From Candidatus Planktophila versatilis (GTDB lineage: Bacteria; Actinomycetota; Actinomycetes; Nanopelagicales; Nanopelagicaceae), in the NCBI RefSeq assembly GCF_002288265.1, contig NZ_CP016778.1:1054001-1118000 (forward strand): a stretch of 64,000 bases of DNA. The letters are read 5' to 3'. The notes beneath the pieces were generated by a model, which saw only the letters and a list, made by a program, of their open reading frames with translations, ran no database searches and was not told where the DNA came from. Shown here piece after piece: positions 1 to 64,000 of this stretch. The translations under genes were made by a program, and so were the position numbers. Each line of letters begins with the position of its first letter. The first letter of the stretch is position 1.

Positions 1-340
1 TGGTATGTTCGACTTCCAGCATCATGGCACTGGCGCCACGTTCTTCTGACCATTGCTCAATTTGTCGCATAAATTCGCGGGCTATCCCCTGCCTGCGAAA
101 TTCAGTAAGTACTGCCACGGTGAGAATATCTGCCTCAACTCCTGGTGCTGGCAGAAATACGCCGCAATACCCCACGATGCGATTATCACTTTCGGCCACC
201 GACATAAATCGGCTGCGAGGAATTCCAGCAAACTCCTCTTTAAATTGCGCAGCGCTCCACGGTGAATATGGAAATAACTCTTTCTCATAACCGACAAGAA
301 CTGGAATATCCAATGCGATGGGCTGGCGATAACTAATCAT
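1..340 (-). CDS. rimI: Ribosomal protein S18-alanine N-acetyltransferase RimI (3' end outside window)
   Basis: GNAT-fold acetyltransferase expected to acetylate the N-terminal alanine of ribosomal protein S18. The reverse strand reads from ATG at 340 (MISYRQPIALD) to the window edge, about 113 residues. The acetyl-CoA binding loop is visible as RRQGIARE, following the strand DILTVAVL. The ATG overlaps the tsaB stop in an ATGA, so the two are translationally coupled. Being next to tsaB and tsaE is the usual actinobacterial tsaE-tsaB-rimI-tsaD order; tsaD is expected just left of the window. The C-terminus is missing only because the window ends. Confidence 0.9.
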   Translation of the reverse strand, partial: MISYRQPIALDIPVLVGYEKELFPYSPWSAAQFKEEFAGIPRSRFMSVAESDNRIVGYCGVFLPAPGVEADILTVAVLTEFRRQGIAREFMRQIEQWSEERGASAMMLEVEHT

Positions 341-870
341 GGCCGCTCCGCAGTGGGCACAGCATCAGGTCGACGTAAATACATAGGCTCAGTTACGCTC
401 TGACTTGCTGCCAGTGAAACTAGTTTTTGCATATCGGGAAAAACATCAATGATGAAGTTGGCAACTTCAGCTGGTTTATTGACCGAGGGACCAGCAACGC
501 GGACGCCATCTTTGTAACTAGCCCAGTAAATCTCTTTCCGGCGGGCATCAATTGCCACTGTGTACTGATCTTTATCAATTGCAATCGCATCAAGTGAACA
601 GATTCCAATAACAGGAATCTGGCGGGCGAGAGCAAAGGACTGCGCAAATGCGATCCCCACACGAAGACCGGTAAATGGCCCCGGACCCATTCCCACAACT
701 ACTTGGTGCGGAGGCTTGGCAACCTTCAGCGCATCTGCAACTAACTCTGAAAGTGCGCGTCCATGATCAGTTGCTCCCTCATGAGCTTTCTCAAAAAGAA
801 CTACGCCATCTTCGATAATGCCAACAATCGTCTTTGAAGTTGAGGTGTCGATAGCGAGTGAGATTGTCAT
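337..870 (-). CDS. tsaB: tRNA threonylcarbamoyladenosine biosynthesis protein TsaB
   Basis: TsaB is the non-catalytic ASKHA-fold partner of TsaD in making the t6A37 modification of ANN-decoding tRNAs. The N-terminus MTISLAIDTSTS is the ASKHA phosphate-1-like strand, and GMGPGPFTGLRVGIA at about residues 61-75 is the family hallmark. At 177 residues it is shorter than the E. coli protein (about 230); the shortening is in the C-terminal lobe, as in other compact genomes. It overlaps tsaE by 4 bp upstream and rimI by 4 bp downstream, so all three are probably one transcript. No frameshift is seen. Confidence 0.93.
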   Translation of the reverse strand: MTISLAIDTSTSKTIVGIIEDGVVLFEKAHEGATDHGRALSELVADALKVAKPPHQVVVGMGPGPFTGLRVGIAFAQSFALARQIPVIGICSLDAIAIDKDQYTVAIDARRKEIYWASYKDGVRVAGPSVNKPAEVANFIIDVFPDMQKLVSLAASQSVTEPMYLRRPDAVPTAERP

Positions 871-1322
871 AGCTCAACACCCTGCCAGCGCGCGCCGACC
901 TTATTGATAAATACTTCACGAACTTCTTCAGTGCGATCAATGGTGATTTCAAGGCGTTCATCACTTAATCGTGCAGATTCAGCCCCGCCCCATTCAATGA
1001 CCGTCACGGCATCTTCGCGCGCCGTATCAAGATCCAAGTCATCTAAGTGAACAGCTGCATTGCCACCTTCAAGTAGTCGGTAAGCATCGACATGGATAAG
1101 TGTGAGCGGAGCCTGATGAATTCGGGAGATCACAAAGGTGGGCGATGTAACGTCGTTGATGCCAAGTGCTTGACCAATACCTTGAACCAAAACAGTTTTG
1201 CCAGCGCCCAATGGGCCGTTGAGCAAGATCAGATCTCCAACGCGGCACTGTGCACCTATGCGCATACCTAGTGCATGCATATCTGCAGCAGTCTCGATTC
1301 TCACTCGTGAAGGATAGTTCAT
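867..1322 (-). CDS. tsaE: tRNA threonylcarbamoyladenosine biosynthesis ATPase TsaE
   Basis: TsaE is the P-loop ATPase that drives turnover of the TsaB-TsaD complex in t6A synthesis. The Walker A motif GPLGAGKT lies at residues 36-43, followed by the family motif DVTSPTFVISRIH and the Walker B-like segment LTLIHVDAYRL. VIEWGG at about residues 109-114 is the conserved C-terminal signature. The 151-residue length is normal. It starts 8 bp downstream of the terminator that ends the importer/hydrolase operon, so a promoter for tsaE-tsaB-rimI must lie in or before that terminator; I could not identify it. Confidence 0.94.
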   Translation of the reverse strand: MNYPSRVRIETAADMHALGMRIGAQCRVGDLILLNGPLGAGKTVLVQGIGQALGINDVTSPTFVISRIHQAPLTLIHVDAYRLLEGGNAAVHLDDLDLDTAREDAVTVIEWGGAESARLSDERLEITIDRTEEVREVFINKVGARWQGVEL

Positions 1323-1329
1323 AGTGAAA

Positions 1330-1367
1330 AAGAAGAAGGGCCCCAGTCTCCCAGGGCCCTTCTTCTT
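1330..1367 (-). terminator. Rho-independent terminator after the secreted hydrolase gene
   Basis: Perfect 14-bp inverted repeat (arms 1330-1343 and 1354-1367, 10-nt loop) containing GGGCCC. On the reverse strand it is followed by a run of T. It starts 14 bp after the stop of the hydrolase gene and ends just before tsaE, so it closes the livGFHMK-hydrolase operon. Confidence 0.93.
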
Positions 1368-1381
1368 AACTTATTGCTGAA

Positions 1382-2989
1382 TTAATAGCCGAAGTCATAC
1401 TTCAGATCGGCTGGACGATAATCAATATCGCCATTGAGGTAAGGAACCTTTTCTGCAATGTATTGAACATACTTGCTTGTAGGAACCTTTCCTGATTTAG
1501 CAGCGACTGCGAGCATATCTACCCATGCCTTCATCTGCTTTGTGGTGAAGGATTGATGGCCTACTCCAGATACTGCTGGAGCTGCCTTCAAATCTGGCGC
1601 ACCTGTAGCAAGGAACTTTGTGTAGGTTTCAGGTGTCATGGCATAGAGTGCAAGCGTGTTCCAGATTGGCTTCTTGCCAGTTCTTGTCTTCTCCCAAGCT
1701 GAAAGTGCCTTTTCGTAGACTTCGCGCTTGCGATCTACATAACGTGATGAGTTACCGGCAAAGACCAAACGATCTGCTTCATTTGAAATCAAGATCGTTG
1801 GCTTGGTTGAGGTAAATGATGACTTATCAAGTGCCTTGAACTTGGCAATTGCAGCTGCATCACCTGTAACACGAGGAGCCATGGAAAGCACTCCAAGCAT
1901 TGCAGCAATACCTTCATCACCTGAAAGTCCTAGGTTGTAACGACCAGAATCAGCCTCATCGAGCAGTGCTGCCCAATTAGTTTTTGTATTGTCGTAGAAA
2001 CCAGGGCCAGTTATTTCAGACATTGATTGTCCGGCCAAGACTCCAGTTGCGACTGCTTCTCCCATGTTTTCCAGGATTGCAACCGTTGCATTGATGCTGT
2101 GCTCAGGCACAAGTGTACTTGTTGAGATTCCATCCATGTGTGCACTCTTTGTTGGAACTCCTGAAAGAAGACCAGTTAGAAGAAGTGCTGAACGTTGTGG
2201 AATTGGTGACCCTTTGAGAGCTGCCGGATATTGAAGTCCTGGAGCTCCGTAATTCACCTCCCAAGCCTTGAGCAGTGCTACAACTTTTAGCAATTCTGCT
2301 ACTGATGCCCCATGTCCTGCCGGCCCCTTCACTCCAAATGCTGCGCAACCTTTAATGGTTGGGTCAGCAAAGACACTGAGGATGTAGAAGATGTCGCATG
2401 CAGATTGGATTGAGTCAGCTGGCGAAGGTGTATTTCCAGCCAAGATTCCGACAGCATCGGCATATGTTGGGTACTTTTCAATAAATGGCGTAAGAATAGC
2501 GCCAGCCTGAGAAGATCCGTAGACAACCTTCTTCTCAATCTTTGCACCGTACTTCTCCATCGCCGTATCGATAACTTCCTTGAGCATCTCTACTCGGGAG
2601 GTGTTATTCCAACCACGGGCTCCCTTATCGGTTCCGTCATATGCTGCAACGCCATAACCGGCAAGCATCATCTCTTTTGTGATGTCTTTACCTGTTGATT
2701 GACTAGCAGGAGTAATTTCTTCTACTCCTTTAGGAACAGCAGAAACTCCTGGATATGTTGCTCGGAAACCGTGCTCCCAGAAGAACATAGTTCCCTTGAA
2801 GTTAAATGGCACCTTAAATACATATCCAGCACCATTAGCAAGCGTGCCCGTACAGGTTTCAAGAGCTGCTTTGTCAGTTGTACATGTTGGCGCCGCAGCG
2901 TTTGCTGCAGGAACAGATACAAGAACACCTGCTGCTACAAGTGCTGCCGCACTCACAGCTGCGATTGATTTACGCATTGATAGTTTCAT
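1382..2989 (-). CDS. Secreted alpha/beta-hydrolase, substrate unknown
   Basis: A 535-residue exported protein with an alpha/beta-hydrolase fold. The start chosen is ATG 2989 (MKLSMRKS), with an AAAGG about 11 nt upstream; a longer frame would run into the upstream gene. Residues 1-31 form a Sec signal peptide (basic start, hydrophobic Ala/Val core, cleavage near ANA-A). The likely oxyanion HG is in FWEHGF (~73), the nucleophile Ser160 is in YGSSQAG, the acid is Asp406 in NEADRLV and the base is His478 in GVGHQSF, so the whole triad is present. It starts 4 bp after the binding-protein gene of an ABC importer and shares its terminator, which suggests it frees or modifies the imported compound outside the cell. 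I cannot name the substrate; esterase, depolymerase and peptidase are all possible. Confidence 0.8.
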   Translation of the reverse strand: MKLSMRKSIAAVSAAALVAAGVLVSVPAANAAAPTCTTDKAALETCTGTLANGAGYVFKVPFNFKGTMFFWEHGFRATYPGVSAVPKGVEEITPASQSTGKDITKEMMLAGYGVAAYDGTDKGARGWNNTSRVEMLKEVIDTAMEKYGAKIEKKVVYGSSQAGAILTPFIEKYPTYADAVGILAGNTPSPADSIQSACDIFYILSVFADPTIKGCAAFGVKGPAGHGASVAELLKVVALLKAWEVNYGAPGLQYPAALKGSPIPQRSALLLTGLLSGVPTKSAHMDGISTSTLVPEHSINATVAILENMGEAVATGVLAGQSMSEITGPGFYDNTKTNWAALLDEADSGRYNLGLSGDEGIAAMLGVLSMAPRVTGDAAAIAKFKALDKSSFTSTKPTILISNEADRLVFAGNSSRYVDRKREVYEKALSAWEKTRTGKKPIWNTLALYAMTPETYTKFLATGAPDLKAAPAVSGVGHQSFTTKQMKAWVDMLAVAAKSGKVPTSKYVQYIAEKVPYLNGDIDYRPADLKYDFGY

Positions 2990-2993
2990 CTGA

Positions 2994-4355
2994 TTAACCA
3001 ACCTTTGGTAGTGCATCGGCTGCGATTGCAGGACGTGTGTATTTGAGTTCGGTTACAGCACCCTTAGCTGAATCAGTTGTCCACACTTTACGTGTGCCAT
3101 CGATTGGCTTAAGCACTGCCGTTGCATCATATTTTCCGATCCAGAAGCCGGTATAAGCCTCGTGGGTCTTTGCAGAGTATCCGAGTGGAGCAAGAGCTGC
3201 ACTCGATAACTTAGCTGGATTGTTTTCGATGTATTTGATGATTCCTGGACGTGTGAGGTCTTTACCAGCACCCATAAGAGCAGCTGTCATGGTGTAGCCA
3301 ATGTTCATTCCTTGCAGAACATTGTTATCCCAAGCCTTGCCTGCGGCTGGGCCGGTGTTGAATTCATCATTGATCTTCTTAAATGCTTTGACGAATTCGT
3401 CATCTGCTTCACCTGGTGATGGAGCATGTGATGCTGAAATCGTTCCAGCTAGGAGGGCTGCAGAGCTTGCAAAAGGAATACCTTTTGTGAAGAGAATTGT
3501 TTGGAAGGTGGTGGCATCTGATCCCACAGAGATGACTATGTACTGTGGCTTGTAGCCAATCTTGTTCGCTGAACCCACAGCTGCTGCAAATGCTGAAGCA
3601 GTGGCGCCAACTACAACAACTTCGACGTTATTGTCTTTTAGCTGTTGCATCTGAGCATCGAGTCCACCAGCTTGAGCGCCAGCGATAAATGTTGCGGCAT
3701 TCTTCTTCGCTGTGAAAGTTACTCCAGCAGTTGCTAGACCTTCCACAGTGTTACGACCGAAGTCATCGGTCTGATAGAGAATTCCGACGTTCTTTGTAGA
3801 CAGATTCTCCTTGATGTACTTTCCAATAATCTTCGCTTCAACAACGTAGGTTCCCAAAGAACCAAAGGTTGTTGGATACTTCTTAGGATCTGTGTAGAAA
3901 CCGCTATATCCACTAAGGACAAAGAGGTCAGGGATTCCACGACGGTTAATATCCTTGATAACAGAGATATGTGTCTGGGTTCCAATAGAGCCCACCATCG
4001 CAAAGACTTTATCCTTATTAATCAGTGCTGACGCAGTTGAAACTGTGAGGCCAGCCTTGTATGCGTCATCTTTGGCAACCAAAGTGATCTTGCGGCCATA
4101 GACGCCGCCCTTTGAATTGACGTAGTCGAAGTAGGCGCGCATGGCGTCATCTACCTTGTTATATCCGGGGCTCGCTGCGCCTGTCTGTGGCAGCTGCATT
4201 CCTAAAACAATTTCAGTGTCACTTACACCTGGTGTGCTCGCACCCTGAGCCGGCATCGCCGTGAGCGCGAGCGCTCCAGCGAGGGCTACAGAGATAACTG
4301 CGATGGACTTACGAGGTGATCGGGACAGAGATGCACGATTTTTCACTGCATTCAC
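2994..4355 (-). CDS. Branched-chain amino-acid-type ABC transporter substrate-binding protein
   Basis: Type I periplasmic-binding-fold protein of the LivK/HAAT family. A twin-basic N-terminus and hydrophobic core (RKSIAVISVALAG...) end near AQGAS, giving a Sec signal peptide without a lipobox. The mature protein starts with GVSDTEIVLGMQLPQTG, typical of the family, followed by VNSKGGVYGRKITLVAKDD. I used GTG 4355, but GTG 4346 and ATG 4400 are also open, and none has a strong ribosome site. It is separated from livM by a structured 140-190 bp gap, which may set binding protein above permease in expression. The ligand could be a branched-chain amino acid, urea or another small acid; the sequence alone does not decide. 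Confidence 0.88.
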   Translation of the reverse strand: MNAVKNRASLSRSPRKSIAVISVALAGALALTAMPAQGASTPGVSDTEIVLGMQLPQTGAASPGYNKVDDAMRAYFDYVNSKGGVYGRKITLVAKDDAYKAGLTVSTASALINKDKVFAMVGSIGTQTHISVIKDINRRGIPDLFVLSGYSGFYTDPKKYPTTFGSLGTYVVEAKIIGKYIKENLSTKNVGILYQTDDFGRNTVEGLATAGVTFTAKKNAATFIAGAQAGGLDAQMQQLKDNNVEVVVVGATASAFAAAVGSANKIGYKPQYIVISVGSDATTFQTILFTKGIPFASSAALLAGTISASHAPSPGEADDEFVKAFKKINDEFNTGPAAGKAWDNNVLQGMNIGYTMTAALMGAGKDLTRPGIIKYIENNPAKLSSAALAPLGYSAKTHEAYTGFWIGKYDATAVLKPIDGTRKVWTTDSAKGAVTELKYTRPAIAADALPKVG

Positions 4356-4407
4356 TCTTTCTCTTTGCCTTATATGCGATAAGGGGACATAAGCCGCCAT
4401 ATCGCCA

Positions 4408-4533
4408 CTAGCCCCGAGGTGGGCTAGAACGACCTCACGCTAACAGATACCGAACGGTAAGTGAACGGAAAGAGTCCTCACGGGCGAGTCCCTGCCTACG
4501 GGAATGCCTATAATTTTTGTTTATAACAAAAAT
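4408..4533 (-). promoter_or_regulatory. Structured spacer before the binding-protein gene
   Basis: The gap between livM and the binding protein holds three ordered elements. An AT-rich perfect inverted repeat (9-bp arms 4513-4521 and 4525-4533, 3-nt centre) lies just after the livM stop. A direct repeat GAACGG occurs at 4452 and 4463, with an 11-bp period. A 7-bp hairpin CTAGCCC/GGGCTAG sits at 4408-4427, close to the start codon. The elements could be a processing site, an internal promoter with operator, or a leader; I recognise no known riboswitch. Confidence 0.4.
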
Positions 4534-4542
4534 ATATAAAAC

Positions 4543-5535
4543 TTATTTATGTTTGTGAAGCTTCACACCAGCTACTCCAGCAGGGTTTATCACCACTGTG
4601 AGAATAAGTAAGAGGCTAGAGATTAGCGCCGGTAAGTAGTTGGAGACCTGTTCGCTTAATTCGAAGTTTCCAAGAATTAGCTCGATCCAGTCAGGTAAGA
4701 AAACAACGATGACAGTACCGATAAAGGCGCCGGCAATACTGCGGATTCCGCCAAGTACTGCAGCGGTCAATAACAACAGTGAGAGTGAAACTGGATAGAC
4801 GCTGGGACCCACTAATCCACGAAGCCCGTAGAGGGCGCCAGATAACCCAGCAAATGTTGATGAGATAACAAAGACATAAATCTTCTGGCGAGCGAAGTTA
4901 ACTCCGGCAAGTGATGCCGCACTTTCATGATCTCGAATAGATCGCCACATCCGCCCAGTGCGCGATAAGAGAATGTTGGATGCAAAAAAGAGTGCTACCG
5001 CTGCAAATGGCAGTGCCACGTAGAGCTGCCATTGTTCATAGGTGGGTTCGCCAAAGAGAGAGGAGAACCACTGTGGTGGATACCCCACATCTACTTGCAA
5101 CCCTTCATCGCCTTTAAATACTGACATAAATCTATTTGCAATAGTTGGAATTGCAAGTGCAATTACTAGCGTTGTTCCGGCTAAGTACGGTCCGCGAAGT
5201 CGAGCTGCCGCAACACCGAGTAATAGACCGGCAATGGCTGAAGAAATAATTGAGAGCGGAATCGCAACCCAGAGTGAAAGTTTGTAATTAATCATCAGCA
5301 GCGCCGTGGAATATCCGCCCACCGCCATCAGTGCGCCTTGACCCAAGGACAATTGCCCTGAAATTCCAGTCAGCAACGTGATTGATAGAACGCCAATAAA
5401 TAAGATCAGCACCACAGCTAGTTGTGCTTGGTTGTAGGCATCAAATTGCAGACCAACGAGCAGTATTAGGGCTGAGAAAATTAGCGTGCGAATAAGGCTG
5501 GTGCGTGCTATTGATTTCACTTTGAGATTAGACAC
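4543..5535 (-). CDS. livM: Branched-chain-type ABC transporter permease LivM
   Basis: Integral membrane permease of the LivM class, about 330 residues with roughly eight to ten hydrophobic segments. The family segment TGISGQLSLGQGALMAVGGYSTALL is visible near residues 58-82, and GRMWRSIRDHESAASLAGVN (about 195-215) is the EAA-like loop that contacts the ATPases. The start is probably GTG 5535 (AAAGG 9 nt upstream); ATG 5544 is in frame but has no spacing to a ribosome site. It overlaps livH by 8 bp or more. It pairs with LivH to form the channel of this importer. Confidence 0.92.
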   Translation of the reverse strand: MSNLKVKSIARTSLIRTLIFSALILLVGLQFDAYNQAQLAVVLILFIGVLSITLLTGISGQLSLGQGALMAVGGYSTALLMINYKLSLWVAIPLSIISSAIAGLLLGVAAARLRGPYLAGTTLVIALAIPTIANRFMSVFKGDEGLQVDVGYPPQWFSSLFGEPTYEQWQLYVALPFAAVALFFASNILLSRTGRMWRSIRDHESAASLAGVNFARQKIYVFVISSTFAGLSGALYGLRGLVGPSVYPVSLSLLLLTAAVLGGIRSIAGAFIGTVIVVFLPDWIELILGNFELSEQVSNYLPALISSLLLILTVVINPAGVAGVKLHKHK

Positions 5536-6442
5536 GGCGCGCATCCTTTGAGCCGAGAATGCCGCGCGGCCTGATAATCAAAACCAGGAGAAGCACCGCC
5601 AAGATAGCCAGATATACATCTTCTGGGGTGTCATAGAAGGTCACAAATGAGATGACCATTCCGAGAATGAACCCTCCGAGTACTGCTCCTGCCGGACTAT
5701 CGAGTCCGCCAACAACTGCCGCGGTAAAGCCCACGATGAGAACGAGATCAAGTGTGTTCGGCGATAAATTCGAAGTTGGGGTAATGAGAAGTCCAGCTAG
5801 TGAAGATGCCGCACCTGATATAGCCCAACTAATTGTACGAGTGCGATTTGTTCGAATTCCACTGAGTTTTGCTACTTCTTGATTAAGGGCTGTTGCGCGC
5901 ATTGCTAGGCCAATGCCAGTCTTAGTAAAGAACAGTGTTGTGAGAATTAATGTGACAGTCACAATTGACACTACGAAAACATCGAATGAGGTAAAGGGCA
6001 AAACATTGCCGGCCACAGTGAAGCCTTCCTGCTTTGCTGGTGAGGGAAATCCTCGCTCTTCTGCAGCCCAGATAATTCCGGCAAGTGCTTGCAGTGCGCC
6101 TAGGATTCCAAGGGATGCAATAACAGGAACTGCCGCCCGCATTGATTCACTGCTCAGTAATTCACTCTGCTTCTTATTTGAGAGCGGTCGCATGATGAAA
6201 ATATCAAGGAGCGCACCAAGTGCGGCCCCAGAAAGAAGGGCTACAAAGAAGGCAAGCCAATATGAATAGCCGTTAGTAATCAGCGTTGAAGCGATGTAAG
6301 TACTAAACATCGCCTGACCCATTTGGGCAAAGTTCACAATGCCGGCACCGCGCCAGACAATGACGAGACCGAGCGCAACGAGTGCGAAGATCGCTCCACG
6401 AGATGTGCCTAAAGATAGGGCTGCTAAGAAAGTATTCATCAA
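5528..6442 (-). CDS. livH: Branched-chain-type ABC transporter permease LivH
   Basis: Membrane permease of the LivH class, 304 residues and strongly hydrophobic. The N-terminal ALSLGTSRGAIFALVALGLVIVWRG and NFAQMGQAMF match the start of LivH proteins. MRATALNQEVAKLSGI (about 190-205) is the cytoplasmic EAA loop, and the C-terminal part contains GGLDSPAGAVLGGFILGM. The ATG overlaps the livF stop as ATGA, so the ATPase and permease genes are translationally coupled. It works with LivM, LivG, LivF and the secreted binding protein. Confidence 0.92.
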   Translation of the reverse strand: MMNTFLAALSLGTSRGAIFALVALGLVIVWRGAGIVNFAQMGQAMFSTYIASTLITNGYSYWLAFFVALLSGAALGALLDIFIMRPLSNKKQSELLSSESMRAAVPVIASLGILGALQALAGIIWAAEERGFPSPAKQEGFTVAGNVLPFTSFDVFVVSIVTVTLILTTLFFTKTGIGLAMRATALNQEVAKLSGIRTNRTRTISWAISGAASSLAGLLITPTSNLSPNTLDLVLIVGFTAAVVGGLDSPAGAVLGGFILGMVISFVTFYDTPEDVYLAILAVLLLVLIIRPRGILGSKDARRV

Positions 6443-7152
6443 TACCCCAAATATGCAGCGCGTAGTTTTGCATCAGCTTTGAGCTCTGCTGCAGGGCGAT
6501 CTGCCACAACTTTTCCAAGTGCGAGCAGCACACCGTGGTCTGCCACACCGAGTGCGGTATTGGCATTTTGCTCGACAAGTAAAACCGAAAGCCCAGTGCT
6601 GCGACACAGGATATTTACGGAATCAATGATTTGTTCAACAACAAGAGGTGCCAATCCCAGTGATGGTTCATCTAGAAGAAGTAATTGTGGACGCGACACC
6701 AAGGCGCGGCTGATAGCCAACATCTGACGTTCTCCGCCAGAGAGCGTGCCTGCTAATTGTTTACGGCGCTCTTTAAGTCGCGGAAAGAGTGTATACATCT
6801 CATCTATTGCAGTTGTTATATCTGACTTAAATTTTCTACGGCGGAAAAGAGAACCCATCGAGATATTTTCTTCCACGCTCAACTCTGAAATCACTGCATG
6901 CCCCTCAGGAACATGTGCGATTCCCAATCGGACAATATCTTCTGGGCGCTTTCCTAGGATTGATTGCCCTTTCCATGTGATGGAACCGGAACTGGGATGT
7001 TCCAGACCTGAAATCGTGCGCAGTAACGTGCTCTTTCCGGCGCCGTTGGCGCCAATCACGGTAGTGATCTTTGATTCCTGCGCCTGCATCGATACGCCAT
7101 CAATGGCCACAACAGAACCGAAGCGAGTGACGAGATTGTCAATCTTAAGCAT
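6439..7152 (-). CDS. livF: Branched-chain-type ABC transporter ATP-binding protein LivF
   Basis: ATPase of the LivF class, 237 residues from ATG 7152 (MLKIDNLVTRFG). The open frame extends 38 codons further upstream, but that part overlaps livG and does not resemble the family. Walker A is GANGAGKST (about 34-42), the signature is intact as LSGGERQ, and Walker B is LLLLDEPSLGLAP. VPEGHAVISELSVEEN is the LivF-specific stretch after the Q-loop. It overlaps livG by 8 bp. Together with LivG it powers the importer. Confidence 0.93.
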   Translation of the reverse strand: MLKIDNLVTRFGSVVAIDGVSMQAQESKITTVIGANGAGKSTLLRTISGLEHPSSGSITWKGQSILGKRPEDIVRLGIAHVPEGHAVISELSVEENISMGSLFRRRKFKSDITTAIDEMYTLFPRLKERRKQLAGTLSGGERQMLAISRALVSRPQLLLLDEPSLGLAPLVVEQIIDSVNILCRSTGLSVLLVEQNANTALGVADHGVLLALGKVVADRPAAELKADAKLRAAYLGY

Positions 7153-7942
7153 GCGCACCGCCCAACTTTTCACTGCCGGTTTGCTGTGAGGTGCCAAGGT
7201 AGGCAGCGAGCACAGCTGGGTCGCGCTTAACAGTGTCGAAGCTTCCACTTGAGATGACTTTTCCAAAGTTTAAAACATAGACCTGGTCTGAGATCGCGCC
7301 AATAAAATCCACATGATGTTCGACAATGACGATTGCACAGCGTTGCTTTAATTGCTTGAGAAGTGAAGCAAATTTATCAATGTCATCTTGACCTAATCCG
7401 GCAGCAGGTTCATCCAGAAGAAGTATCTCGGGTTGAGAAACTAGCGCCCGAGCAATAGAAACTCGCTTGCTCTCTGGATAGGTAAGTTCGCCAGGCATCT
7501 TCTCGGCTAAATCCAGCGCACCAGCCCACGCAAGTGCATCACTTGCACGCCGGCGCAGCTTTGCTTCTGCTCGCCCTGAGAGTCCTAATAAATCTCTAAA
7601 AAAGTTGGTACCGCTGCTGTGATTGGCGCCCATCATGACATTTTCAATAACGCTCAATCCGCTAAAGAGTCCAACACCTTGCAATGTACGACTTATGCCA
7701 AGTCCGGCCAAATCATGACTTGCTGGCCATTTCATCTCTTTGCCATGAATAGCAATTGCTCCAGAAGCTGGCGTGACAAGTCCTGAAATCGCATTAAATA
7801 TTGTTGTCTTACCCGCACCATTGGGGCCAATCAGACCCACAATTGTGTTGGGTGCGATTTCAAGAAATACATCATCGAGTGCGGTAAGGCCGCCGAATTT
7901 AACGCTGAGATGAGAAATTGATAGAGCTGGACCAGCACTCAT
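7145..7942 (-). CDS. livG: Branched-chain-type ABC transporter ATP-binding protein LivG
   Basis: ATPase of the LivG class, 265 residues. Walker A GPNGAGKT is at 39-46 and Walker B is ILLLDEPAAGL. The signature region reads LTYPESKRVSIARAL instead of the usual LSGGQ or the LivG-typical L-Y-G-Q-Q-R, so the loop that closes over ATP in the partner subunit is divergent; the LivF signature is normal, so one composite site remains standard. It is the first gene of the importer operon. A 42-bp gap separates it from alr upstream, so it may be read through from the alr transcript or have its own promoter there. Confidence 0.9.
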   Translation of the reverse strand: MSAGPALSISHLSVKFGGLTALDDVFLEIAPNTIVGLIGPNGAGKTTIFNAISGLVTPASGAIAIHGKEMKWPASHDLAGLGISRTLQGVGLFSGLSVIENVMMGANHSSGTNFFRDLLGLSGRAEAKLRRRASDALAWAGALDLAEKMPGELTYPESKRVSIARALVSQPEILLLDEPAAGLGQDDIDKFASLLKQLKQRCAIVIVEHHVDFIGAISDQVYVLNFGKVISSGSFDTVKRDPAVLAAYLGTSQQTGSEKLGGAHA

Positions 7943-7984
7943 AACGTCCTCTCTTTCATCAATCTCAGAGCATTCAATCTGGAA

Positions 7985-9088
7985 TTAGTAAACATGGGGC
8001 GCGTAGATTCTAGGCACACGCGGGCCTATTCGTGTGACTATCTCATAATTAATTGATTGAGACGCTGCTCCCCAGTCATCTGCTGTGTATTCACCGTGTG
8101 AACCGTTACCGAAAACTGTCACCCAGTCTCCCGAGCGAGCCTTGGAATCCGCACCTAAATCCACAACAAATTGATCCATGGATACTCGACCAATAATCGG
8201 TGCGCGCTTTCCTGCAGACCACACTCCGGCAGTGCGTGCGATCCGTGGAATTCCATCGGCATACCCCATCGCAACTACACCTAACTTGGTGTCGACCGTT
8301 GTGCTCTGGGTTGCCCCATAACCAACAGGTGATCCGGCTGGAACATCTTTTACTAAATAGAGAGCAGCCCGTAACTGCATAGCTGGGCGAAGGCCGAGAG
8401 ATTTGGAATCACCGAGTGTCTGCACATCGGGAGAAAGTCCATACATCGCAATACCTGTGCGCACCATGTCAAAGCTAGCAGCGCCATTTTTTAGTGTGGC
8501 CGCTGAGTTCGATAAATGTCTCATGATGTTGACGTGGCCAAGAGAATTCAGATGCGCAACGGCAGCGCTAAATCGCCCCAGTTGATCACTATTTTGTTTT
8601 TCAGCTGGCTCATCTGCCCGGGCAAAATGCGAGAAGATTCCGACAACTTCCACACCCTTTAGATGCTCTGCAGTGAGTTGATCCCATTCATTCAGAAACC
8701 CACCACGGGTCATACCGGTATCAACTTCCAAGTGAATGCGCGCTTTCTTAGACTTAGCTGCTGCCGAAATTTCTTTCAGCGCAGCTAGTGATGCCACAGC
8801 GATTTCAATATCTAACTCGATCCCTTGTGCAAAATCTGAGCCAGGTTGCACAAGCCACGCCAAGATTGGCGCAGTGATTCCTGCTTCACGCAGCGCAACT
8901 GCTTCTTCCAGGAGGGCAACGCCAAGGTATGAAGCACCGGCTGATAGCGCTGCCTTGGCAACCGGAATGAGTCCATGGCCGTAGGCATCAGCTTTCACAA
9001 CTGCCAGAAGATTTGTTCCAGAACGCTCTTTAAGTAGTTCAACGTTATGTTTGATTGCACTGAGATCAATAAGTGCTTCTGCTCTCAT
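7985..9088 (-). CDS. alr: Alanine racemase
   Basis: PLP-dependent racemase making D-alanine for peptidoglycan. The cofactor lysine is Lys32 in AVVKADAYGHG. The catalytic tyrosine is probably the one in SPVGYGATQ in the C-terminal beta-domain. GRVSMDQFVVDLG and GDWVTVFG are conserved C-terminal signatures. The 367-residue length is normal for the fold-type III enzyme. The ATG overlaps acpS by 4 bp, placing it in the glmM-glmS-PAP2-acpS-alr series of envelope and lipid genes. Confidence 0.95.
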   Translation of the reverse strand: MRAEALIDLSAIKHNVELLKERSGTNLLAVVKADAYGHGLIPVAKAALSAGASYLGVALLEEAVALREAGITAPILAWLVQPGSDFAQGIELDIEIAVASLAALKEISAAAKSKKARIHLEVDTGMTRGGFLNEWDQLTAEHLKGVEVVGIFSHFARADEPAEKQNSDQLGRFSAAVAHLNSLGHVNIMRHLSNSAATLKNGAASFDMVRTGIAMYGLSPDVQTLGDSKSLGLRPAMQLRAALYLVKDVPAGSPVGYGATQSTTVDTKLGVVAMGYADGIPRIARTAGVWSAGKRAPIIGRVSMDQFVVDLGADSKARSGDWVTVFGNGSHGEYTADDWGAASQSINYEIVTRIGPRVPRIYAPHVY

Positions 9089-9426
9089 CGCTCAATCACC
9101 ACCATCGCCGATGCGATACCACCATCGTGTGAAAGTGAAAGGTGCACGGTGGCGCCGTCAATGAGTTCTGCGATTGCACCACGAAAGAGAAAGTCGGGTT
9201 TACCGTTTTCATGGTTAATGACTTCAGCATCGTGCCACTGCAGCCCATGAGTTGGACTCAAGGCTTTATAGAGCGCCTCTTTGGCGGCAAAGCGGGCGGC
9301 AAGTGATGGTGCGGATTTGGTACGTTCAGATTCGGTAAATAGTTTTTGCGCCAAATGTGGGGTGCGCTCGAGGGATTGCTTAAATCGGGCAATGTCTACG
9401 ACATCGATGCCAATTCCATCAATCAT
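9085..9426 (-). CDS. acpS: Holo-[acyl-carrier-protein] synthase
   Basis: AcpS moves 4'-phosphopantetheine from CoA to acyl carrier protein. MIDGIGIDVVDIARF at the N-terminus holds the first Mg-binding aspartate, and SLAARFAAKEALYKAL at about residues 39-54 is the conserved helix with the metal-binding glutamate. VHLSLSHDGGIASAMVV is the usual C-terminal strand pair. The 113-residue length is normal. It is coupled to alr by a 4-bp overlap, and its position next to glmS/glmM and alr is a common actinobacterial arrangement. Confidence 0.95.
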   Translation of the reverse strand: MIDGIGIDVVDIARFKQSLERTPHLAQKLFTESERTKSAPSLAARFAAKEALYKALSPTHGLQWHDAEVINHENGKPDFLFRGAIAELIDGATVHLSLSHDGGIASAMVVIER

Positions 9427-9446
9427 GACACTGAGTCTATTAGTGG

Positions 9447-10115
9447 TTAGTGAAGTTGGCTATCAGATGGGAAATATCGGTCTATCGCGATTATCAAAAC
9501 CAAAAGGGAACCCCCAAGTAAGAGGCCACCGAAGAGATCTGAGAACCAGTGGGTATTTCGCAGCAATGAGACTACACAAACAGTTAAGGCAAGCAGGCCA
9601 ACGCCAGCGCTAGCAAGCCTTCCTTGATAGCGATTGACATGGGCGTATCGGTAAATCAAATATGCAACCATCCCCCAAATAAGAATGGCATTTGATGCAT
9701 GACCACTGGGATATGACATTCCACCAGCATGCAAGAGATCGAAACCTTCTTTTGGCTTTGTGCGGCCTAACCCATATTTAAATGCACCAACAACTACGTT
9801 GAGGGCAAGAAATGAGAGCACTCCTAAATTAATTGGCCGCCATGTTTTAAATCGGCGCGAGATGTAAACGGCAACAATCAGCAGCGCAACCCCAGAGACG
9901 CCACGCAGACCTAGGTCATCTAGCCTGCGAATAACAAAGTTAGATAAACCTTGGAATTTCGGGTGATCTACATCGTTAAAAGTGCGGTCAATCTCAATGA
10001 GAAATCCGTTGGTGAGTACCTGATAAGTAACAAATAAGTAACCTGCGAATAGGCTTGCTGACCACTTCAGAGCACGGCGCATTTGGCGCTGGCGAGGATC
10101 GACAATCGTTGACAT
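9447..10115 (-). CDS. PAP2-like membrane protein with altered catalytic motifs
   Basis: A 222-residue membrane protein with about six hydrophobic segments, related to type 2 phosphatidic-acid and lipid-phosphate phosphatases. The core motif PSGH (136-139) and the final H-x3-D (His189, Asp193 in HWFSD) are intact. Motif 1, normally K-x6-R-P, reads K113...K120-P121. Motif 3, normally S-R-x5-H, has Ser at the arginine position (183). Two phosphate-binding arginines are therefore replaced. It may still act on a lipid phosphate such as undecaprenyl diphosphate, given its place between glmS and acpS, or may have lost activity. It starts 2 bp after the glmS stop. Confidence 0.75.
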   Translation of the reverse strand: MSTIVDPRQRQMRRALKWSASLFAGYLFVTYQVLTNGFLIEIDRTFNDVDHPKFQGLSNFVIRRLDDLGLRGVSGVALLIVAVYISRRFKTWRPINLGVLSFLALNVVVGAFKYGLGRTKPKEGFDLLHAGGMSYPSGHASNAILIWGMVAYLIYRYAHVNRYQGRLASAGVGLLALTVCVVSLLRNTHWFSDLFGGLLLGGSLLVLIIAIDRYFPSDSQLH

Positions 10116-10117
10116 AG

Positions 10118-11956
10118 TTATTCGACGGTGACCGATTTAGCCAAGTTACGAGGTTGGTCTACATCTGTGCCACGAGCCACAGCTATTTCATATGCAAAGA
10201 CTTGCAGCGGAACGGTTGCAAGGACCGGCTGGAATAAGGAAGATGTCACAGGAATGCGAATAATGTGTTCGGCGCCAATTACTTCAGCACCTTCTGGAGC
10301 AATGACAACTACACGAGCACCGCGTGCCTTTACCTCTTGAATGTTACTGAGCATCTTCTCATCCAAGCCATGCTCATCAGCAGGCGGCAATATTGCAATC
10401 ACAGCAGTACCTTCTTCAATGAGAGCGATGGGGCCGTGTTTAAGTTCGCCGCCTGCAAATCCTTCAGCATGAATATATGCAAGCTCTTTTAATTTAAGTG
10501 CCCCTTCAAGTGCAACGGGATATTCAATTCCGCGCCCTAAAAAGAGAATGGTGTCGTTCTTTACAAACTTACGAGTTAGCTCACGAAGGGGTTCGATAGT
10601 TTCCAAGATTTGTTCCACCTTGCCAGGAAGCTCAAGCATCTGGCTATATAGATCGCGTACCTCTTTTTCGGTGAGCTGCTTTCGCACCTGCGCCAGTTTC
10701 AGGCCGATGAGATAGATAGCAACAATTTGTGTAAGAAACGCTTTCGTTGATGCAACAGCAATTTCAGGACCTGCATGGGTATAGAGAACAGCATCTGATT
10801 CGCGTGGGATCGTAGATGAGTTTGTATTACAGACTGCCAATACTCGAGCGCCAGCTGCCTTTGCATGGCGCACCGCCATCAGCAAATCCATAGTTTCACC
10901 TGATTGTGAGATTGCGATGACGAGTGAATCTTTATCAATAATCGGATCGCGATAGCGATATTCAGAGGCAATCTCCACATCAACGGGAATCTTTGCCCAT
11001 TTTTCGATTGCATACTTTGCCACCATGCCTGCGTGATAGGCGGTGCCGCAAGCAATGACAGAAATTCTCTTAATCTGTCTCATTTCATCATCGCTCATAT
11101 GTAATTCATCAAGAAGTATCTGGTTGTTATCACTCAGGCGGCCAATAAGAGTGTCGGCTATTGCTTTTGGTTGATCAAAGATTTCCTTGAGCATGAAATG
11201 GGCGAACCCGCCTTTTTGCGCCGCCGCTGCATCCCATGTGATTTCATATTCACGAAGTGCAACAGCCCGGCCTTCGAGGTCACAGATTGTGATTGCCTCT
11301 GGGCTGATGGTGACAACTTCATCTTGGCCAAGTTCAACTGCGCGCTTGGTGTAATCGATAAAGGCAGCGACATCAGATGCTAAGAAATTTTCACCCTTGC
11401 CAATACCGGCTACCAATGGCGAATTACGGCGCACTCCCACGATTGTTTGTGGGGCATCTGCGTGAATGGCAAGAAGTGTGAAAGAGCCGCGAAGTCGTTT
11501 GACCGCTGCCCGCATGGCCGCGGTGAGATCACCACCATGTTCTTTGCGAAGGTCAGAAAGTAAGTGGGCTACAGATTCGGTATCTGTTTCAGATGAGAAG
11601 GCATGACCGCGAGCTTCTAGCTCTTTGCGTAGCTCTGAATAATTCTCAATGATTCCATTGTGAATAACTGCCAGCTTGCCTTCATTATCTAAGTGAGGGT
11701 GCGCATTACTGTCAGTGGGGCCACCGTGTGTTGCCCAACGTGTGTGTCCGATTCCAGAATGCACAGTGGGTAAATTTGCCGGAAGCGCCGCTTCAAGATT
11801 AGCGAGTTTGCCGGCACGCTTTTCCACAAAGAGAGAGTTGTTGGTACCAAGTGCGATTCCGGCAGAGTCATATCCGCGATATTCAAGTCGGCGAAGACCT
11901 TCAACGATGGGCGTGATTGCAGATTGTGGTCCGGTGTAACCCACGATTCCGCACAC
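10118..11956 (-). CDS. glmS: Glutamine--fructose-6-phosphate aminotransferase (isomerizing)
   Basis: GlmS makes glucosamine-6-phosphate, the entry step to UDP-GlcNAc and peptidoglycan. The N-terminus MCGIVGYTG carries the class II amidotransferase nucleophile Cys2 after Met removal. HTRWATHG and HNGIIENY are glutaminase-site motifs. The two SIS sugar-binding domains show VIACGTAYHAG and SQSGETMDLL, and the end NLAKSVTVE is the family C-terminus. The 612 residues are full length. It lies 3 bp after glmM, so the first two steps of amino-sugar synthesis are cotranscribed. No glmS ribozyme is expected or seen upstream, as glmM lies directly before it. Confidence 0.97.
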   Translation of the reverse strand: MCGIVGYTGPQSAITPIVEGLRRLEYRGYDSAGIALGTNNSLFVEKRAGKLANLEAALPANLPTVHSGIGHTRWATHGGPTDSNAHPHLDNEGKLAVIHNGIIENYSELRKELEARGHAFSSETDTESVAHLLSDLRKEHGGDLTAAMRAAVKRLRGSFTLLAIHADAPQTIVGVRRNSPLVAGIGKGENFLASDVAAFIDYTKRAVELGQDEVVTISPEAITICDLEGRAVALREYEITWDAAAAQKGGFAHFMLKEIFDQPKAIADTLIGRLSDNNQILLDELHMSDDEMRQIKRISVIACGTAYHAGMVAKYAIEKWAKIPVDVEIASEYRYRDPIIDKDSLVIAISQSGETMDLLMAVRHAKAAGARVLAVCNTNSSTIPRESDAVLYTHAGPEIAVASTKAFLTQIVAIYLIGLKLAQVRKQLTEKEVRDLYSQMLELPGKVEQILETIEPLRELTRKFVKNDTILFLGRGIEYPVALEGALKLKELAYIHAEGFAGGELKHGPIALIEEGTAVIAILPPADEHGLDEKMLSNIQEVKARGARVVVIAPEGAEVIGAEHIIRIPVTSSLFQPVLATVPLQVFAYEIAVARGTDVDQPRNLAKSVTVE

Positions 11957-11959
11957 GAA

Positions 11960-13306
11960 TTAGTTCCCCAGTTCTGCTTTCACAACAGCTGCAAGAGATG
12001 TTGCGATGTCTTGCGCAAGGTTATCACTCGAGGCCTCAACCATCACTCTTACCAGCGCCTCGGTACCAGATGCGCGCAATAAGACTCGACCATTCTCGCC
12101 AAGAGTTGATTCGGCAGTAGCCACAGCCTTTGCAATCGCTGCTGATTCATCCAACTTATCTTTTTTCACATCAGAGACATTGATCAGAACCTGTGGGAAG
12201 CGCTGCATTTGTGATGCTAGTTCTGCCAGCGACTTCCCGCTGCGAACTACTTCTTGTGCCAATTGCAGGGCGGTAAGAATTCCGTCGCCAGTGTTGGCAA
12301 ATTCGCGCATAATCAAATGTCCTGATTGTTCCCCACCTAATGAGAAATCGCCCTCAATCATCTTCTCAAGCACATAGCGGTCACCGACTGCTGTGCTAAT
12401 GACTGAAATACCAGCATCTTTCATAGCATGCATAAATCCTAGGTTGCTCATTACTGTGCCGACGATTGTGTTAGATGTAAGGCCACCGCGGTTTTTGAAT
12501 CCAATAGCAAGAATTGTCATGATGGCATCGCCATCGACAACCTTGCCAGCACCATCGATAGCAAGGCATCGATCAGCATCGCCATCATGGGCAATTCCAA
12601 AGTCGGCGCCCTCTTTAACAACAGCTGCCTGTAAATCTTCTAAGTGGGTAGATCCACAGTTCTCGTTAATGTTCCAGCCATCAGGAGAACGATGAATAGC
12701 AACGACAGTTGCTCCAGCTTTTTCATATGCAATGGGTGCGACAAAAGAAGATGCACCATTGGCACAATCAACAACAATTTTCAGACCTTTAAGGGGTGTA
12801 GTTACCGAAGTGGCTAGATGGTTGAGATAGCGAGCGCTGGCGGTGTCATCAAAGGTAATGCGTCCAACATTTCGCCCGGTAGGACGTGTCCATGGCTCGC
12901 CCATACGCTTTTCAATAGCGGCTTCGATGGAATCATCAAGCTTTCCACCACCACGTGAGAACAATTTGATTCCGTTATCTGGCATCGGGTTATGCGATGC
13001 TGAAATCATGACCCCGAGATCGGCCCCTGATTCACCCACAAGGTAGGCAATCGCTGGGGTTGGTAATACACCAACGCGATACACATCGATACCCGCACTT
13101 GCTAAACCTGCAGCAACAGCTGCTTCTAAGAATTCTCCTGATGCACGGGAATCTTGGCCAACTATGGCTCTAGGACGCTTGCCTTTATTACTCGATGATT
13201 CAACGAGAATATGCGCTGCCGCGACCGCCACATCAACTGCTATTTCAGCGGTAAGTGTTTGCCCGTTTGCTAAACCACGAATCCCGTCTGTTCCAAAGAG
13301 AGCCAT
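11960..13306 (-). CDS. glmM: Phosphoglucosamine mutase
   Basis: GlmM turns glucosamine-6-phosphate into glucosamine-1-phosphate. The start MALFGTDGIRG is characteristic. The phospho-serine is Ser104 in ISASHNP, the Mg loop is DGDADRC and the sugar-binding GGEQSGH is present, as is the C-terminal phosphate loop RASGTEALVRVM. The 448-residue length is normal. A ribosome site GGAGTTGTT precedes the ATG. It follows rpsI by 48 bp, the same rpsI-glmM-glmS order as in other Actinobacteria. Confidence 0.97.
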   Translation of the reverse strand: MALFGTDGIRGLANGQTLTAEIAVDVAVAAAHILVESSSNKGKRPRAIVGQDSRASGEFLEAAVAAGLASAGIDVYRVGVLPTPAIAYLVGESGADLGVMISASHNPMPDNGIKLFSRGGGKLDDSIEAAIEKRMGEPWTRPTGRNVGRITFDDTASARYLNHLATSVTTPLKGLKIVVDCANGASSFVAPIAYEKAGATVVAIHRSPDGWNINENCGSTHLEDLQAAVVKEGADFGIAHDGDADRCLAIDGAGKVVDGDAIMTILAIGFKNRGGLTSNTIVGTVMSNLGFMHAMKDAGISVISTAVGDRYVLEKMIEGDFSLGGEQSGHLIMREFANTGDGILTALQLAQEVVRSGKSLAELASQMQRFPQVLINVSDVKKDKLDESAAIAKAVATAESTLGENGRVLLRASGTEALVRVMVEASSDNLAQDIATSLAAVVKAELGN

Positions 13307-13354
13307 AACAACTCCTTTACTGCAGGAACAAACGGGATATCTGGATAAAAAGAA

Positions 13355-13840
13355 TTAACGCTTTGAGTACTGTGAACGCTTACGTGCCTTCTTAAGGCCG
13401 TACTTCTTACGTTCAATCACACGAGCATCGCGCTTGAGGAAGCCAGCTTTCTTCAGTGCTGGACGGTTAGCCTCAGTATCGATCTCGTTAAGTGAACGTG
13501 CAACACCAAGACGTAGTGCGCCAGCTTGACCTGAAACTCCACCACCGTTGATGCGAGCAAAAACATCGTAGAGACCCTCTGCACCTACTGTGCGAAATGG
13601 TTCTGAAACTAGTTGCTGGTGAACCTTATTTGGGAAATAACCATCGAGTGTCTTGCCGTTTACAACCCAGCGACCTGTACCTGGAACTAGGCGAACGCGA
13701 GCAACTGCTTCCTTGCGGCGACCTGTGCCAGCACCTGGTGCAGTGATTGCCTTGCGGTTAGTTGCAGCAGCTGGAGTAGCTGAAGAGTAGGAAGTAAGTG
13801 TCTCTGTCTCGTCGATCTCGTTGAAAGTTGTATCTGACAT
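13355..13840 (-). CDS. rpsI: 30S ribosomal protein S9
   Basis: S9 sits at the head of the 30S subunit, and its C-terminal tail reaches the P-site tRNA. The conserved core begins at [16 protein letters not shown] (about 39-54) and ends with the typical [12 protein letters not shown] tail. An N-terminal extension of about 35 residues (Thr/Ala/Glu-rich) is usual in Actinobacteria. It follows rplM by 17 bp, forming the conserved rplM-rpsI pair, with glmM behind it. Confidence 0.97.
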
Positions 13841-13857
13841 GTTTATTTACTTATCCC

Positions 13858-14310
13858 TTACTTCGCTACTTGAGAAACTTGAGTGAATACATATGGAACT
13901 GGTGACTGTGCTGCATGTGGATGCTCTGGGCCGGCATAGACCTTGAGCTTCAATGCAACCTGTGCGCCAAGACGGTTCTTTGGAAGCATTCCCTTGATCG
14001 CTTTTTCAACAGCGCGTGTTGGGTGCTTTTCAATCAGTTCACCGTAGACAGTTGAAGTTAAGCCGCCTGGGAAACCTGAGTGGTGGTGTGCAAACTTTGT
14101 CAGCGCCTTGTTGCCAGAGAGCGCGATTTTTTCAGCGTTGATGACGATAACGAAGTCGCCCATATCCATGTGCGGTGCAAATGTTGCTTTGTGCTTTCCG
14201 CGTAGAAGAACGGCTGCATGGGTTGCAAGACGACCGAGCACAACATCCTGTGCATCAATAACGTGCCACTTACGGTCGGCGTCGCCTGCCTTGGGGCTAT
14301 ATGTACGCAT
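13858..14310 (-). CDS. rplM: 50S ribosomal protein L13
   Basis: L13 is an early-assembly 50S protein. [20 protein letters not shown] is the family N-terminus; [19 protein letters not shown] and GMLPKNRLG are conserved core motifs. The 150-residue length is normal. It is the first gene of the rplM-rpsI pair and is preceded by a 124-bp gap with several possible stem-loops (annotated separately) that may be an autoregulatory leader. Confidence 0.97.
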
Positions 14311-14390
14311 GCTTTATTACCTTCTTCTTTTCTTTATCTTGGGGACTACTTTCGGCACCTAATCTGGCGCAGGGGATGAACTTTACCTGC

Positions 14391-14444
14391 CCTGGAGTGC
14401 CAGGCCAAATCGGCCTCTGAGCGTGAAAAACGCTTTATTCACGC
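14391..14444 (-). promoter_or_regulatory. Candidate rplM (L13) mRNA leader with exclusive stems
   Basis: Between truA and rplM there are three inverted repeats in a row. A 6-bp stem GCGTGA/TCACGC (14421-14444) includes the truA stop codon. A 5-bp stem AGGCC/GGCCT lies at 14402-14416, and a 5-bp stem CCTGG/CCAGG with a 4-nt loop at 14391-14404. The last two share bases 14402-14404, so they cannot form together. An L13 leader is known in Firmicutes; I cannot say this one is homologous. Confidence 0.35.
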
Positions 14445-15274
14445 TTGGCGACAGTGATTTTAGCCCGCTCTAGCAGCTGATCATTATTGGGGTAATCAAC
14501 TTGATACAGAGTCAGGCCGCGGGCGGGGAATACCAAGGAATCTGAGACTCGCTCTTTATTGGCCAGCAATTGCGCAATCCAGGCAGGGCTTTGCCGCCCG
14601 TCAGCAACACAGACAACTGCGCCCACAAGATTGCGCACCATGGAGTAACAGAAGGCATCGGCAACAACATCGGCAACCAGCAAGCCCTCGTCACTACGGT
14701 GCCACTCATATTTTTCTAGAGTTCTGATAGTTGTTCCGCCTACCTTGAATTTACAGAACGCGGCAAAGTCGTGATGGCCTAAAAGCAGCGCACTTGCTTC
14801 ATTCATGCGATCAGCATCAAGTGGGCGATACCACGATGCGACATCGTGGCGAGAAAGAGGTGCGATGACATCGTTGTTATCAAGAATCTTGTAACTGTAA
14901 TACCTGCGCAAGGCAGAAAAACGGGCATGAAAGCCTTGAGGGGCATCGCTGACATTCATGATGCGCACATCTTCATCAAGAATTCTATTTAGTTTGTAGC
15001 GCAGATCTAGGTAGGTAAGTTCTCGGTCAAACATTGCATCAGGCACATCAACATGTATTACTTGCCCTGTTGCGTGGACTCCGGCATCGGTGCGCCCAGC
15101 AACTATTGAATCGATATTTGTCTGTGAGATTCGGGAAATAGCTTCTTCAATAAGATCTTGCAGTGTTCGGTGGCCTGGTTGTGTTGCCCAGCCAAAGAAG
15201 TGGGTGCCATCGTAGGCAATATCAAGCCGTAAACGACGAAACCCACTCTCAGGAAAGAGAGTGGGCGCCGCCAT
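14435..15274 (-). CDS. truA: tRNA pseudouridine(38-40) synthase TruA
   Basis: TruA isomerises uridines 38-40 in the anticodon stem. The catalytic aspartate is Asp63 in AGRTDAGVHATGQ, and RLRLDIAYDGTHFFGWA is the conserved first strand. FHARFSALRRYYSYKI and FCYSMVRNLVGAVVCV are further family motifs. The 279-residue length is normal. The first ten codons coincide with a strong hairpin, so translation initiation and the end of the rplQ transcript share the same DNA. No usable start codon follows the hairpin before the conserved domain, so ATG 15274 is the likely start. It is the last gene after rpoA-rplQ, as in many bacteria. Confidence 0.94.
   Translation of the reverse strand: MAAPTLFPESGFRRLRLDIAYDGTHFFGWATQPGHRTLQDLIEEAISRISQTNIDSIVAGRTDAGVHATGQVIHVDVPDAMFDRELTYLDLRYKLNRILDEDVRIMNVSDAPQGFHARFSALRRYYSYKILDNNDVIAPLSRHDVASWYRPLDADRMNEASALLLGHHDFAAFCKFKVGGTTIRTLEKYEWHRSDEGLLVADVVADAFCYSMVRNLVGAVVCVADGRQSPAWIAQLLANKERVSDSLVFPARGLTLYQVDYPNNDQLLERAKITVAKRE
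15242..15265 (-). terminator. Hairpin at the rplQ/truA junction, inside the truA coding start
   Basis: Perfect 9-bp inverted repeat CCCACTCTC/GAGAGTGGG with a 6-nt loop, followed on the reverse strand by TTTCGTC. It looks like a partial terminator for the rplQ transcript but lies within codons 4-13 of truA. The T run is short, so it may only reduce or pause transcription into truA. Confidence 0.5.
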
Positions 15275-15291
15275 GGTAAAGGTAAGTGTTT

Positions 15292-15651
15292 TTACTTATC
15301 TGTTACGAGTTCGATCACTGCCATAGGAGCGTTATCGCCCTTACGTGGACCAATCTTTGTAATGCGTGTGTATCCACCTTCGCGGTTAGCAAAGGTTGGA
15401 GCGATTACTGTAAAGAGTGTGTGAACAACGCTCTTGTTAGCAATACGCGCCATTACTTCACGGCGAGCAGAGAGGTCGCCCTTCTTACCGAAGGTAATCA
15501 ACTTTTCAGCTAGTGGACGAAGACGCTTCGCCTTTGCTTCTGTAGTTGTGATCTTTCCGTGCTCGAACAACTGCTCGGCAAGAGTACGAAGAATCAAGCG
15601 CTCATGTGATGGGCCGGAACCCAAACGTGGGCCTTTAGTTGGCTTTGGCAT
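15292..15651 (-). CDS. rplQ: 50S ribosomal protein L17
   Basis: L17 lies near the peptide exit tunnel. The start [25 protein letters not shown] is typical, with [24 protein letters not shown] following. The 119-residue length is normal and it lacks the long C-terminal extension of some high-GC Actinobacteria. It follows rpoA by 11 bp, the last gene of the alpha operon in its usual order. Confidence 0.97.
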
Positions 15652-15662
15652 TGTTTTCTCCT

Positions 15663-16673
15663 TTATGCCTGATCTGCGTCAGCGAAGTCTTCATCTGACA
15701 CGTTGTAGTTCTGATGTTGTGAAGGATCAAATCCTGCTGGGCTGTCCTTAAGTGACATTCCCATTGATACAAGCTTTGCCTTAATTTCATCGATTGATTT
15801 TGATCCGAAGTTACGGATATCAAGTAGGTCAGCCTCTGAACGATTAACGAGTTCACCCACTGTGTGAATGCCTTCGCGCTTCAAGCAGTTATATGAACGT
15901 ACTGTGAGATCAAGATCTTCGATAGGAAGAGCAAGGTCAGCAGCGAGAGCAGCATCCATAACAGATGGCCCCATCTCGATACCTTCTGCATCAAGATTAA
16001 GTTCGCGAGCGAGTCCGAAGAGCTCAACAAGTGTCTTTCCAGCAGATGCAACAGCATCGCGTGGCTTCATTGATGGCTTTGTCTCAACATCAACAACAAG
16101 ACGATCGAAGTCTGTGCGCTGTTCAACGCGAGTTGCTTCAACCTTGTAGGTCACCTTAAGAACTGGAGAGTAGATTGAGTCAACAGGAATGCGACCAATC
16201 TCTGCTCCAGCTTGCTTATTCTGAACTGCAGTCACATATCCGCGACCACGCTCAACTGTAAGTTCGATTTCAAGGTTTGCCTTGCCGTTTAGTGTTGCAA
16301 TGTGAAGCTCAGGGTTGTGAACTTCTACGCCACTTGGAACAGCGATATCAGCACCTGTGACAGCGCCAGCACCTGACTTACGGATGTAAATCACTGAAGG
16401 CTCATCGTTATCACTTGAAAGAACAAGGTTCTTGATGTTCAAGACGATATCTGTGAGATCTTCCTTCACGCCTTCAAGAGTTGTGAACTCGTGGAGAGCT
16501 CCAGCAACACGAATGCTTGTTACTGCAGCACCTGGAATAGATGAAAGCAGGGTACGGCGCATTGAGTTGCCGAGTGTGTAGCCGAAACCTGGCTCAAGTG
16601 GTTCGATGATGAAACGTGAGCGGTTCTCGGAAATTACTTCTTCGCTAAGCGTTGGGCGTTGTGCAATTAGCAC
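15663..16673 (-). CDS. rpoA: DNA-directed RNA polymerase subunit alpha
   Basis: Alpha forms the dimer that scaffolds RNA polymerase assembly. The N-terminal domain shows [30 protein letters not shown] (about 21-50), and the C-terminal DNA-binding domain has [20 protein letters not shown]-like sequence followed by [14 protein letters not shown]. The 336 residues are full length, with an acidic tail. It lies between rpsD and rplQ, the standard order. Start context: the reading frame begins 61 bp after rpsD, an AT-rich gap with no evident structure. Confidence 0.98.
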
Positions 16674-16734
16674 TTGTGCTCCTCTTTCTTCTCGTGGAAA
16701 TCCTCTATTTGATTTCCTCTAGGGGGTTGAAAAA

Positions 16735-17361
16735 TTACTTGCTGTAGAGCTCAACAATGAGCTGTTCTTGAACCTGGGTATCGATCACTGATCGAGCAGG
16801 TACACCGTGGATGATGATGCGCATCTGTGCTGCAACAACTTCCATCCACGCTGGAACAGACTTCTCACCGAACTCTGCGCTTGCGACGATAAATGGTGTG
16901 AGGTCGTGTGACTTTGAAAGAACATCAATGATGTCCATTGGAGATACACGATATGAAGGAATGTTTACCTTCTTACCATTGACAACGAAGTGACCATGGC
17001 GAACCAACTGGCGCGCCATGTCACGAGACTTTGCAAATCCTGCGCGGAATACAACGTTATCGAGGCGAGTCTCAAGAAGAATAAGAAGGTTTTCACCAGT
17101 CTTACCTTGCTTGCGGTTCGCTTCTTCGTAGTAACCACGGAACTGCTTTTCGAGAACACCATAAATACGTGCGCACTTTTGCTTTTCGCGCATCTGCAAT
17201 AGGTATTCAGACTCCTTTGAACGGCCGCGGCCGTGCTGTCCTGGTGGATAAGGACGAGATTCGATCGGACACTTTGGTCCATCGCACTTTGAGCCCTTAA
17301 GGAAGAGCTTTACTTTTTCGCGACGGCAACGCTTGCAGTCTGCTCCGGTATAACGAGCCAT
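16735..17361 (-). CDS. rpsD: 30S ribosomal protein S4
   Basis: S4 is a primary 16S rRNA-binding protein and, in well-studied bacteria, the autoregulator of the alpha operon. [23 protein letters not shown] is the zinc-type N-terminus, with four cysteines (CKRC...CDGPKC), so this is the Zn-binding form. The S4 RNA-binding domain is [27 protein letters not shown]. The 208-residue length is normal. It follows rpsK by 16 bp. The structured region before rpsM is where an S4 target would be expected. Confidence 0.98.
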
Positions 17362-17377
17362 TTATTCTCTTCCTTCC

Positions 17378-17797
17378 TTAAACTCGACGTGGTTTCGGTG
17401 GGCGGCAGCCATTGTGTGGAGCTGGAGTTGTATCTGAGATTGCTCCAACTTCTAGGCCTGCTGCTTGCAATGAACGGATTGCAGTTTCGCGTCCGGAACC
17501 AGGTCCCTTTACGAAAACATCTACTTTCTTTAGGCCGTGCTCCTGTGCGCGACGAGCTGCTGCTTCTGCTGCAAGCTGTGCTGCGAATGGAGTCGACTTA
17601 CGTGAGCCCTTGAAACCTACTTGGCCAGATGATGACCAAGAGATAACAGCCCCTGTTGGATCAGTGATTGAGATGATTGTGTTGTTGAAGGTTGACTTGA
17701 TGAAAGCCTTACCTACTGCAACGTTCTTCTTCTCTTTCTTACGAAGCTTTACTTTGCCCTTTGCTGGGGCTGCTGTTTTTGCTTTAGGAGTGGCCAT
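17378..17797 (-). CDS. rpsK: 30S ribosomal protein S11
   Basis: S11 forms the platform of the 30S subunit together with S6/S18 and S21-type contacts. The core [35 protein letters not shown] is unmistakable, as is [25 protein letters not shown] and the C-terminal [13 protein letters not shown]. The 139 residues include a short Lys/Ala-rich N-terminal extension typical of Actinobacteria. The start overlaps the rpsM stop by 1 bp. Confidence 0.98.
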
Positions 17798-18174
17798 TAC
17801 TTAGTCACCTTCTTCTTGCCGGCAATTGCCTTACGTGGACCCTTACGAGTACGAGCGTTTGTGTGAGTGCGCTGACCACGTACAGGAAGTCCCTTGCGGT
17901 GACGAATACCTTGGTAGCTTTGAATTTCAACTTTACGACGGATATCGCCTGCAACTTCGCGGCGAAGATCTCCTTCGATTTTGTAATTGGCTTCGATGTA
18001 TTCACGAAGCTGAGCAAGTTCTGACTCTTGCAAATCTTTTACGCGAGTATCTGGTGAAATACCAGTTGCCGCGAGAGTTTCGTGGGAACGGGTAAGACCC
18101 ATTCCGAAAATGTATGTGAGTGCAATCTCAACACGCTTTTCACGTGGAAGATCGACACCGACTAGACGTGCCAT
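17797..18174 (-). CDS. rpsM: 30S ribosomal protein S13
   Basis: S13 contacts the P-site tRNA and forms intersubunit bridges. The start is placed at ATG 18174 ([16 protein letters not shown]), which matches the family. An upstream in-frame ATG at 18186 would add MVEH; neither has a well-spaced ribosome site, although AGGACCTCC lies 12-20 nt upstream. [29 protein letters not shown] is the conserved basic C-terminus. It is the first gene after the alpha-operon gap, whose stems may control its translation. Confidence 0.96.
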
Positions 18175-18189
18175 ATGTTCAACCATTTC

Positions 18190-18309
18190 TATATCCGGAG
18201 GTCCTTCGCAATGCTCCTCGACATATTTATCGAGCCCTGGCCTACCGGTCCGGGGGTCTTAACTATTTCTAGTTAAGTCGCATCACGCGTACTTATCTTT
18301 GTCTCGGAG
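18190..18309 (-). promoter_or_regulatory. Structured leader between rpmJ and rpsM (candidate alpha-operon control site)
   Basis: A 123-bp gap in a cluster where gaps are usually 0-20 bp. It contains a perfect 8-bp stem with a GAAA-type tetraloop on the mRNA (18258-18277, CTTAACTA/TAGTTAAG), then a GC-rich stretch with ACCGGT, then a CTCGA/TCGAG stem, ending in a purine-rich segment before rpsM. S4-binding leaders sit at this position in enterobacteria and bacilli; that this is one is inference. Confidence 0.4.
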
Positions 18310-18423
18310 TTACCCTTGACGCTGCTTGTGACGAAGATTTTCGCAGATCACCATTACGCGACCCTTGCGACGAATGACTTTGCACTTGTCGCAAATCTTC
18401 TTCACGCTTGGATTAACCTTCAC
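18310..18423 (-). CDS. rpmJ: 50S ribosomal protein L36
   Basis: A 37-residue zinc-type L36, starting at GTG 18423 and reading [20 protein letters not shown] with a final NLRHKQRQG. The zinc ligands are two cysteines in CDKC, one in VICEN and the histidine in RHKQ, so this is the C+ paralogue. It lies between infA and rpsM, the usual place. The GTG start and small size make it easy to miss. Confidence 0.95.
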
Positions 18424-18455
18424 GTGTTTTCCTTTTGTTAGTGGGGGCGAAAGAT

Positions 18456-18677
18456 TTACTTGTAACGGTAAATAATTCGACCCTTTGTAAGGTCATATGG
18501 ACTTAGCTCTACGATCACACGATCTGCAGGCAAAATACGAATGTAGTTCTTTCGCATCTTTCCTGAAATGTGCGCCAAGACTTTATGTCCATTTGTAAGT
18601 TCAACACGGAACATCGCATTAGGTAACGCCTCAGCAACAGTGCCTTCGATTTCGATCGCACCATCTTTACTTGCCAA
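18456..18677 (-). CDS. infA: Translation initiation factor IF-1
   Basis: IF-1 is an S1-like OB-fold factor that binds the ribosomal A site during initiation. The start is TTG 18677, giving [23 protein letters not shown], with AAGAAGG about 9 nt upstream. [26 protein letters not shown] and the end [11 protein letters not shown] are conserved. At 73 residues it is full length. It heads the infA-rpmJ-rpsM-rpsK-rpsD-rpoA-rplQ series; the 161-bp gap to map probably holds its promoter, though I could not pick out boxes with confidence. Confidence 0.97.
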
Positions 18678-18838
18678 GGATCAATACCTTCTTCTCTTTT
18701 TCCATGTGAACGAACAGGGTCGAACCACGCTCAAAACCGAGAGGAATTGAATGTGGCGCGAAGGGTCATTCTATGGCAGAGCCCCTTATAAAGGGAAATC
18801 GCCCAAAAAGAGCTGATTGACCGTACCCGACACGCCGC

Positions 18839-19651
18839 CTAGGCGAGGAGTTCGGAGGTCTCTATGCCAAAGCGAGCCAGTTCTGCTTTGCCGCCATCGA
18901 GTGCGGTCAGAACAAAGGGCTTTCCATCAGGGCAGATGACATATGAGTTTTCGAAGTGGGCGCCACGAGATTGATCCGTTGAAACCACGGTCCATTTATC
19001 GCTCAAGACTTTGGTCTTGGGTGATCCCCGAGTAATCATCGGTTCGATGGCAAGTGCCATTCCAGGAATGATTTCTGGGCCGTTTCCGCCCTTTCCAAAG
19101 TTCAATACATGAGGCTCTTGGTGCATCTCAGTGCCGATTCCATGGCCACCGTATTCTTGCAAGATTCCATACTTACCTTGCGAATCTATGTATTGCTCAA
19201 TTGCGTGACCAATATCGGAAAGTCGAGCACCGTTTTTGCCGGCTGCAATACCAACCCACATTGATTCTTCGCATGTGTCCATCAGCTTCTGATCTGCTGG
19301 ATCTAGGTTTCCAATGCCGATAGAAAATGCAGCATCTCCATGCCAACCATCGATAATTGCTCCGCAATCAATAGAGACGATATCTCCATCGTTAATCACG
19401 CGCGTTCCAGGAATGCCGTGGACAATCTCATCGTTGATTGAGACGCAGATAGTTGCTGGAAATCCATGATAGCCAAGGAAGTTTGAGGTGCCTCCCCCGC
19501 GTTTGATATTTGCTGCCGCAATTGCGTCCAGGGCAGCTGTTGTCATGCCAGCTTTGATATTTTCCCGCAGAAGTTGCAACGTTTGTCCGACCAAGAGACC
19601 GGCGCGACGCATCACCTTGAGTTGTTCAAGGTCTTTGATTTGAATTGCCAT
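18839..19651 (-). CDS. map: Type I methionine aminopeptidase
   Basis: Removes the initiator methionine from nascent proteins. The metal-binding residues are seen in SIDCGAIIDGWHGDAAFS (two Asp), GGHGIGTEMHQEPHV (His) and AIEPM (Glu). FLGYHGFPATICVSINDEIVHGIPG is the conserved substrate-site strand with its catalytic-site histidine. The 270 residues lack the zinc-finger linker extension, so it is the short bacterial form (MetAP-Ia type). It follows adk by 9 bp in the secY-adk-map-infA order. Confidence 0.96.
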   Translation of the reverse strand: MAIQIKDLEQLKVMRRAGLLVGQTLQLLRENIKAGMTTAALDAIAAANIKRGGGTSNFLGYHGFPATICVSINDEIVHGIPGTRVINDGDIVSIDCGAIIDGWHGDAAFSIGIGNLDPADQKLMDTCEESMWVGIAAGKNGARLSDIGHAIEQYIDSQGKYGILQEYGGHGIGTEMHQEPHVLNFGKGGNGPEIIPGMALAIEPMITRGSPKTKVLSDKWTVVSTDQSRGAHFENSYVICPDGKPFVLTALDGGKAELARFGIETSELLA

Positions 19652-19660
19652 GGTGCTTAC

Positions 19661-20296
19661 TTAGCCGTGAACGCGACTTAACGCAGTAATCGCGCGCTCT
19701 GTAATATCTGCTACATCGCCATCGGCGCCAATAGTAATAAGCAAGCCTTCGTTGCGATAGAAAGAGATGATAGGCGCAGTCTGCTCTTCATAGACAGCAA
19801 GGCGCTTGGCAATCACTTCTTCTTTATCATCTTCGCGTTGGTAGAGCTCGCCACCACATGCCGCACACTTCTCAAGGTTGGCTGCAGCCGGTGCCCCACA
19901 CTCTTTACAGGTGCGGCGTGAGGATAGGCGCTTAATGATGATTTCATTTTCAATTGCTAGTTCTAGGACAGCTTGAAGTGGTGTGCCCTTTTCAGTTAAG
20001 AAAGCACGCAAGACCTCAGCTTGCACGGTGTTACGTGGAAAGCCATCGAGTAGGAATCCGTTTGCAACATCGTCATGAGTAAGGCGATCTTTGACCATCT
20101 CATTGGTCACTGAATCAGGAACTAGTTGTCCAGAATCCATAAATCCTTTTGCCTTAAGACCGAGCGGTGTGCTGGCTTTGAGGTTTGCCCGGAAAATATC
20201 GCCGGTAGAGATATGAGGAATTGAATAGTGCGCAGCCAGGAACTGAGCTTGAGTTCCTTTACCGGCACCTGGTGGACCTACCAGGACTAAACGCAT
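19661..20296 (-). CDS. adk: Adenylate kinase
   Basis: Interconverts AMP, ADP and ATP. The P-loop GPPGAGKGTQ lies at 7-16 and the AMP-binding segment is STGDIFRANL. The LID domain holds a four-cysteine zinc site (CKEC ... CAAC at about residues 124-144), a trait of many Gram-positive adenylate kinases but absent from some Actinobacteria. LLDGFPRN is present. The 211-residue length is normal for the long form. Its ATG overlaps the secY stop by 1 bp. Confidence 0.97.
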   Translation of the reverse strand: MRLVLVGPPGAGKGTQAQFLAAHYSIPHISTGDIFRANLKASTPLGLKAKGFMDSGQLVPDSVTNEMVKDRLTHDDVANGFLLDGFPRNTVQAEVLRAFLTEKGTPLQAVLELAIENEIIIKRLSSRRTCKECGAPAAANLEKCAACGGELYQREDDKEEVIAKRLAVYEEQTAPIISFYRNEGLLITIGADGDVADITERAITALSRVHG

Positions 20297-21594
20297 TACT
20301 TCAAGAAACCTTCATATGAACGCTGCTGCAACTGGCTCTCGATCTGCTTGGCTGTATCTAGACCAACGCCAACCACAATCAGAATTGCAGTTCCACCGAA
20401 TGGGAAGTTCTGGGTGGCACCGAAGAGAACGAGTGCGAAGACTGGAATGAGTGCAACAAGTGCCAGATAGAGCGCACCAGGGGCGGTAATACGAGAGAGA
20501 ACATACTGAAGGTATTCAGTTGTTGGTCGTCCGGCACGGATTCCTGGAATAAATCCACCGTACTTCTTCATATTATCTGCAACCTCTTCTGGGTTAAATG
20601 TGATTGCAACGTAGAAGTAAGTGAAGAAAATAATGAGAGCTGCGTAGGTAACCATATAAATGGGGTGATCACCGGTAACTAAGTTACGTGAAACCCACAC
20701 CGCCCATCCTGATTGGCTATTGGTAAAGTTCACAATCAGCGATGGAATATAGAGAAGTGATGATGCGAAGATAACCGGGATAACTCCAGCCTGGTTTACC
20801 TTAATTGGAATATAGGTTGATGTTCCGCCATATGCCTGACGTCCCACCATGCGCTTGGCGTATTGCACCGGAATTCGACGCTGCGCCTGTTCAACGAATA
20901 CAACAGCGGCAACTACGACGACTCCCACTGCGCAAACGAATAGGAATGCGAAGAGGCCCTTTTGAAGCTTGATTGACCAGAGCTGACCGGGGAAAGTTGA
21001 TGCGATTGATGTGAAGATAAGGATGGACATTCCATTACCAACACCACGATCAGTGATGAGCTCACCAAGCCACATGATTACTGATGTTCCTGCTGTCATC
21101 ACAACAATCATGGTCAAGATACGTTGCCATGAAGTGTCAGGAATGATGGGAACATTACAACCGGAGATCAAGCGACCAGGTGTACGAGCAACAGCAACAA
21201 GACCTGTTGACTGCAAGATTGCAAGTCCGATGGTGAGGTAGCGGGTGTACTGAGTGAGCTTTGCAGTACCTGACTGTCCTTCCTTCTTCAGTGTTTCAAA
21301 GCGAGGAATAACAACGGTCAGCAACTGAATAATGATTGAGCTGGTGATGTAAGGCATGATGCCGAGTGCAAAGACTGAGAGCTGCAAGAGCGCTCCACCT
21401 GAGAAAAGATTGATAAGCCCGAATAGGCCACCAGTCTGTGCTTGGGCAAGACATCCCTTTACCGCTGTGTATGAAACACCTGGTGTTGGAACGACGGAAC
21501 CAAAGCGGAAGAGGGCCATGATTGAGAGAGTGAAGAAGATTTTCTTACGAAGTTCAGGCGTCTTAAATGCCATTCCAAATGCTGAAAGCATCAA
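20296..21594 (-). CDS. secY: Preprotein translocase subunit SecY
   Basis: Central channel of the Sec translocon, a ten-helix membrane protein of 432 residues. FRFGSVVPTPGV precedes TM1, ALGIMPYITSSIIIQLL is the TM2 plug/gate region, and RVGNG-like GVGNGMSILIF is conserved in the middle. The cytoplasmic loop NPEEVADNMKKYGGFIPGIRAGRPTTEYL (about 341-369) is the SecA/ribosome contact. Partner SecE is encoded at 46896-47120. Its location between rplO and adk is standard. Confidence 0.97.
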   Translation of the reverse strand: MMLSAFGMAFKTPELRKKIFFTLSIMALFRFGSVVPTPGVSYTAVKGCLAQAQTGGLFGLINLFSGGALLQLSVFALGIMPYITSSIIIQLLTVVIPRFETLKKEGQSGTAKLTQYTRYLTIGLAILQSTGLVAVARTPGRLISGCNVPIIPDTSWQRILTMIVVMTAGTSVIMWLGELITDRGVGNGMSILIFTSIASTFPGQLWSIKLQKGLFAFLFVCAVGVVVVAAVVFVEQAQRRIPVQYAKRMVGRQAYGGTSTYIPIKVNQAGVIPVIFASSLLYIPSLIVNFTNSQSGWAVWVSRNLVTGDHPIYMVTYAALIIFFTYFYVAITFNPEEVADNMKKYGGFIPGIRAGRPTTEYLQYVLSRITAPGALYLALVALIPVFALVLFGATQNFPFGGTAILIVVGVGLDTAKQIESQLQQRSYEGFLK

Positions 21595-21628
21595 TCTTCT
21601 CCCTCTAGCTCAATAATGTTTGTTTGTA

Positions 21629-22069
21629 TTACAGAGTTGCTGTCGATCCACCAGCAGCTGAGATCTTCTCAATCGCTGATGCAGAAAATGCATGTGCCGT
21701 AATAGATACCTTAACTGCAATTTCGCCATTTCCAAGAACCTTTACAGGTAGTGAATCGCGAACTGCACCCTTTTCAATGAGATCTGCAACTGTTACAGCG
21801 CCACCCTTTGGAAAGAGTGCGTTGATTGTTGAGACATTCACTGCCTGGTACTCAATACGTGCCGGGTTCTTAAAGCCGCGAAGCTTTGGAAGACGCATGA
21901 CGAGCGGAAGTTGACCACCTTCGAAACCAGGACGAACCGTGTTACGAGCATGTGTTCCCTTACCGCCACGACCAGCAGTCTTACCCTTTGATGCTTCTCC
22001 GCGACCCTTACGAGTCTTGTCTTTCTTAGCACCTGGAGCTGGACGAAGATGATGAAGTTTAAGTGTCAT
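21629..22069 (-). CDS. rplO: 50S ribosomal protein L15
   Basis: L15 is a late-assembly 50S protein. The Arg/Gly-rich N-terminus [20 protein letters not shown] with [25 protein letters not shown] is diagnostic. The 146-residue length is normal. It is 2 bp from rpmD and 34 bp from secY, the expected spc order. Confidence 0.97.
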
Positions 22070-22071
22070 CT

Positions 22072-22254
22072 TTATTCGACCTCCTCTACCTTGATTAAGT
22101 GGCGAGCAGCTACTGCCATGCCACGAATTTCTGGACGATCTTCTTTGACGACAACGTCATTGATGCGCTTGAGTCCGAGTGAACGAACGGTGTTGCGAAT
22201 CTCTGGCTTATTGCCGACTGTTGATTTGACTTGTGTGATCTTTAAACGTGGCAT
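22072..22254 (-). CDS. rpmD: 50S ribosomal protein L30
   Basis: Small 50S protein of 60 residues. [30 protein letters not shown] is the single-domain family core. The start overlaps the rpsE stop by 1 bp (22254). Length and place (rpsE-rpmD-rplO) are normal. Confidence 0.96.
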
Positions 22255-22874
22255 TAGACACCAACTGTCATCTGTGAGGCGCGAATAATTGCTGCAGGAG
22301 CAACATCTTCCAACGGACGACCGCGGCGTGCTGCAATTTGTGCAGGTGACTCAAGCATCTTCAGTGCTGCAACAGTGGCGTGAACCATGTTGATTGCATT
22401 TGAAGAACCGAGAGACTTTGTCAGTACATCGTGAACACCAGCGCACTCAAGTACGGCGCGAACAGGGCCTCCGGCGATTACTCCGGTACCTGGACTTGCT
22501 GGGCGAAGTAGAACTACACCCGCTGCTGTTTCACCCTGTACTGGGTGAGGAATTGTTCCTTGAACGCGTGGCACTACGAAGAATGACTTCTTAGCTTCTT
22601 CAACTGCCTTAGCGATAGCTTGTGGAACTTCCTTAGATTTTCCGTAGCCAACGCCAACGGTTCCGTTCTGATCTCCCACAACAACGAGTGCTGTGAATGA
22701 GAAGCGACGTCCGCCCTTCACAACCTTTGACACGCGGTTAATGAAAACCACGCGCTCGGTGTATGGAGACTTCTCCTTCTCGCGATCATCACGACGTTCG
22801 CGGCGTTCGCCGCGACCCTTATTTGAAGGTGCGCCTGTTGTGGACGCTGCATCGTTAGTTGGATTAACAGCCAT
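22254..22874 (-). CDS. rpsE: 30S ribosomal protein S5
   Basis: S5 takes part in decoding accuracy and 30S assembly. The double-stranded-RNA-binding domain begins at [31 protein letters not shown], followed by [20 protein letters not shown] and the C-terminal [16 protein letters not shown]. An N-terminal extension of about 37 residues is rich in Arg, Asp and Glu ([14 protein letters not shown]), as often seen in Actinobacteria. The 206-residue length reflects this extension. Confidence 0.97.
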
Positions 22875-23251
22875 TAGAACTCCAATCCATTCTCTCGTGC
22901 AGAATCTGCAACTGCAGCAATACGACCGTGGTACTTATTACCTGCGCGGTCAAAGACAACTGTCGAAATTCCGGCTTTCTTAGCGCGTTCAGCAATGAGT
23001 GCTCCTACTTGCTTCGACTTATCTGTCTTATCGCCAGATGACTTGCGAAGTTCGAGCTCCATTGTTGATGCGTAAGCAATTGTCTTTGCTTGGGTGTCAT
23101 CAATAACCTGTACGAAGAGGTGACGTGATGAACGTGAAACGACTAGGCGTGGACGTGATGGTGTGCCTGAAATCTTCTTACGAAGACGGAAAGCACGACG
23201 AGCACGCGCATTCTGCGCTGAGCCCTTGCGGACCTTAACTCCGATTGCCAT
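22874..23251 (-). CDS. rplR: 50S ribosomal protein L18
   Basis: L18 binds 5S r[35 protein letters not shown] and the end [25 protein letters not shown] are the conserved parts. The 125-residue length is normal. Starts and stops overlap rplF and rpsE by 1 bp each, typical of the tightly packed spc cluster here. Confidence 0.97.
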
Positions 23252-23790
23252 TACTTCTTACCTGCCTTTCCAGCCTTGCGACGAACTGCTTCGCCTTCAA
23301 GACGCAAGCCCTTACCCTTATATGGATCAGCCTTGCGAAGCTTTTTGATCTTCGCTGCTGTCTCTCCAACAAGCTGCTTATCAATTCCATTGATAATTAA
23401 CCTTGTTGGTGATTCAACTTTGTAGGAGATGCCTTCTGGGGCTGGGAAAAGAATTGAGTGGCTGTAGCCGAGCTGGAATTCAAGATCCTTGCCCTTTTCA
23501 GCCACACGATAACCAACACCGACGATGTTGATTATGAGTGAGTAACCAGTTGTTACACCTTCGACCATATTCGCTACAAGTGAGCGAGATAGACCGTGGA
23601 GTGAACGTGTTACGCGCTCTTCATTTGGACGAGCAACGGTGATAACACCATCTGCTTGTGAAACTTGGATAGGTGCTGGAACTGCAATTGCGAGTGAACC
23701 CTTAGGTCCCTTCACTGCAACGCTCTGACCTGTGATTGAAACTTCTACACCGCTTGGAACGGTGATAGGCATACGACCAATACGTGACAT
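23251..23790 (-). CDS. rplF: 50S ribosomal protein L6
   Basis: L6 sits near the GTPase-associated centre. [19 protein letters not shown] is the standard start, with [30 protein letters not shown] in the middle and the terminal [27 protein letters not shown]. The 179-residue length is normal. It is 7 bp from rpsH. Confidence 0.97.
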
Positions 23791-23797
23791 GGGAGAT

Positions 23798-24202
23798 TTA
23801 CCATACGTAGGCGAGAACTTCTCCGCCTACACCCTTCTTATTGGCTTGCTTATCTGTAAGTAGTCCAGATGAAGTTGAAATGATTGCAACTCCGAGACCA
23901 CCAAGAACTTTTGGAAGCGCAGTTGACTTTGCGTATACGCGAAGTCCTGGCTTGCTCACGCGGCGAAGACCGGCGATTGAACGCTCGCGGTTTGTGCCGA
24001 ATTTAAGGTCAAGAGTGAGGTTTTTGCCTACTCCAGTTGCCATTGCTTCAACGCGGTATTCTGCAATGAAACCCTCTTGCTTGAGGATCTCTGCAATACG
24101 TACCTTGACCGATGATGACGGCATTGAAACCGTGTCATGGTAGGCAGAGTTCGCATTGCGCAGACGAGACAACATGTCTGCGATCGGATCTGTCATTGTC
24201 AT
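23798..24202 (-). CDS. rpsH: 30S ribosomal protein S8
   Basis: S8 is a primary 16S rRNA binder and, in E. coli, the repressor of the spc operon. [23 protein letters not shown] is the family start (a second ATG at 24196 is equally possible), and the end [27 protein letters not shown] is diagnostic. The 134-residue length is normal. Unlike its neighbours it is separated from the upstream gene (rpsN) by a 67-bp gap that can fold. Confidence 0.97.
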
Positions 24203-24269
24203 ACGTGGCCTGTGGCCTTTCTCGAATTAGTACCCAAGCGATCTGCTTGGACTTTTTTCGTTTGTACTA
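24203..24269 (-). promoter_or_regulatory. Folding-prone spacer between rpsN and rpsH
   Basis: 67 bp in a cluster with otherwise near-zero spacing. It contains a 6-bp stem CCAAGC/GCTTGG with a 5-nt loop (24234-24250), flanked by GTAC on both sides, and GGCC-ACA-GGCC close to the rpsH start. A translational control site or an RNA processing site is possible; no match to a known family is claimed. Confidence 0.3.
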
Positions 24270-24455
24270 TTACCAAGAAGCCTTGGTGATACCTGGAAGC
24301 TCGCCGCGGTGCGCCATTTCACGGAAACAGACGCGACAGATTCCAAACTTTTGATAAACAGCATGCGGACGGCCGCAACGCTGGCAACGTGTGTAACCGC
24401 GAACCTTGAACTTTGGCTTGCGAGCAGCTTTAACCTTGAGTGATGTTTTAGCCAT
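24270..24455 (-). CDS. rpsN: 30S ribosomal protein S14, zinc-binding type
   Basis: A 61-residue zinc-type S14 (also called type Z). Two CxxC pairs, CQRC and CRVC, bracket [12 protein letters not shown] and bind zinc; the end [18 protein letters not shown] is conserved. This is the short form, not the longer zinc-independent S14. It lies between rplE and rpsH, 2 bp after rplE. Confidence 0.97.
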
Positions 24456-24457
24456 TC

Positions 24458-25015
24458 TTATGCCTCCTTGAAAGGAAAGCCGAGCGCCTTAAGCAGTGCG
24501 CGACCTTCGTCATCGTTCTTAGCTGTTGTTACAACAGTGATATCCATACCGCGGGTGCGATCGATCTTGTCCTGTTCGATTTCTGGGAATACAACCTGCT
24601 CGGTAAGACCGAAGGTGTAGTTGCCCTTTCCATCGAACTGCTTTGGAGAAAGACCACGGAAGTCGCGGATACGTGGAAGAGAGATTGAGAGAAGACGGTC
24701 TGCGAATTCCCACATGCGATCTCCACGAAGAGTGACGTGTGCACCAATTGGCATGTTCTCGCGAAGCTTGAACTGGGCAATTGATTTACGTGACTTAGTA
24801 ACCTGTGGCTTTTGGCCAGTGATGATTGCTAGATCGCGGATTGCACCTTCGATGAGCTTGGCATCGCGCGCAGCTTCACCAACACCCATGTTGACGACAA
24901 TCTTTGTCAGCGTAGGAATCTGCATTGGATTCTTATATCCAAATTCACCCTTAAGAGTTGCTTGGATTTCGCTCTTATAGCGAGCCTTGAGACGAACATC
25001 TGTAGCAGTGCTCAT
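24458..25015 (-). CDS. rplE: 50S ribosomal protein L5
   Basis: L5 binds 5S rRNA and contacts S13 and P-site t[58 protein letters not shown] and [25 protein letters not shown] are all family motifs. The 185-residue length is normal. It overlaps rplX by 1 bp. Confidence 0.97.
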
Positions 25016-25326
25016 TAGATGTCCTTTCCTGTGCGACGTGAGATGCGAACATTTGTGCCTTCTTCATCGACTCGAACGCCAAGACGTGTTGCCTTGCCAT
25101 CTCCATCTACGACCATGACATTTGAAATATGAATTGATGCTTCTTGTGTGATGATTCCGCCTACTTTGACGCCACGGTCAGAAGTTGATTCCTTGGTGTG
25201 ACGCTGAATGCGATTAACGCCTTCAACAGTGACGCGGCTTCCATCTACATGAAGAACCTTGCCGGTTACGCCCTTGTTCTTGCCAGCGATAACCAAAACT
25301 TCGTCATTCTTCTTAATCTTCGCCAT
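25015..25326 (-). CDS. rplX: 50S ribosomal protein L24
   Basis: L24 starts 50S assembly by binding the 5' end of 23S rRNA. The KOW motif is seen in [22 protein letters not shown], followed by [14 protein letters not shown]. The 103-residue length is normal. It is 2 bp from rplN. Confidence 0.97.
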
Positions 25327-25328
25327 GG

Positions 25329-25697
25329 TTAGAGCACCTCCGGAGCGAGTGAAATGATCTTCATGAACTTCTTGTCGCGAAGTTCGCGAGCAACTGGTCC
25401 GAAGATACGAGTTCCGCGTGGTTCGCCATCCGCTTTGAGGATAACTGCAGCGTTCTCGTCAAACTTGATGTAAGAACCGTCTGGACGACGACGTTCTTTT
25501 ACTGTGCGAACGATGACAGCCTTAACGACTTCACCCTTCTTTACCTGTCCACCAGGGATTGCATCCTTGACTGAACATACGATGATGTCTCCGATACCGG
25601 CGTAACGGCGCTTGGTTCCGCCGAGCACACGAATACAGAGAAGCTCTTTAGCTCCTGTGTTATCCGCGACGCGTAGGCGCGATTCTTGTTGAATCAT
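25329..25697 (-). CDS. rplN: 50S ribosomal protein L14
   Basis: L14 lies at the subunit interface and is the binding site of the silencing factor Rsf[28 protein letters not shown] is the diagnostic start, and [28 protein letters not shown] the end. The 122-residue length is normal. Confidence 0.98.
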
Positions 25698-25714
25698 TTA
25701 TTCCACCCGTTCCC

Positions 25715-25987
25715 TTACTTAGCCTTCTCGATGATTTGAACTAAACGCCAGCGCTTTGAGGCTGATATTGGTCGTGTCTCCATGATCAATACGCGATCGC
25801 CTGTGCCTGCTGAGTTTGTCTCATCATGTGCTTTGAGCTTGTGTGTGCGGCTCATAACCTTTGAGTACATACCGTGTGCAACACGGTTTGATACTGCAAC
25901 GGTGATGGTCTTATCCATCTTGTCTGAGACAACGATGCCTTCACGAGTCTTGCGGGATCCGCGATCTTCTGTTGGATTTGTAGCCAT
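25715..25987 (-). CDS. rpsQ: 30S ribosomal protein S17
   Basis: OB-fold 16S rRNA-binding protein of 90 residues. [21 protein letters not shown] and the C-terminal [24 protein letters not shown] are the family blocks. It carries a short polar N-terminal extension. The start overlaps the rpmC stop by 1 bp. Confidence 0.97.
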
Positions 25988-26199
25988 TACGCAGCGCCTC
26001 CAATTCCTAGTTCGCGTTCACGAATAATTGTGTAGATACGAGCAATCTCTTTACGAACTGCACCGAGACGACCATGTGATTCAAGCTGACCTGTTGCTGC
26101 TTGGAAGCGAAGGTTAAAGAGTTCTTCTTTACCTTCACGAAGCTTTGCAGTTAACTCATCAGCTGACAGTTGACGAAGTTCTTCAGTAGTAATCGCCAT
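25987..26199 (-). CDS. rpmC: 50S ribosomal protein L29
   Basis: L29 is a two-helix protein next to the exit tunnel and part of the SRP/trigger-factor docking site. [33 protein letters not shown] is diagnostic. The 70-residue length is normal. It is 2 bp from rplP. Confidence 0.96.
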
Positions 26200-26201
26200 G
26201 G

Positions 26202-26615
26202 TTATGCCTCCTCACGCTTTACAACGCGGCACTTCATTGGGAGCTTGTGAATCGCAAGGCGCATAGCTTCATTAGCTACCGCCTCTGTTACGCCTGAAAT
26301 TTCAAACATAATGCGACCTGGCTTCACGTTTGCGATCCACCATTCTGGAGAACCCTTACCGGAACCCATACGAGTTTCAGCAGGCTTCTTTGTAAGTGGG
26401 CGATCTGGATAGATATTGATCCAAACCTTTCCACCACGCTTGATATAACGAGTCATCGCGATACGCGCTGCCTCAATCTGACGGTTAGTGACATAAGCAG
26501 GAGCAAGTGCCTGGATACCGAAGTCTCCAAATGCAACCTGTGTTCCACCCTTTGACGCACCTGAACGTGATGGGTGGTGCTGCTTACGGTGCTTAACCTT
26601 GCGAGGAATTAACAT
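26202..26615 (-). CDS. rplP: 50S ribosomal protein L16
   Basis: L16 organises the peptidyl-transferase and A-site region. [33 protein letters not shown] is the classic N-terminus; [35 protein letters not shown] contains the loop that is sometimes hydroxylated. The 137-residue length is normal. It overlaps rpsC by 1 bp. Confidence 0.98.
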
Positions 26616-27415
26616 TATTGCGCTCCTCCTTCTGAAGTCTCTGTTGCTGGAGCTGCAGGAGTTGAATCTGCAGTTGCAACGTGTGAAGTTGTTACTTCAG
26701 CGCGTGGGGCACGTGGTGTGCGTGGTCCGCGACGTTCTGGCTTTGGTGCGCGTGCTTCCGCAAGTGCCTTTTCAGCACGCTCTGCACGTGAACCAATAAC
26801 TTCACCTTTATAAATCCAGACCTTTACACCCAAGCGACCGAATGTTGTTGCAGCTTCGTAGAAGCCGTAATCAATATCAGCGCGAAGTGTGTGTAGTGGA
26901 ACGCGACCTTCACGGTAGAACTCAGAACGTGACATTTCTGCACCACCGAGACGACCACCGCACTGAACACGAATGCCCTGAGCTCCTGCCTTCATCGCTG
27001 ATTGCATTGACTTCTTCATTGCGCGACGGAAAGAAACACGTGCAGCAAGCTGCTCGGCAATTCCCTGTGCAACGAGTTGCGCATCAATTTCAGGGTTCTT
27101 TACTTCAAGAATATTGAGCTGAACTTGCTTGCCGGTGAGTTTTTCAAGCTTTAGACGTAGAACGTCTGCTTCTTGTCCGCGACGACCGATAACAATTCCT
27201 GGGCGTGCAGTGTGAAGGTCGATACGTACACGATCACGTGTGCGCTCGATTTCGATACGTGAAACGCCTGCGCGCTCCATGCCCTTCTGCATAAGTCGGC
27301 GGATTTCGACGTCTTCTTTGACGTAATCCTTGTACAACTTATCTGCATACCAACGTGACTTAAATTCAGTTGTGATTCCGAGACGGAAGCCGTGTGGGTT
27401 TACTTTTTGACCCAT
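26615..27415 (-). CDS. rpsC: 30S ribosomal protein S3
   Basis: S3 lines the mRNA entry channel. [14 protein letters not shown] is the start, the KH domain shows [26 protein letters not shown], and SGRLGGAEM-like [32 protein letters not shown] follows. A C-terminal tail of about 45 residues (from [19 protein letters not shown]) is first Arg/Pro-rich, then Ala/Thr/Ser-rich, making the protein 266 residues against about 230 in E. coli. Such tails are usual in Actinobacteria. Confidence 0.97.
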
Positions 27416-27906
27416 TAGTTGGACGCTCCCTTCGCTGCTGGTGTTGGAACTGCTGCTACTGGAGCAGCAAGTGGTGACTTCTCAGAACGCTTTGGATTTC
27501 GTGTCTGCGCCTTTGTTGACGTGCGAGATAGTGACTTTGAAGTCACCTTTGAATCGCTGACAGTCACAGAGATGTGGCTTGAGCGCTTCAAGATACGGAA
27601 ACCTCGTCCTTGTGCACGTGGGCGAAAACGCTTCATTGTGCGTCCCTCGTCAACGAGTGCTTCGACAACCCAGAGCTCTGAAGCATCACGGATTGCTGGA
27701 TTCTGCTGCTTAGCATTAGCAATTGCTGAGTTAAGAAGTGTGTAGACATCTGAACCAGCTGCTTGCGGAGCAAACTTAAGAACGTTAAGTGCTTCATCTG
27801 CACGCATTCCACGGACCAAGTCGACAACGCGACGAGCCTTCTGTGGTGTGTGGCGGATGTCGCGCAGTACTGCACGAGCGATGAGTGCGTCTTGTGTATT
27901 AGGCAC
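27415..27906 (-). CDS. rplV: 50S ribosomal protein L22 with long C-terminal tail
   Basis: L22 lines the peptide exit tunnel. I place the start at GTG 27906, which has GGAGAG six nt upstream and lies 4 bp after the rpsS stop; the longer frame to 27969 would run inside rpsS. The core is [23 protein letters not shown] through [22 protein letters not shown]. After it come about 50 basic then Ala/Pro-rich residues ([20 protein letters not shown]), absent from short L22 proteins, giving 163 residues against about 110. Confidence 0.94.
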
Positions 27907-28180
27907 GAGTAGCTCTCCGATCATCTTTAACGTGTCCGCGGAATGTACGTGTTGGTGCGAACTCACCAAGCTTGTGACCGATCATTGCGTCGGTAATAAA
28001 TACAGGGACATGCTTGCGGCCGTCGTGTACCGCAATTGTGTGTCCGATCATTGAAGGCGAGATCATCGAACGTCGTGACCATGTCTTAATGACATTCTTT
28101 GTATTGGCTTCATTTTGGGCATCCACCTTTTTGGTGAGATGTCCATCAATGAATGGACCCTTCTTGAGACTACGTGGCAT
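27899..28180 (-). CDS. rpsS: 30S ribosomal protein S19
   Basis: S19 forms the head of the 30S subunit with S13. [50 protein letters not shown] and [16 protein letters not shown] are diagnostic. The 93-residue length is normal. It lies 9 bp after rplB. Confidence 0.98.
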
Positions 28181-28189
28181 GAGGGCTCC

Positions 28190-29023
28190 TTAGCGCTTCT
28201 TGTTCGACTTACGACGACGGACGATCATTGAATCTGAAGCCTTCTTCTTACGAGTACGTGCTTCAGGCTTACCCCAAGGTGAAACTGGGTGGCGACCACC
28301 AGAAGTTTTACCTTCACCACCACCGTGTGGGTGGTCGACTGGGTTCATAACAACACCACGAACAGATGGACGAACGCCTAACCAGCGCTTACGTCCAGCT
28401 TTTCCGTAGTTAATGTTTCCTTGTTCTGCGTTTCCAACTTCACCAACAGTTGCGCGGCAACGAACATCTACGTTACGGATTTCTCCAGATGGCATACGCA
28501 GTTGTGCATATGCTCCTTCTTTTGCAACGAGCTGAACTGATGCGCCAGCTGAACGAGCAATCTTTGCTCCGCCACCTGGGCGAAGTTCAATTGCGTGAAC
28601 AGTTGTTCCTACTGGGATGTTGCGAAGTGGCAAGTTGTTGCCAGGCTTGATATCGGCCTTAGGACCGTTCTCAACTGTTGCACCTTGCTCAAGCTTATTT
28701 GGAGCGATGATGTAACGCTTTTCTCCATCTGCGTAGTGAAGAAGTGCGATACGCGCTGTGCGGTTTGGATCGTATTCAATGTGTGCAACCTTTGCTGGAA
28801 CACCATCTTTATCGTTACGTGTGAAATCGATAAGACGGTATGCACGCTTGTGCCCGCCACCTTGGTGACGAACAGTGATGCGACCTTGATTATTACGACC
28901 ACCCTTTGAGTGAATTGGGCGAACGAGTGACTTCTCAGGTGTTGAGCGAGTGATTTCTGCGAAATCTGGAACAGTTGCTCCACGCTGACCTGGGGTCGTT
29001 GGCTTTAGTTTGCGAAGTGCCAT
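28190..29023 (-). CDS. rplB: 50S ribosomal protein L2
   Basis: L2 is needed for subunit joining and peptidyl transfer. [21 protein letters not shown], the zinc-free middle domain, and [30 protein letters not shown] (with the conserved His) are all present. The 277-residue length is normal. It follows rplW by 31 bp, a gap that includes half of a stable hairpin. Confidence 0.98.
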
Positions 29024-29044
29024 GAGGTTTCCTCTCTTTAAGGT

Positions 29045-29066
29045 CCTGTTTCAATTACGAAACAGG
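29045..29066 (-). other. Hairpin spanning the rplW stop codon
   Basis: Perfect 8-bp inverted repeat CCTGTTTC/GAAACAGG with a 6-nt loop. The rplW stop codon TAA sits in the loop, and the rplB ribosome site begins about 14 nt after the stem. There is no U-run, so it is not a normal terminator; a pausing, processing or coupling role is possible. Confidence 0.5.
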
Positions 29067-29348
29067 GCCTCCGAAGATGTCGATACGGTCGCCAGCGGCC
29101 ACATGAACGATTGCTCGCTTTGTGTCTTTGCGCTTTCCATCACCAAAACGTGTGCGCTTATTCTTTCCCTGGCGGTTCATAGTGTTAACACTGACCACCT
29201 TCACACCAAATACCTTTTCAACAGCGATCTTGATCTCTGTCTTATTAGCATCTGTTGCAACAAGGAATGTGTACTTGTTTTCATCGAGCAACCCGTAGCT
29301 CTTTTCAGAGACAACTGGTGCTAGCAAAACTTCACGGTAATCCTTCAT
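29055..29348 (-). CDS. rplW: 50S ribosomal protein L23
   Basis: L23 is the main docking site for trigger factor and SRP at the tunnel exit. [29 protein letters not shown] and [20 protein letters not shown] are diagnostic. The 97-residue length is normal. Its start overlaps rplD by 1 bp and its end is part of a hairpin. Confidence 0.97.
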
Positions 29349-30031
29349 TATGCAGATACCTCACTTTCGCGTGCTACTGACTTCACAGATTTTCCTGAAG
29401 TCTTAGCTGAAGCCTTGAACTTGAGGAAGTCGTTGATCGCTGCTTCAGAGAAGACAACGTCATCGCTTTTCAAGATGTCATAAGCGTTGAGCTGATCTGG
29501 AACAAGAAGGTGTAGGTCATCAGCGTTACGAAGTGAACGCCATGCAGCGTCTTCCTTACGTGAGACAACAACCAAGAGGTTCTTGCGAGTTGAGAATTGA
29601 CGCACTGCAGCAAGTGCTGCCTTCGTTGAAGGAGCAGCTGTTACTGAATCAAGAACGTGAATTCGCTCATTACGCTGACGGTCAGAGAGAACACCGCGTA
29701 GTGCTGCTGCGATCATCTTCTTAGGTGTGCGTTGGAAATATGAACGTGGACGAACTGCGTGTGCAGCACCGCCACCACGCTGAAGCGGAGCACGAATCGA
29801 ACCCTGACGAGCACGACCTGTTCCCTTCTGCTTGAAAGGCTTCTTACCTGAACCAGAAGTTTCTCCACGGTTCTTTGCCTTCTGGGTACCTTGACGAGCA
29901 GCTGCAAGTTGAGCTGTTACGACTTGGTGAATAAGAGGAATATTTGTCTGCGCATCGAAGATATCTGCTGGCAAATCAACTGAGCCAACCTTCTTACCTT
30001 CTGCGTTCTTTACTTCAACGGTAAGTGCCAT
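29348..30031 (-). CDS. rplD: 50S ribosomal protein L4
   Basis: L4 has a globular domain and a loop lining the exit tunnel; in E. coli it also represses the S10 operon. [37 protein letters not shown] is the tunnel loop. The 227-residue length is normal, with a short Lys/Ser tail. It lies 2 bp after rplC. Confidence 0.97.
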
Positions 30032-30033
30032 GG

Positions 30034-30732
30034 TTACATCCCTGCCTTTACAGTCTCAACAAGTGCTTTTTTAGCAGCTGAACGGATAAAGACGAGACCA
30101 CCATCGGTACCAGGAACAGAACCCTTGATAAGAAGTAGGTTATTTTCTAGATCTACAGCTTGAACTGTGAGGTTCTGTGTTGTGACCTTCTCATTACCCA
30201 TACGACCCATCATGCGCATTCCCTTGAAAACGCGACCTGGTGTTGAACATGCACCAATTGAACCTGGCATACGGTGCTTACGATCTACACCGTGAGATGA
30301 GCTAAGCCCACCGAAACCGTGGCGCTTCATAACACCAGCAGTTCCTTTACCAGTTGATGTTCCAGTTGCATCGACGATATCGCCAGCTGCAAATGTTGAT
30401 GCGCCAATCTCTTGTCCTACTGTGTATTCAGCAGCTGAGAGTGTGCGGAGTTCGGCAACGGAGCGACGAGGAGTGACGCCTGCCTTTGCGTAATGTCCAG
30501 CAAGTGGCTTAGAAACTTTCTTTGGATCAATTGCGCCGTATCCAAGTTGAACAGCTGAATAGCCATCCTTCTCAGGTGTGCGAATCGATGTAACAACGCA
30601 TGACTCAACTGAAACAACTGTCACAGGAATCATCTTGTTTTCTGCATCGAATACTTGGGTCATGCCAAGCTTCTTACCGAGAACGCCCTTGATGGACGAA
30701 CCGTAAGACTGAGTTACAACTTCACGTGTCAT
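30034..30732 (-). CDS. rplC: 50S ribosomal protein L3
   Basis: L3 reaches the peptidyl-transferase centre. [70 protein letters not shown] are family blocks, including the glutamine/asparagine-rich central loop region. The 232 residues include about 15 extra N-terminal residues ([14 protein letters not shown]). It lies 17 bp after rpsJ. Confidence 0.97.
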
Positions 30733-30749
30733 TAGTTTTCGTCCTTTCC

Positions 30750-31058
30750 TTAGAGCTTAATCTCGATGTCGACGCCTGCTGGCAAGTCGAGACGCATCAA
30801 TGAATCAACAGTCTTAGGTGTTGGGTCGATGATGTCGATGAGGCGCTTATGTGTGCGCATCTCGAAATGTTCGCGGCTGTCCTTGTACTTGTGAGGAGAG
30901 CGAATCACACAATAGGTGTTCTTCTCTGTTGGTAGCGGCACTGGACCCGCGACGGTTGCACCTGTGCGCTCGACTGTCTCAACGATTTTCTTCGCTGAAG
31001 AGTCAATCACCTCATGGTCATACGCCTTGAGTCGAATGCGGATCTTTTGTCCCGCCAT
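30750..31058 (-). CDS. rpsJ: 30S ribosomal protein S10
   Basis: S10 (NusE) acts in the 30S head and in NusG/NusB antitermination complexes. [29 protein letters not shown] and [35 protein letters not shown] are diagnostic. The 102-residue length is normal. It begins the S10-rplC-rplD-rplW series; the 92-bp gap to tuf contains a strong GC hairpin, so rpsJ may have its own promoter after it. Confidence 0.98.
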
Positions 31059-31114
31059 GTCGTTCTCCTCTTTACTTTCGTTAGTTCAAACTTTTGTTGT
31101 CTTCGGTTGTGTTT

Positions 31115-31142
31115 GCGCCGGCGGTTTTTACGCCGCCGGCGC
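31115..31142 (-). terminator. GC-rich hairpin after tuf, before rpsJ
   Basis: Perfect 10-bp stem GCGCCGGCGG/CCGCCGGCGC with an 8-nt loop, 9 bp after the tuf stop. It is among the most GC-rich stems in the window, but the following reverse-strand bases are AAACACAACC, with no U-run. It may be a partial terminator or a 3'-end protecting stem that separates tuf from rpsJ. Confidence 0.6.
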
Positions 31143-31150
31143 TTTCACAA

Positions 31151-32344
31151 TTACTTCTTGATCTTTGTTACGCGACCTGCACCTACTGTGCGGCCACCTT
31201 CGCGGATTGCGAAGCGAAGACCATCTTCCATTGCGATTGGTTGGATGAGCGTTACCGCCATCTCAGTGTTATCGCCAGGCATAACCATTTCTGTGCCTTC
31301 TGGAAGTGTTACAACGCCAGTCACGTCAGTTGTACGGAAGTAGAACTGTGGACGGTAGTTGTTAAAGAATGGAGTGTGACGTCCGCCTTCATCCTTTGAA
31401 AGGATGTATGCAGATGCATCGAACTCTGTGTGTGGTGTGATTGAACCAGGCTTGCAGACAACCTGACCGCGCTCTACATCTTCACGCTTTGTTCCACGAA
31501 GAAGAAGTCCGACGTTCTCGCCAGCCTGTCCTTCATCGAGCAACTTACGGAACATTTCAACGCCTGTAACAGTTGTCTTCTGAGCTAGCTCACGAATACC
31601 AACGATTTCAACTTCTTCGTTAACCTTAACGATTCCGCGCTCGATACGACCTGTGATAACAGTTCCACGACCCGTGATTGTGAAAACGTCTTCAACTGGC
31701 ATAAGGAATGGCTTATCGATTTCGCGCTCTGGCTGTGGGATAAATGCATCCACTGCATCCATGAGCTCGATGATCTTCTCAGCCCACTTTGCATCTCCTT
31801 CGAGAGCCTTAAGTGCTGAAATGCGAACGATTGGTGTGTCATCGCCTGGGAATTCGTACTTAGATAGAAGTTCGCGAACTTCCATTTCTACGAGTTCAAG
31901 AATTTCTTCGTCATCGACCATATCTGACTTGTTAAGAGCCACAACGATTGATGGAACGCCAACCTGACGAGCAAGGAGAACGTGCTCCTTAGTCTGTGGC
32001 ATTGGTCCGTCTGTTGCTGCAACGACGAGGATTGCTCCGTCCATCTGCGCAGCACCAGTGATCATGTTCTTGATGTAGTCAGCGTGGCCTGGGCAGTCAA
32101 CGTGTGCGTAGTGACGCTTCTCTGTCTGGTACTCGATGTGAGCGATAGAGATTGTGATACCGCGAAGACGCTCTTCTGGCGCCTTATCGATATCTGAGAA
32201 CGCAGTAGCTGCGTTAAGAGTTGGGTACTTGTCATGCAAAACCTTAGAGATTGCTGCAGTAAGTGTTGTTTTACCGTGGTCAATATGGCCGATGGTTCCG
32301 ATGTTAACGTGCGGCTTATTACGCTCGAACTTGGCTTTTGCCAT
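31151..32344 (-). CDS. tuf: Elongation factor Tu
   Basis: EF-Tu brings aminoacyl-tRNA to the ribosome. G1 is GHIDHGKTT (19-27), G2/switch I RGITIS, G3 DCPGHADY, and G4 NKSD; the tRNA-binding C-terminal domains end in [15 protein letters not shown]. The 397-residue length is normal. A single tuf gene lies here, 61 bp after fusA. No mutations are seen at the kirromycin-type contacts that I could judge by eye. Confidence 0.98.
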
Positions 32345-32405
32345 TTTGGTTCCTCTTTCGTTTCCTAGTGCTTAGTTATTAGGGGTTGTGCTGTTCTTAT
32401 TAGGG

Positions 32406-34517
32406 TTATTCGCCGCGAACTTTCGCAATGATTTCCTTTGCGACGTTTCCTGGAACTTCGGCATAACTGTCGAATTCCATGCTGTAGCTCGCGCGACCTT
32501 GTGTTCTGGAGCGGAGATCTCCGACATAACCGAACATCTCCGACAACGGAACTAGCGCCCTAACAACGCGGGCACCTGACCGCTCATCCATGGCCTGGAT
32601 TTGGCCACGACGACTATTGAGATCGCCGATGACATCACCCATGAAGTCTTCAGGGGTAACAACTTCGACTTTCATCACTGGCTCGAGAATTGCAGGATCA
32701 GCAAGTTTTGCTGCTTCCTTAAATGCTGCGATACCAGCCACCTTGAATGCGAGCTCCGATGAGTCAACATCGTGATACGCGCCGTCAAGAAGAGTTACTC
32801 GTACATCTGTAAGTGGATATCCAGCAAGTGGTCCTGCTGTCATCGCTTCCTTACATCCTGCATCAACTGAAGGGATGTACTCGCGTGGAACGCGGCCTCC
32901 AGTGACCTTATTAACGAATTCATATCCGCCTTCAACCTGACCTGTTGGAAGTGGCTCGATAGCAATCTGAATCTTTGCAAACTGTCCAGAACCACCGGTC
33001 TGCTTCTTGTGTGTGTAGTCATGGCGTGCAACTGGCTTACGAAGTGTTTCGCGGTATGCAACCTGTGGCTTACCAACGTTTGCTTCAACCTTAAATTCAC
33101 GACGCATACGATCGACCAAGATTTCAAGGTGAAGTTCACCCATACCAGCGATGATTGTCTGGCCGGTCTCTTCGTCAGTATTAACGTGGAATGTTGGATC
33201 TTCTTCAGATAGACGCTGAATAGCAACGCCAAGTTTCTCTTGGTCACCCTTTGTCTTTGGCTCAATCGCAACCGAGATAACTGGTGCTGGGAAGTCCATT
33301 GATTCCAGGATTACTGGCTTTGCTGGATCACAGAGAGTTTCACCTGTTGTGGTGTCCTTAAGACCCATCACAGCAACAATCATTCCGGCGCCAACATTGT
33401 CACGCTCTTCGCGCTTGTTGGCGTGCATCTGGTAGATCTTTCCGATGCGCTCTTTGCGGTTCTTTGTTGAGTTAAGGATTGTTGATCCTGTCTCAAGAAC
33501 GCCTGAGTAAACACGGATAAATGTAAGTTTTCCAAGGTGTGGATCTGTCATGATTTTAAAAGCTAGGGCTGAGAATGGTTCTTCATTCTTAGGCTGGCGC
33601 TTCATCTCAACTGTCACATCGTTCATATCTGTACCGACGATTGCATCGATATCAAGTGGTGATGGGAGGTAGCGATTTACAGCGTCAAGCATTGGCTGAA
33701 CACCCTTGTTCTTAAATGCAGAACCGGTAAGAACTGGTGAAAGCTTGGCAGCGATTGTTGCGCGGCGGATACCGGCGATGATTTCTTCTTCTGAAACTTC
33801 AATTCCTTCAAGGAACTTCTCCATGAGAACATCATCATTTTCGGCAAGAGTTTCGAGCATCTCTGCGCGAGCTTGCTTACACTTATCGAGCATGTCAGCT
33901 GGAATCTCTTCGATTGCGTAATCTTCGCCCTTTTTAGTTTCTCCGCGCCATACGAGTGCCTTCATAGCAATCAGGTCAACTACACCAATGAAATCTGATT
34001 CGTTACCGATAGGAAGTTGAAGAACGAGGGCTACTGCATTTAGGCGATCCTTGATCATGCTTACGCACTTATCAAATGAAGCACCTGTGCGGTCTAGCTT
34101 GTTAATGAAACAAATACGTGGAACTGAATAACGATCTGCCTGGCGCCATACTGTTTCAGATTGTGGTTCAACACCAGCAACGCCATCGAATACTGCAACT
34201 GCGCCATCTAGTACACGAAGTGAACGCTCTACCTCAACTGTGAAGTCAACGTGGCCTGGTGTATCAATGATGTTAATGAGATGGTCTTTCCACATACAAG
34301 TTGTTGCAGCAGAGGTGATAGTGATACCGCGCTCTTGTTCCTGCTCCATCCAGTCCATGGTTGCTGCACCTTCGTGCACTTCACCAATCTTGTAAGAAAT
34401 ACCTGTGTAGAAAAGGATGCGCTCAGTAGTAGTGGTTTTGCCCGCGTCGATGTGAGCCATGATTCCAATGTTGCGAACCGTAGCTAAATCGATCTTCTCT
34501 ACTGTAGACGTTGACAC
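32406..34517 (-). CDS. fusA: Elongation factor G
   Basis: EF-G is the translocase. G1 is [13 protein letters not shown] (21-33), G2 [12 protein letters not shown]3 DTPGHVDFT and G4 NKLDR. Domain IV contains [16 protein letters not shown] and [15 protein letters not shown], and the C-terminus is [16 protein letters not shown]. At 703 residues it is full length. It follows rpsG by 49 bp in the str order rpsL-rpsG-fusA-tuf. Confidence 0.98.
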
Positions 34518-34566
34518 GTATATTCCTCTTCTCGTCGGATTCTTTAAGTCTTAGATTCTTTAACTA

Positions 34567-35037
34567 TTACCAGCGGTAGTGAGCAAACGCCTTGTTTGCT
34601 TCCGCCATTTTGTGGGTATCTTCGCGGCGCTTTACAGCTGCTCCAAGACCATTTGCGGCATCGATAAGTTCATTCTGAAGACGCTCTGACATTGACTTCT
34701 CGCGACGATCGCGTGAGTAGTCAACTAACCAGCGAAGTGCAAGAGTTGAAGAGCGTGAAGCCTTCACTTCAATTGGCACCTGGTAGGTAGCTCCACCAAC
34801 ACGGCGTGATCGAACTTCAACAGCAGGCTTGATGTTCTCAAGTGCGCGCTTCAGTGTGATCAGTGGATCAACTTCAGTCTTCTTGCGTGTGCCTTCTAGT
34901 GCGTTGTAAACAATTGCTTCAGCTGTTGAGCGCTTGCCGTGAAGAAGTACACGGTTGATAAGTGCAGTTACAACTGGTGAGTTGTAAACAGGATCAGCAA
35001 CTACAGGAGTCTTTACTACGGGACCTTTACGTGGCAT
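34567..35037 (-). CDS. rpsG: 30S ribosomal protein S7
   Basis: S7 starts 30S head assembly and represses the str operon in E. coli. [47 protein letters not shown] and [24 protein letters not shown] are diagnostic. The 156-residue length is normal. The start overlaps the rpsL stop by 1 bp. Confidence 0.98.
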
Positions 35038-35417
35038 TAGCTAGCCTTCTTCTCTCTCTTAGCACCGTAACGTGAACGAGATTGCTTACGGTTCTTAACA
35101 CCTTGTGTATCTAGTGATCCACGAATAATTTTGTAACGAACACCAGGAAGATCTTTTACGCGGCCTCCGCGAACAAGAACAATGGAGTGCTCTTGTAGGT
35201 TGTGACCTTCACCTGGGATGTATGCAGTGATTTCCATTCCGCTAGTAAGACGAACACGTGCAACCTTGCGAAGCGCAGAGTTAGGCTTCTTAGGTGTTGT
35301 TGTGTAAACACGTGTGCACACACCACGTCGCTGAGGGGAACCCTTAAGCGCAGGTGTTGATGTCTTCGTAGTCTTTTCTGCACGACCACGACGCACTAGC
35401 TGCTGAATTGTTGGCAC
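35037..35417 (-). CDS. rpsL: 30S ribosomal protein S12
   Basis: S12 monitors codon-anticodon pairing. [12 protein letters not shown] is the start. The loops that decide streptomycin response are wild type by eye: Lys in [12 protein letters not shown] and Lys in [11 protein letters not shown]. The 126-residue length is normal. It is the first gene of the str cluster and follows a 250-bp non-coding region with a promoter-like pair and folding leader. Confidence 0.98.
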
Positions 35418-35467
35418 TACTTTTCTCCATTTCGTTTACTGAACTTTTTAATTCCACGCTCATACTT

Positions 35468-35559
35468 CCGACCCACGCGGTCGGGTGTGTTGCACCCGAT
35501 TCGCATTTCGCCCGATTAATTTCTTAACAGGAGGAAGCAACAAGCGCGCTAAAAAGCGC
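35468..35559 (-). promoter_or_regulatory. rpsL leader with two mutually exclusive hairpins
   Basis: The rpsL transcript leader can form a 6-bp stem CCGACC/GGTCGG (35468-35484, 5-nt loop) or a 6-bp stem CGGGTG/CACCCG (35482-35498, 5-nt loop). They share bases 35482-35484, so only one can exist at a time. Further upstream in the leader is a 5-bp stem GCGCT/AGCGC (35546-35559). The switch-like layout suggests control of str-operon expression; the ligand, if any, is unknown. Confidence 0.4.
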
Positions 35560-35567
35560 AGAGGAGA

Positions 35568-35597
35568 AAGGTATCGGCAGGGCGCATGAAAGGTCAA
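35568..35597 (-). promoter_or_regulatory. Putative sigma-70-type promoter of the str operon
   Basis: On the reverse strand TTGACC (35592-35597) is followed after 18 bp by TACCTT (35568-35573), a good -35 match and a fair -10 match. It lies about 150 bp upstream of the rpsL start and before the leader stems. Another promoter nearby cannot be excluded. Confidence 0.4.
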
Positions 35598-35667
35598 AAC
35601 GGCCCTTCTACTCCGCAGGACCCCCAACACCCCCTATTTTCAGGGTTTTGGCCCATTCGGCGTGTCG

Positions 35668-36012
35668 CTATAAGAGGGCGGAAATCTCCGAATTTGGCTG
35701 CCCTAGGGTGAAAATCCAGCGGGCAAAAGGACCGCTTTTGAGCGTAATCACGACCCCTTCTCCCCTGCCCTTCATTGCTACAAAGTCCTTATATCCCAGG
35801 CCTCGCAGCGTTCCTAAGAGCACCACATAGGGAATAGCAGTTCCAGGAGCACGCACTCCGCGAAGAGTGGAAGAGCCCCAGAGTTGATCAACGAATTCAA
35901 TTTTTTCTATGGCATCAATTGATGTGCGCGGATTTGAGTGCAGAGCGCCCATTTTTTCCCAGAAGGAGAGTTGAAGAACCAATTCATTTCCTTCTCTCAT
36001 CACTCTAGCCAT
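35668..36012 (-). CDS. Conserved-looking small protein of unknown function
   Basis: A 114-residue protein between rpoC and rpsL. The sequence alternates short strands and loops: MREGNELVLQLSFWEKMGALH, a middle with WGSSTLRGVRAPGTAIPYVV and LLGTLRGLGYKDFVAM, and the end ARWIFTLGQP. It has no signal peptide or membrane segment. The pattern resembles small all-beta PH-like proteins common in Actinobacteria, but I cannot assign a function. Translation probably starts at ATG 36012 or ATG 36000. It lies after the rpoC terminator and before the str promoter, so it may be its own unit or rely on read-through. Confidence 0.7.
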   Translation of the reverse strand: MARVMREGNELVLQLSFWEKMGALHSNPRTSIDAIEKIEFVDQLWGSSTLRGVRAPGTAIPYVVLLGTLRGLGYKDFVAMKGRGEGVVITLKSGPFARWIFTLGQPNSEISALL

Positions 36013-36033
36013 AAAAGAATGTTACCGAGAAAG

Positions 36034-36070
36034 AGAAAGGGCCGCCGCAAATTATGCGACGGCCCTTTCT
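36034..36070 (-). terminator. Rho-independent terminator after rpoC
   Basis: Outer 11-bp perfect stem (36034-36044 with 36060-36070) continued inside by GC pairs and one wobble, followed on the reverse strand by a T/C-rich run CTTTCTC. It begins 11 bp after the rpoC stop and would end the rpoB-rpoC transcript. Confidence 0.88.
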
Positions 36071-36080
36071 AGCTAATTAC

Positions 36081-39000
36081 TTAGCGAGGAATTTCTACCT
36101 CATCAAGACGTACTGCTTCTCCTGATCCTTGCTGATCAAATGGAGTGAAGTCGTACTCGTCGTAGGCTGCATAGACCGCTGCCTTCGCTTCTTCAGTAGG
36201 TTCAACGCGGATGTTGCGGTAACGGGCAAGGCCTGTTCCAGCAGGGATCAACTTACCGATGATGACGTTCTCCTTCAGACCCAAGAGTGGATCAGACTTC
36301 TCAGAGAGTGCGGCATCAGTTAGTACGCGAGTTGTTTCCTGGAATGAAGCCGCTGACAACCATGACTCAGTTGCAAGGGATGCCTTGGTGATACCCATAA
36401 GTTCTGGGCGACCAGATGCAGCCTTAGCACCAGTTGTCACAACGCGACGGTTTTCAGCTTCAAAGCGACCGCGTTCAACGAGTTCACCTGGAAGCATTTC
36501 AGTATCGCCAGCTTCAAGCACAGTAATGCGCTTGAGCATTTGGCGAACAATAACTTCGATGTGCTTATCGTGAATGCCTACGCCCTGTGAGCGATAAACA
36601 GATTGGATCTCGTTCACCAAGTGAACTTGAGTTGCACGTGGTCCGAGGATACGAAGTACCTGCTTAGGATCAATTGCGCCGACGACCATCTTCTGGCCAA
36701 CTTCAACGCGTGTTCCTTCTTCTACAAGTAGCTTCTGACGGCGTGTGATTGGGTAAGCAACTTCTTCGCCACCATCATCTGGTGTCACGATGATCTTCTT
36801 ACCCTTTGCATCTTCTCGGAATGAGACAACGCCAGCAGCTTCTGCGATTGGCGCAACACCCTTAGGTGTACGCGCTTCAAAGAGCTCGACGATACGTGGA
36901 AGACCGTGAGTGATGTCATCACCAGCAACACCACCGGTGTGGAAGGTACGCATTGTGAGCTGCGTTCCTGGTTCACCGATTGACTGCGCTGCGATAATTC
37001 CGACTGCTTCACCGACTGCAACGAGTTGACCTGCAGCAAGGGAGCGACCATAGCAAGCTGCGCACTGTCCGACCTTGCTATCGCAAGTAAGAACTGAGCG
37101 AATCTTTACTTCATCTACTCCAGCAGCAACGAGTGCATCAATGTTGCGATCGCCAAGGTCGGCACCGGCTTGGGCAATGACCTCACCGTTGACAGTAATG
37201 TCTTCAGCCAATGTGCGGCCATAGACAGAAGTTTCAACGTGATCATGCTTAACCAGGCTGCCAGCTTCAATGCGAGTAGCGATTGGAAGTACGAGACCAC
37301 GATCAGTTCCGCAATCTTCTTCGCGAATGATGACATCTTGAGCAACATCGCACAGACGACGTGTGAGGTAACCAGAGTCAGCGGTACGAAGCGCTGTATC
37401 TGCAAGACCCTTACGTGCACCGTGGGTTGAGATGAAGTACTCGAGAACAGAGAGGCCTTCACGGAAGTTGGACTTAATTGGGCGAGGAATAATTTCACCC
37501 TTTGGGTTTGCAACAAGTCCGCGCATACCTGCAATCTGACGAATCTGCATCATATTTCCACGAGCACCTGAGAAGACCATCATCCAGACTGGGTTTAGAC
37601 GAGGGAAGTTCTCTTCCATCTCTTTACCTACTTCAGCTGTTGCCTTGGTCCAGATCTCAATGAGTTCTTGGCGACGCTCGTCATCTGTGATGAGTCCCTT
37701 TTCGTACTGTGATTGAACCTTGTCGGCTTGTGTTTCATAGCTTTCTAGGATTTCACGCTTACGAGGAGGTGTGACAACATCTTCGATACCGATTGTTACA
37801 CCAGCGCGAGTTGCCCAGTGGAAACCGAGTGACTTAAGCGCATCGAGTGTCTGTGCCACGGTGACCTTTGGATAGAACTCAGCCAGCTTGTCGACGATTG
37901 CGCCGAGTGCTTTCTTAGTTACATCGTGATCAACGAATGGGAATTGCTCAGGTAGCGCCTCATTAAAGAGGGCACGGCCGATCGTTGTCTCAAGAGTTTC
38001 TCCCTTAACGCGAATCTTTACCTTTGCTTGCAATGAAACTGAGTGCTGATCATGAGCCATGATCGCTTCAGCGATGGAACCGAATGCACGGCCTTCGCCA
38101 AGTACGCCTTCGCGATCCATTGTTAAGTAGTAGAGACCAAGAACCATGTCCTGGGTAGGAGATGTAATTGGGCGACCATTTGCTGGTGACAAGATGTTAT
38201 TTGATGACAACATCAAGATACGTGCTTCAGCCTGAGCTTCGGCAGATAATGGAAGGTGGACAGCCATCTGGTCACCGTCGAAGTCAGCGTTAAATGCTGT
38301 ACAAACGAGTGGGTGAATCTGAATTGCCTTACCTTCAACCAGCTGTGGTTCAAATGCTTGGATACCTAAACGGTGAAGTGTAGGAGCGCGGTTCAGAAGC
38401 ACTGGATGTTCTGCAATAACTTCTTCAAGAACATCCCATACAACTGGACGAGCACGTTCAACCATGCGCTTTGCAGATTTAATGTTCTGCGCGTGGTTAA
38501 GGTCTACTAGACGCTTCATTACGAATGGTTTGAAGAGTTCTAGCGCCATCTGCTTTGGCAGACCGCACTGGTGCAACTTCAGCTGTGGACCAACAACGAT
38601 TACGGAACGACCTGAGTAGTCAACGCGCTTTCCGAGCAAGTTCTGACGGAAACGTCCTTGCTTGCCCTTAAGCATGTCTGACAGTGACTTCAGTGCACGG
38701 TTTCCTGGGCCAGTAACTGGACGACCACGACGACCGTTATCGAACAACGCATCTACAGCTTCCTGCAACATACGCTTTTCGTTATTCACGATAATTTCTG
38801 GAGCACCAAGATCAGCAAGGCGCTTCAAACGATTGTTACGGTTAATAACGCGGCGATAGAGATCGTTTAGATCTGAAGTCGCAAAGCGTCCACCATCTAG
38901 CTGAACCATTGGGCGCAGATCAGGTGGTATGACCGGTACCGCATCGAGAACCATTGATGCTGGGTGGTTGCTCGTTGTCATAAATGCATTAACAACTTTC

Positions 39001-39887
39001 AGACGCTTGATAGCACGAGTCTTCTTCGCACCCTTGCCGTTCTCGGAAAGGTCAGTGAGCATTGCATGCTCTGTCTCAAGGTCGAAAGTTTCCAGGCGCT
39101 TCTTAATTGCAGCAGCTCCCATATCTCCCTTGAAATACATGCCATAGCGATCACGCATTTCGCGGTAAAGATTCTCATCACCTTCGAGATCTTGAACCTT
39201 GAGGTTCTTAAAGCGTGACCAGACATCTTCTAGGCGGGTGAGTTCGCGCTCTGCGCGTTCACGGATTGCCTTGAGCTCGCGCTCTGCAGATTCACGAACC
39301 TTGCGCTTCACATCTGACTTCGCATCTTCGGCTTCGAGTTCAGCAATATCTGCCTCAAGCTTCTTGGTGCGAGTATCGACATCAACATCGCGCTTTGTTT
39401 CGATCTTCTTGCGATCATTGGCCAACTTCTTCTCAAGCTGTGGCATATCTTCTTCGCGAGCTTCAGCATCAACTTCTGTGATCATGTACGCAGCGAAATA
39501 GATAACCTTCTCGAGATCCTTAGGTGCAAGGTCAAGTAGGTAGCCAAGGCGTGATGGAACACCCTTGAAGTACCAGATGTGAGTAACAGGAGCAGCAAGC
39601 TCGATGTGACCCATACGTTCGCGGCGAACCTTTGCGCGTGTTACTTCAACACCGCAACGCTCGCAGATGATTCCCTTAAATCGAACGCGCTTGTACTTAC
39701 CGCAATAACATTCCCAGTCACGAGTTGGTCCGAAGATCTTCTCGTCGAAGAGTCCGTCCTTCTCGGGCTTGAGTGTGCGGTAGTTGATTGTCTCTGGCTT
39801 CTTTACTTCGCCAAAAGACCAATCACGAATATTTTGAGCCGATGCAAGACCGATTCGTAGTTCATCAAAGAAGTTGACATCTAACAT
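36081..39887 (-). CDS. rpoC: DNA-directed RNA polymerase subunit beta'
   Basis: Catalytic large subunit, 1268 residues. The N-terminal zinc site is [23 protein letters not shown] (about 60-82), and the active-site Mg loop is [35 protein letters not shown] is the bridge-helix/trigger-loop area, and [17 protein letters not shown] the second zinc site. A coiled, charged segment at about residues 150-220 ([22 protein letters not shown]) is the actinobacterial insertion. It follows rpoB by 14 bp and ends in the terminator at 36034-36070. Confidence 0.98.
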
Positions 39888-39901
39888 GTTTGATTCGCTC
39901 C

Positions 39902-42900
39902 TTAAATTTCTTCTACTGAGCTTGGCTCAACTCGTGACAAGTTGATACCTAGTTCTTCGGCGGCACGGAAAATCTCTTCATCGTTATCGCGCATTTCAAT
40001 TGCGACACCTTCTGAAGAGAGGACTTCGACATTGAGGCAGAGTGATTGCATTTCCTTGATAAGCACCTTAAATGATTCTGGGATGCCTGGTTCTGGAATG
40101 TTCTCGCCCTTCACAATGGCTTCGTAAACCTTGACGCGTCCGAGAACATCGTCAGATTTAATAGTGAGCAACTCTTGGAGTGTGTATGCGGCGCCGTAAG
40201 CTTCAAGTGCCCACACTTCCATTTCACCAAATCGCTGACCACCGAATTGAGCCTTACCACCAAGTGGTTGCTGAGTGATCATTGAGTATGGACCAGTTGA
40301 ACGTGCGTGAATCTTGTCATCGACCAAGTGGTGCAGCTTCAAGATATACATATATCCAACTGAAATTGGAGTTGGGTATGGCTCGCCAGAACGACCGTCA
40401 AAGAGACGGGCTTTGCCGGAACGACCAATAAGTTGGTTGCCATCGCGGTTTGCAAGTGTTGATGAAAGCAGACCTGAGATTTCATCTTCAAGTGCACCAT
40501 CGAATACCGGTGTTGCCAGGTTTGTTCCTGGTGCTCCCTTTTCGGCGCCGATCTCCTTGAGGTGATCTGCCCATGCTTCAGAGACTCCGGAAACATCCCA
40601 ACCTGTCTTTGCCACCCAACCGAGGTGCATTTCAAGAACCTGTCCGACGTTCATACGTCCTGGAACACCAAGTGGGTTCAAGACAACATCAACTGGAGTT
40701 CCATCTTCAAGGAATGGCATATCTTCCACTGGAAGGATCTTTGAAATAACACCCTTGTTACCGTGGCGACCAGCAAGCTTGTCACCATCTTGAATCTTGC
40801 GCTTCTGCGCAACATAAACGCGAACCAATTGGTTAACGCCAGCTGCAAGCTCGAAGCCTTCTTCTGATTCAAAGATCTTTACGCCGATAACTTTTCCTGA
40901 TTCACCGTGTGGAACCTTAAGAGATGTATCGCGAACTTCGCGAGCCTTCTCACCAAAGATTGCACGAAGTAGACGCTCTTCTGGTGTGAGTTCAGTTTCT
41001 CCCTTAGGAGTTACCTTTCCAACCAAGATATCGCCTGGCACAACATCGGCGCCAACGCGGATGATTCCGCGCTCATCGAGATCTGCCAGAACTTCTTCAG
41101 AGACGTTAGGGATATCGCGTGTGATTTCTTCGGCACCAAGCTTGGTATCGCGGGCATCGACTTCATACTCTTCAATGTGAATTGAGGTCAGTACATCGTC
41201 TTGCACTAGGCGCTGCGAAAGAATGATCGCATCTTCGTAGTTGTGGCCTTCCCATGACATAAATGCCACGAGTAGGTTCTTACCAAGAGCCATTTCACCG
41301 TTTTCGGTACATGGACCATCGGCGATTACTGAACCAACTTCAAGCTTCTGACCTTCAGTAACTACAACCTTCTGGTTGTAAGAAGTACCTTGGTTAGAGC
41401 GAGTGAACTTAGCAAGTGAATATGTTTGGTAGGTACCGTCATCGCCCATGACCTTAACTTCGTCAGCAGCAACTTCAGTTACAACGCCAGCCTTTGTTGC
41501 CATGACTACGTCACCGGCATCGACAGCTGCGCGAAATTCCATACCAGTACCGATAAATGGTGCTTCTGCACGCATCAACGGAACTGACTGACGCATCATG
41601 TTAGAACCCATGAGTGCGCGGTTTGCATCATCGTGCTCGAGGAACGGAATCATTGCTGTTGCAACAGAAACCATCTGACGTGGTGAAACGTCCATGTAAT
41701 CCACTTCATCAGCGATGATGTATTCAACTTCGCCACCGCGACGACGTACAAGTACGCGTGCTTCTGCGAAGTGATTGTCATCTGTCAATGGCGCATTTGC
41801 CTGAGCAATGATGTGCTCGTCTTCTTCATCAGCTGTGAGGTAGTCAACCTGATCGGTGACCTTGCCCTTTACAACTTTGCGATAAGGAGTTTCGATAAAA
41901 CCGAACGCGGTAACGCGACCATATGTCGCAAGGGAACCGATAAGACCGATGTTTGGTCCTTCTGGAGTTTCGATTGGACACATACGTCCGTAGTGAGATG
42001 GGTGAACGTCACGCACTTCAAAGCCGGCACGATCACGTGAGAGACCACCGGGCCCGAGGGCTGAAAGACGACGCTTGTGTGTGAGACCTGAAAGTGGGTT
42101 TGTCTGATCCATAAACTGTGACAACTGAGATGTTCCGAAGAACTCCTTGATTGATGCAACAACCGGACGGATGTTGATCAAAGTCTGAGGAGTAATTGCT
42201 TCCACATCTTGGGTTGTCATACGTTCGCGAACAACACGTTCCATACGTGAGAGTCCGATACGTACTTGGTTCTGAATGAGCTCGCCTACTGTGCGAAGAC
42301 GACGGTTACCGAAGTGATCGATATCGTCTTTCTCCACGCGAACTTCGCGGCCGTAATCCATTGTGAGATCTCCGCGGTGCAGCGCTACGAGGTAGCGAAG
42401 TGTTGCCACGATATCTGAAATGGTGAGCATGCTCTGTGATAGCTCAAGGTCAAGACCGAGCTTCTTATTAACCTTAAAGCGACCGACCTTAGCCAAGTCA
42501 TAACGCTTAGGGTTGAAGTAAAGGTTTTCAATAAGGTTCTGTGCCGCTTCCTTAGTTGGAGGCTCACCTGGACGCATCTTGCGATAGATATCAAGAAGTG
42601 CTTCATCTTGAGTCTTAACAGTGTCCTTATCAAGTGTTGCCATCATGGAAGCGAAGTCACCAAACTCTTCACGAATTTGTTCATCGGTCCAACCAAGGGC
42701 CTTAAGGAATACTGTGACAGATTGCTTACGCTTGCGGTCGATACGAACGCCAACGAGATCTTTCTTATCAACTTCAAATTCAAGCCAAGCACCGCGGCTA
42801 GGAATAATCTTTGAAGTAAATACATCTTTATCTGAAGTCTTTTCAATCTGACGTTCGAAGTACACGCCAGGTGAGCGAACGATCTGTGAAACAACAACGC

Positions 42901-43354
42901 GCTCGGTTCCGTTAATAACGAATGTTCCGCGTGGTGTCATGACCGGGAAGTCGCCCATGAAGACTGTCTGAGACTTAATTTCGCCGGTCTCGTTATTTGT
43001 AAATTCTGCAGTCACAAAGAGTGGCTGCGCATATGTCATGTCGCGCTCTTTGCAATCAGCAATTGAATGCTTAGGTGGCTCGAAGCGATGGTCACGGAAT
43101 GAAAGTGACATCGTTCCTTGGAAATCTTCGATTGGTGAAATCTCTTCAAAGATTTCTTCCAAACCGGACTTCGAAGGAAGTTCTCCTCGATTTGTGTTAG
43201 TTGATTGTGCAAGACGTGCTCGCCATAGATCGTTTCCTAGTAACCAGTCAACGCTTTCAACTTGCAGCGCGAGCAGATTAGGAACTTCTAGCGGTTCACG
43301 GATCTTTGCGAACGAAATACGACGGGGGGCAGTTGAACTCTTTTTCGCGGCCAA
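39902..43354 (-). CDS. rpoB: DNA-directed RNA polymerase subunit beta
   Basis: Beta subunit, 1150 residues, start TTG 43354 ([15 protein letters not shown]) with GGAAGGA 7-8 nt upstream. The rifampicin-binding region [34 protein letters not shown] has the sensitive-type residues. [28 protein letters not shown] and the C-terminal [28 protein letters not shown] are conserved. It follows the rplL terminator by about 180 bp, so it needs its own promoter or read-through; that gap is G-rich on the coding strand. Confidence 0.98.
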
Positions 43355-43489
43355 GAGATGTCCTTCCAGACAAAATTCACTTTTATGTGGACACGCACAA
43401 TTAGAAGGTCGCCGCCGCTATATGCAAAGACCTCTAGAAAAATATGCGAAGGGGAAGAGTAACTCCTCACCCCCCGTTGGGGCAAACCG

Positions 43490-43534
43490 AGTGCTTATAC
43501 CCCCAAATCCCCCCGCTTGTCTGCCCTTTGGGGA
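43490..43534 (-). other. G-run tract upstream of rpoB
   Basis: Between the rplL terminator and rpoB the coding strand has several runs of five or six G within about 70 bp (for example GGGGGG-ATTT-GGGGG and a further GGGGGG nearer the gene), with short C-runs able to pair with them. In a moderate-GC genome this is unusual. It could form a G-quadruplex or alternative hairpins in the rpoB leader; no promoter boxes were identified with confidence. Confidence 0.4.
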
Positions 43535-43573
43535 TAAAAAAACCCGGCTCCACGAGGGAACCGGGCTTTTTAG
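43535..43573 (-). terminator. Rho-independent terminator after rplL
   Basis: A 9-bp stem CCCGGTTCC/GGAGCCGGG (one G-U pair, 5-nt loop; arms 43543-43551 and 43557-43565) followed on the reverse strand by seven T. It lies 9 bp after the rplL stop, so rplJ-rplL and rpoB-rpoC are at least partly separate units. Confidence 0.93.
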
Positions 43574-43581
43574 TTAAGAAT

Positions 43582-43965
43582 TTACTTAACAGTGACCGTT
43601 GCGCCAGCTGCCTCGAGGGCTGCCTTTGCCTTATCTGCTGTCTCCTTATTTACCTTCTCAAGAAGGGTTGCTGGAGTTGCATCAACTAGATCTTTTGCTT
43701 CCTTAAGACCAAGTGCTGAGTTCAGGTTACGTACTTCCTTGATAACAGCAATCTTCTGTCCGCCTGCTGCTTCAAGGATGACTGTGAATTCATCTTGTGC
43801 TTCTGCTGCGCCGCCACCTGCTGCTGCGCCGCCACCTGCTGCTGCAACTGGTGCTGCTGCTGTTACATCGAACTCTGTTTCAAATGCCTTGACGAACTCT
43901 GAGAGTTCAACAAGTGACATTTCCTTGAACTGAGTCATTAAATCTGCTTGTGAGAGCTTTGCCAT
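43582..43965 (-). CDS. rplL: 50S ribosomal protein L7/L12
   Basis: L12 forms the flexible stalk that recruits translational GTPases. The N-terminal dimer domain is [24 protein letters not shown] hinge rich in Ala and Gly (about 36-53) leads to the C-terminal domain [20 protein letters not shown] through [10 protein letters not shown]. The 127-residue length is normal. It follows rplJ by 18 bp and precedes a strong terminator. Confidence 0.98.
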
Positions 43966-43983
43966 TTTGTATTGTCCTTTTCT

Positions 43984-44640
43984 TTATTCCGCTGGAGTTT
44001 CTGCTGCATCTGTTGCTTCTGCAGCAACTTCAGCGACAACTTCTTCTGTTACAACTGCTTCAGCAACTGGTGCCTCGGCTGGAGCTTCTGCAGCTGGTGC
44101 CGCTTCTGCTACTGGAGCTGCTGCTGCAACTGGTGCTGCAGCTGGTGCTCCTGCTTCCATCTTGATGCGAAGTGCATCGAAAGTACGCGCTGCCTTAGCA
44201 AGCGAGCCCTTCATGGCACCAGCAAGCTTTGCAAGAAGTACTTCGCGAGACTCGAGGTCTGCGAGCTTCATGATCTCTGCTGTTGTAACAAACTTTCCTT
44301 CGTAGATTCCACCCTTAATGATTAGGAGTGGGTTCTCTTTCTGGAAGTTCTTCAGGTTACGAGCTGCATCGATTGCATCGCCCTTAATGAATGCAACAGC
44401 TGATGGGCCAGCAAGGAGATCATCAGAGATCTCAACGCCAGCATTCTTTGCTGCAATCTTGGTAAGAGTGTTCTTTACGACGCTGTACTTGGTATCTGAA
44501 CCAAGGCTGCGGCGTAGCGCCTTCATCGAAGTCACGGTCAGACCGCGATATTCGGTGAGGTAAGTCGCTGTAGCTGACTTGAAATCTTCAGTCAGTTCAG
44601 CAACTGCTGCTGCTTTATCTGGGCGAGCCATTCGGTTCAC
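43984..44640 (-). CDS. rplJ: 50S ribosomal protein L10 with Ala/Glu-rich tail
   Basis: L10 anchors the L12 dimers to the ribosome. The N-terminal rRNA-binding domain is [57 protein letters not shown] and [20 protein letters not shown] (the L12-binding helix begins after) are conserved. A tail of about 50 residues, almost only Ala, Pro, Glu and Val, extends it to 218 residues against about 170. Its mRNA begins with an L10 leader. Confidence 0.96.
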
Positions 44641-44673
44641 CTTTCGTTAGTTGTTCAAGGTGACTACAGGCAA

Positions 44674-44800
44674 TAAAAAAATCCGTGACGCGTAAATGCG
44701 CACGGATTAATGTGAACACCTACGCGGGCTGAGATTCCTCAATTATCTTGAGCTCTTGCGAGCTTAAGACCTGCGGTCTTTGGTTATGGGTAAATCTTAA
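44674..44800 (-). ncRNA. L10 (rplJL) mRNA leader with terminator-like stem
   Basis: The 200-bp gap between rplA and rplJ carries the hallmarks of a ribosomal L10 leader: AAAGACCGCAGGTC and GCGTAGGTG segments joined by stems such as AAGCTCGC/GCGAGCT, which mimic the L10-binding part of 23S rRNA. It ends in an 8-bp stem AATCCGTG/CACGGATT (44680-44708) followed by seven T on the reverse strand, a transcription attenuator 34 bp before the rplJ start. L10 (as the L10-L12 complex) binding this leader is established for other bacteria; the assignment here is by pattern. Confidence 0.8.
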
Positions 44801-44831
44801 GCAGGGGATTGGAACTGGTCAAATCCCCTGC
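44801..44831 (-). terminator. Hairpin after rplA
   Basis: Perfect 10-bp stem GCAGGGGATT/AATCCCCTGC with an 11-nt loop, 9 bp after the rplA stop. It is followed by TTAAGATTT rather than a clean U-run, so it may terminate only partly, leaving some transcripts to enter the rplJ leader. Confidence 0.7.
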
Positions 44832-44840
44832 CTAATAGAG

Positions 44841-45545
44841 CTAGTTAGCTGATGGCTCGCGTGTGAGGTTTGGATCTACCGCGATTCCAGGTCCCATCGA
44901 AGATGAGACAACAGCCTTGGCGATGTAGCGACCCTTTGATGAGTTTGGCTTCACGCGAAGAACTTCTTCCAGGGCAGCTGCATAGTTATCTGCAAGCTGA
45001 TCTGCAGTAAATGATGCCTTGCCGATGATGAAGTGAAGGTTTGAGTTCTTATCAACGCGGAATTCAATCTTTCCACCCTTGATGTCATTAACAGCCTTAG
45101 TGACATCTGTTGTCACTGTTCCTGTCTTTGGGTTTGGCATGAGGCCACGAGTTCCAAGAACTTTACCGAGACGACCAACCTTGGCCATCAAATCTGGTGT
45201 TGCAACAACTGCATCGAAATCTAGGCGACCCTTTGATACTTCATCAATGAGTTCATCGCCTCCGACGATATCTGCACCAGCAGCACGTGCTTCTTCGGCA
45301 CGCTCTCCGTTAGCAAATACCAAAACGCGTGCTGTCTTTCCTGTGCCGTGTGGCAAGTTAACAGTTGAGCGAATTGCTTGGTCAGCCTTCTTTGGATCCA
45401 CACCTAGTACGAGTGCAACTTCAATAGTTGAGTCGTACTTAGTTGTTGTTGTCTCTTTCGCAAGTGTGACTGCTTGAAGAGGTGTGTAGAGGTGGTCTTT
45501 GATGACCTTCGCTGCTACTTCGGTGTACTTCTTTGAGCGCTTCAT
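44841..45545 (-). CDS. rplA: 50S ribosomal protein L1
   Basis: L1 forms the mobile stalk at the E site and represses the rplK-rplA mRNA in E. coli. [68 protein letters not shown] and the end ASSMG-like [13 protein letters not shown] are diagnostic. The 234-residue length is normal. It follows rplK by 101 bp, a gap with two stems (separate entry). Confidence 0.98.
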
Positions 45546-45558
45546 ATCTTCCTTCTTT

Positions 45559-45620
45559 CTTGTATTGCTACAAGTTTTCGGTTGTGGTTAGCGAACCAGC
45601 GCGGTTCTCCCACATCTTTA
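45559..45620 (-). promoter_or_regulatory. Stem-loops between rplK and rplA (possible L1 target)
   Basis: Just before rplA the mRNA can form GTGG..GAACC-(5 nt)-GGTTC..CCAC, an interrupted stem with asymmetric internal loops, and then a perfect 6-bp stem CTTGTA/TACAAG with a GCAA tetraloop (45559-45574). L1 is known to bind an asymmetric-loop stem in its own mRNA in other bacteria; identity here is inferred from place and shape only. Confidence 0.35.
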
Positions 45621-45646
45621 TGCCACTGTGACACAAAGAAATTTAT

Positions 45647-46075
45647 TTACGAGACTGTGATTCCCATTGAACGGGCAGTACCGGCGATGATCTTTGCTGC
45701 GGCATCGATATCGTTGGCATTGAGGTCAGCCATCTTTGTTGTTGCGATCTCCTTGACCTGAGCCATGGTGATGTTTGCAACCTTAGTCTTGTGCGGAATA
45801 GCAGATCCCTTTTCAACGCCAGCTGCCTTAAGAATGAGGCGTGATGCTGGAGGTGTCTTGGTGATGAAGTCGAATGAGCGATCCTCATAGACGGTGATTT
45901 CAACCGGAATGATCTGGCCCTTTTGTGATTCAGTCGCAGCGTTATATGCCTTGACGAACTCCATGATGTTGACACCATGCTGACCAAGTGCCGGACCTAC
46001 TGGTGGTGCAGGTGTTGCTGCGCCAGCTTGGATCTGCAACTTGATGAATCCGGTGACTTTCTTCTTTGGTGCCAT
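45647..46075 (-). CDS. rplK: 50S ribosomal protein L11
   Basis: L11 with 23S rRNA forms the GTPase-associated centre and the thiostrepton site. [38 protein letters not shown] and the RNA-binding [27 protein letters not shown] are diagnostic, including the two prolines of the drug-binding face. The 142-residue length is normal. It follows nusG by 39 bp. Confidence 0.98.
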
Positions 46076-46114
46076 TTCGCTTCTCTTTTCCTATTCGTAT
46101 TTTCGTAAAGTTCG

Positions 46115-46882
46115 TTAGAGCTTTTGTACCTGGGTAAATGAAAGTTCTACTGGGGTCTCGCGACCGAAGATAGAGACCAATACCTTGAGCTTTGCCTGCT
46201 CTGGCATGATCTCGGAAATTGATGCTGGAAGTGTGGCAAATGGGCCATCCATTACGGTGACTGATTCTCCTACTTCGAAATCAATAAATTTAATATCTGC
46301 TTTATCGGCAGCTTTCTTTGGACGTGGTGCAAGAATCTTCTCGACCTCACCCATGCTCAGTGGACTTGGGTTGTGCGCGTTACCAACGAAGCCTGTGACT
46401 CCAGGAGTATTACGAACGACTGACCAAGATTCATCAGTGAGATCCATGCGAACAAGAACGTAGCCAGGATAGATATTGCGCTTAACCATCTTGCGCGCAC
46501 CATTCTTAACTTCCATTACCTCTTCTTCTGGAACTTCAATCTGGAAGATGTACTCCTCCATGTTCAGGGTGTGAATACGGTTGGCAAGGTTGCCCTTTAC
46601 CTTCTTCTCATATCCAGCATAAGAGTGGATTACATACCAATCACCAATTGCGGCGCGCAGTGTGCGGCGGAACTCGGCGTTGGGATCATTCTCATCAGAT
46701 TCAATATCGCCATCTTCATCACTTGCCAGCGCCAAATCTGAGTTCGACTGGTCATCGATAGCTTCAGAAATTGGCTCGGCTACAAATTCAGCAACAGGGG
46801 TTGCAAGATCATCAGCGTTGGCAGCAAGGGCTGCCTCAAAGGCATCTGGCGCCGGAGTATTAGAAGTAATTTCTTCAGTCAT
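46115..46882 (-). CDS. nusG: Transcription termination/antitermination protein NusG
   Basis: NusG clamps elongating RNA polymerase and links it to the ribosome or Rho. The start is ATG 46882 (MTEEITSN), with AAGGAA upstream; the open frame before it overlaps secE. A 70-residue acidic N-terminal region ([23 protein letters not shown]) precedes the NGN domain [22 protein letters not shown], then a KOW domain with [21 protein letters not shown]. The acidic extension is usual in Actinobacteria. Length is 255 residues. Confidence 0.96.
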
Positions 46883-46895
46883 CTCGCTCAATTCC

Positions 46896-47120
46896 TTATC
46901 CGAATACCCAGAAGACAACTTTGGTGAGAACAAAGTCGATGATTGAAACGACAGCAATAATAAAAGTCACGAATACGAGCACGACGGCGGTGTAGGTGGT
47001 CAACATATTTCGGGTTGGCCAAACAACCTTCTTCAGCTCTGAAAGAACTTGGCGGTAGAAAAGTCCAACGCGCGCAAAAATCCCGAGCTTCTCCTCGGTA
47101 ACTTCAACTGCATCAGTCAT
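46896..47120 (-). CDS. secE: Preprotein translocase subunit SecE
   Basis: A 74-residue single-span SecE that clamps SecY. The amphipathic helix [26 protein letters not shown] leads into the membrane helix [26 protein letters not shown] ribosome site AGAAGGAAG lies about 3-8 nt before the ATG. It is 53 bp after tRNA-Trp and 13 bp before nusG, the standard actinobacterial arrangement. Confidence 0.96.
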
Positions 47121-47173
47121 GATCTTCCTTCTCTTTCATCTTTCATTCGGTACATCGGTTGTAAAACATCTTG

Positions 47174-47247
47174 CAGGGCAGGAGGGACTCGAACCCCCAA
47201 CCGGCCGCTTTGGAGACGGCAACTCTAGCCAATTGAGCTACTGCCCT
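47174..47247 (-). tRNA. tRNA-Trp (CCA)
   Basis: A complete 74-nt cloverleaf on the reverse strand: acceptor AGGGCAG/CTGCCCT, D-stem GCTC/GAGT, anticodon loop CTCCAAA giving CCA, T-loop TTCGAGT, discriminator G. CCA is not encoded. It lies directly before secE, so it is probably cotranscribed with secE-nusG-rplK-rplA. Confidence 0.97.
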
Positions 47248-47410
47248 TCGCGACGAATTTTCAGGCGCGCCAAGGCGAGGAAGAAAATCATCGTGAGCGT
47301 CGAAGTGTAAGGGCAGGGGGCGGCTGGAGTAAAACTGGCTAATTCTGAGGTGGCCAGTACCACCATTTCTGAGCGTGCCAGAGATGCGGGCCATGGTGCA
47401 GACTTCGCGT

Positions 47411-48604
47411 ATGAGCAGAATCTCCGCACGAATTTCAGCTATCGCAGAGTCAGCCACATTGGCAGTAGATGCAAAAGCGAAAGCACTCAAAGCAGCAGGT
47501 CGACCAGTCATTGGATTCGGAGCTGGTGAACCAGATTTTCCCACCGCTGATTACATTATCGAAGCAGCTGCTGCTGCAACCAGAGTCGGCGCAAATCATC
47601 GCTACACACCCACACCTGGCCTTGCCGAACTACGTGAAGCAATTGTGGCAAAGACAAAGCGTGACTCACGCTATGAAATTACCGTCGATCAAGTTCTTGT
47701 TACCAACGGTGGCAAGCAAGCGGTCTATCAAGCATTTGCCACAATTATTGATCCAGGTGATGAAGTCATTTTACCTTCACCATTTTGGACAACCTATCCA
47801 GAAGCAATCAAGCTTGCCGGTGGAAAGAGCGTTGAAGTATTTGCAGATGAGTCACAAAACTATTTAGTGACAGTTGAACAGTTAGAAGCGGCCCGAACAC
47901 CAAAGACGAAGGCTTTACTGTTCTGCTCCCCTTCTAATCCAACTGGTTCGGTCTATTCACCTGAGCAAGCAAAAGCAATTGGCGAATGGGCTGTGAAGAA
48001 CAATGTGTGGGTAATCTCAGATGAGATCTATGAGCACCTACTATATGACGGTGCTAAAGCTCCATCACTTCCAGTGTTGGTTCCAGCACTTGCTGACACC
48101 TGCATCATCATCAACGGAGTTGCCAAGACTTATGCCATGACTGGTTGGCGTGTGGGTTGGATGATCGGGCCAAAAGATGCCATCAAAGCAGCAACAAATC
48201 TGCAGTCTCATCTGACATCAAATGTTTCCAATGTTTCACAGCGCGCAGCGATTGCCGCAGTTTCTGGAAACCTTGATGAAGTACACAAGATGGGTGAAGC
48301 ATTTAACCGTCGCCGCAAATTAATTGTTGGACTTCTCAATGAGATTCCTGGCTTTGATTGCCCCACACCACAGGGTGCTTTCTATGTCTATCCATCTGTA
48401 AAGAGCGCACTCGGTAAAACTATTCGTGGCAAGGTTGCAAATACATCTGCCGAACTAGCCACAATCATCTTAGAAGAAGTTGAAGTTGCTGCTGTTCCTG
48501 GAGAAGCCTTTGGGCCTTCGGGATACTTGCGATTCTCCTATGCCACCAGCGATGAAGATATCGTTGAAGGTATTGGGCGGATCAAGAAGTTACTTACAGA
48601 GTAA
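47411..48604 (+). CDS. Pyridoxal-phosphate aminotransferase, aspartate type
   Basis: Fold-type I, class I/II aminotransferase of 397 residues, probably aspartate (or prephenate) transaminase. [30 protein letters not shown] and the cofactor lysine in [16 protein letters not shown] are visible; [10 protein letters not shown] near the end holds the substrate-carboxylate arginine. The start ATG 47411 ([17 protein letters not shown]) matches relatives; GTG 47375 is an in-frame alternative without support. It is one of few + strand genes, between tRNA-Trp and murB as in Streptomyces, and overlaps murB tail to tail by 11 bp. Confidence 0.9.
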
Positions 48605-49610
48605 CTCCAACTAAATTAACTTCCGTCTCTAAGGTAATACCAAACTTCTCATAGACCTTCTCTTTGGCAACGTGTGCCAGCTCGAGAATATCCTTGGCAG
48701 TTGCATTACCCGCATTGGTAAGTGCCAGCACATGCTTGGTCGAAACTCTTGCACCACCGTGTGCATCACCCTTATGTATCCCCGAGTTTTCAATCAGCCA
48801 GGCAGCGCTTGTTTTCACACGACCATCAGATGTTGGCCACTGGGGGGCATCTGCTGGAAGCTTCGCTGCGACTTCTGGCGAAACAATAGGGTTGGTAAAA
48901 AATGAACCAGCAGACCAGGAATCGCGATCTGTTTTGTTGAGCAGCATTCCCTTCATAGCGCGCAGCTCTAATACCGCTTTACGGGTTTCAGCTACCGGTG
49001 CTTTCTCGCCCACCTCAATTCCTAATTTTGTGGCAAGTTCGGAATAGGTAATCGGTGTGGTGATTTCACCTTGGCGCAGATTGAATTGCACATCAAGAAT
49101 GACATAGCGCCCGGGATGAGATTTGAAGTGAGAGTTACGATATTCAAATTCGCACTCAAGGTTGGTAAATGTTTTGATCTCTTTCTTCTGGCGATCATAG
49201 GTGCGCACCCGAGTGATGAACTCTGAAACCTCATGTCCATAGGCACCAATATTTTGAATAGGCGCCGCTCCCACACTGCCAGGAATTCCACTCAAGGTTT
49301 CCAGGCCGGCAAAGCCACGTTCCAGTGTGGTCTTCACAAAATCATCCCAATTTTCACCAGCGCCAATGGTCAGTGTTGCACCGCTACATGCATCAATTTC
49401 AGATTGCAGCGAGTGATTGACAATGCGAATAACGGTTCCCTCAAAGCCAGTATCTGAAACCAAAATATTTGTTCCACTGCCAATAATAAGTATTGGGGAA
49501 TTGCCAGCGGTTTCAATGGCAGCGATGATCTCTGCTTCAGTGCCTACTTCGACAAACTTTTTGGCAGGCCCACCTACGCGTAGTGATGTGTAATCGCGTA
49601 AATCGGCCAT
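48594..49610 (-). CDS. murB: UDP-N-acetylenolpyruvoylglucosamine reductase
   Basis: FAD enzyme finishing UDP-MurNAc synthesis. [16 protein letters not shown] and [15 protein letters not shown] form the FAD-binding domain; [24 protein letters not shown] and the proton-donor serine in [13 protein letters not shown] are conserved. [28 protein letters not shown] lies in the C-terminal domain. The 338-residue length fits type I MurB. It lies 9 bp after the glycosyltransferase-fusion gene, in one unit with hadAB. Confidence 0.96.
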
Positions 49611-49619
49611 GTGCTTAGG

Positions 49620-50510
49620 CTACCTGCGCGGACTCAATATCGCAGTCTTGCCTCTGAAGCGCTCAAGAATGCGGTCGTAATTCTTCTTCGATTGCACTTC
49701 GCGATATTCAGGCTCGCTGTCGTGATACCCATGATGGCGTCCTTGTTCAAGGGGTAGCTCCATCTGCAGCAAGCGGCCATTTCCATGACGAAGAGTGAGT
49801 GAGAATTCAATATCTGCATTGCGATAGAAAAGTGCGCGGTTGCTAAATCCACGCACGGCCAAAGCATCCTCACGATGCATTGCCATGAAGTAACTAAAGA
49901 GAACATCTACTTCGCCGGCACCTTTATCTTCAGTACTGCGCCAATCATCTTCCAGATTTACTAGTCCCCCGCGCCAGCCGACAGCTACAAATTCTCTTTT
50001 TTGTAGTTCGGCAAGCACTGGCGTGATTGCATCGCCAGTGAAGGTCGTCGATGGATCCATGATGATAATGAATTCACTTGTCACATTGCGCAGGAGCGCA
50101 TTGGCATTCTCGCCCCAGCCAAAGTTTTCATTGACTTGAACTAGTGATGTTCGTGAATCTAGCTGATCAACAAGAATTCCAGGATCGCCAATTACCAGGA
50201 TGGCAATCGCACATTGGCTATGGGCCTTAATCGATTCAATACAAGTCGCTGCATCCTCGTGAAATCCTTCGACAATGATTGCCACTGTGATCTCGAATTT
50301 GCCTGAATTAATCGGGCGGATATCGCGAGTGGATTCATATACTGGAAAACGCTTCTTAGGACGCAGTTCATATCCCCCAGCGCTATCAACAACTTCAAAG
50401 CCGGCAGCTGCAATCTCATCACGCAGTTGATCAGAGCGGGCAAAGTTTTTCTCAGCGCGAGCAGCTAATCGAGCCTTGGCTAACTCGTGTACCGAATCGG
50501 GTGCACTCAC
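49620..50510 (-). CDS. Fusion of a CysRS-like C-terminal domain to a GT2-type glycosyltransferase
   Basis: A 296-residue protein in two parts. Residues ~7-50 (LAKARLAARAEKNFARSDQL then RDEIAAAGFEVVDSAGGYELR) look like the small C-terminal domain of cysteinyl-tRNA synthetase. Residues ~70-290 look like a family-2 glycosyltransferase: a Rossmann-like start ITVAIIVEGFHED, NFGWGENAN, and NADIEFSLTLRHGNGR near the acceptor region. The usual DXD is DPS (IIIMDPSTTF), so metal and sugar binding may be altered. GTG 50510 overlaps the hadB stop (GTGA), and murB follows 9 bp later, tying it to envelope synthesis. No signal or membrane segment is present. Function unknown. Confidence 0.75.
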   Translation of the reverse strand: MSAPDSVHELAKARLAARAEKNFARSDQLRDEIAAAGFEVVDSAGGYELRPKKRFPVYESTRDIRPINSGKFEITVAIIVEGFHEDAATCIESIKAHSQCAIAILVIGDPGILVDQLDSRTSLVQVNENFGWGENANALLRNVTSEFIIIMDPSTTFTGDAITPVLAELQKREFVAVGWRGGLVNLEDDWRSTEDKGAGEVDVLFSYFMAMHREDALAVRGFSNRALFYRNADIEFSLTLRHGNGRLLQMELPLEQGRHHGYHDSEPEYREVQSKKNYDRILERFRGKTAILSPRR

Positions 50511-50902
50511 TTTCGCACCACTGCTTTCGCCATTCCAAGTACTTTCACGCCAGCAGAGGTTGCACTTAAGCTCAGTGAAATCTTTCCATCGACTACTTCA
50601 CTCACCGTTGCACTGACGGTCAGGTCAACGTTTTCACCTGCAGGAATGATTACTGGCTTGGTAAAGCGAGCACCGAATTCCAGAACGTTGGCGGCGCCCC
50701 CGGCAAAGTCAGAGATGTACTTACCCACCAGCGCCATGGTGAGCATGCCGTGGGCAATGACGTTAGGAAGGCCCACAGAGAGTGCGAACTCTTCATTTTG
50801 GTGAATAGGGTTTTGATCACCTGAGGCATCGGCATAGCTTTTGAGCATCGCGCGATTAATAGAGAAGACTTGTTCTGGCAACACTGTGCCCACTTCCATC
50901 AT
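50507..50902 (-). CDS. hadB: MaoC-type (R)-hydratase/dehydratase, HadB-like
   Basis: Hot-dog-fold dehydratase subunit of 131 residues from ATG 50902 (MMEVGTVLPEQVFSI). The hydratase motif is YADASGDQNPIHQNEEFA with the catalytic Asp and His. VIAHGMLTMALVGKYISD follows. In mycobacteria HadA and HadB form the FAS-II dehydratase; other Actinobacteria keep the pair without mycolic acids, so the substrate here is uncertain. It overlaps hadA by 4 bp (ATGA) and the fusion gene by 4 bp. Confidence 0.88.
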   Translation of the reverse strand: MMEVGTVLPEQVFSINRAMLKSYADASGDQNPIHQNEEFALSVGLPNVIAHGMLTMALVGKYISDFAGGAANVLEFGARFTKPVIIPAGENVDLTVSATVSEVVDGKISLSLSATSAGVKVLGMAKAVVRK

Positions 50903-51288
50903 GCGCGCACCACCAATGTGGACCAAGCAGATATCACAAGGGCGCCTTCACGATGTAGATCAGAGCGAACGGTAACTATTTCATTTCCAGCAGCGACTCG
51001 GTAACTTTCAATAGTTGCAGCGCAGGTAAGTCCATCACCGGCCTTTACCGGTGAAAATATTTCAAACTTCTGATCACCATGAACTAGGCGTGACCAATCA
51101 AGGCCAATCTCTGGTTGGGTGAGGATTTCTTCAAATTGAGTCAGTGTGATGCGGATAGAAAATGTAGGTGGAGCAATCGATGTATCTGTTTCGCCAATAA
51201 CAGCACAGAAGGCATCGATTTCAGATTGAGCAATTTTTATGACATCTGTACCGGCGAAGGTGCGCCCGACCGAATCGGGGTTGAGCAT
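50899..51288 (-). CDS. hadA: MaoC N-terminal-type dehydratase partner, HadA-like
   Basis: FAS1-like hot-dog protein of 129 residues, the non-catalytic, substrate-binding partner of HadB. From ATG 51288 it reads [30 protein letters not shown], with APPTFSIRITL and VHGDQKFEIFSPVKAGD as family blocks. The start overlaps the rpmG stop by 1 bp (TAATG), a longer frame being inside rpmG. Order rpmG-hadA-hadB is conserved across Actinobacteria. Confidence 0.88.
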   Translation of the reverse strand: MLNPDSVGRTFAGTDVIKIAQSEIDAFCAVIGETDTSIAPPTFSIRITLTQFEEILTQPEIGLDWSRLVHGDQKFEIFSPVKAGDGLTCAATIESYRVAAGNEIVTVRSDLHREGALVISAWSTLVVRA

Positions 51289-51458
51289 TAGCGGGTTTCG
51301 CGGTGAAGAGTTGAAGACTTGCAACGTGGACAGAACTTCTTGAGTTCCATGCGGTCTGGATCGTTGCGGCGGTTCTTCTTGGTGATGTAGTTACGCTCTT
51401 TGCAATCCACGCATGCCATGGTGATCTTTGGACGTACGTCCGCGCTCTTACTTGCCAT
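51288..51458 (-). CDS. rpmG: 50S ribosomal protein L33
   Basis: A 56-residue zinc-type L33: [20 protein letters not shown], then [20 protein letters not shown], ending HRETR. The zinc ligands are CVDC and CPRC. A good ribosome site AAGGAG lies about 9 nt upstream. It is the first gene of rpmG-hadA-hadB-fusion-murB, next to tRNA-Met and tRNA-Thr. Confidence 0.96.
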
Positions 51459-51557
51459 GGTCTTAACTCCTTCGTAGATGTTGCACTAAGCGGAGCTCAG
51501 ATTACCCGAGCAACCTTCAATGGTGAAATCCGTGCGTATTTCGCACTTGATTATTAG

Positions 51558-51631
51558 TAGCGGAGGCGGGATTTGAACCCACGACACAGCGATTATGAGC
51601 CGCTTGCTCTACCAAGCTGAGCTACCCCGCC
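51558..51631 (-). tRNA. tRNA-Met (CAT)
   Basis: A 74-nt cloverleaf on the reverse strand: acceptor GGCGGGG with CTCCGCT (two G-U pairs), D-arm GCTC/GAGC, anticodon loop CTCATAA giving CAT, T-loop TTCAAAT. It lacks the C1-A72 mismatch and triple G-C anticodon stem of an initiator, so it is elongator Met, or possibly the Ile2 type decoding AUA. Confidence 0.94.
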
Positions 51632-51659
51632 AAGGGCGTGCATATTAAATTGTTGTTCG

Positions 51660-51732
51660 AGCCCCCCACCGGAATCGAACCGGTGACCTTTTCCTTACCA
51701 TGGAAACACTCTACCGACTGAGCTAGGGGGGC
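51660..51732 (-). tRNA. tRNA-Thr (GGT)
   Basis: A 73-nt cloverleaf on the reverse strand: acceptor GCCCCCC/GGGGGGC, D-arm GCTC/GAGT, anticodon loop ATGGTAA giving GGT, T-loop TTCGATT. It lies 28 bp before tRNA-Met, and both precede rpmG, a conserved actinobacterial trio. Confidence 0.96.
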
Positions 51733-51794
51733 AATGGTAGAGAGTGAAGTCTAGGGCTTAAGGCCTAAAGTGAAAAATTGCCGTGGCAAATGAG

Positions 51795-51911
51795 TTAATT
51801 ACAGGAGCAGCGATCGGCTTCCGCGACTCCCATTAAGGCCTCTTCTATATGCTCCCCGCAGCCTTGCCATGTTGGTTTTGCGCACTTGGTGCATTGAACT
51901 TTGCTACACAT
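51795..51911 (-). CDS. 38-residue cysteine-rich small protein
   Basis: A short reverse-strand gene, ATG 51911, with a strong ribosome site AGGAGG five nt upstream. It encodes 38 residues beginning MCSKVQCTKCAKPTW and ending ADRCSCN, with seven cysteines: two CxxC-like pairs, one in GCGEH and a C-terminal CSC. This pattern suggests metal binding. Proteins of this look (MCSKVxCxxCxKxTWxGCG) recur widely in bacteria and eukaryotes as uncharacterised small proteins; I know no established function. It sits between tRNA-Thr and the FUSC-like gene, 8 bp after the latter, and may be cotranscribed with it. Confidence 0.85.
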   Translation of the reverse strand: MCSKVQCTKCAKPTWQGCGEHIEEALMGVAEADRCSCN

Positions 51912-51919
51912 ATTTCCTC

Positions 51920-53113
51920 CTAGAAATACTTTCTGAAAAACTTCCTAATCTTATTCCGAATCGTAGAAGTTTGCTGCATGGGCGAAAGCTTGAGCACTCG
52001 GTCTTTGGCTGGCTCATCAGGTGTGATGACATCTGTGATGGCAGGAGAGTTCTGATCAAGTGAATCCGCAATTCTGCCGATATTGGCAACAATAGAGAGC
52101 CCGCGGACAATCTGATCTTGGTCAACATCATCTCCATCTTCAATCAGTGTTCCGGCCAGGACTGAGCCTGCCTCACGTGCATCATCTGTTGGTGAAGAGG
52201 CATCATCATTGATGTCATCTGGTATCTCAACGTGAGCTGAAATTGCATAGCTGGCAGCCGATAGCGCCACTGCAATTTGTTTCTGGGTTGAATCTGCAAT
52301 TCCACCTTCTACCGCGGAATCAAAGAGTGTTCGGGCAATCATGCGCACCTGCACCAAGGTGTGCTCGGCGGCAATTCCTTCAATGTAGATATCTTCGGCT
52401 TCATCTTTTTCAGCAGTAGGAAACCATCTCGCATGACTTCGAGCTTCCACTGATTGCGCGCGGATGGCCGGAACTTCTTCCACTAAAAGTCGCGCACGTG
52501 CCAACCAGCTGCCGGCATCCTTCTGGGTATATCCGGCGGCAACACCTTCTGACATTTCAGCAAGAAGAGCTGCTGCTTTAGTGCTCACATTTCTGATCTG
52601 GATTTGTGCACGTCCCACTGGAGTATTGGGATGTGAAAAGTAGGAGAAGAGGATTGCGATTGCGGCACCGATGAGAGTTGATCCCAGTCTGTGAACGGCA
52701 GTGCTCTGCGAAATTCCTGGTCCAATAACAATCAGTGCTGTTACTGGCACGTTGACCGAAGCAACTTCACCAAGATGCAGCGCTCTTGCTATGACGGCGC
52801 AGAAAATAATTGTTGTGGCAACTGCGATGAAGCCAAAGTTAAAGACACTGACGGTAAAGAGTGCGATACCTGCACCCACAGCCGTTCCAACAATTTGGCC
52901 AAAACCTTCGCGCATAGATTTATGCAGAGAGATGCGAATACTCAAGGTGCAGACAATGGCAGCGACTACCCCACCATCTTCGATGAGTAGATCTCCCACA
53001 AACCAAGAAACGCCACCTGCTAAACCGGCGACCAGAATCTGGCGAACCCAGTTCTTCCGGTTCTTAAAGAGGTTAACTATTTTTCTAATCATTAAGGAGG
53101 AGTTTACGCCCAA
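51920..53113 (-). CDS. FUSC/aromatic-acid-exporter-like membrane protein
   Basis: About 397 residues. The N-terminal 150 have several membrane spans (VRQILVAGLAGGVSWFVGDLL, GFGQIVGTAVGAGIALFTVSVF, GSTLIGAAIAILFSYF). The rest is a soluble, helical region rich in Ala and Asp, as in FUSC-family exporters, with an acidic stretch near residue 320. This family includes aromatic-acid and other small-molecule exporters; substrate unknown. TTG 53113 has AAAGGGG 4 nt upstream, whereas ATG 53092 has no ribosome site, so the TTG is preferred, with doubt. It diverges from the CoA-binding gene; the start codons are 23 bp apart. Confidence 0.75.
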   Translation of the reverse strand: MGVNSSLMIRKIVNLFKNRKNWVRQILVAGLAGGVSWFVGDLLIEDGGVVAAIVCTLSIRISLHKSMREGFGQIVGTAVGAGIALFTVSVFNFGFIAVATTIIFCAVIARALHLGEVASVNVPVTALIVIGPGISQSTAVHRLGSTLIGAAIAILFSYFSHPNTPVGRAQIQIRNVSTKAAALLAEMSEGVAAGYTQKDAGSWLARARLLVEEVPAIRAQSVEARSHARWFPTAEKDEAEDIYIEGIAAEHTLVQVRMIARTLFDSAVEGGIADSTQKQIAVALSAASYAISAHVEIPDDINDDASSPTDDAREAGSVLAGTLIEDGDDVDQDQIVRGLSIVANIGRIADSLDQNSPAITDVITPDEPAKDRVLKLSPMQQTSTIRNKIRKFFRKYF

Positions 53114-53129
53114 CCAACCCCTTTATGAT
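53103..53129 (+). promoter_or_regulatory. Promoter for a leaderless CoA-binding-protein mRNA
   Basis: TATGAT (53124-53129) lies exactly 6 bp before the ATG at 53136, which places the transcription start at or beside the start codon. A TTTACG box (53103-53108) sits 15 bp further upstream. There is no ribosome site before that ATG, which fits a leaderless transcript, common in Actinobacteria. The -35 box overlaps the start of the divergent FUSC-like gene. Confidence 0.5.
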
Positions 53130-53135
53130 TAATCC

Positions 53136-53552
53136 ATGCCCGGCCACGTGACTGATAGCACCCAGATTCGCAACCTAATCAAAGAATCAAGAACGATTGC
53201 GATTGTGGGAGTTTCAGATAAGCCTGAGCGGCCAAGTTATGGTGTGGCCAAATACTTACTTGAACACTCGCATTACACAGTCTTTCTTGTAAATCCGATG
53301 CTAGAGACAGCACTTGGAGAAAAGGTTTATCACTCACTGAGTGAAATCCCAGAACATATCGACTTAGTTGATGTCTTTAGAAAACCTAGTGACTGCATGG
53401 AAGTTCTTGCAGATGCAATCGCAGTTGGCGCAGATGCAATCTGGCTGCAGCTCGGAATTACTAGCCCAGAAGTTTTAGAGGCAGGTGCTGCAGCTGGAAT
53501 GAATGTGGTGATGGATCGGTGTCTGAAGGTTGATTACAGTAACTTCTTCTAG
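53136..53552 (+). CDS. CoA-binding domain protein (YccU-like)
   Basis: A 138-residue Rossmann-fold protein of the succinyl-CoA-synthetase-alpha-like CoA-binding family. TIAIVGVSDKPERPSYGVAKYLLEHSHYTVFLVNP is the nucleotide-binding strand-turn-helix, and IDLVDVFRKPSDCMEVLADAIAVGADAIWLQLGI the second half. MDRCLKVDY near the end contains the conserved Asp-Arg-Cys. The role of this stand-alone family is not settled. The gene appears leaderless and ends inside a bidirectional terminator shared with msrB. Confidence 0.88.
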   Translation: MPGHVTDSTQIRNLIKESRTIAIVGVSDKPERPSYGVAKYLLEHSHYTVFLVNPMLETALGEKVYHSLSEIPEHIDLVDVFRKPSDCMEVLADAIAVGADAIWLQLGITSPEVLEAGAAAGMNVVMDRCLKVDYSNFF

Positions 53553-53571
53553 TCCCGGGCAATAGGACTAG
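53549..53571. terminator. Bidirectional terminator made of the two facing stop codons
   Basis: A 7-bp perfect stem CTAGTCC/GGACTAG (53549-53555 and 53565-53571) with a 9-nt loop. The TAG of the CoA-binding gene lies in the left arm and the TAG of msrB in the right arm. A short T-rich run follows on the + strand. It would act on both converging genes. Confidence 0.65.
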
Positions 53572-53969
53572 TTAGTTTTCTCCTGGAGTACGAGTGATAC
53601 TGAATTAATACACCAACGCTCATCAGTTGGAACGTCATAGCCTTCACCGGAAAATACATGTCCAAGGTGTGAATCACACTTGGCACAACGCACCTCAGTG
53701 CGAATGCGTGGTGCTAGTGAACGGTCTTCAATCAGAGTCACTGCATCATCTGTAGTCGGTGCATAAAAAGATGGCCAGCCGCATCCGGAATGAAATTTAG
53801 TGTCAGAGGTAAAGAGAACGTTGTCGCAGGCTTTGCAGAGATAACTACCGATTGTGTCGGTATCGGTGTATTCACCGGTAAATGCTCGCTCTGTGGCACC
53901 TTCACGAAGTACGGCATAAGACAGCGGATCAAGGCGAGCCTTGAGTTCATCCTCGTTAATTGGTTTCAT
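53568..53969 (-). CDS. msrB: Peptide-methionine (R)-S-oxide reductase MsrB
   Basis: Repairs methionine-R-sulfoxide in proteins. The structural zinc is held by YLCKACDNVLF and RCAKCDSHLGHVF. SGCGWPSF is a family motif and the catalytic cysteine is in RWCINSVSL. The 133-residue length is normal. No signal peptide, so cytoplasmic. The ribosome site GGAGGAG, 7 nt before the ATG, pairs with a CTCCTC just upstream, which may limit translation. Confidence 0.95.
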   Translation of the reverse strand: MKPINEDELKARLDPLSYAVLREGATERAFTGEYTDTDTIGSYLCKACDNVLFTSDTKFHSGCGWPSFYAPTTDDAVTLIEDRSLAPRIRTEVRCAKCDSHLGHVFSGEGYDVPTDERWCINSVSLVLQEKTN

Positions 53970-53976
53970 CTCAGAG

Positions 53977-53998
53977 CTCCTCCACCAGTGTTGAGGAG
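53977..53998 (-). promoter_or_regulatory. Stem hiding the msrB ribosome binding site
   Basis: On the msrB transcript a CTCCTC (53993-53998) can pair with GAGGAG (53977-53982) over a 10-nt loop. The latter is the core of the Shine-Dalgarno sequence, 7 nt before the start codon. The 6-bp stem is modest and could open with temperature, ribosome access or a bound factor. Confidence 0.45.
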
Positions 53999-54137
53999 AG
54001 AAAAATACCCGAGCCCATCGGAATTGGGTAATCAGAAAGATTTATCCATTGAACTGAAAAAGGACACGGATGACAAATATGTTGCGGGCATCTATACCTG
54101 CACCTACCCTTAGCCATGGCTAACAAGGGCGGTAATT

Positions 54138-54623
54138 GTGAAATATAAGTCTGTTAAAGGATTGCTCACCAACGATGAGTCTCTGATTCCAACAAATTTC
54201 ATCGATAAGCTCGAAGACCTCTTACATGGTTTTCTTGGAATAGTTCTATTCGGCATCTCTATCTTGGCTGCCGGATACACCTTGCAACGCCTCATCGAGA
54301 CCAGACCATTCTTCCCACTTGGAATGATTCAGGGAATTAATGACATTTTATTTGTTGTCATCATTCTTGAAATCATGCGCACCGTCATTGTGCGATTTAC
54401 CGATGGAATATTCCAGCTCGAAAACTTCCTCATTATCGGCGTTATTGCAGCTGTCCGACACATCCTTACTGTGGGTGCATCTCTTACGATGCAAGAAGAA
54501 AAAACAGATCAATACTTCAATCGTGCGCTCATTGAAATGGGTGTTAATACTGGAATTGTTCTAGCTCTTGTCTTTGGCCTATTCCTAGCAAGGGCTGCAC
54601 GAAAGCCAGATAAGAGCCGTTAA
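54138..54623 (+). CDS. PsiE-like membrane protein
   Basis: A 161-residue protein of the phosphate-starvation-inducible PsiE family with four predicted membrane spans: FLGIVLFGISILAAGYTL, GINDILFVVIILEIMRTVIV, ENFLIIGVIAAVRHILTVG and GVNTGIVLALVFGLFL. EIMRTVIVRF and AAVRHIL with charged residues inside or near the spans are the family pattern. Start GTG 54138 has AAGGGCGG about 5 nt upstream. Function is unknown beyond induction studies in E. coli. It ends 13 bp from the NHL-type gene on the other strand. Confidence 0.82.
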   Translation: MKYKSVKGLLTNDESLIPTNFIDKLEDLLHGFLGIVLFGISILAAGYTLQRLIETRPFFPLGMIQGINDILFVVIILEIMRTVIVRFTDGIFQLENFLIIGVIAAVRHILTVGASLTMQEEKTDQYFNRALIEMGVNTGIVLALVFGLFLARAARKPDKSR

Positions 54624-54636
54624 GAAAACAAGTTAC

Positions 54637-55569
54637 TCAGTAAATCCGAACTACTCGGCCTCCGAAATACCACTCTGTAAAAAACACGCTTCCACTTGAA
54701 TTAACTGCAACGCCATGGGGGCTATTTACCGCGCCCTCTATTACATCAGGGGCAACACTTTCGCCATCCTTTATCTGATTCGGCCAACCTTCACCGCGCT
54801 CAGGCTTGATACTGGGAATAAGAATTTCTACGTTGCCGGCAAGGTCCACCGAAAGCATCGCCCCATAAAGATCAGTCACAATAAGAAGATCATTACGAAT
54901 GGCAAAGGATGAAGGACCGATCATGGCTTCAGAACTTACTGATTTCACATATTCGCCATCGAGTGTGAAAAAAACAATTCTTTTATTTCGTCGGTCAGCA
55001 ATGACCACAAATGATTGCGGTCCACGGGTATCAATAAGAATTCCATGGGGACAGTTAAAAACTAGCGAAGTTGAAGAACCATCAAAGCTTTGAGAGCTGC
55101 CATCGGGTCTAATGCGGTGAACTAAACTCTCCCCATATCCATCACCAATCCAGATATCTCCCTGGTACGGGCCCGCTTCTTCAACAATGGCAAGCGTTGT
55201 GGGTTTCCATGTGACGGCGTCGCCTTCGGAAGTGTTAGGTCTTGAGATTTTTCGTAGCACTTCGCCTTTACGATTAACCAAAAGCACTTGCGCAGCCTCC
55301 GTGCCACCCGGATCACAGATCCAGAAAGAATCATCACTGGAGTTCGAAACCACGGTAATTCCATGCAGGATTGCTGCATCAACATCAACTCTAGTAAAGC
55401 TTGCATCTTCTGGATTTAAGACAATAAATGCGCGTCCACCAGGGGATTCAAAAACTATGTGACCATCGCTCAAGATTCCAATGCCCGAATGCATCCATCC
55501 ATCTCTGGGATTGCCACTAAAAAGTGTTTTCCAATTGACCTCGTGTGGAATTGAATTGGGTTTAGACAT
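54637..55569 (-). CDS. NHL/SMP-30-type beta-propeller protein linked to an ABC importer
   Basis: A 310-residue protein from ATG 55569 (MSKPNSIPHEVNWK); a longer open frame overlaps the ATPase gene and is not real. It shows repeating beta-propeller blades: DGHIVFESPGGRAFIVL, DSFWICDPGGTEAAQVLLVNRKG, GDIWIGDGYGESLVHRIRPDG, SFVVIADRRNKRIVFFTLDG, and NSPHGVAVNSSGSVFFTEW. There is no signal peptide. Family members include lactonases and NHL scaffolds; conserved acidic metal ligands of SMP-30 were not identifiable by eye. It begins 4 bp after the importer ATPase, so it is the last gene of that operon and may act on the imported compound. Confidence 0.75.
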   Translation of the reverse strand: MSKPNSIPHEVNWKTLFSGNPRDGWMHSGIGILSDGHIVFESPGGRAFIVLNPEDASFTRVDVDAAILHGITVVSNSSDDSFWICDPGGTEAAQVLLVNRKGEVLRKISRPNTSEGDAVTWKPTTLAIVEEAGPYQGDIWIGDGYGESLVHRIRPDGSSQSFDGSSTSLVFNCPHGILIDTRGPQSFVVIADRRNKRIVFFTLDGEYVKSVSSEAMIGPSSFAIRNDLLIVTDLYGAMLSVDLAGNVEILIPSIKPERGEGWPNQIKDGESVAPDVIEGAVNSPHGVAVNSSGSVFFTEWYFGGRVVRIY

Positions 55570-55573
55570 CTCT

Positions 55574-56320
55574 CTACAACCGACCAGCCTGGTGAACTCG
55601 CTTGAGGAACTCTTGCGTCTTTGGGTTCTGCGGGTTATGCAGGACTTGCTCCGCACTTCCACGTTCAATGACGTTACCTGATTCAAGGAAGCAGACTTCA
55701 TCGGCAACCTGGGTTGCAAAACCCATTTCATGTGTGGCAAGGACCATCGTCATGCCATCACTTTTTAGGTCACGCACAGCAGAGAGAACTTCATTTACTA
55801 AGACTGGATCAAGTGCTGATGTCACTTCATCTAGAAGAAGTAAGCGTGGGTTAACTGCAAGTGAGCGAATGATTGCCACTCGCTGTTGCTGTCCCCCACT
55901 CAAGCGATCTGGATACTGATCTGCCTTATCGGCTAAATCAAATCTTTTCAGCAGCTGTGTGGCATGAGTATTGGCCTCATCCTTGCTCTTGCCATGGACT
56001 TTGATCGGCGAAAGTGTGATGTTCTCTAAGACTGTTTTGTGTGGGAATAAGTTAAAGGATTGAAAAACCATTCCCAAGCGGCGGCGAACTTCATCAACAT
56101 TCATCAGTGGGTCTGAAATCTCTTGCCCATCAAGGAAAATTTGACCATCATCGATTGATTCCAGCAGATTGATGCAGCGCAAGAGCGTTGATTTACCGGA
56201 CCCCGAGGCGCCAATAAGCACGGTGGCGGTGTGCTCTGGGACCGAAAGCGATAGATCCTGGAGCACAACTTCTTCGCCAAATGACTTTCGAACATTTACC
56301 AGCTCTAAGACGTTGCTCAT
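55574..56320 (-). CDS. Polar amino-acid-type ABC transporter ATP-binding protein
   Basis: ATPase of the GlnQ/HisP class, 248 residues. Walker A GASGSGKST (37-45), signature LSGGQQQR, Walker B LLLLDEVTSALDP, and the switch histidine in VLATHEMGFA. VDEVRRRLGMVFQSFNLFPHKTVLENITLSPI is the family Q-loop. It overlaps the permease stop by 1 bp and is followed 4 bp later by the beta-propeller gene. Confidence 0.95.
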   Translation of the reverse strand: MSNVLELVNVRKSFGEEVVLQDLSLSVPEHTATVLIGASGSGKSTLLRCINLLESIDDGQIFLDGQEISDPLMNVDEVRRRLGMVFQSFNLFPHKTVLENITLSPIKVHGKSKDEANTHATQLLKRFDLADKADQYPDRLSGGQQQRVAIIRSLAVNPRLLLLDEVTSALDPVLVNEVLSAVRDLKSDGMTMVLATHEMGFATQVADEVCFLESGNVIERGSAEQVLHNPQNPKTQEFLKRVHQAGRL

Positions 56321-57195
56321 TAAATTGCACCTTCAGAGTTCTGGGCACTGGTGCGTTGCCTGATGGCTCGGTCTGTGTAACGAGTCATCGGGATAGTGAT
56401 GAGCAAGAACAAGATGGCGGCGACAACATATGGCGTGTAATTAAAGGTACGGCTTGCATTAATCTGAGCAGCGCGCACAGCGTCAGTGACACCCAGAATA
56501 GAGACTAAACCGGTGTCTTTGAGCAGTGAGACGAAATCATTGAGTAGCGGTGGCACAACGCGACGTATTGCTTGCGGCAAGACAACAAAACGCATTGTCT
56601 GCCCGGAAGTTAATCCAAGGGAACGAGCTGCTGCCCGCTGACTTGGGTGAATAGATAAAATCCCACTTCGAATGACTTCTGCCACATAGGCGGAATAGGT
56701 GAGCACAACAGCCACAGTTCCTAAGAAAATTACATTACTTGATACGCCAGTAAGTCCTAAAGCTGGAACACCAAAACCCACTAGCAAGATAATCAAAATC
56801 AGCGGTGCACCTCGGAAGATATCAACATAGGCGGTAGCTAAGAATCTAAAGGGAGTAAGCGCTGGTGATTTTGTAGTGCGCAGCAACGCCAAACCAAGTG
56901 CGATGACACCGATTGCTGCCCCACCAATAAAAGTTAACTGTAAGTTGATCCAAAGCCCGCGAAGGACAGTGGGAAAGACTTCCCGGCCGTAATCAATATC
57001 AAAAAAAGTTGCCTTAACAGTTTCCCAGCCTGGTGAAGTCACAAGAATTGCGGCGAGTGTGCCGAGCACAAAAATAGAAGAAGCCGCGGCAATACCTGCT
57101 TGCCTGCGGCTTATTGATCGGCGAGATTTACGACGCTCTAATTCACGTGAGCTTGGCGACCAAGCAGAGTTTTGCTTCTCTGACATGGTCGCCAA
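56320..57195 (-). CDS. Polar amino-acid-type ABC transporter permease
   Basis: Membrane permease of the HisM/GlnP class, 291 residues. A long charged N-terminus (SSRELERRKSRRSISRRQ) precedes about five spans, which include GLWINLQLTFIGGAAIGVIALGLALL and AYVDIFRGAPLILIILLVGFG. The EAA-type loop is QRAAARSLGLTSGQTMRFVVLPQAIRRVVPPLLND. Only one permease gene is present, so it probably forms a homodimer. It lies 28 bp after the binding-protein gene. Confidence 0.93.
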   Translation of the reverse strand: MATMSEKQNSAWSPSSRELERRKSRRSISRRQAGIAAASSIFVLGTLAAILVTSPGWETVKATFFDIDYGREVFPTVLRGLWINLQLTFIGGAAIGVIALGLALLRTTKSPALTPFRFLATAYVDIFRGAPLILIILLVGFGVPALGLTGVSSNVIFLGTVAVVLTYSAYVAEVIRSGILSIHPSQRAAARSLGLTSGQTMRFVVLPQAIRRVVPPLLNDFVSLLKDTGLVSILGVTDAVRAAQINASRTFNYTPYVVAAILFLLITIPMTRYTDRAIRQRTSAQNSEGAI

Positions 57196-57222
57196 ACTAC
57201 CGTGTTTACTGCTGAGTTTCTA

Positions 57223-58068
57223 TTAAGGCTTTAATACAGGAGCGCCAGCATCAGTTGCTAGCCACTGATCTGTAATTGCGGCCAGTGTTCCATCAGCGGT
57301 AATGGCATCAACTGCGCCAGTAACGCAAGATGTGAGCTTGCTGCCCTTTGAAAGCAAGAGACCGAACTGATCGCCTGCACCAGTTGATGGAAGTTGTCCA
57401 ACAATCAGTCCGTTTGGAACTTCAACACCTGATAGATAGAAGGCAGTTGGAAGATCTACGACGAGACCGTCAATCTGCTTGTTCTTCAGTGCTGACACAC
57501 CAGCTGCATTGTCGTTAAATACCTGTGGCTTGACGCCAATCTGATTTTCAACTGCATCAAGTGAGGTTGTTCCCACAGCTGCGCCAAGCTTGGCGTCCTT
57601 AAGCTCTGCAAGTGAAGTCTTTCCTTCAATCTTGCTTCCCTTAAATGAAACGATTGCTTGTGGGGCGGTGTAATAAGGTGAAGAGAAATCAACTGCCTTC
57701 TTGCGATCTTCAGTGATTGAGAATTGCTGCAAGTTGAAGTCAAACTTCTTCTCCCCTGGGGTGACAGCTGAATCAAATGTGGTGCGGACCCATTCGACAT
57801 CTGCAGCATCAAAGCCAAGCTGCTTAGCTACTGCGTAAGCAACTGCGCCCTCGAAGCCTTCACCAGATTCTGGCTTGTCATCGATAACCCATGGGTAGTA
57901 AGCAGGTTCGCCAGTTGCGATTGTCAGCTTACCTTCAGTGATTGTTGCTAGATCTGCCTTTTCACATGATGCAGCTTGTGATGATGAAGATTCTCCAGAC
58001 CCACATCCTGTGAGTGTGAAAGCTGCTGCGATTACTGCTACCGCGAAAATTCCGAAACGTTTTTGCAC
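57223..58068 (-). CDS. Polar amino-acid-type ABC transporter substrate-binding lipoprotein
   Basis: Family-3 solute-binding lipoprotein, 281 residues, start GTG 58068 with AAGGAGTTAAC directly upstream. The signal peptide ends in a lipobox LTGC, with Cys22 as the lipid-modified residue. EGFEGAVAYAVAKQLGF, DFNLQQFSITEDRKKAVDFSSPYY and DGLVVDLPTAFY are the type II binding fold blocks. First gene of the importer operon; a palindrome near its promoter may be an operator. The ligand is likely an amino acid but cannot be fixed from sequence. Confidence 0.92.
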   Translation of the reverse strand: MQKRFGIFAVAVIAAAFTLTGCGSGESSSSQAASCEKADLATITEGKLTIATGEPAYYPWVIDDKPESGEGFEGAVAYAVAKQLGFDAADVEWVRTTFDSAVTPGEKKFDFNLQQFSITEDRKKAVDFSSPYYTAPQAIVSFKGSKIEGKTSLAELKDAKLGAAVGTTSLDAVENQIGVKPQVFNDNAAGVSALKNKQIDGLVVDLPTAFYLSGVEVPNGLIVGQLPSTGAGDQFGLLLSKGSKLTSCVTGAVDAITADGTLAAITDQWLATDAGAPVLKP

Positions 58069-58097
58069 GTTAACTCCTTAAGGTCGAGGCGTGATGG

Positions 58098-58114
58098 ATA
58101 CTGGATAACAGTAT
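58098..58114 (-). promoter_or_regulatory. Palindrome upstream of the amino-acid importer
   Basis: ATACTG-GATAA-CAGTAT, 6-bp perfect arms with a 5-bp centre, about 30 bp before the GTG start of the binding protein. Such symmetric sites near a promoter are typical operators for dimeric regulators. The regulator is not in the window. Confidence 0.45.
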
Positions 58115-58172
58115 TAACCGAGTCCATGAATGTCGACCCGCAAATCAACCGCAGGAAGCCCAGGAAAGCAAA

Positions 58173-58197
58173 AACGCCCCTCGTTATGAAGGGCGTT
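58173..58197 (-). terminator. Rho-independent terminator after tRNA-Tyr
   Basis: A 10-bp stem AACGCCCTTC/GAGGGGCGTT (one G-U pair, 5-nt loop) followed on the reverse strand by T-rich sequence, 3 bp beyond the tRNA-Tyr CCA end. It separates the tRNA from the amino-acid importer operon. Confidence 0.9.
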
Positions 58198-58199
58198 AC

Positions 58200-58284
58200 T
58201 GGTGGCGGGTGAAGGATTTGAACCTTCGAAGGCAGAGCCGGGGGATTTACAGTCCCCTCCCATTGGCCGCTCGGGCAACCCGCC
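58200..58284 (-). tRNA. tRNA-Tyr (GTA), CCA apparently encoded
   Basis: An 82-nt tRNA with a long variable arm (class II) on the reverse strand: acceptor GGCGGGT/ACCCGCC, anticodon loop CTGTAAA giving GTA, variable arm CGGCTCTGCCTTCG, T-loop TTCAAAT. After the discriminator A comes CCA (58200-58202), so the end may be encoded, though other tRNAs here lack it. Confidence 0.96.
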
Positions 58285-58379
58285 AGGGTCATACAAGTCT
58301 TACGGCGCTTTGGTAGTGCGAGCGGCAAACGATACCTTAGGCGCTGGAACTTTAAAAATCACAGGGGAGCCTCACAACA

Positions 58380-58868
58380 ATGGCTGACAGCAGTTTTGAC
58401 GTAGTCTCAAAGATTGACCGGATGGAGCTAGATAACGCCATTAATCAGGCTATTCGCGAGATTGATACCCGCTTTGACTTTAAGAACACCGGTGCAAAGA
58501 TTGAATTAACAGGTGACAAGATTGCAATTGAGGCAGATACTGAAGAGCGCGCAAAGGCAACTCTTGATGTTGTCAAAGATAAGTTGATTAAGCGCGGTGT
58601 ATCACTTAAGCACTTGGAAGCACCTGAACCTCAATTATCAGGCAAGATCTACAAGATCGCCTGCACTTTAAAAGAGGGAATCTCTACTGAGAATGCCAAG
58701 AAGGTTGCCAAGTTCTTGCGCGATGAGGGTCCGAAGTCAATTAAGACCCAGATTCAGGGTGATGAGCTTCGTGTGACATCTAAGAGCCGTGATGATCTGC
58801 AAGAGGCTATCGAGCAAATTAAGAATGGTAAATTTGATTTTGCTGTTCAGTTTGTTAACTTCCGCTAA
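58380..58868 (+). CDS. yajQ: YajQ-family nucleotide-binding protein
   Basis: A 162-residue protein of two ferredoxin-like domains. [35 protein letters not shown] is diagnostic, with [45 protein letters not shown] in the second half and [11 protein letters not shown] at the end. Homologues bind cyclic di-GMP in Xanthomonas and nucleotides or tRNA elsewhere; the role in Actinobacteria is not settled. A GGGGAG site lies about 12 nt before the ATG. It is directly followed by rarD. Confidence 0.93.
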
Positions 58869-59780
58869 GTGGCAGGTAAACGTAGCGAGTATTCACTAGG
58901 GCTACTCTTTGGAATTAGCTCCTACGTTATCTGGGGGCTACTGCCCTTGTATTGGCCACTGCTGCAACCGGCGAATGCGCTAGAAATAGTTGCTCACCGC
59001 GCCGTTTGGACGCTGGTTTTCTGTCTGATAGTTCTGGCACTGACCAAACAGATTTTCTCCACCTTGCAGTTCGTGAAGAATCCAAAGATTATGGTGGTGC
59101 TGCTACTGAGCACAATCTTGATTTCCATCAACTGGATTACCTATATCTGGGCTGTAAACCATGGACATGTGGTGGAGGCGGCTCTCGGTTATTACATCAG
59201 CCCACTCGTTATCATCGCATTCGGCATCATTATTCTGCGCGAAAAAATGCGACCGTTGCAATGGGTATCAGTTGCAATAGCTGCCTTCGGTGTATTAGTT
59301 CTCACTATTGATTATGGCCGGCTCCCCTGGATAGCACTCGCACTTGCACTCTCATGGGGTAGCTATGGGTTAGTAAAGAAGAAACTAAACCTGGGCGCCG
59401 TTGAAGGGATCACAATTGAGACGCTTATTTCGCTGCTTCCTTACGCTGGATATTTAATCTTTCTCGGCCAGCAAGGCAGCGGATCCTTTGGCCAGTCCCC
59501 TGGACTCACACTGCTCTTGATTAGCGCCGGGGCGGTGACAGCTATTCCACTTCTCTTGTTTAACGGATCTACTACTCGTTTGCCATATAGCACTATCGGG
59601 CTCTTGCAATACATCACTCCAACAATTCTATTTTCTATCGGAGTCTGGGTACGTCACGAAGAAATGCCTACTGCGCGCTGGATCGGCTTCTTCCTAATCT
59701 GGTGCGCACTAATAGCACTCGGTGTAGATCTCGTGCGATCAAGCAGAACGGTCGATAATCGCATCACAGAGGGAAAATAA
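58869..59780 (+). CDS. rarD: EamA-family transporter RarD
   Basis: A ten-span permease of the drug/metabolite superfamily, 303 residues. SLGLLFGISSYVIWGLLPLYWPLLQ, IVAHRAVWTLVFCLIVLA and GHVVEAALGYYISPL are RarD hallmarks. GTG 58869 begins immediately after the yajQ stop with no separate ribosome site, so translation is likely coupled. RarD is named for chloramphenicol sensitivity in Pseudomonas; its substrate is unknown. Its 3' end overlaps the polyprenyl synthase gene by 42 bp. Confidence 0.9.
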   Translation: MAGKRSEYSLGLLFGISSYVIWGLLPLYWPLLQPANALEIVAHRAVWTLVFCLIVLALTKQIFSTLQFVKNPKIMVVLLLSTILISINWITYIWAVNHGHVVEAALGYYISPLVIIAFGIIILREKMRPLQWVSVAIAAFGVLVLTIDYGRLPWIALALALSWGSYGLVKKKLNLGAVEGITIETLISLLPYAGYLIFLGQQGSGSFGQSPGLTLLLISAGAVTAIPLLLFNGSTTRLPYSTIGLLQYITPTILFSIGVWVRHEEMPTARWIGFFLIWCALIALGVDLVRSSRTVDNRITEGK

Positions 59781-60728
59781 AGCCCCGGTCACATCATTAA
59801 CTGGCAGTGGACCAAGGGCGGTGCGCGCATCGCGTGCAATATCGAGTAACTGCGCGCGCGATTGCGCTATTGCATCGTGTGTGCGTAGCTCCTTCAATAC
59901 TTGAGCAACAACTGCTTCATCTTTAATAGGTGCTTTAAGTAACTTAATGAGCGCGCGATCTTTGGAAGCAGTTGAATTCATAACATTGAGTGTGACCAAA
60001 GTGGGAATACCTTCACGTAGATCTGTTCCTGGAGTCTTTCCTGATTCATGAGACTCACTTGCGATATCAATAATGTCATCTGCTAATTGGAAGGCAATAC
60101 CAATTTTCTCACCAAAGACGGTCAGTGTCTCCTTTATTTCATTGGGTGCCCCAGAGACCATCGCACCAAAGCGAGCACTGGCTGAAATTAGCGAGCCTGT
60201 CTTATCGGCTACTACCTGCATGTAATGCGCTAGCGGTGCTTGCCCGTTCTGTGGTCCTTGCGTTTCCATGATCTGACCAATAACAAGACGTTCAAATGTT
60301 GATGCTTGTAGTCGCACCGCTTCTGGTCCGATATCTGCCAGCAACGCAGAAACCTTTGCAAAGAGGTAATCCCCAGTCAAAATAGCAACGGTATTTCCCC
60401 AGCGGTTATTAGCACTTACAACACCACGACGAAGTGGTGCTTCATCCATCACATCATCGTGATAGAGGGTGGCCACGTGGGTTAATTCGCAGACAGCAGC
60501 TGATTCAATAATTCCGAACTTATTCTTATCTCCGTAGTGCGATGCAAGGATGGTCAGTAGTGGACGTAATCGCTTGCCACCAGCGGCAACTAAATGTCGA
60601 GAGGTCTCTTCCACCAGCGGGTAATCACCTTGGATATGGCTAAAGAGCAGGTCTTCGACCTTCTTCATACTTGCTTTGAGTTCAACCTCAAGGGCTGGTG
60701 CTAAACCCGGAATTCCAAAGGATGACAT
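59739..60728 (-). CDS. Trans-polyprenyl diphosphate synthase
   Basis: Isoprenyl chain synthase, 329 residues, probably for the menaquinone side chain. GGKRLRPLLTI (50-60) binds diphosphate, the first Asp-rich motif is LYHDDVMDEAPLRRG (Asp91, 92, 95), and the second is QLADDIIDIASES. Chain length cannot be set with confidence by eye. It follows nuoN by 1-bp overlap, placing quinone synthesis next to complex I as in Streptomyces. Its tail overlaps rarD on the other strand. Confidence 0.9.
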   Translation of the reverse strand: MSSFGIPGLAPALEVELKASMKKVEDLLFSHIQGDYPLVEETSRHLVAAGGKRLRPLLTILASHYGDKNKFGIIESAAVCELTHVATLYHDDVMDEAPLRRGVVSANNRWGNTVAILTGDYLFAKVSALLADIGPEAVRLQASTFERLVIGQIMETQGPQNGQAPLAHYMQVVADKTGSLISASARFGAMVSGAPNEIKETLTVFGEKIGIAFQLADDIIDIASESHESGKTPGTDLREGIPTLVTLNVMNSTASKDRALIKLLKAPIKDEAVVAQVLKELRTHDAIAQSRAQLLDIARDARTALGPLPVNDVTGALFSLCDAIIDRSA

Positions 60729-62245
60729 CAGCGAATAAAGGTGGCAGTTGTTGCGATGAAGTCAATCAGCGGCGCTGGGTAGATTCCAAGAATCAAAGTC
60801 AGCACAGATGAAACAGTAATTGTGATTGTGGTCAGCGCTGATGGAATCACTACTGATGTTCCATCTTCAACCGGATCTTTAAAGAACATCAAGACGATGA
60901 CGCGAATATAGAAGAAGGCGGCAACTGCAGATGAGAGCACACCGGCGATAAGAATTGAGGTGCTTCCTGATTCATATGCAGCAGAGAAGATGGAGAACTT
61001 TCCAATGAATCCGGAAGTCAGCGGAATACCGGCAAAGGCAAGTAAGAAGAAGGCAAAGGCAGATGCTAATAGTGGTGAACGCTTTCCAAGACCGCTCCAG
61101 CGGTTAAGGTCACCCACTTCACCGGATGCATCGCGCACAAGTGTGACGATTCCAAATGCACCAACGGTGGCAACGCCGTAAGCAAAGAGATAGAAGATGG
61201 AAGCTTCTAGGCCCGTTTTACTCAAGGCGATCACGCCGGCGAGTAAGAAACCAGCATGGGCAATGGAGGAGTAAGCAAGCATGCGCTTGACATCGCGCTG
61301 GGTGATGGCAACGACTGAGCCAAAGACCATCGTGATAATTGCAATGATGACCATCGCAGGTCGCCACTGCCACTCTGCATTTGCAATTGCCACATAGAAG
61401 ATGCGAAGGATTGCGCCAAATGCTGCAACCTTTGTCGCTGCTGCCATAAATCCAGTAATCGCAGTCGGTGCGCCTTGATACACATCAGGTGACCAGGCAT
61501 GAAATGGCACTGCGCCCACTTTAAAGAGCAGGCCAATAGAGATAAATGCGATTCCTAGAAGTAGGAAGACATCATTGCCGGCCCCGCCAATCACGCTGGC
61601 TTGGATTCCGGCCAAAGTAATGGAACCTGAGTAACCGAAAAGATAGGCAATTCCTAGTAGGAAGAAGGCGGAAGAAAATGCACCAAGAAGGAAGTACTTA
61701 AGCGCTGCCTCTTGCGAAGCCAATCTACGACGACGGGAAAGTCCGGCCATGAGATAGAGAGGAAGTGAGAGCACTTCAAGTGCCACAAAGAGGGTAATCA
61801 GATCAGTAGCAACCGGAAATAGCAGCATTCCTGCCACTGCAAAAAGTGTGAGTGGGAAAACTTCGGTGACGCGCAGATCAGATTGCACCGCATCACGTTC
61901 TTCCTCTGAACCCGGAACTGACGCTGCTAACGCTGTGAAGTTCTCTTGATCTGCAATCAGAAATATGGATAGCACGGCGATAATAAGAATGGAACCCTGC
62001 AGCAGAACCCCCACGCCATCGAATGCAACCGAGCCCATTGCGGCATCGACTGAAGTCTGGGTGCGCACGCGCATGAGCGCTGCAAAGGATGCTACGAGTG
62101 AAAAGATTGAGACAAAGAGTTGCGATGAGTAACGCGAAGCACGAGGGGCAAAGGCTTCGATGAGTACGCCAGCTAGAGCGCCAGCCAGCACAATCAGAAT
62201 GGGAGCCAGTTGGGCGTAATTAAGGGAAGGGGAGATAAATTCCAT
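60728..62245 (-). CDS. nuoN: NADH-quinone oxidoreductase subunit N
   Basis: Antiporter-like proton-pumping subunit of complex I, 505 residues and about 14 membrane spans. LFVALEVLSLPLYLMAGLSRRRRLASQEAALKYFLLGAFSSAFFLLGIAYLFGYSG has the conserved glutamate and lysine of the channel, and GAVPFHAWSPDVYQGAPTAITGFMAAATKVAAF the second key lysine region. It lies directly against nuoM (stop and start abut) and ends the nuo operon. Confidence 0.96.
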   Translation of the reverse strand: MEFISPSLNYAQLAPILIVLAGALAGVLIEAFAPRASRYSSQLFVSIFSLVASFAALMRVRTQTSVDAAMGSVAFDGVGVLLQGSILIIAVLSIFLIADQENFTALAASVPGSEEERDAVQSDLRVTEVFPLTLFAVAGMLLFPVATDLITLFVALEVLSLPLYLMAGLSRRRRLASQEAALKYFLLGAFSSAFFLLGIAYLFGYSGSITLAGIQASVIGGAGNDVFLLLGIAFISIGLLFKVGAVPFHAWSPDVYQGAPTAITGFMAAATKVAAFGAILRIFYVAIANAEWQWRPAMVIIAIITMVFGSVVAITQRDVKRMLAYSSIAHAGFLLAGVIALSKTGLEASIFYLFAYGVATVGAFGIVTLVRDASGEVGDLNRWSGLGKRSPLLASAFAFFLLAFAGIPLTSGFIGKFSIFSAAYESGSTSILIAGVLSSAVAAFFYIRVIVLMFFKDPVEDGTSVVIPSALTTITITVSSVLTLILGIYPAPLIDFIATTATFIR

Positions 62246-63763
62246 TTACTTACCTGCGCCCTCTGTTGGTATTGGATCGGTAAATCCCTGAACTTCAAGA
62301 ACGTGCGCGGATGCTGGATTAATGACGTTGAGTAGCGGTGATGGATAGAAACCGAGAGCAATAATGATTGCCATCACTGGCGCAATAGCAATCTTTTCCC
62401 GCAGGTTTAAATCTGGCAGGTTCTCATTGCCAGGAGTAGTAGGACCATGCAGCGCCTTCTGCACCGGAATCAAAATATAGAGTGCGGCAAGCACGATTCC
62501 GAAGGTGGCAATGACGGCCGCAACTGGATAACGGGTAAATGTTCCCACCAAGACTAAGAACTCACTGACGAAGCTTGATAGTCCAGGAAGTGCCAGCGAT
62601 GACATGCCGGCGATAAAGAAGGACCAGGCCATTACTGGTGTGACACGTTGTAAGCCACCGAAGTCAGCAATTGTTGATGATCCACGACGAGCTGCCATCC
62701 AGCCGGCCACAATAAATAGCGCGGCAGTTGAGAAGCCGTGGTTGAACATATAAAGAGTGGCACCGCTATGACCTTGAGTAGTCATAGCGAAGATTCCCAT
62801 GGTGATAAATCCGAAGTGAGAAATAGATGTGTAAGCAATCAGGCGCTTGATATCAGTAGCCCCAATAGCTAGGAAGGCGCCGTAGATAATTGAGATTACA
62901 GCCAAAGTAATAATGATTGGCGTGAAGGTCTTGCTCGCATCTGGAAAGAGTGTGAGACAGAAACGAATCATTCCAAATGTTCCGACTTTATCTAGCACGC
63001 CAAGGAGTAACACAGATGTTCCTGGAGTTGCAGAGGATGCGGCATCTGGAAGCCAGGTGTGTAGTGGCCATAGTGGAGCCTTGATGGCAAAGGCGATAAA
63101 GAAACCGAGGAAGAGCAGGTTCTGTGTCGTAGGGCTCATGTAATTATGAAGCTCAGATAATTTGTTGATATCAAAGGTATGTCCGCCATTAGCACCGGAA
63201 ATCACATAAAGACCAATGATTGAGGCGAGCATCAAGAGACCGCCAAAGAGGCTATAGAGCAAGAACTTCACCGCAGCAGCTGCGCGATCGCCACTGCCAT
63301 ATCCACCAATGAGGAAGTAGACCGGTATCAACATCGCTTCGAAGATGACGTAGAACAGGAATACATCTGTTGCCGCAAAGACACCAATCATCATCGTTTC
63401 TAGAACAAGAATGAGCATGTAGAAGACCTTGGCAGACCAACGTCCGCCTTCAGATTCTTTCCACCCAGCCAAGACCACAATGGGTGCAAGGAGCACGGAC
63501 ATCAGAATAAGAACGAGTGATAGTCCATCAACACCGACTGCGTAATTGATTCCAAATGAAGGAATCCATTCAACTGATTGCACAAACTGGAATGAAGTAT
63601 CGGCTGCATTAAAGTTAAACCAGGTGAGTACGCCAGAGATTGCAACCAATAGCGTGGTAGCAAGTGCTGCCTGCTTAATGCGTAGTACTTGATCACTCGG
63701 AATTACCGCAAGCAGTAGCGTGCCAAGAATTGGAAGCAACATCATTGTGGTCAGCGCGTTCAT
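62246..63763 (-). CDS. nuoM: NADH-quinone oxidoreductase subunit M
   Basis: Antiporter-like subunit of complex I, 505 residues from ATG 63763 (MNALTTMMLLPILG), which overlaps the nuoL stop as ATGA; the 15-bp longer frame has a TTG inside nuoL. FYVIFEAMLIPVYFLIGGYG carries the conserved glutamate, KAPLWPLHTWLPDAASSATPGTSVLLLGVLDKVGTFGMIRFCL the key lysines, and LIAYTSISHFGFITMGIFA a further motif. About 14 spans. Complex I pumps protons across the membrane here using NADH. Confidence 0.96.
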   Translation of the reverse strand: MNALTTMMLLPILGTLLLAVIPSDQVLRIKQAALATTLLVAISGVLTWFNFNAADTSFQFVQSVEWIPSFGINYAVGVDGLSLVLILMSVLLAPIVVLAGWKESEGGRWSAKVFYMLILVLETMMIGVFAATDVFLFYVIFEAMLIPVYFLIGGYGSGDRAAAAVKFLLYSLFGGLLMLASIIGLYVISGANGGHTFDINKLSELHNYMSPTTQNLLFLGFFIAFAIKAPLWPLHTWLPDAASSATPGTSVLLLGVLDKVGTFGMIRFCLTLFPDASKTFTPIIITLAVISIIYGAFLAIGATDIKRLIAYTSISHFGFITMGIFAMTTQGHSGATLYMFNHGFSTAALFIVAGWMAARRGSSTIADFGGLQRVTPVMAWSFFIAGMSSLALPGLSSFVSEFLVLVGTFTRYPVAAVIATFGIVLAALYILIPVQKALHGPTTPGNENLPDLNLREKIAIAPVMAIIIALGFYPSPLLNVINPASAHVLEVQGFTDPIPTEGAGK

Positions 63764-64000
63764 TGTGTGACCACCCAAACTGCTGCAATCAGGACTACGG
63801 CGCCAATCAGAATAAGAGCAGCGTAGCTGCGGGCAAAACCAGTCTGTGTCTTTCGAAGCTCAGAACCAGCACTGAGCGCCGTACGTCCGACCAGGCGCAC
63901 AGTGCCATCAACAACACTGTCATCGCCCTTAACGAGGAGTCTTGTGAGCGCTTGTCCAGGGCGCATGAATAAGGCTTCGTTAAATGAATCTTGCAACAAA
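63760..64000 (-). CDS. nuoL: NADH-quinone oxidoreductase subunit L (C-terminal end; 5' part outside window)
   Basis: The last ~80 codons of a gene that runs off the right edge. LQDSFNEALFMRPGQALTRLL followed by DDSVVDGTVRLVGRTALSAGSELRKTQTGFARSYAALILIGAVVLIAAVWVV matches the C-terminal lateral helix and last span of NuoL. Its stop overlaps nuoM. Assignment rests on this end and on the order nuoL-nuoM-nuoN. Confidence 0.88.
   Translation of the reverse strand, partial: LLQDSFNEALFMRPGQALTRLLVKGDDSVVDGTVRLVGRTALSAGSELRKTQTGFARSYAALILIGAVVLIAAVWVVTQ

Follow-up and report, generated by a model that had tools for sequence, protein, structure and literature searches.

The closest known counterpart of the system considered here is the ScCsoR circuit of Streptomyces coelicolor. 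According to the accessible part of the report by Lu and co-workers, ScCsoR binds the palindrome ATACCn6GGTAT, and modification of its Cys37 by sulfane sulfur frees the promoters of the genes for PDO, a rhodanese, a sulfite transporter, and ScCsoR itself (PMC7533328). As described there, the circuit consists of four genes, encoding a CsoR-like transcription factor, PDO, the rhodanese, and the sulfite transporter, and that part of the report includes no mini-protein (PMC7533328). The cst operon of Staphylococcus aureus is alike in that CstR, a CsoR paralog that senses per- and polysulfide, represses genes for a sulfurtransferase and a persulfide dioxygenase, sqr, and a TauE-like gene; it differs in that no homolog of the protein studied here is mentioned in the available portion of its description (PMC5480029). 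In Synechococcus, the Cys4 zinc site of PerR is persulfidated by polysulfide and zinc is released, as stated in the available text (PMC9952342). This is the chemistry that we propose below for a small protein that, unlike PerR, is not a repressor, and we claim no homology between the two.

Here, we describe a family of small Cys proteins (SCP), beginning with a member encoded in a 64,000-nucleotide stretch of Candidatus Planktophila versatilis DNA, referred to as the window. SCP loci share with the S. coelicolor circuit, as the accessible text presents it, the ATACCn6GGTAT operator, a two-Cys CsoR-family repressor, and rhodanese, MBL-fold, and TauE neighbors (PMC7533328). We consider it fairly probable that SCP is a zinc-finger-like metal-thiolate mini-protein and a so far unrecognized part of the CstR/ScCsoR sulfane-sulfur circuit in Actinomycetota, where it would buffer or carry sulfane sulfur. 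We show the reality of the gene, its ligand-like conservation, its operator, its linkage, and the class of the linked repressor; the chemical role is a proposal.

Two further kinds of protein invite comparison. MymT-like bacterial metallothioneins are small, Cys-rich, and associated with a CsoR-family regulator, as is the case at SCP loci; SCP differs from MymT in having no Pfam family, an invariant GCGxH, a conserved Trp, and sulfur rather than copper neighbors. TusA and DsrC are sulfur carriers. SCP resembles them in its sulfur-transfer context, and one SCP is fused to DsrC, but its SCP portion has no Pfam match.

The SCP gene of the window

The gene was found with the coordinates and length given by the original prediction, on the minus strand (Table 1), and its product is MCSKVQCTKCAKPTWQGCGEHIEEALMGVAEADRCSCN. 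Seven cysteines had been claimed; the protein has six, at positions 2, 7, 10, 18, 35, and 37, and H21 is also listed among its key residues. The CxxC, GCG, and CSC patterns that had been noted are all found in SCP, and the ribosome-binding site is the AGGAGG listed in Table 1. As had been described, the gene lies between tRNA genes and a putative membrane exporter, with tRNA-Thr and then tRNA-Met on its 3' side and a FUSC-like gene ending 8 nt upstream. The FUSC-like gene and the SCP gene are probably part of the same operon. A promoter and terminator scan of the window stretch gave counts no higher than those for shuffles. The genome is a single contig of 1.33 Mb.

Absence of codon-level conservation among related strains had been named as grounds for dismissing the gene. 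Such conservation is present: in comparisons with the two nearest relatives, pS was 0.67 and 0.87, far above the pN values of 0.13 and 0.12, and we therefore conclude that SCP is a translated gene under purifying selection. A chance ORF is ruled out by homolog conservation together with these codon statistics.

Table 1. Features at and around the SCP gene, in window coordinates
Feature	Position	Strand	Evidence and remarks
SCP gene	51795..51911	-	38 aa, C2 C7 C10 C18 H21 C35 C37; sequence, homologs, purifying selection
Shine-Dalgarno AGGAGG	51916..51921	-	4 nt before ATG, overlaps stop codon (51920-51922) of the upstream FUSC-like gene; sequence
FUSC-like (FUSC_2/ArAE_1) membrane protein, start codon uncertain	51920..53113	-	Pfam PF13515 (4.9e-9), PF06081 (2.1e-7); order kept in 6/21 Nanopelagicaceae copies
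tRNA-Thr(ggt), downstream of SCP	51659..51732	-	
tRNA-Met(cat), downstream of SCP	51557..51631	-	
SCP to tRNA-Thr spacer, 62 nt	51733..51794	-	No dehydrogenase gene here, unlike L191, L192, L194

Distribution of the family

Homologs of SCP were found in 22 of 41 genomes in a search of relatives and in 48 of 396 genomes of the phylum (own genome counted in both) and in at least 120 contig stretches. They also occur in 78 plasmid records, for which every genus listed belongs to Actinomycetota (a further two records are unlisted), in one phage record, and in seven viral contigs. Locus L071 comes from a metagenome-assembled genome (MAG) titled "Thermoflexus," in whose phylum 5 of 201 genomes have SCP, and L101 comes from an "Acidobacteria" MAG, in whose phylum 7 of 199 genomes have it, with the center genome counted in each case; binning errors in both MAGs are possible. 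The protein had been assigned to a type found in very distant organisms. The family is indeed real, widespread, and unnamed; among the bacteria searched it is mainly actinobacterial, with further members in two other phyla. None of the 48 matching genomes of the phylum belongs to family f18, which we take to be Streptomyces, a genus having the sulfane-sulfur circuit, and this absence counts against an explanation based on that circuit.

The window protein matched no Pfam or NCBIfam family at an E value of ≤10, and 26 SCP members gave single weak matches alone (best E value, 0.03). PHROGs yielded nothing usable for SCP, and the best sequence match among solved structures (E value, 0.13, over a short stretch) was not accepted as a relative. 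Literature searches for such a mini-protein by description and by peptide string, with most subscription papers outside their coverage, found no paper, and broader searches brought up no title about one. The original statement that the protein type has no known role thus holds for the libraries and papers searched, but the operator and the neighborhoods described below tie the family to sulfane-sulfur homeostasis. Of 30 plasmid records shown, 25 have no gene entry at the SCP match in the PLSDB table, which is incomplete; the SCP gene is therefore probably often overlooked by annotation.

Among the viral contigs, L182, L183, and L186 carry SCP genes, and the window protein shares 76 and 70 percent identity with those of L182 and L183, respectively. 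Besides SCP, L183 (1-14529) encodes a ribonucleotide reductase and contains a weak tail-type match. The presence of SCP on phages suggests, speculatively, a benefit during infection.

Sequence signature and predicted fold

SCP proteins are about 37 to 75 residues long and share the signature M-C-x4-C-x2-C-x4-[WYF]-x-G-C-G-x-H-...-C-x-C or C-x-G-H. In the wider collection, M1, C2, C7, C10, W15, G17, C18, G19, and H21 were fixed by the search pattern; our statements on invariance rest on 56 unique members found by similarity to the window protein and without the pattern. C2, C7, C10, G17, C18, G19, H21, and C35 are invariant in these, and all 56 combine C7xxC10 with C18xxH21, that is, a CxxC knuckle with a second Cys/His pair. 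C35 is also present in all 183 unique members of 36 to 90 residues, a set without shorter or longer proteins (truncated ones, the DsrC fusion of L021, and the viral L181). It is followed by Cys37 in 118 of them, by His38 in 60, and by His39 in the five others. Exchange between Cys and His at a shifting position is the behavior of metal ligands, and since a Cys or His stands at one of positions 37 to 39 in 183/183 members, the conservation is ligand-like.

Short members, of which the window's SCP is one, end after the C35 pair, and others add a tail that ends like GFFxRLFGR. The short form is predicted to fold as a hairpin plus a short helix (pLDDT, 89.8; pTM, 0.53), while the tail is predicted with low confidence (pLDDT, about 56). 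The predicted fold had no Foldseek match at an E value of ≤0.001, and 0 of 18 chains reached a Z score of ≥2, with no match to a zinc protein. For the alignments, the sequences of A1 and A5 were chosen by hand, and A4 comprises the window protein and 128 of 130 sequences, with L154 and L157 left out.

The main rival to our proposal starts from these same features. SCP could be a store or chaperone for zinc or another soft metal, made alongside the sulfane-sulfur enzymes because metal sites are disturbed by sulfide and persulfides, and would then guard metal homeostasis under sulfide stress while carrying no sulfur itself. The ligand-like exchange in all 183 members and the combination of CxxC with CGxH are in line with this, and nearly all Cys residues of SCP may be metal ligands, with none left for a carrier role. 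Sulfide also elicits a zinc-limitation transcriptome in S. aureus, with induction of czrA and czrB, as given in the accessible part of that study (PMC5480029). On the other hand, sulfur transferases and reductases are the commonest neighbor families. Metallothioneins are metal-dense, whereas SCP has six Cys in 38 residues and an ordered predicted fold. We regard a pure metal buffer as a possible but doubtful explanation and continue to favor a protein that handles sulfane sulfur.

An operator upstream of SCP genes

Of 126 distinct SCP genes, 56 have the palindrome TACC-N6-GGTA no more than 150 nt upstream; the corresponding figure for other ORFs from the same stretches is 10 of 455 (Fisher p, 2.5e-32). 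Viral loci L180 to L186, identical proteins, and genes with less than 100 nt of upstream sequence were dropped from this count. Fifty sets of dinucleotide shuffles gave a mean of 0.12 and a maximum of one operator match, and all other spacers from 0 to 12 gave two or fewer matches each. An operator of the ATACC-n6-GGTAT type is thus present at the level of the family, though not in every member. In a quick look at the two other phyla, seven loci from the phylum of L101 showed no palindrome in the 400 nt upstream, and two of eight loci from the phylum of L071 had one, which argues against generality. Sites of copper-type CsoR and of RicR from other species resemble that of ScCsoR, according to the accessible text (PMC7533328), so that the motif alone cannot name the signal.

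In ten loci (L062, L072, L080, L085, L134, L140, L147, L150, L151, and L168), the palindrome ends on the SCP start codon; L072 is from Microthrixaceae and L085 from Ilumatobacteraceae. At such loci, a bound repressor would cover the SCP start site too.

Gene neighborhoods

Local profiles searched in six frames placed a rhodanese domain within 3 kb of 60 of 128 SCP genes and a CsoR-family repressor within 3 kb of 46 (viral loci L180 to L186 and identical proteins dropped). Both profiles were built from SCP neighbors themselves; of the distinct domains behind the counts, Pfam confirms 50 of 54 for rhodanese and all 38 for CsoR, so that up to four rhodanese calls are unconfirmed. These counts supersede a rougher one of lower sensitivity, made with an ORF caller, that had given 34 rhodaneses and 14 CsoR repressors for the 128 genes within 2.5 kb. 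At least one of palindrome, rhodanese, and repressor accompanies 96 of the 128 genes; 32 relatives have none of the three, and 56 of the 128 have less than 1.5 kb on one side.

Adjacent genes were tallied for those SCP genes with a same-strand ORF within 700 nt, and one protein can count twice. Among the best 25 of 86 families upstream (n = 73), we found Rhodanese 18 times, pyridine nucleotide-disulfide reductase with its dimerization domain 8 times, and the metallo-beta-lactamase fold 5 times; among the best 25 of 59 families downstream (n = 50), Trns_repr_metal and Rhodanese were each found 3 times. A CsoR-family repressor and/or a rhodanese is near SCP in six of seven annotated plasmid regions, and neither is present in the seventh. 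The cluster of Arthrobacter YC-RL1, with a divergent repressor and then SCP, an MBL protein, two rhodaneses, and TauE, is the Streptomyces gene set plus SCP.

Clusters with two or three SCP paralogs are found in L198, L204, and L206 and also in L076 and L143. In the first three, a short SCP lies at the operator and another lies past the reductase-rhodanese; the second SCP is tailed in L204 and L206 and cut by the contig end in L198. In L201, L202, and L205, the gene directly after SCP is of the yaaA type (PF03883, tested in L202) and not a sulfur gene.

In L021 (1501-2037), SCP and a DsrC-like protein (PF04358, 4.7e-29) form an in-frame fusion, and a CsoR-family gene is divergently adjacent. 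Two coupled genes are also conceivable, given an internal ATG. The in-frame fusion supports a role of SCP in the sulfur circuit. It could also be accommodated by an adaptor, a zinc-finger-like peptide that would dock to rhodanese, TauE, YeiH, FUSC, or, via the optional GFFxRLFGR-like tail, the membrane and would tune its partner. Such a peptide would be compatible with the conservation of the tail in many members and with the position of SCP in Nanopelagicaceae, where it immediately follows genes of the YeiH type (PF03601) or FUSC type. However, the tail is missing from short members such as that of the window and is modeled at a pLDDT of about 56, and the partner genes vary between loci. We therefore consider an adaptor unlikely and retain the sulfane-sulfur circuit as the preferred setting of SCP.

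Type of the linked repressors

In CsoR-family repressors, a His four residues before the second Cys (z-4) is a copper ligand. At this position, the parsed repressors from SCP stretches carry Gly in 26 cases, Ala in 17, Ser in 9, and Asn in 1, and His in 0 of 53, versus 18 of 24 in stretches without SCP. Eight repressors were unparsed; inspected by eye, those in SCP stretches comprise three with Gly at z-4 and two that are cut off, and those in stretches without SCP comprise one with Gly, one with His, and one without the motif. Of 32 CsoR-centered stretches, 10 contain HMA or P-type ATPase motifs; all ten are of the His type, in support of the copper meaning of the z-4 His. Among the 120 SCP stretches listed, strict HMA and multicopper-oxidase motifs were absent and a P-type ATPase motif was found once (L099); a looser, uncontrolled CPx-like pattern gave 15 frames. 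Judged by these residues, the SCP-linked repressors belong to the two-Cys type that lacks the copper His.

A MymT-like copper metallothionein of a copper CsoR/RicR regulon would also be small and Cys-rich, with an operator of the CsoR-family type ahead that resembles RicR sites as presented in the accessible text (PMC7533328), but the absence of a z-4 His from 53/53 parsed repressors and the near absence of strict copper-transport motifs make this explanation very improbable, and a copper regulon for SCP was judged unlikely given the repressor type and the neighbors.

SCP in the lineage of the window

Among the window's genome and 24 others of the genus, many of them incomplete, the repressor domain PF02583 was found in G002, G010, G013, and G020 only. 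TACCCNNNNGGGTA is present once in each of these four genomes and always before SCP (14 genus genomes tested); it is present in one of the ten other genomes tested (G022), elsewhere and not before SCP. Because a reversed control pattern also matched, at six sites spread over 5 of the 14 genomes, an isolated site carries little weight, and it is the position before SCP that carries the argument. That all four PF02583-bearing genomes among the 14 Nanopelagicaceae genomes tested have the palindrome before SCP supports the membership of SCP in the circuit. In G002, G013, and G020, the order is a FUSC- or YeiH-type gene, the operator, SCP, the repressor, a rhodanese, a CoA-disulfide-reductase-like protein with a rhodanese domain, and a second SCP. 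G010 has a different upstream gene, and its contig ends after the rhodanese. An FAD protein encoded between SCP and the repressor in G013 is read as SQR-like.

The window's genome has no PF02583 repressor and no TACCCNNNNGGGTA, and no operator lies upstream of its SCP gene; the window's copy therefore cannot be under such control. The rhodanese proteins of this genome comprise a tandem transferase, encoded next to a PF04143 sulfur transporter, as well as a ThiF-rhodanese and a UPF0176 rhodanese. Cotranscription with the FUSC-like gene had been singled out for attention, and the link between the two genes stands in the window's lineage, where 6 of 21 Nanopelagicaceae copies keep the order, but is not general across the family. 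In L191, L192, and L194, a gene for a zinc-binding dehydrogenase (quinone-oxidoreductase-like) overlaps the SCP end by 4 nt; no such gene lies at 51733-51794 of the window. The window's copy is thus an orphan, probably expressed with the FUSC-like exporter gene. It belongs to a family linked to the sulfane-sulfur pathway by its other loci and may, by extension, belong to that pathway itself. In its lineage, the circuit may have been lost or may never have been present.

Proposed function of SCP

The partners of SCP in the circuit would be CstR/ScCsoR-type repressors, rhodanese, persulfide-dioxygenase-like MBL proteins or CoA-disulfide-reductase-rhodanese, TauE, and thioredoxin. Rising sulfane sulfur, in the form of persulfide or polysulfide, would modify the two-Cys repressor, which would leave the ATACC-n6-GGTAT operator, and SCP would then be made together with the sulfur enzymes. 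In the protein, C7-x2-C10 and C18-G-x-H21, at the helix start, probably form a zinc site, and C2 and C35-x-C37/H38 would provide further thiolates or ligands. These thiolates would most likely take up sulfane sulfur, either as a buffer or for hand-over to rhodanese, DsrC, or thioredoxin partners. The reaction of polysulfide at the zinc-thiolate site of Synechococcus PerR, as given in the available text, offers a precedent (PMC9952342).

A more specific version of this proposal, which we put forward tentatively, would make SCP a dedicated relay for sulfane sulfur with a zinc mini-fold as its scaffold. Met1 is expected to be removed when Cys follows. Cys2, exposed in this way, could form an open reactive site with C35 and C37/H38 beside a structural zinc finger and pass persulfide from rhodanese-type enzymes to DsrC and thioredoxin; SCP might then be a widespread, often unannotated component of the circuit that also travels on plasmids and phages.

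Accounts of sulfane-sulfur homeostasis have so far comprised enzymes, a repressor, and an exporter, and SCP, at 38 to 60 residues, would be a missing component. It sits behind operators of the circuit in many actinobacteria, with no family model found for it and often without annotation. Our results provide a lead to the function of a small protein that would otherwise be left "hypothetical" and give a nameless family its first testable job. The window suggests that streamlined freshwater actinobacteria keep SCP without the rest of the circuit.
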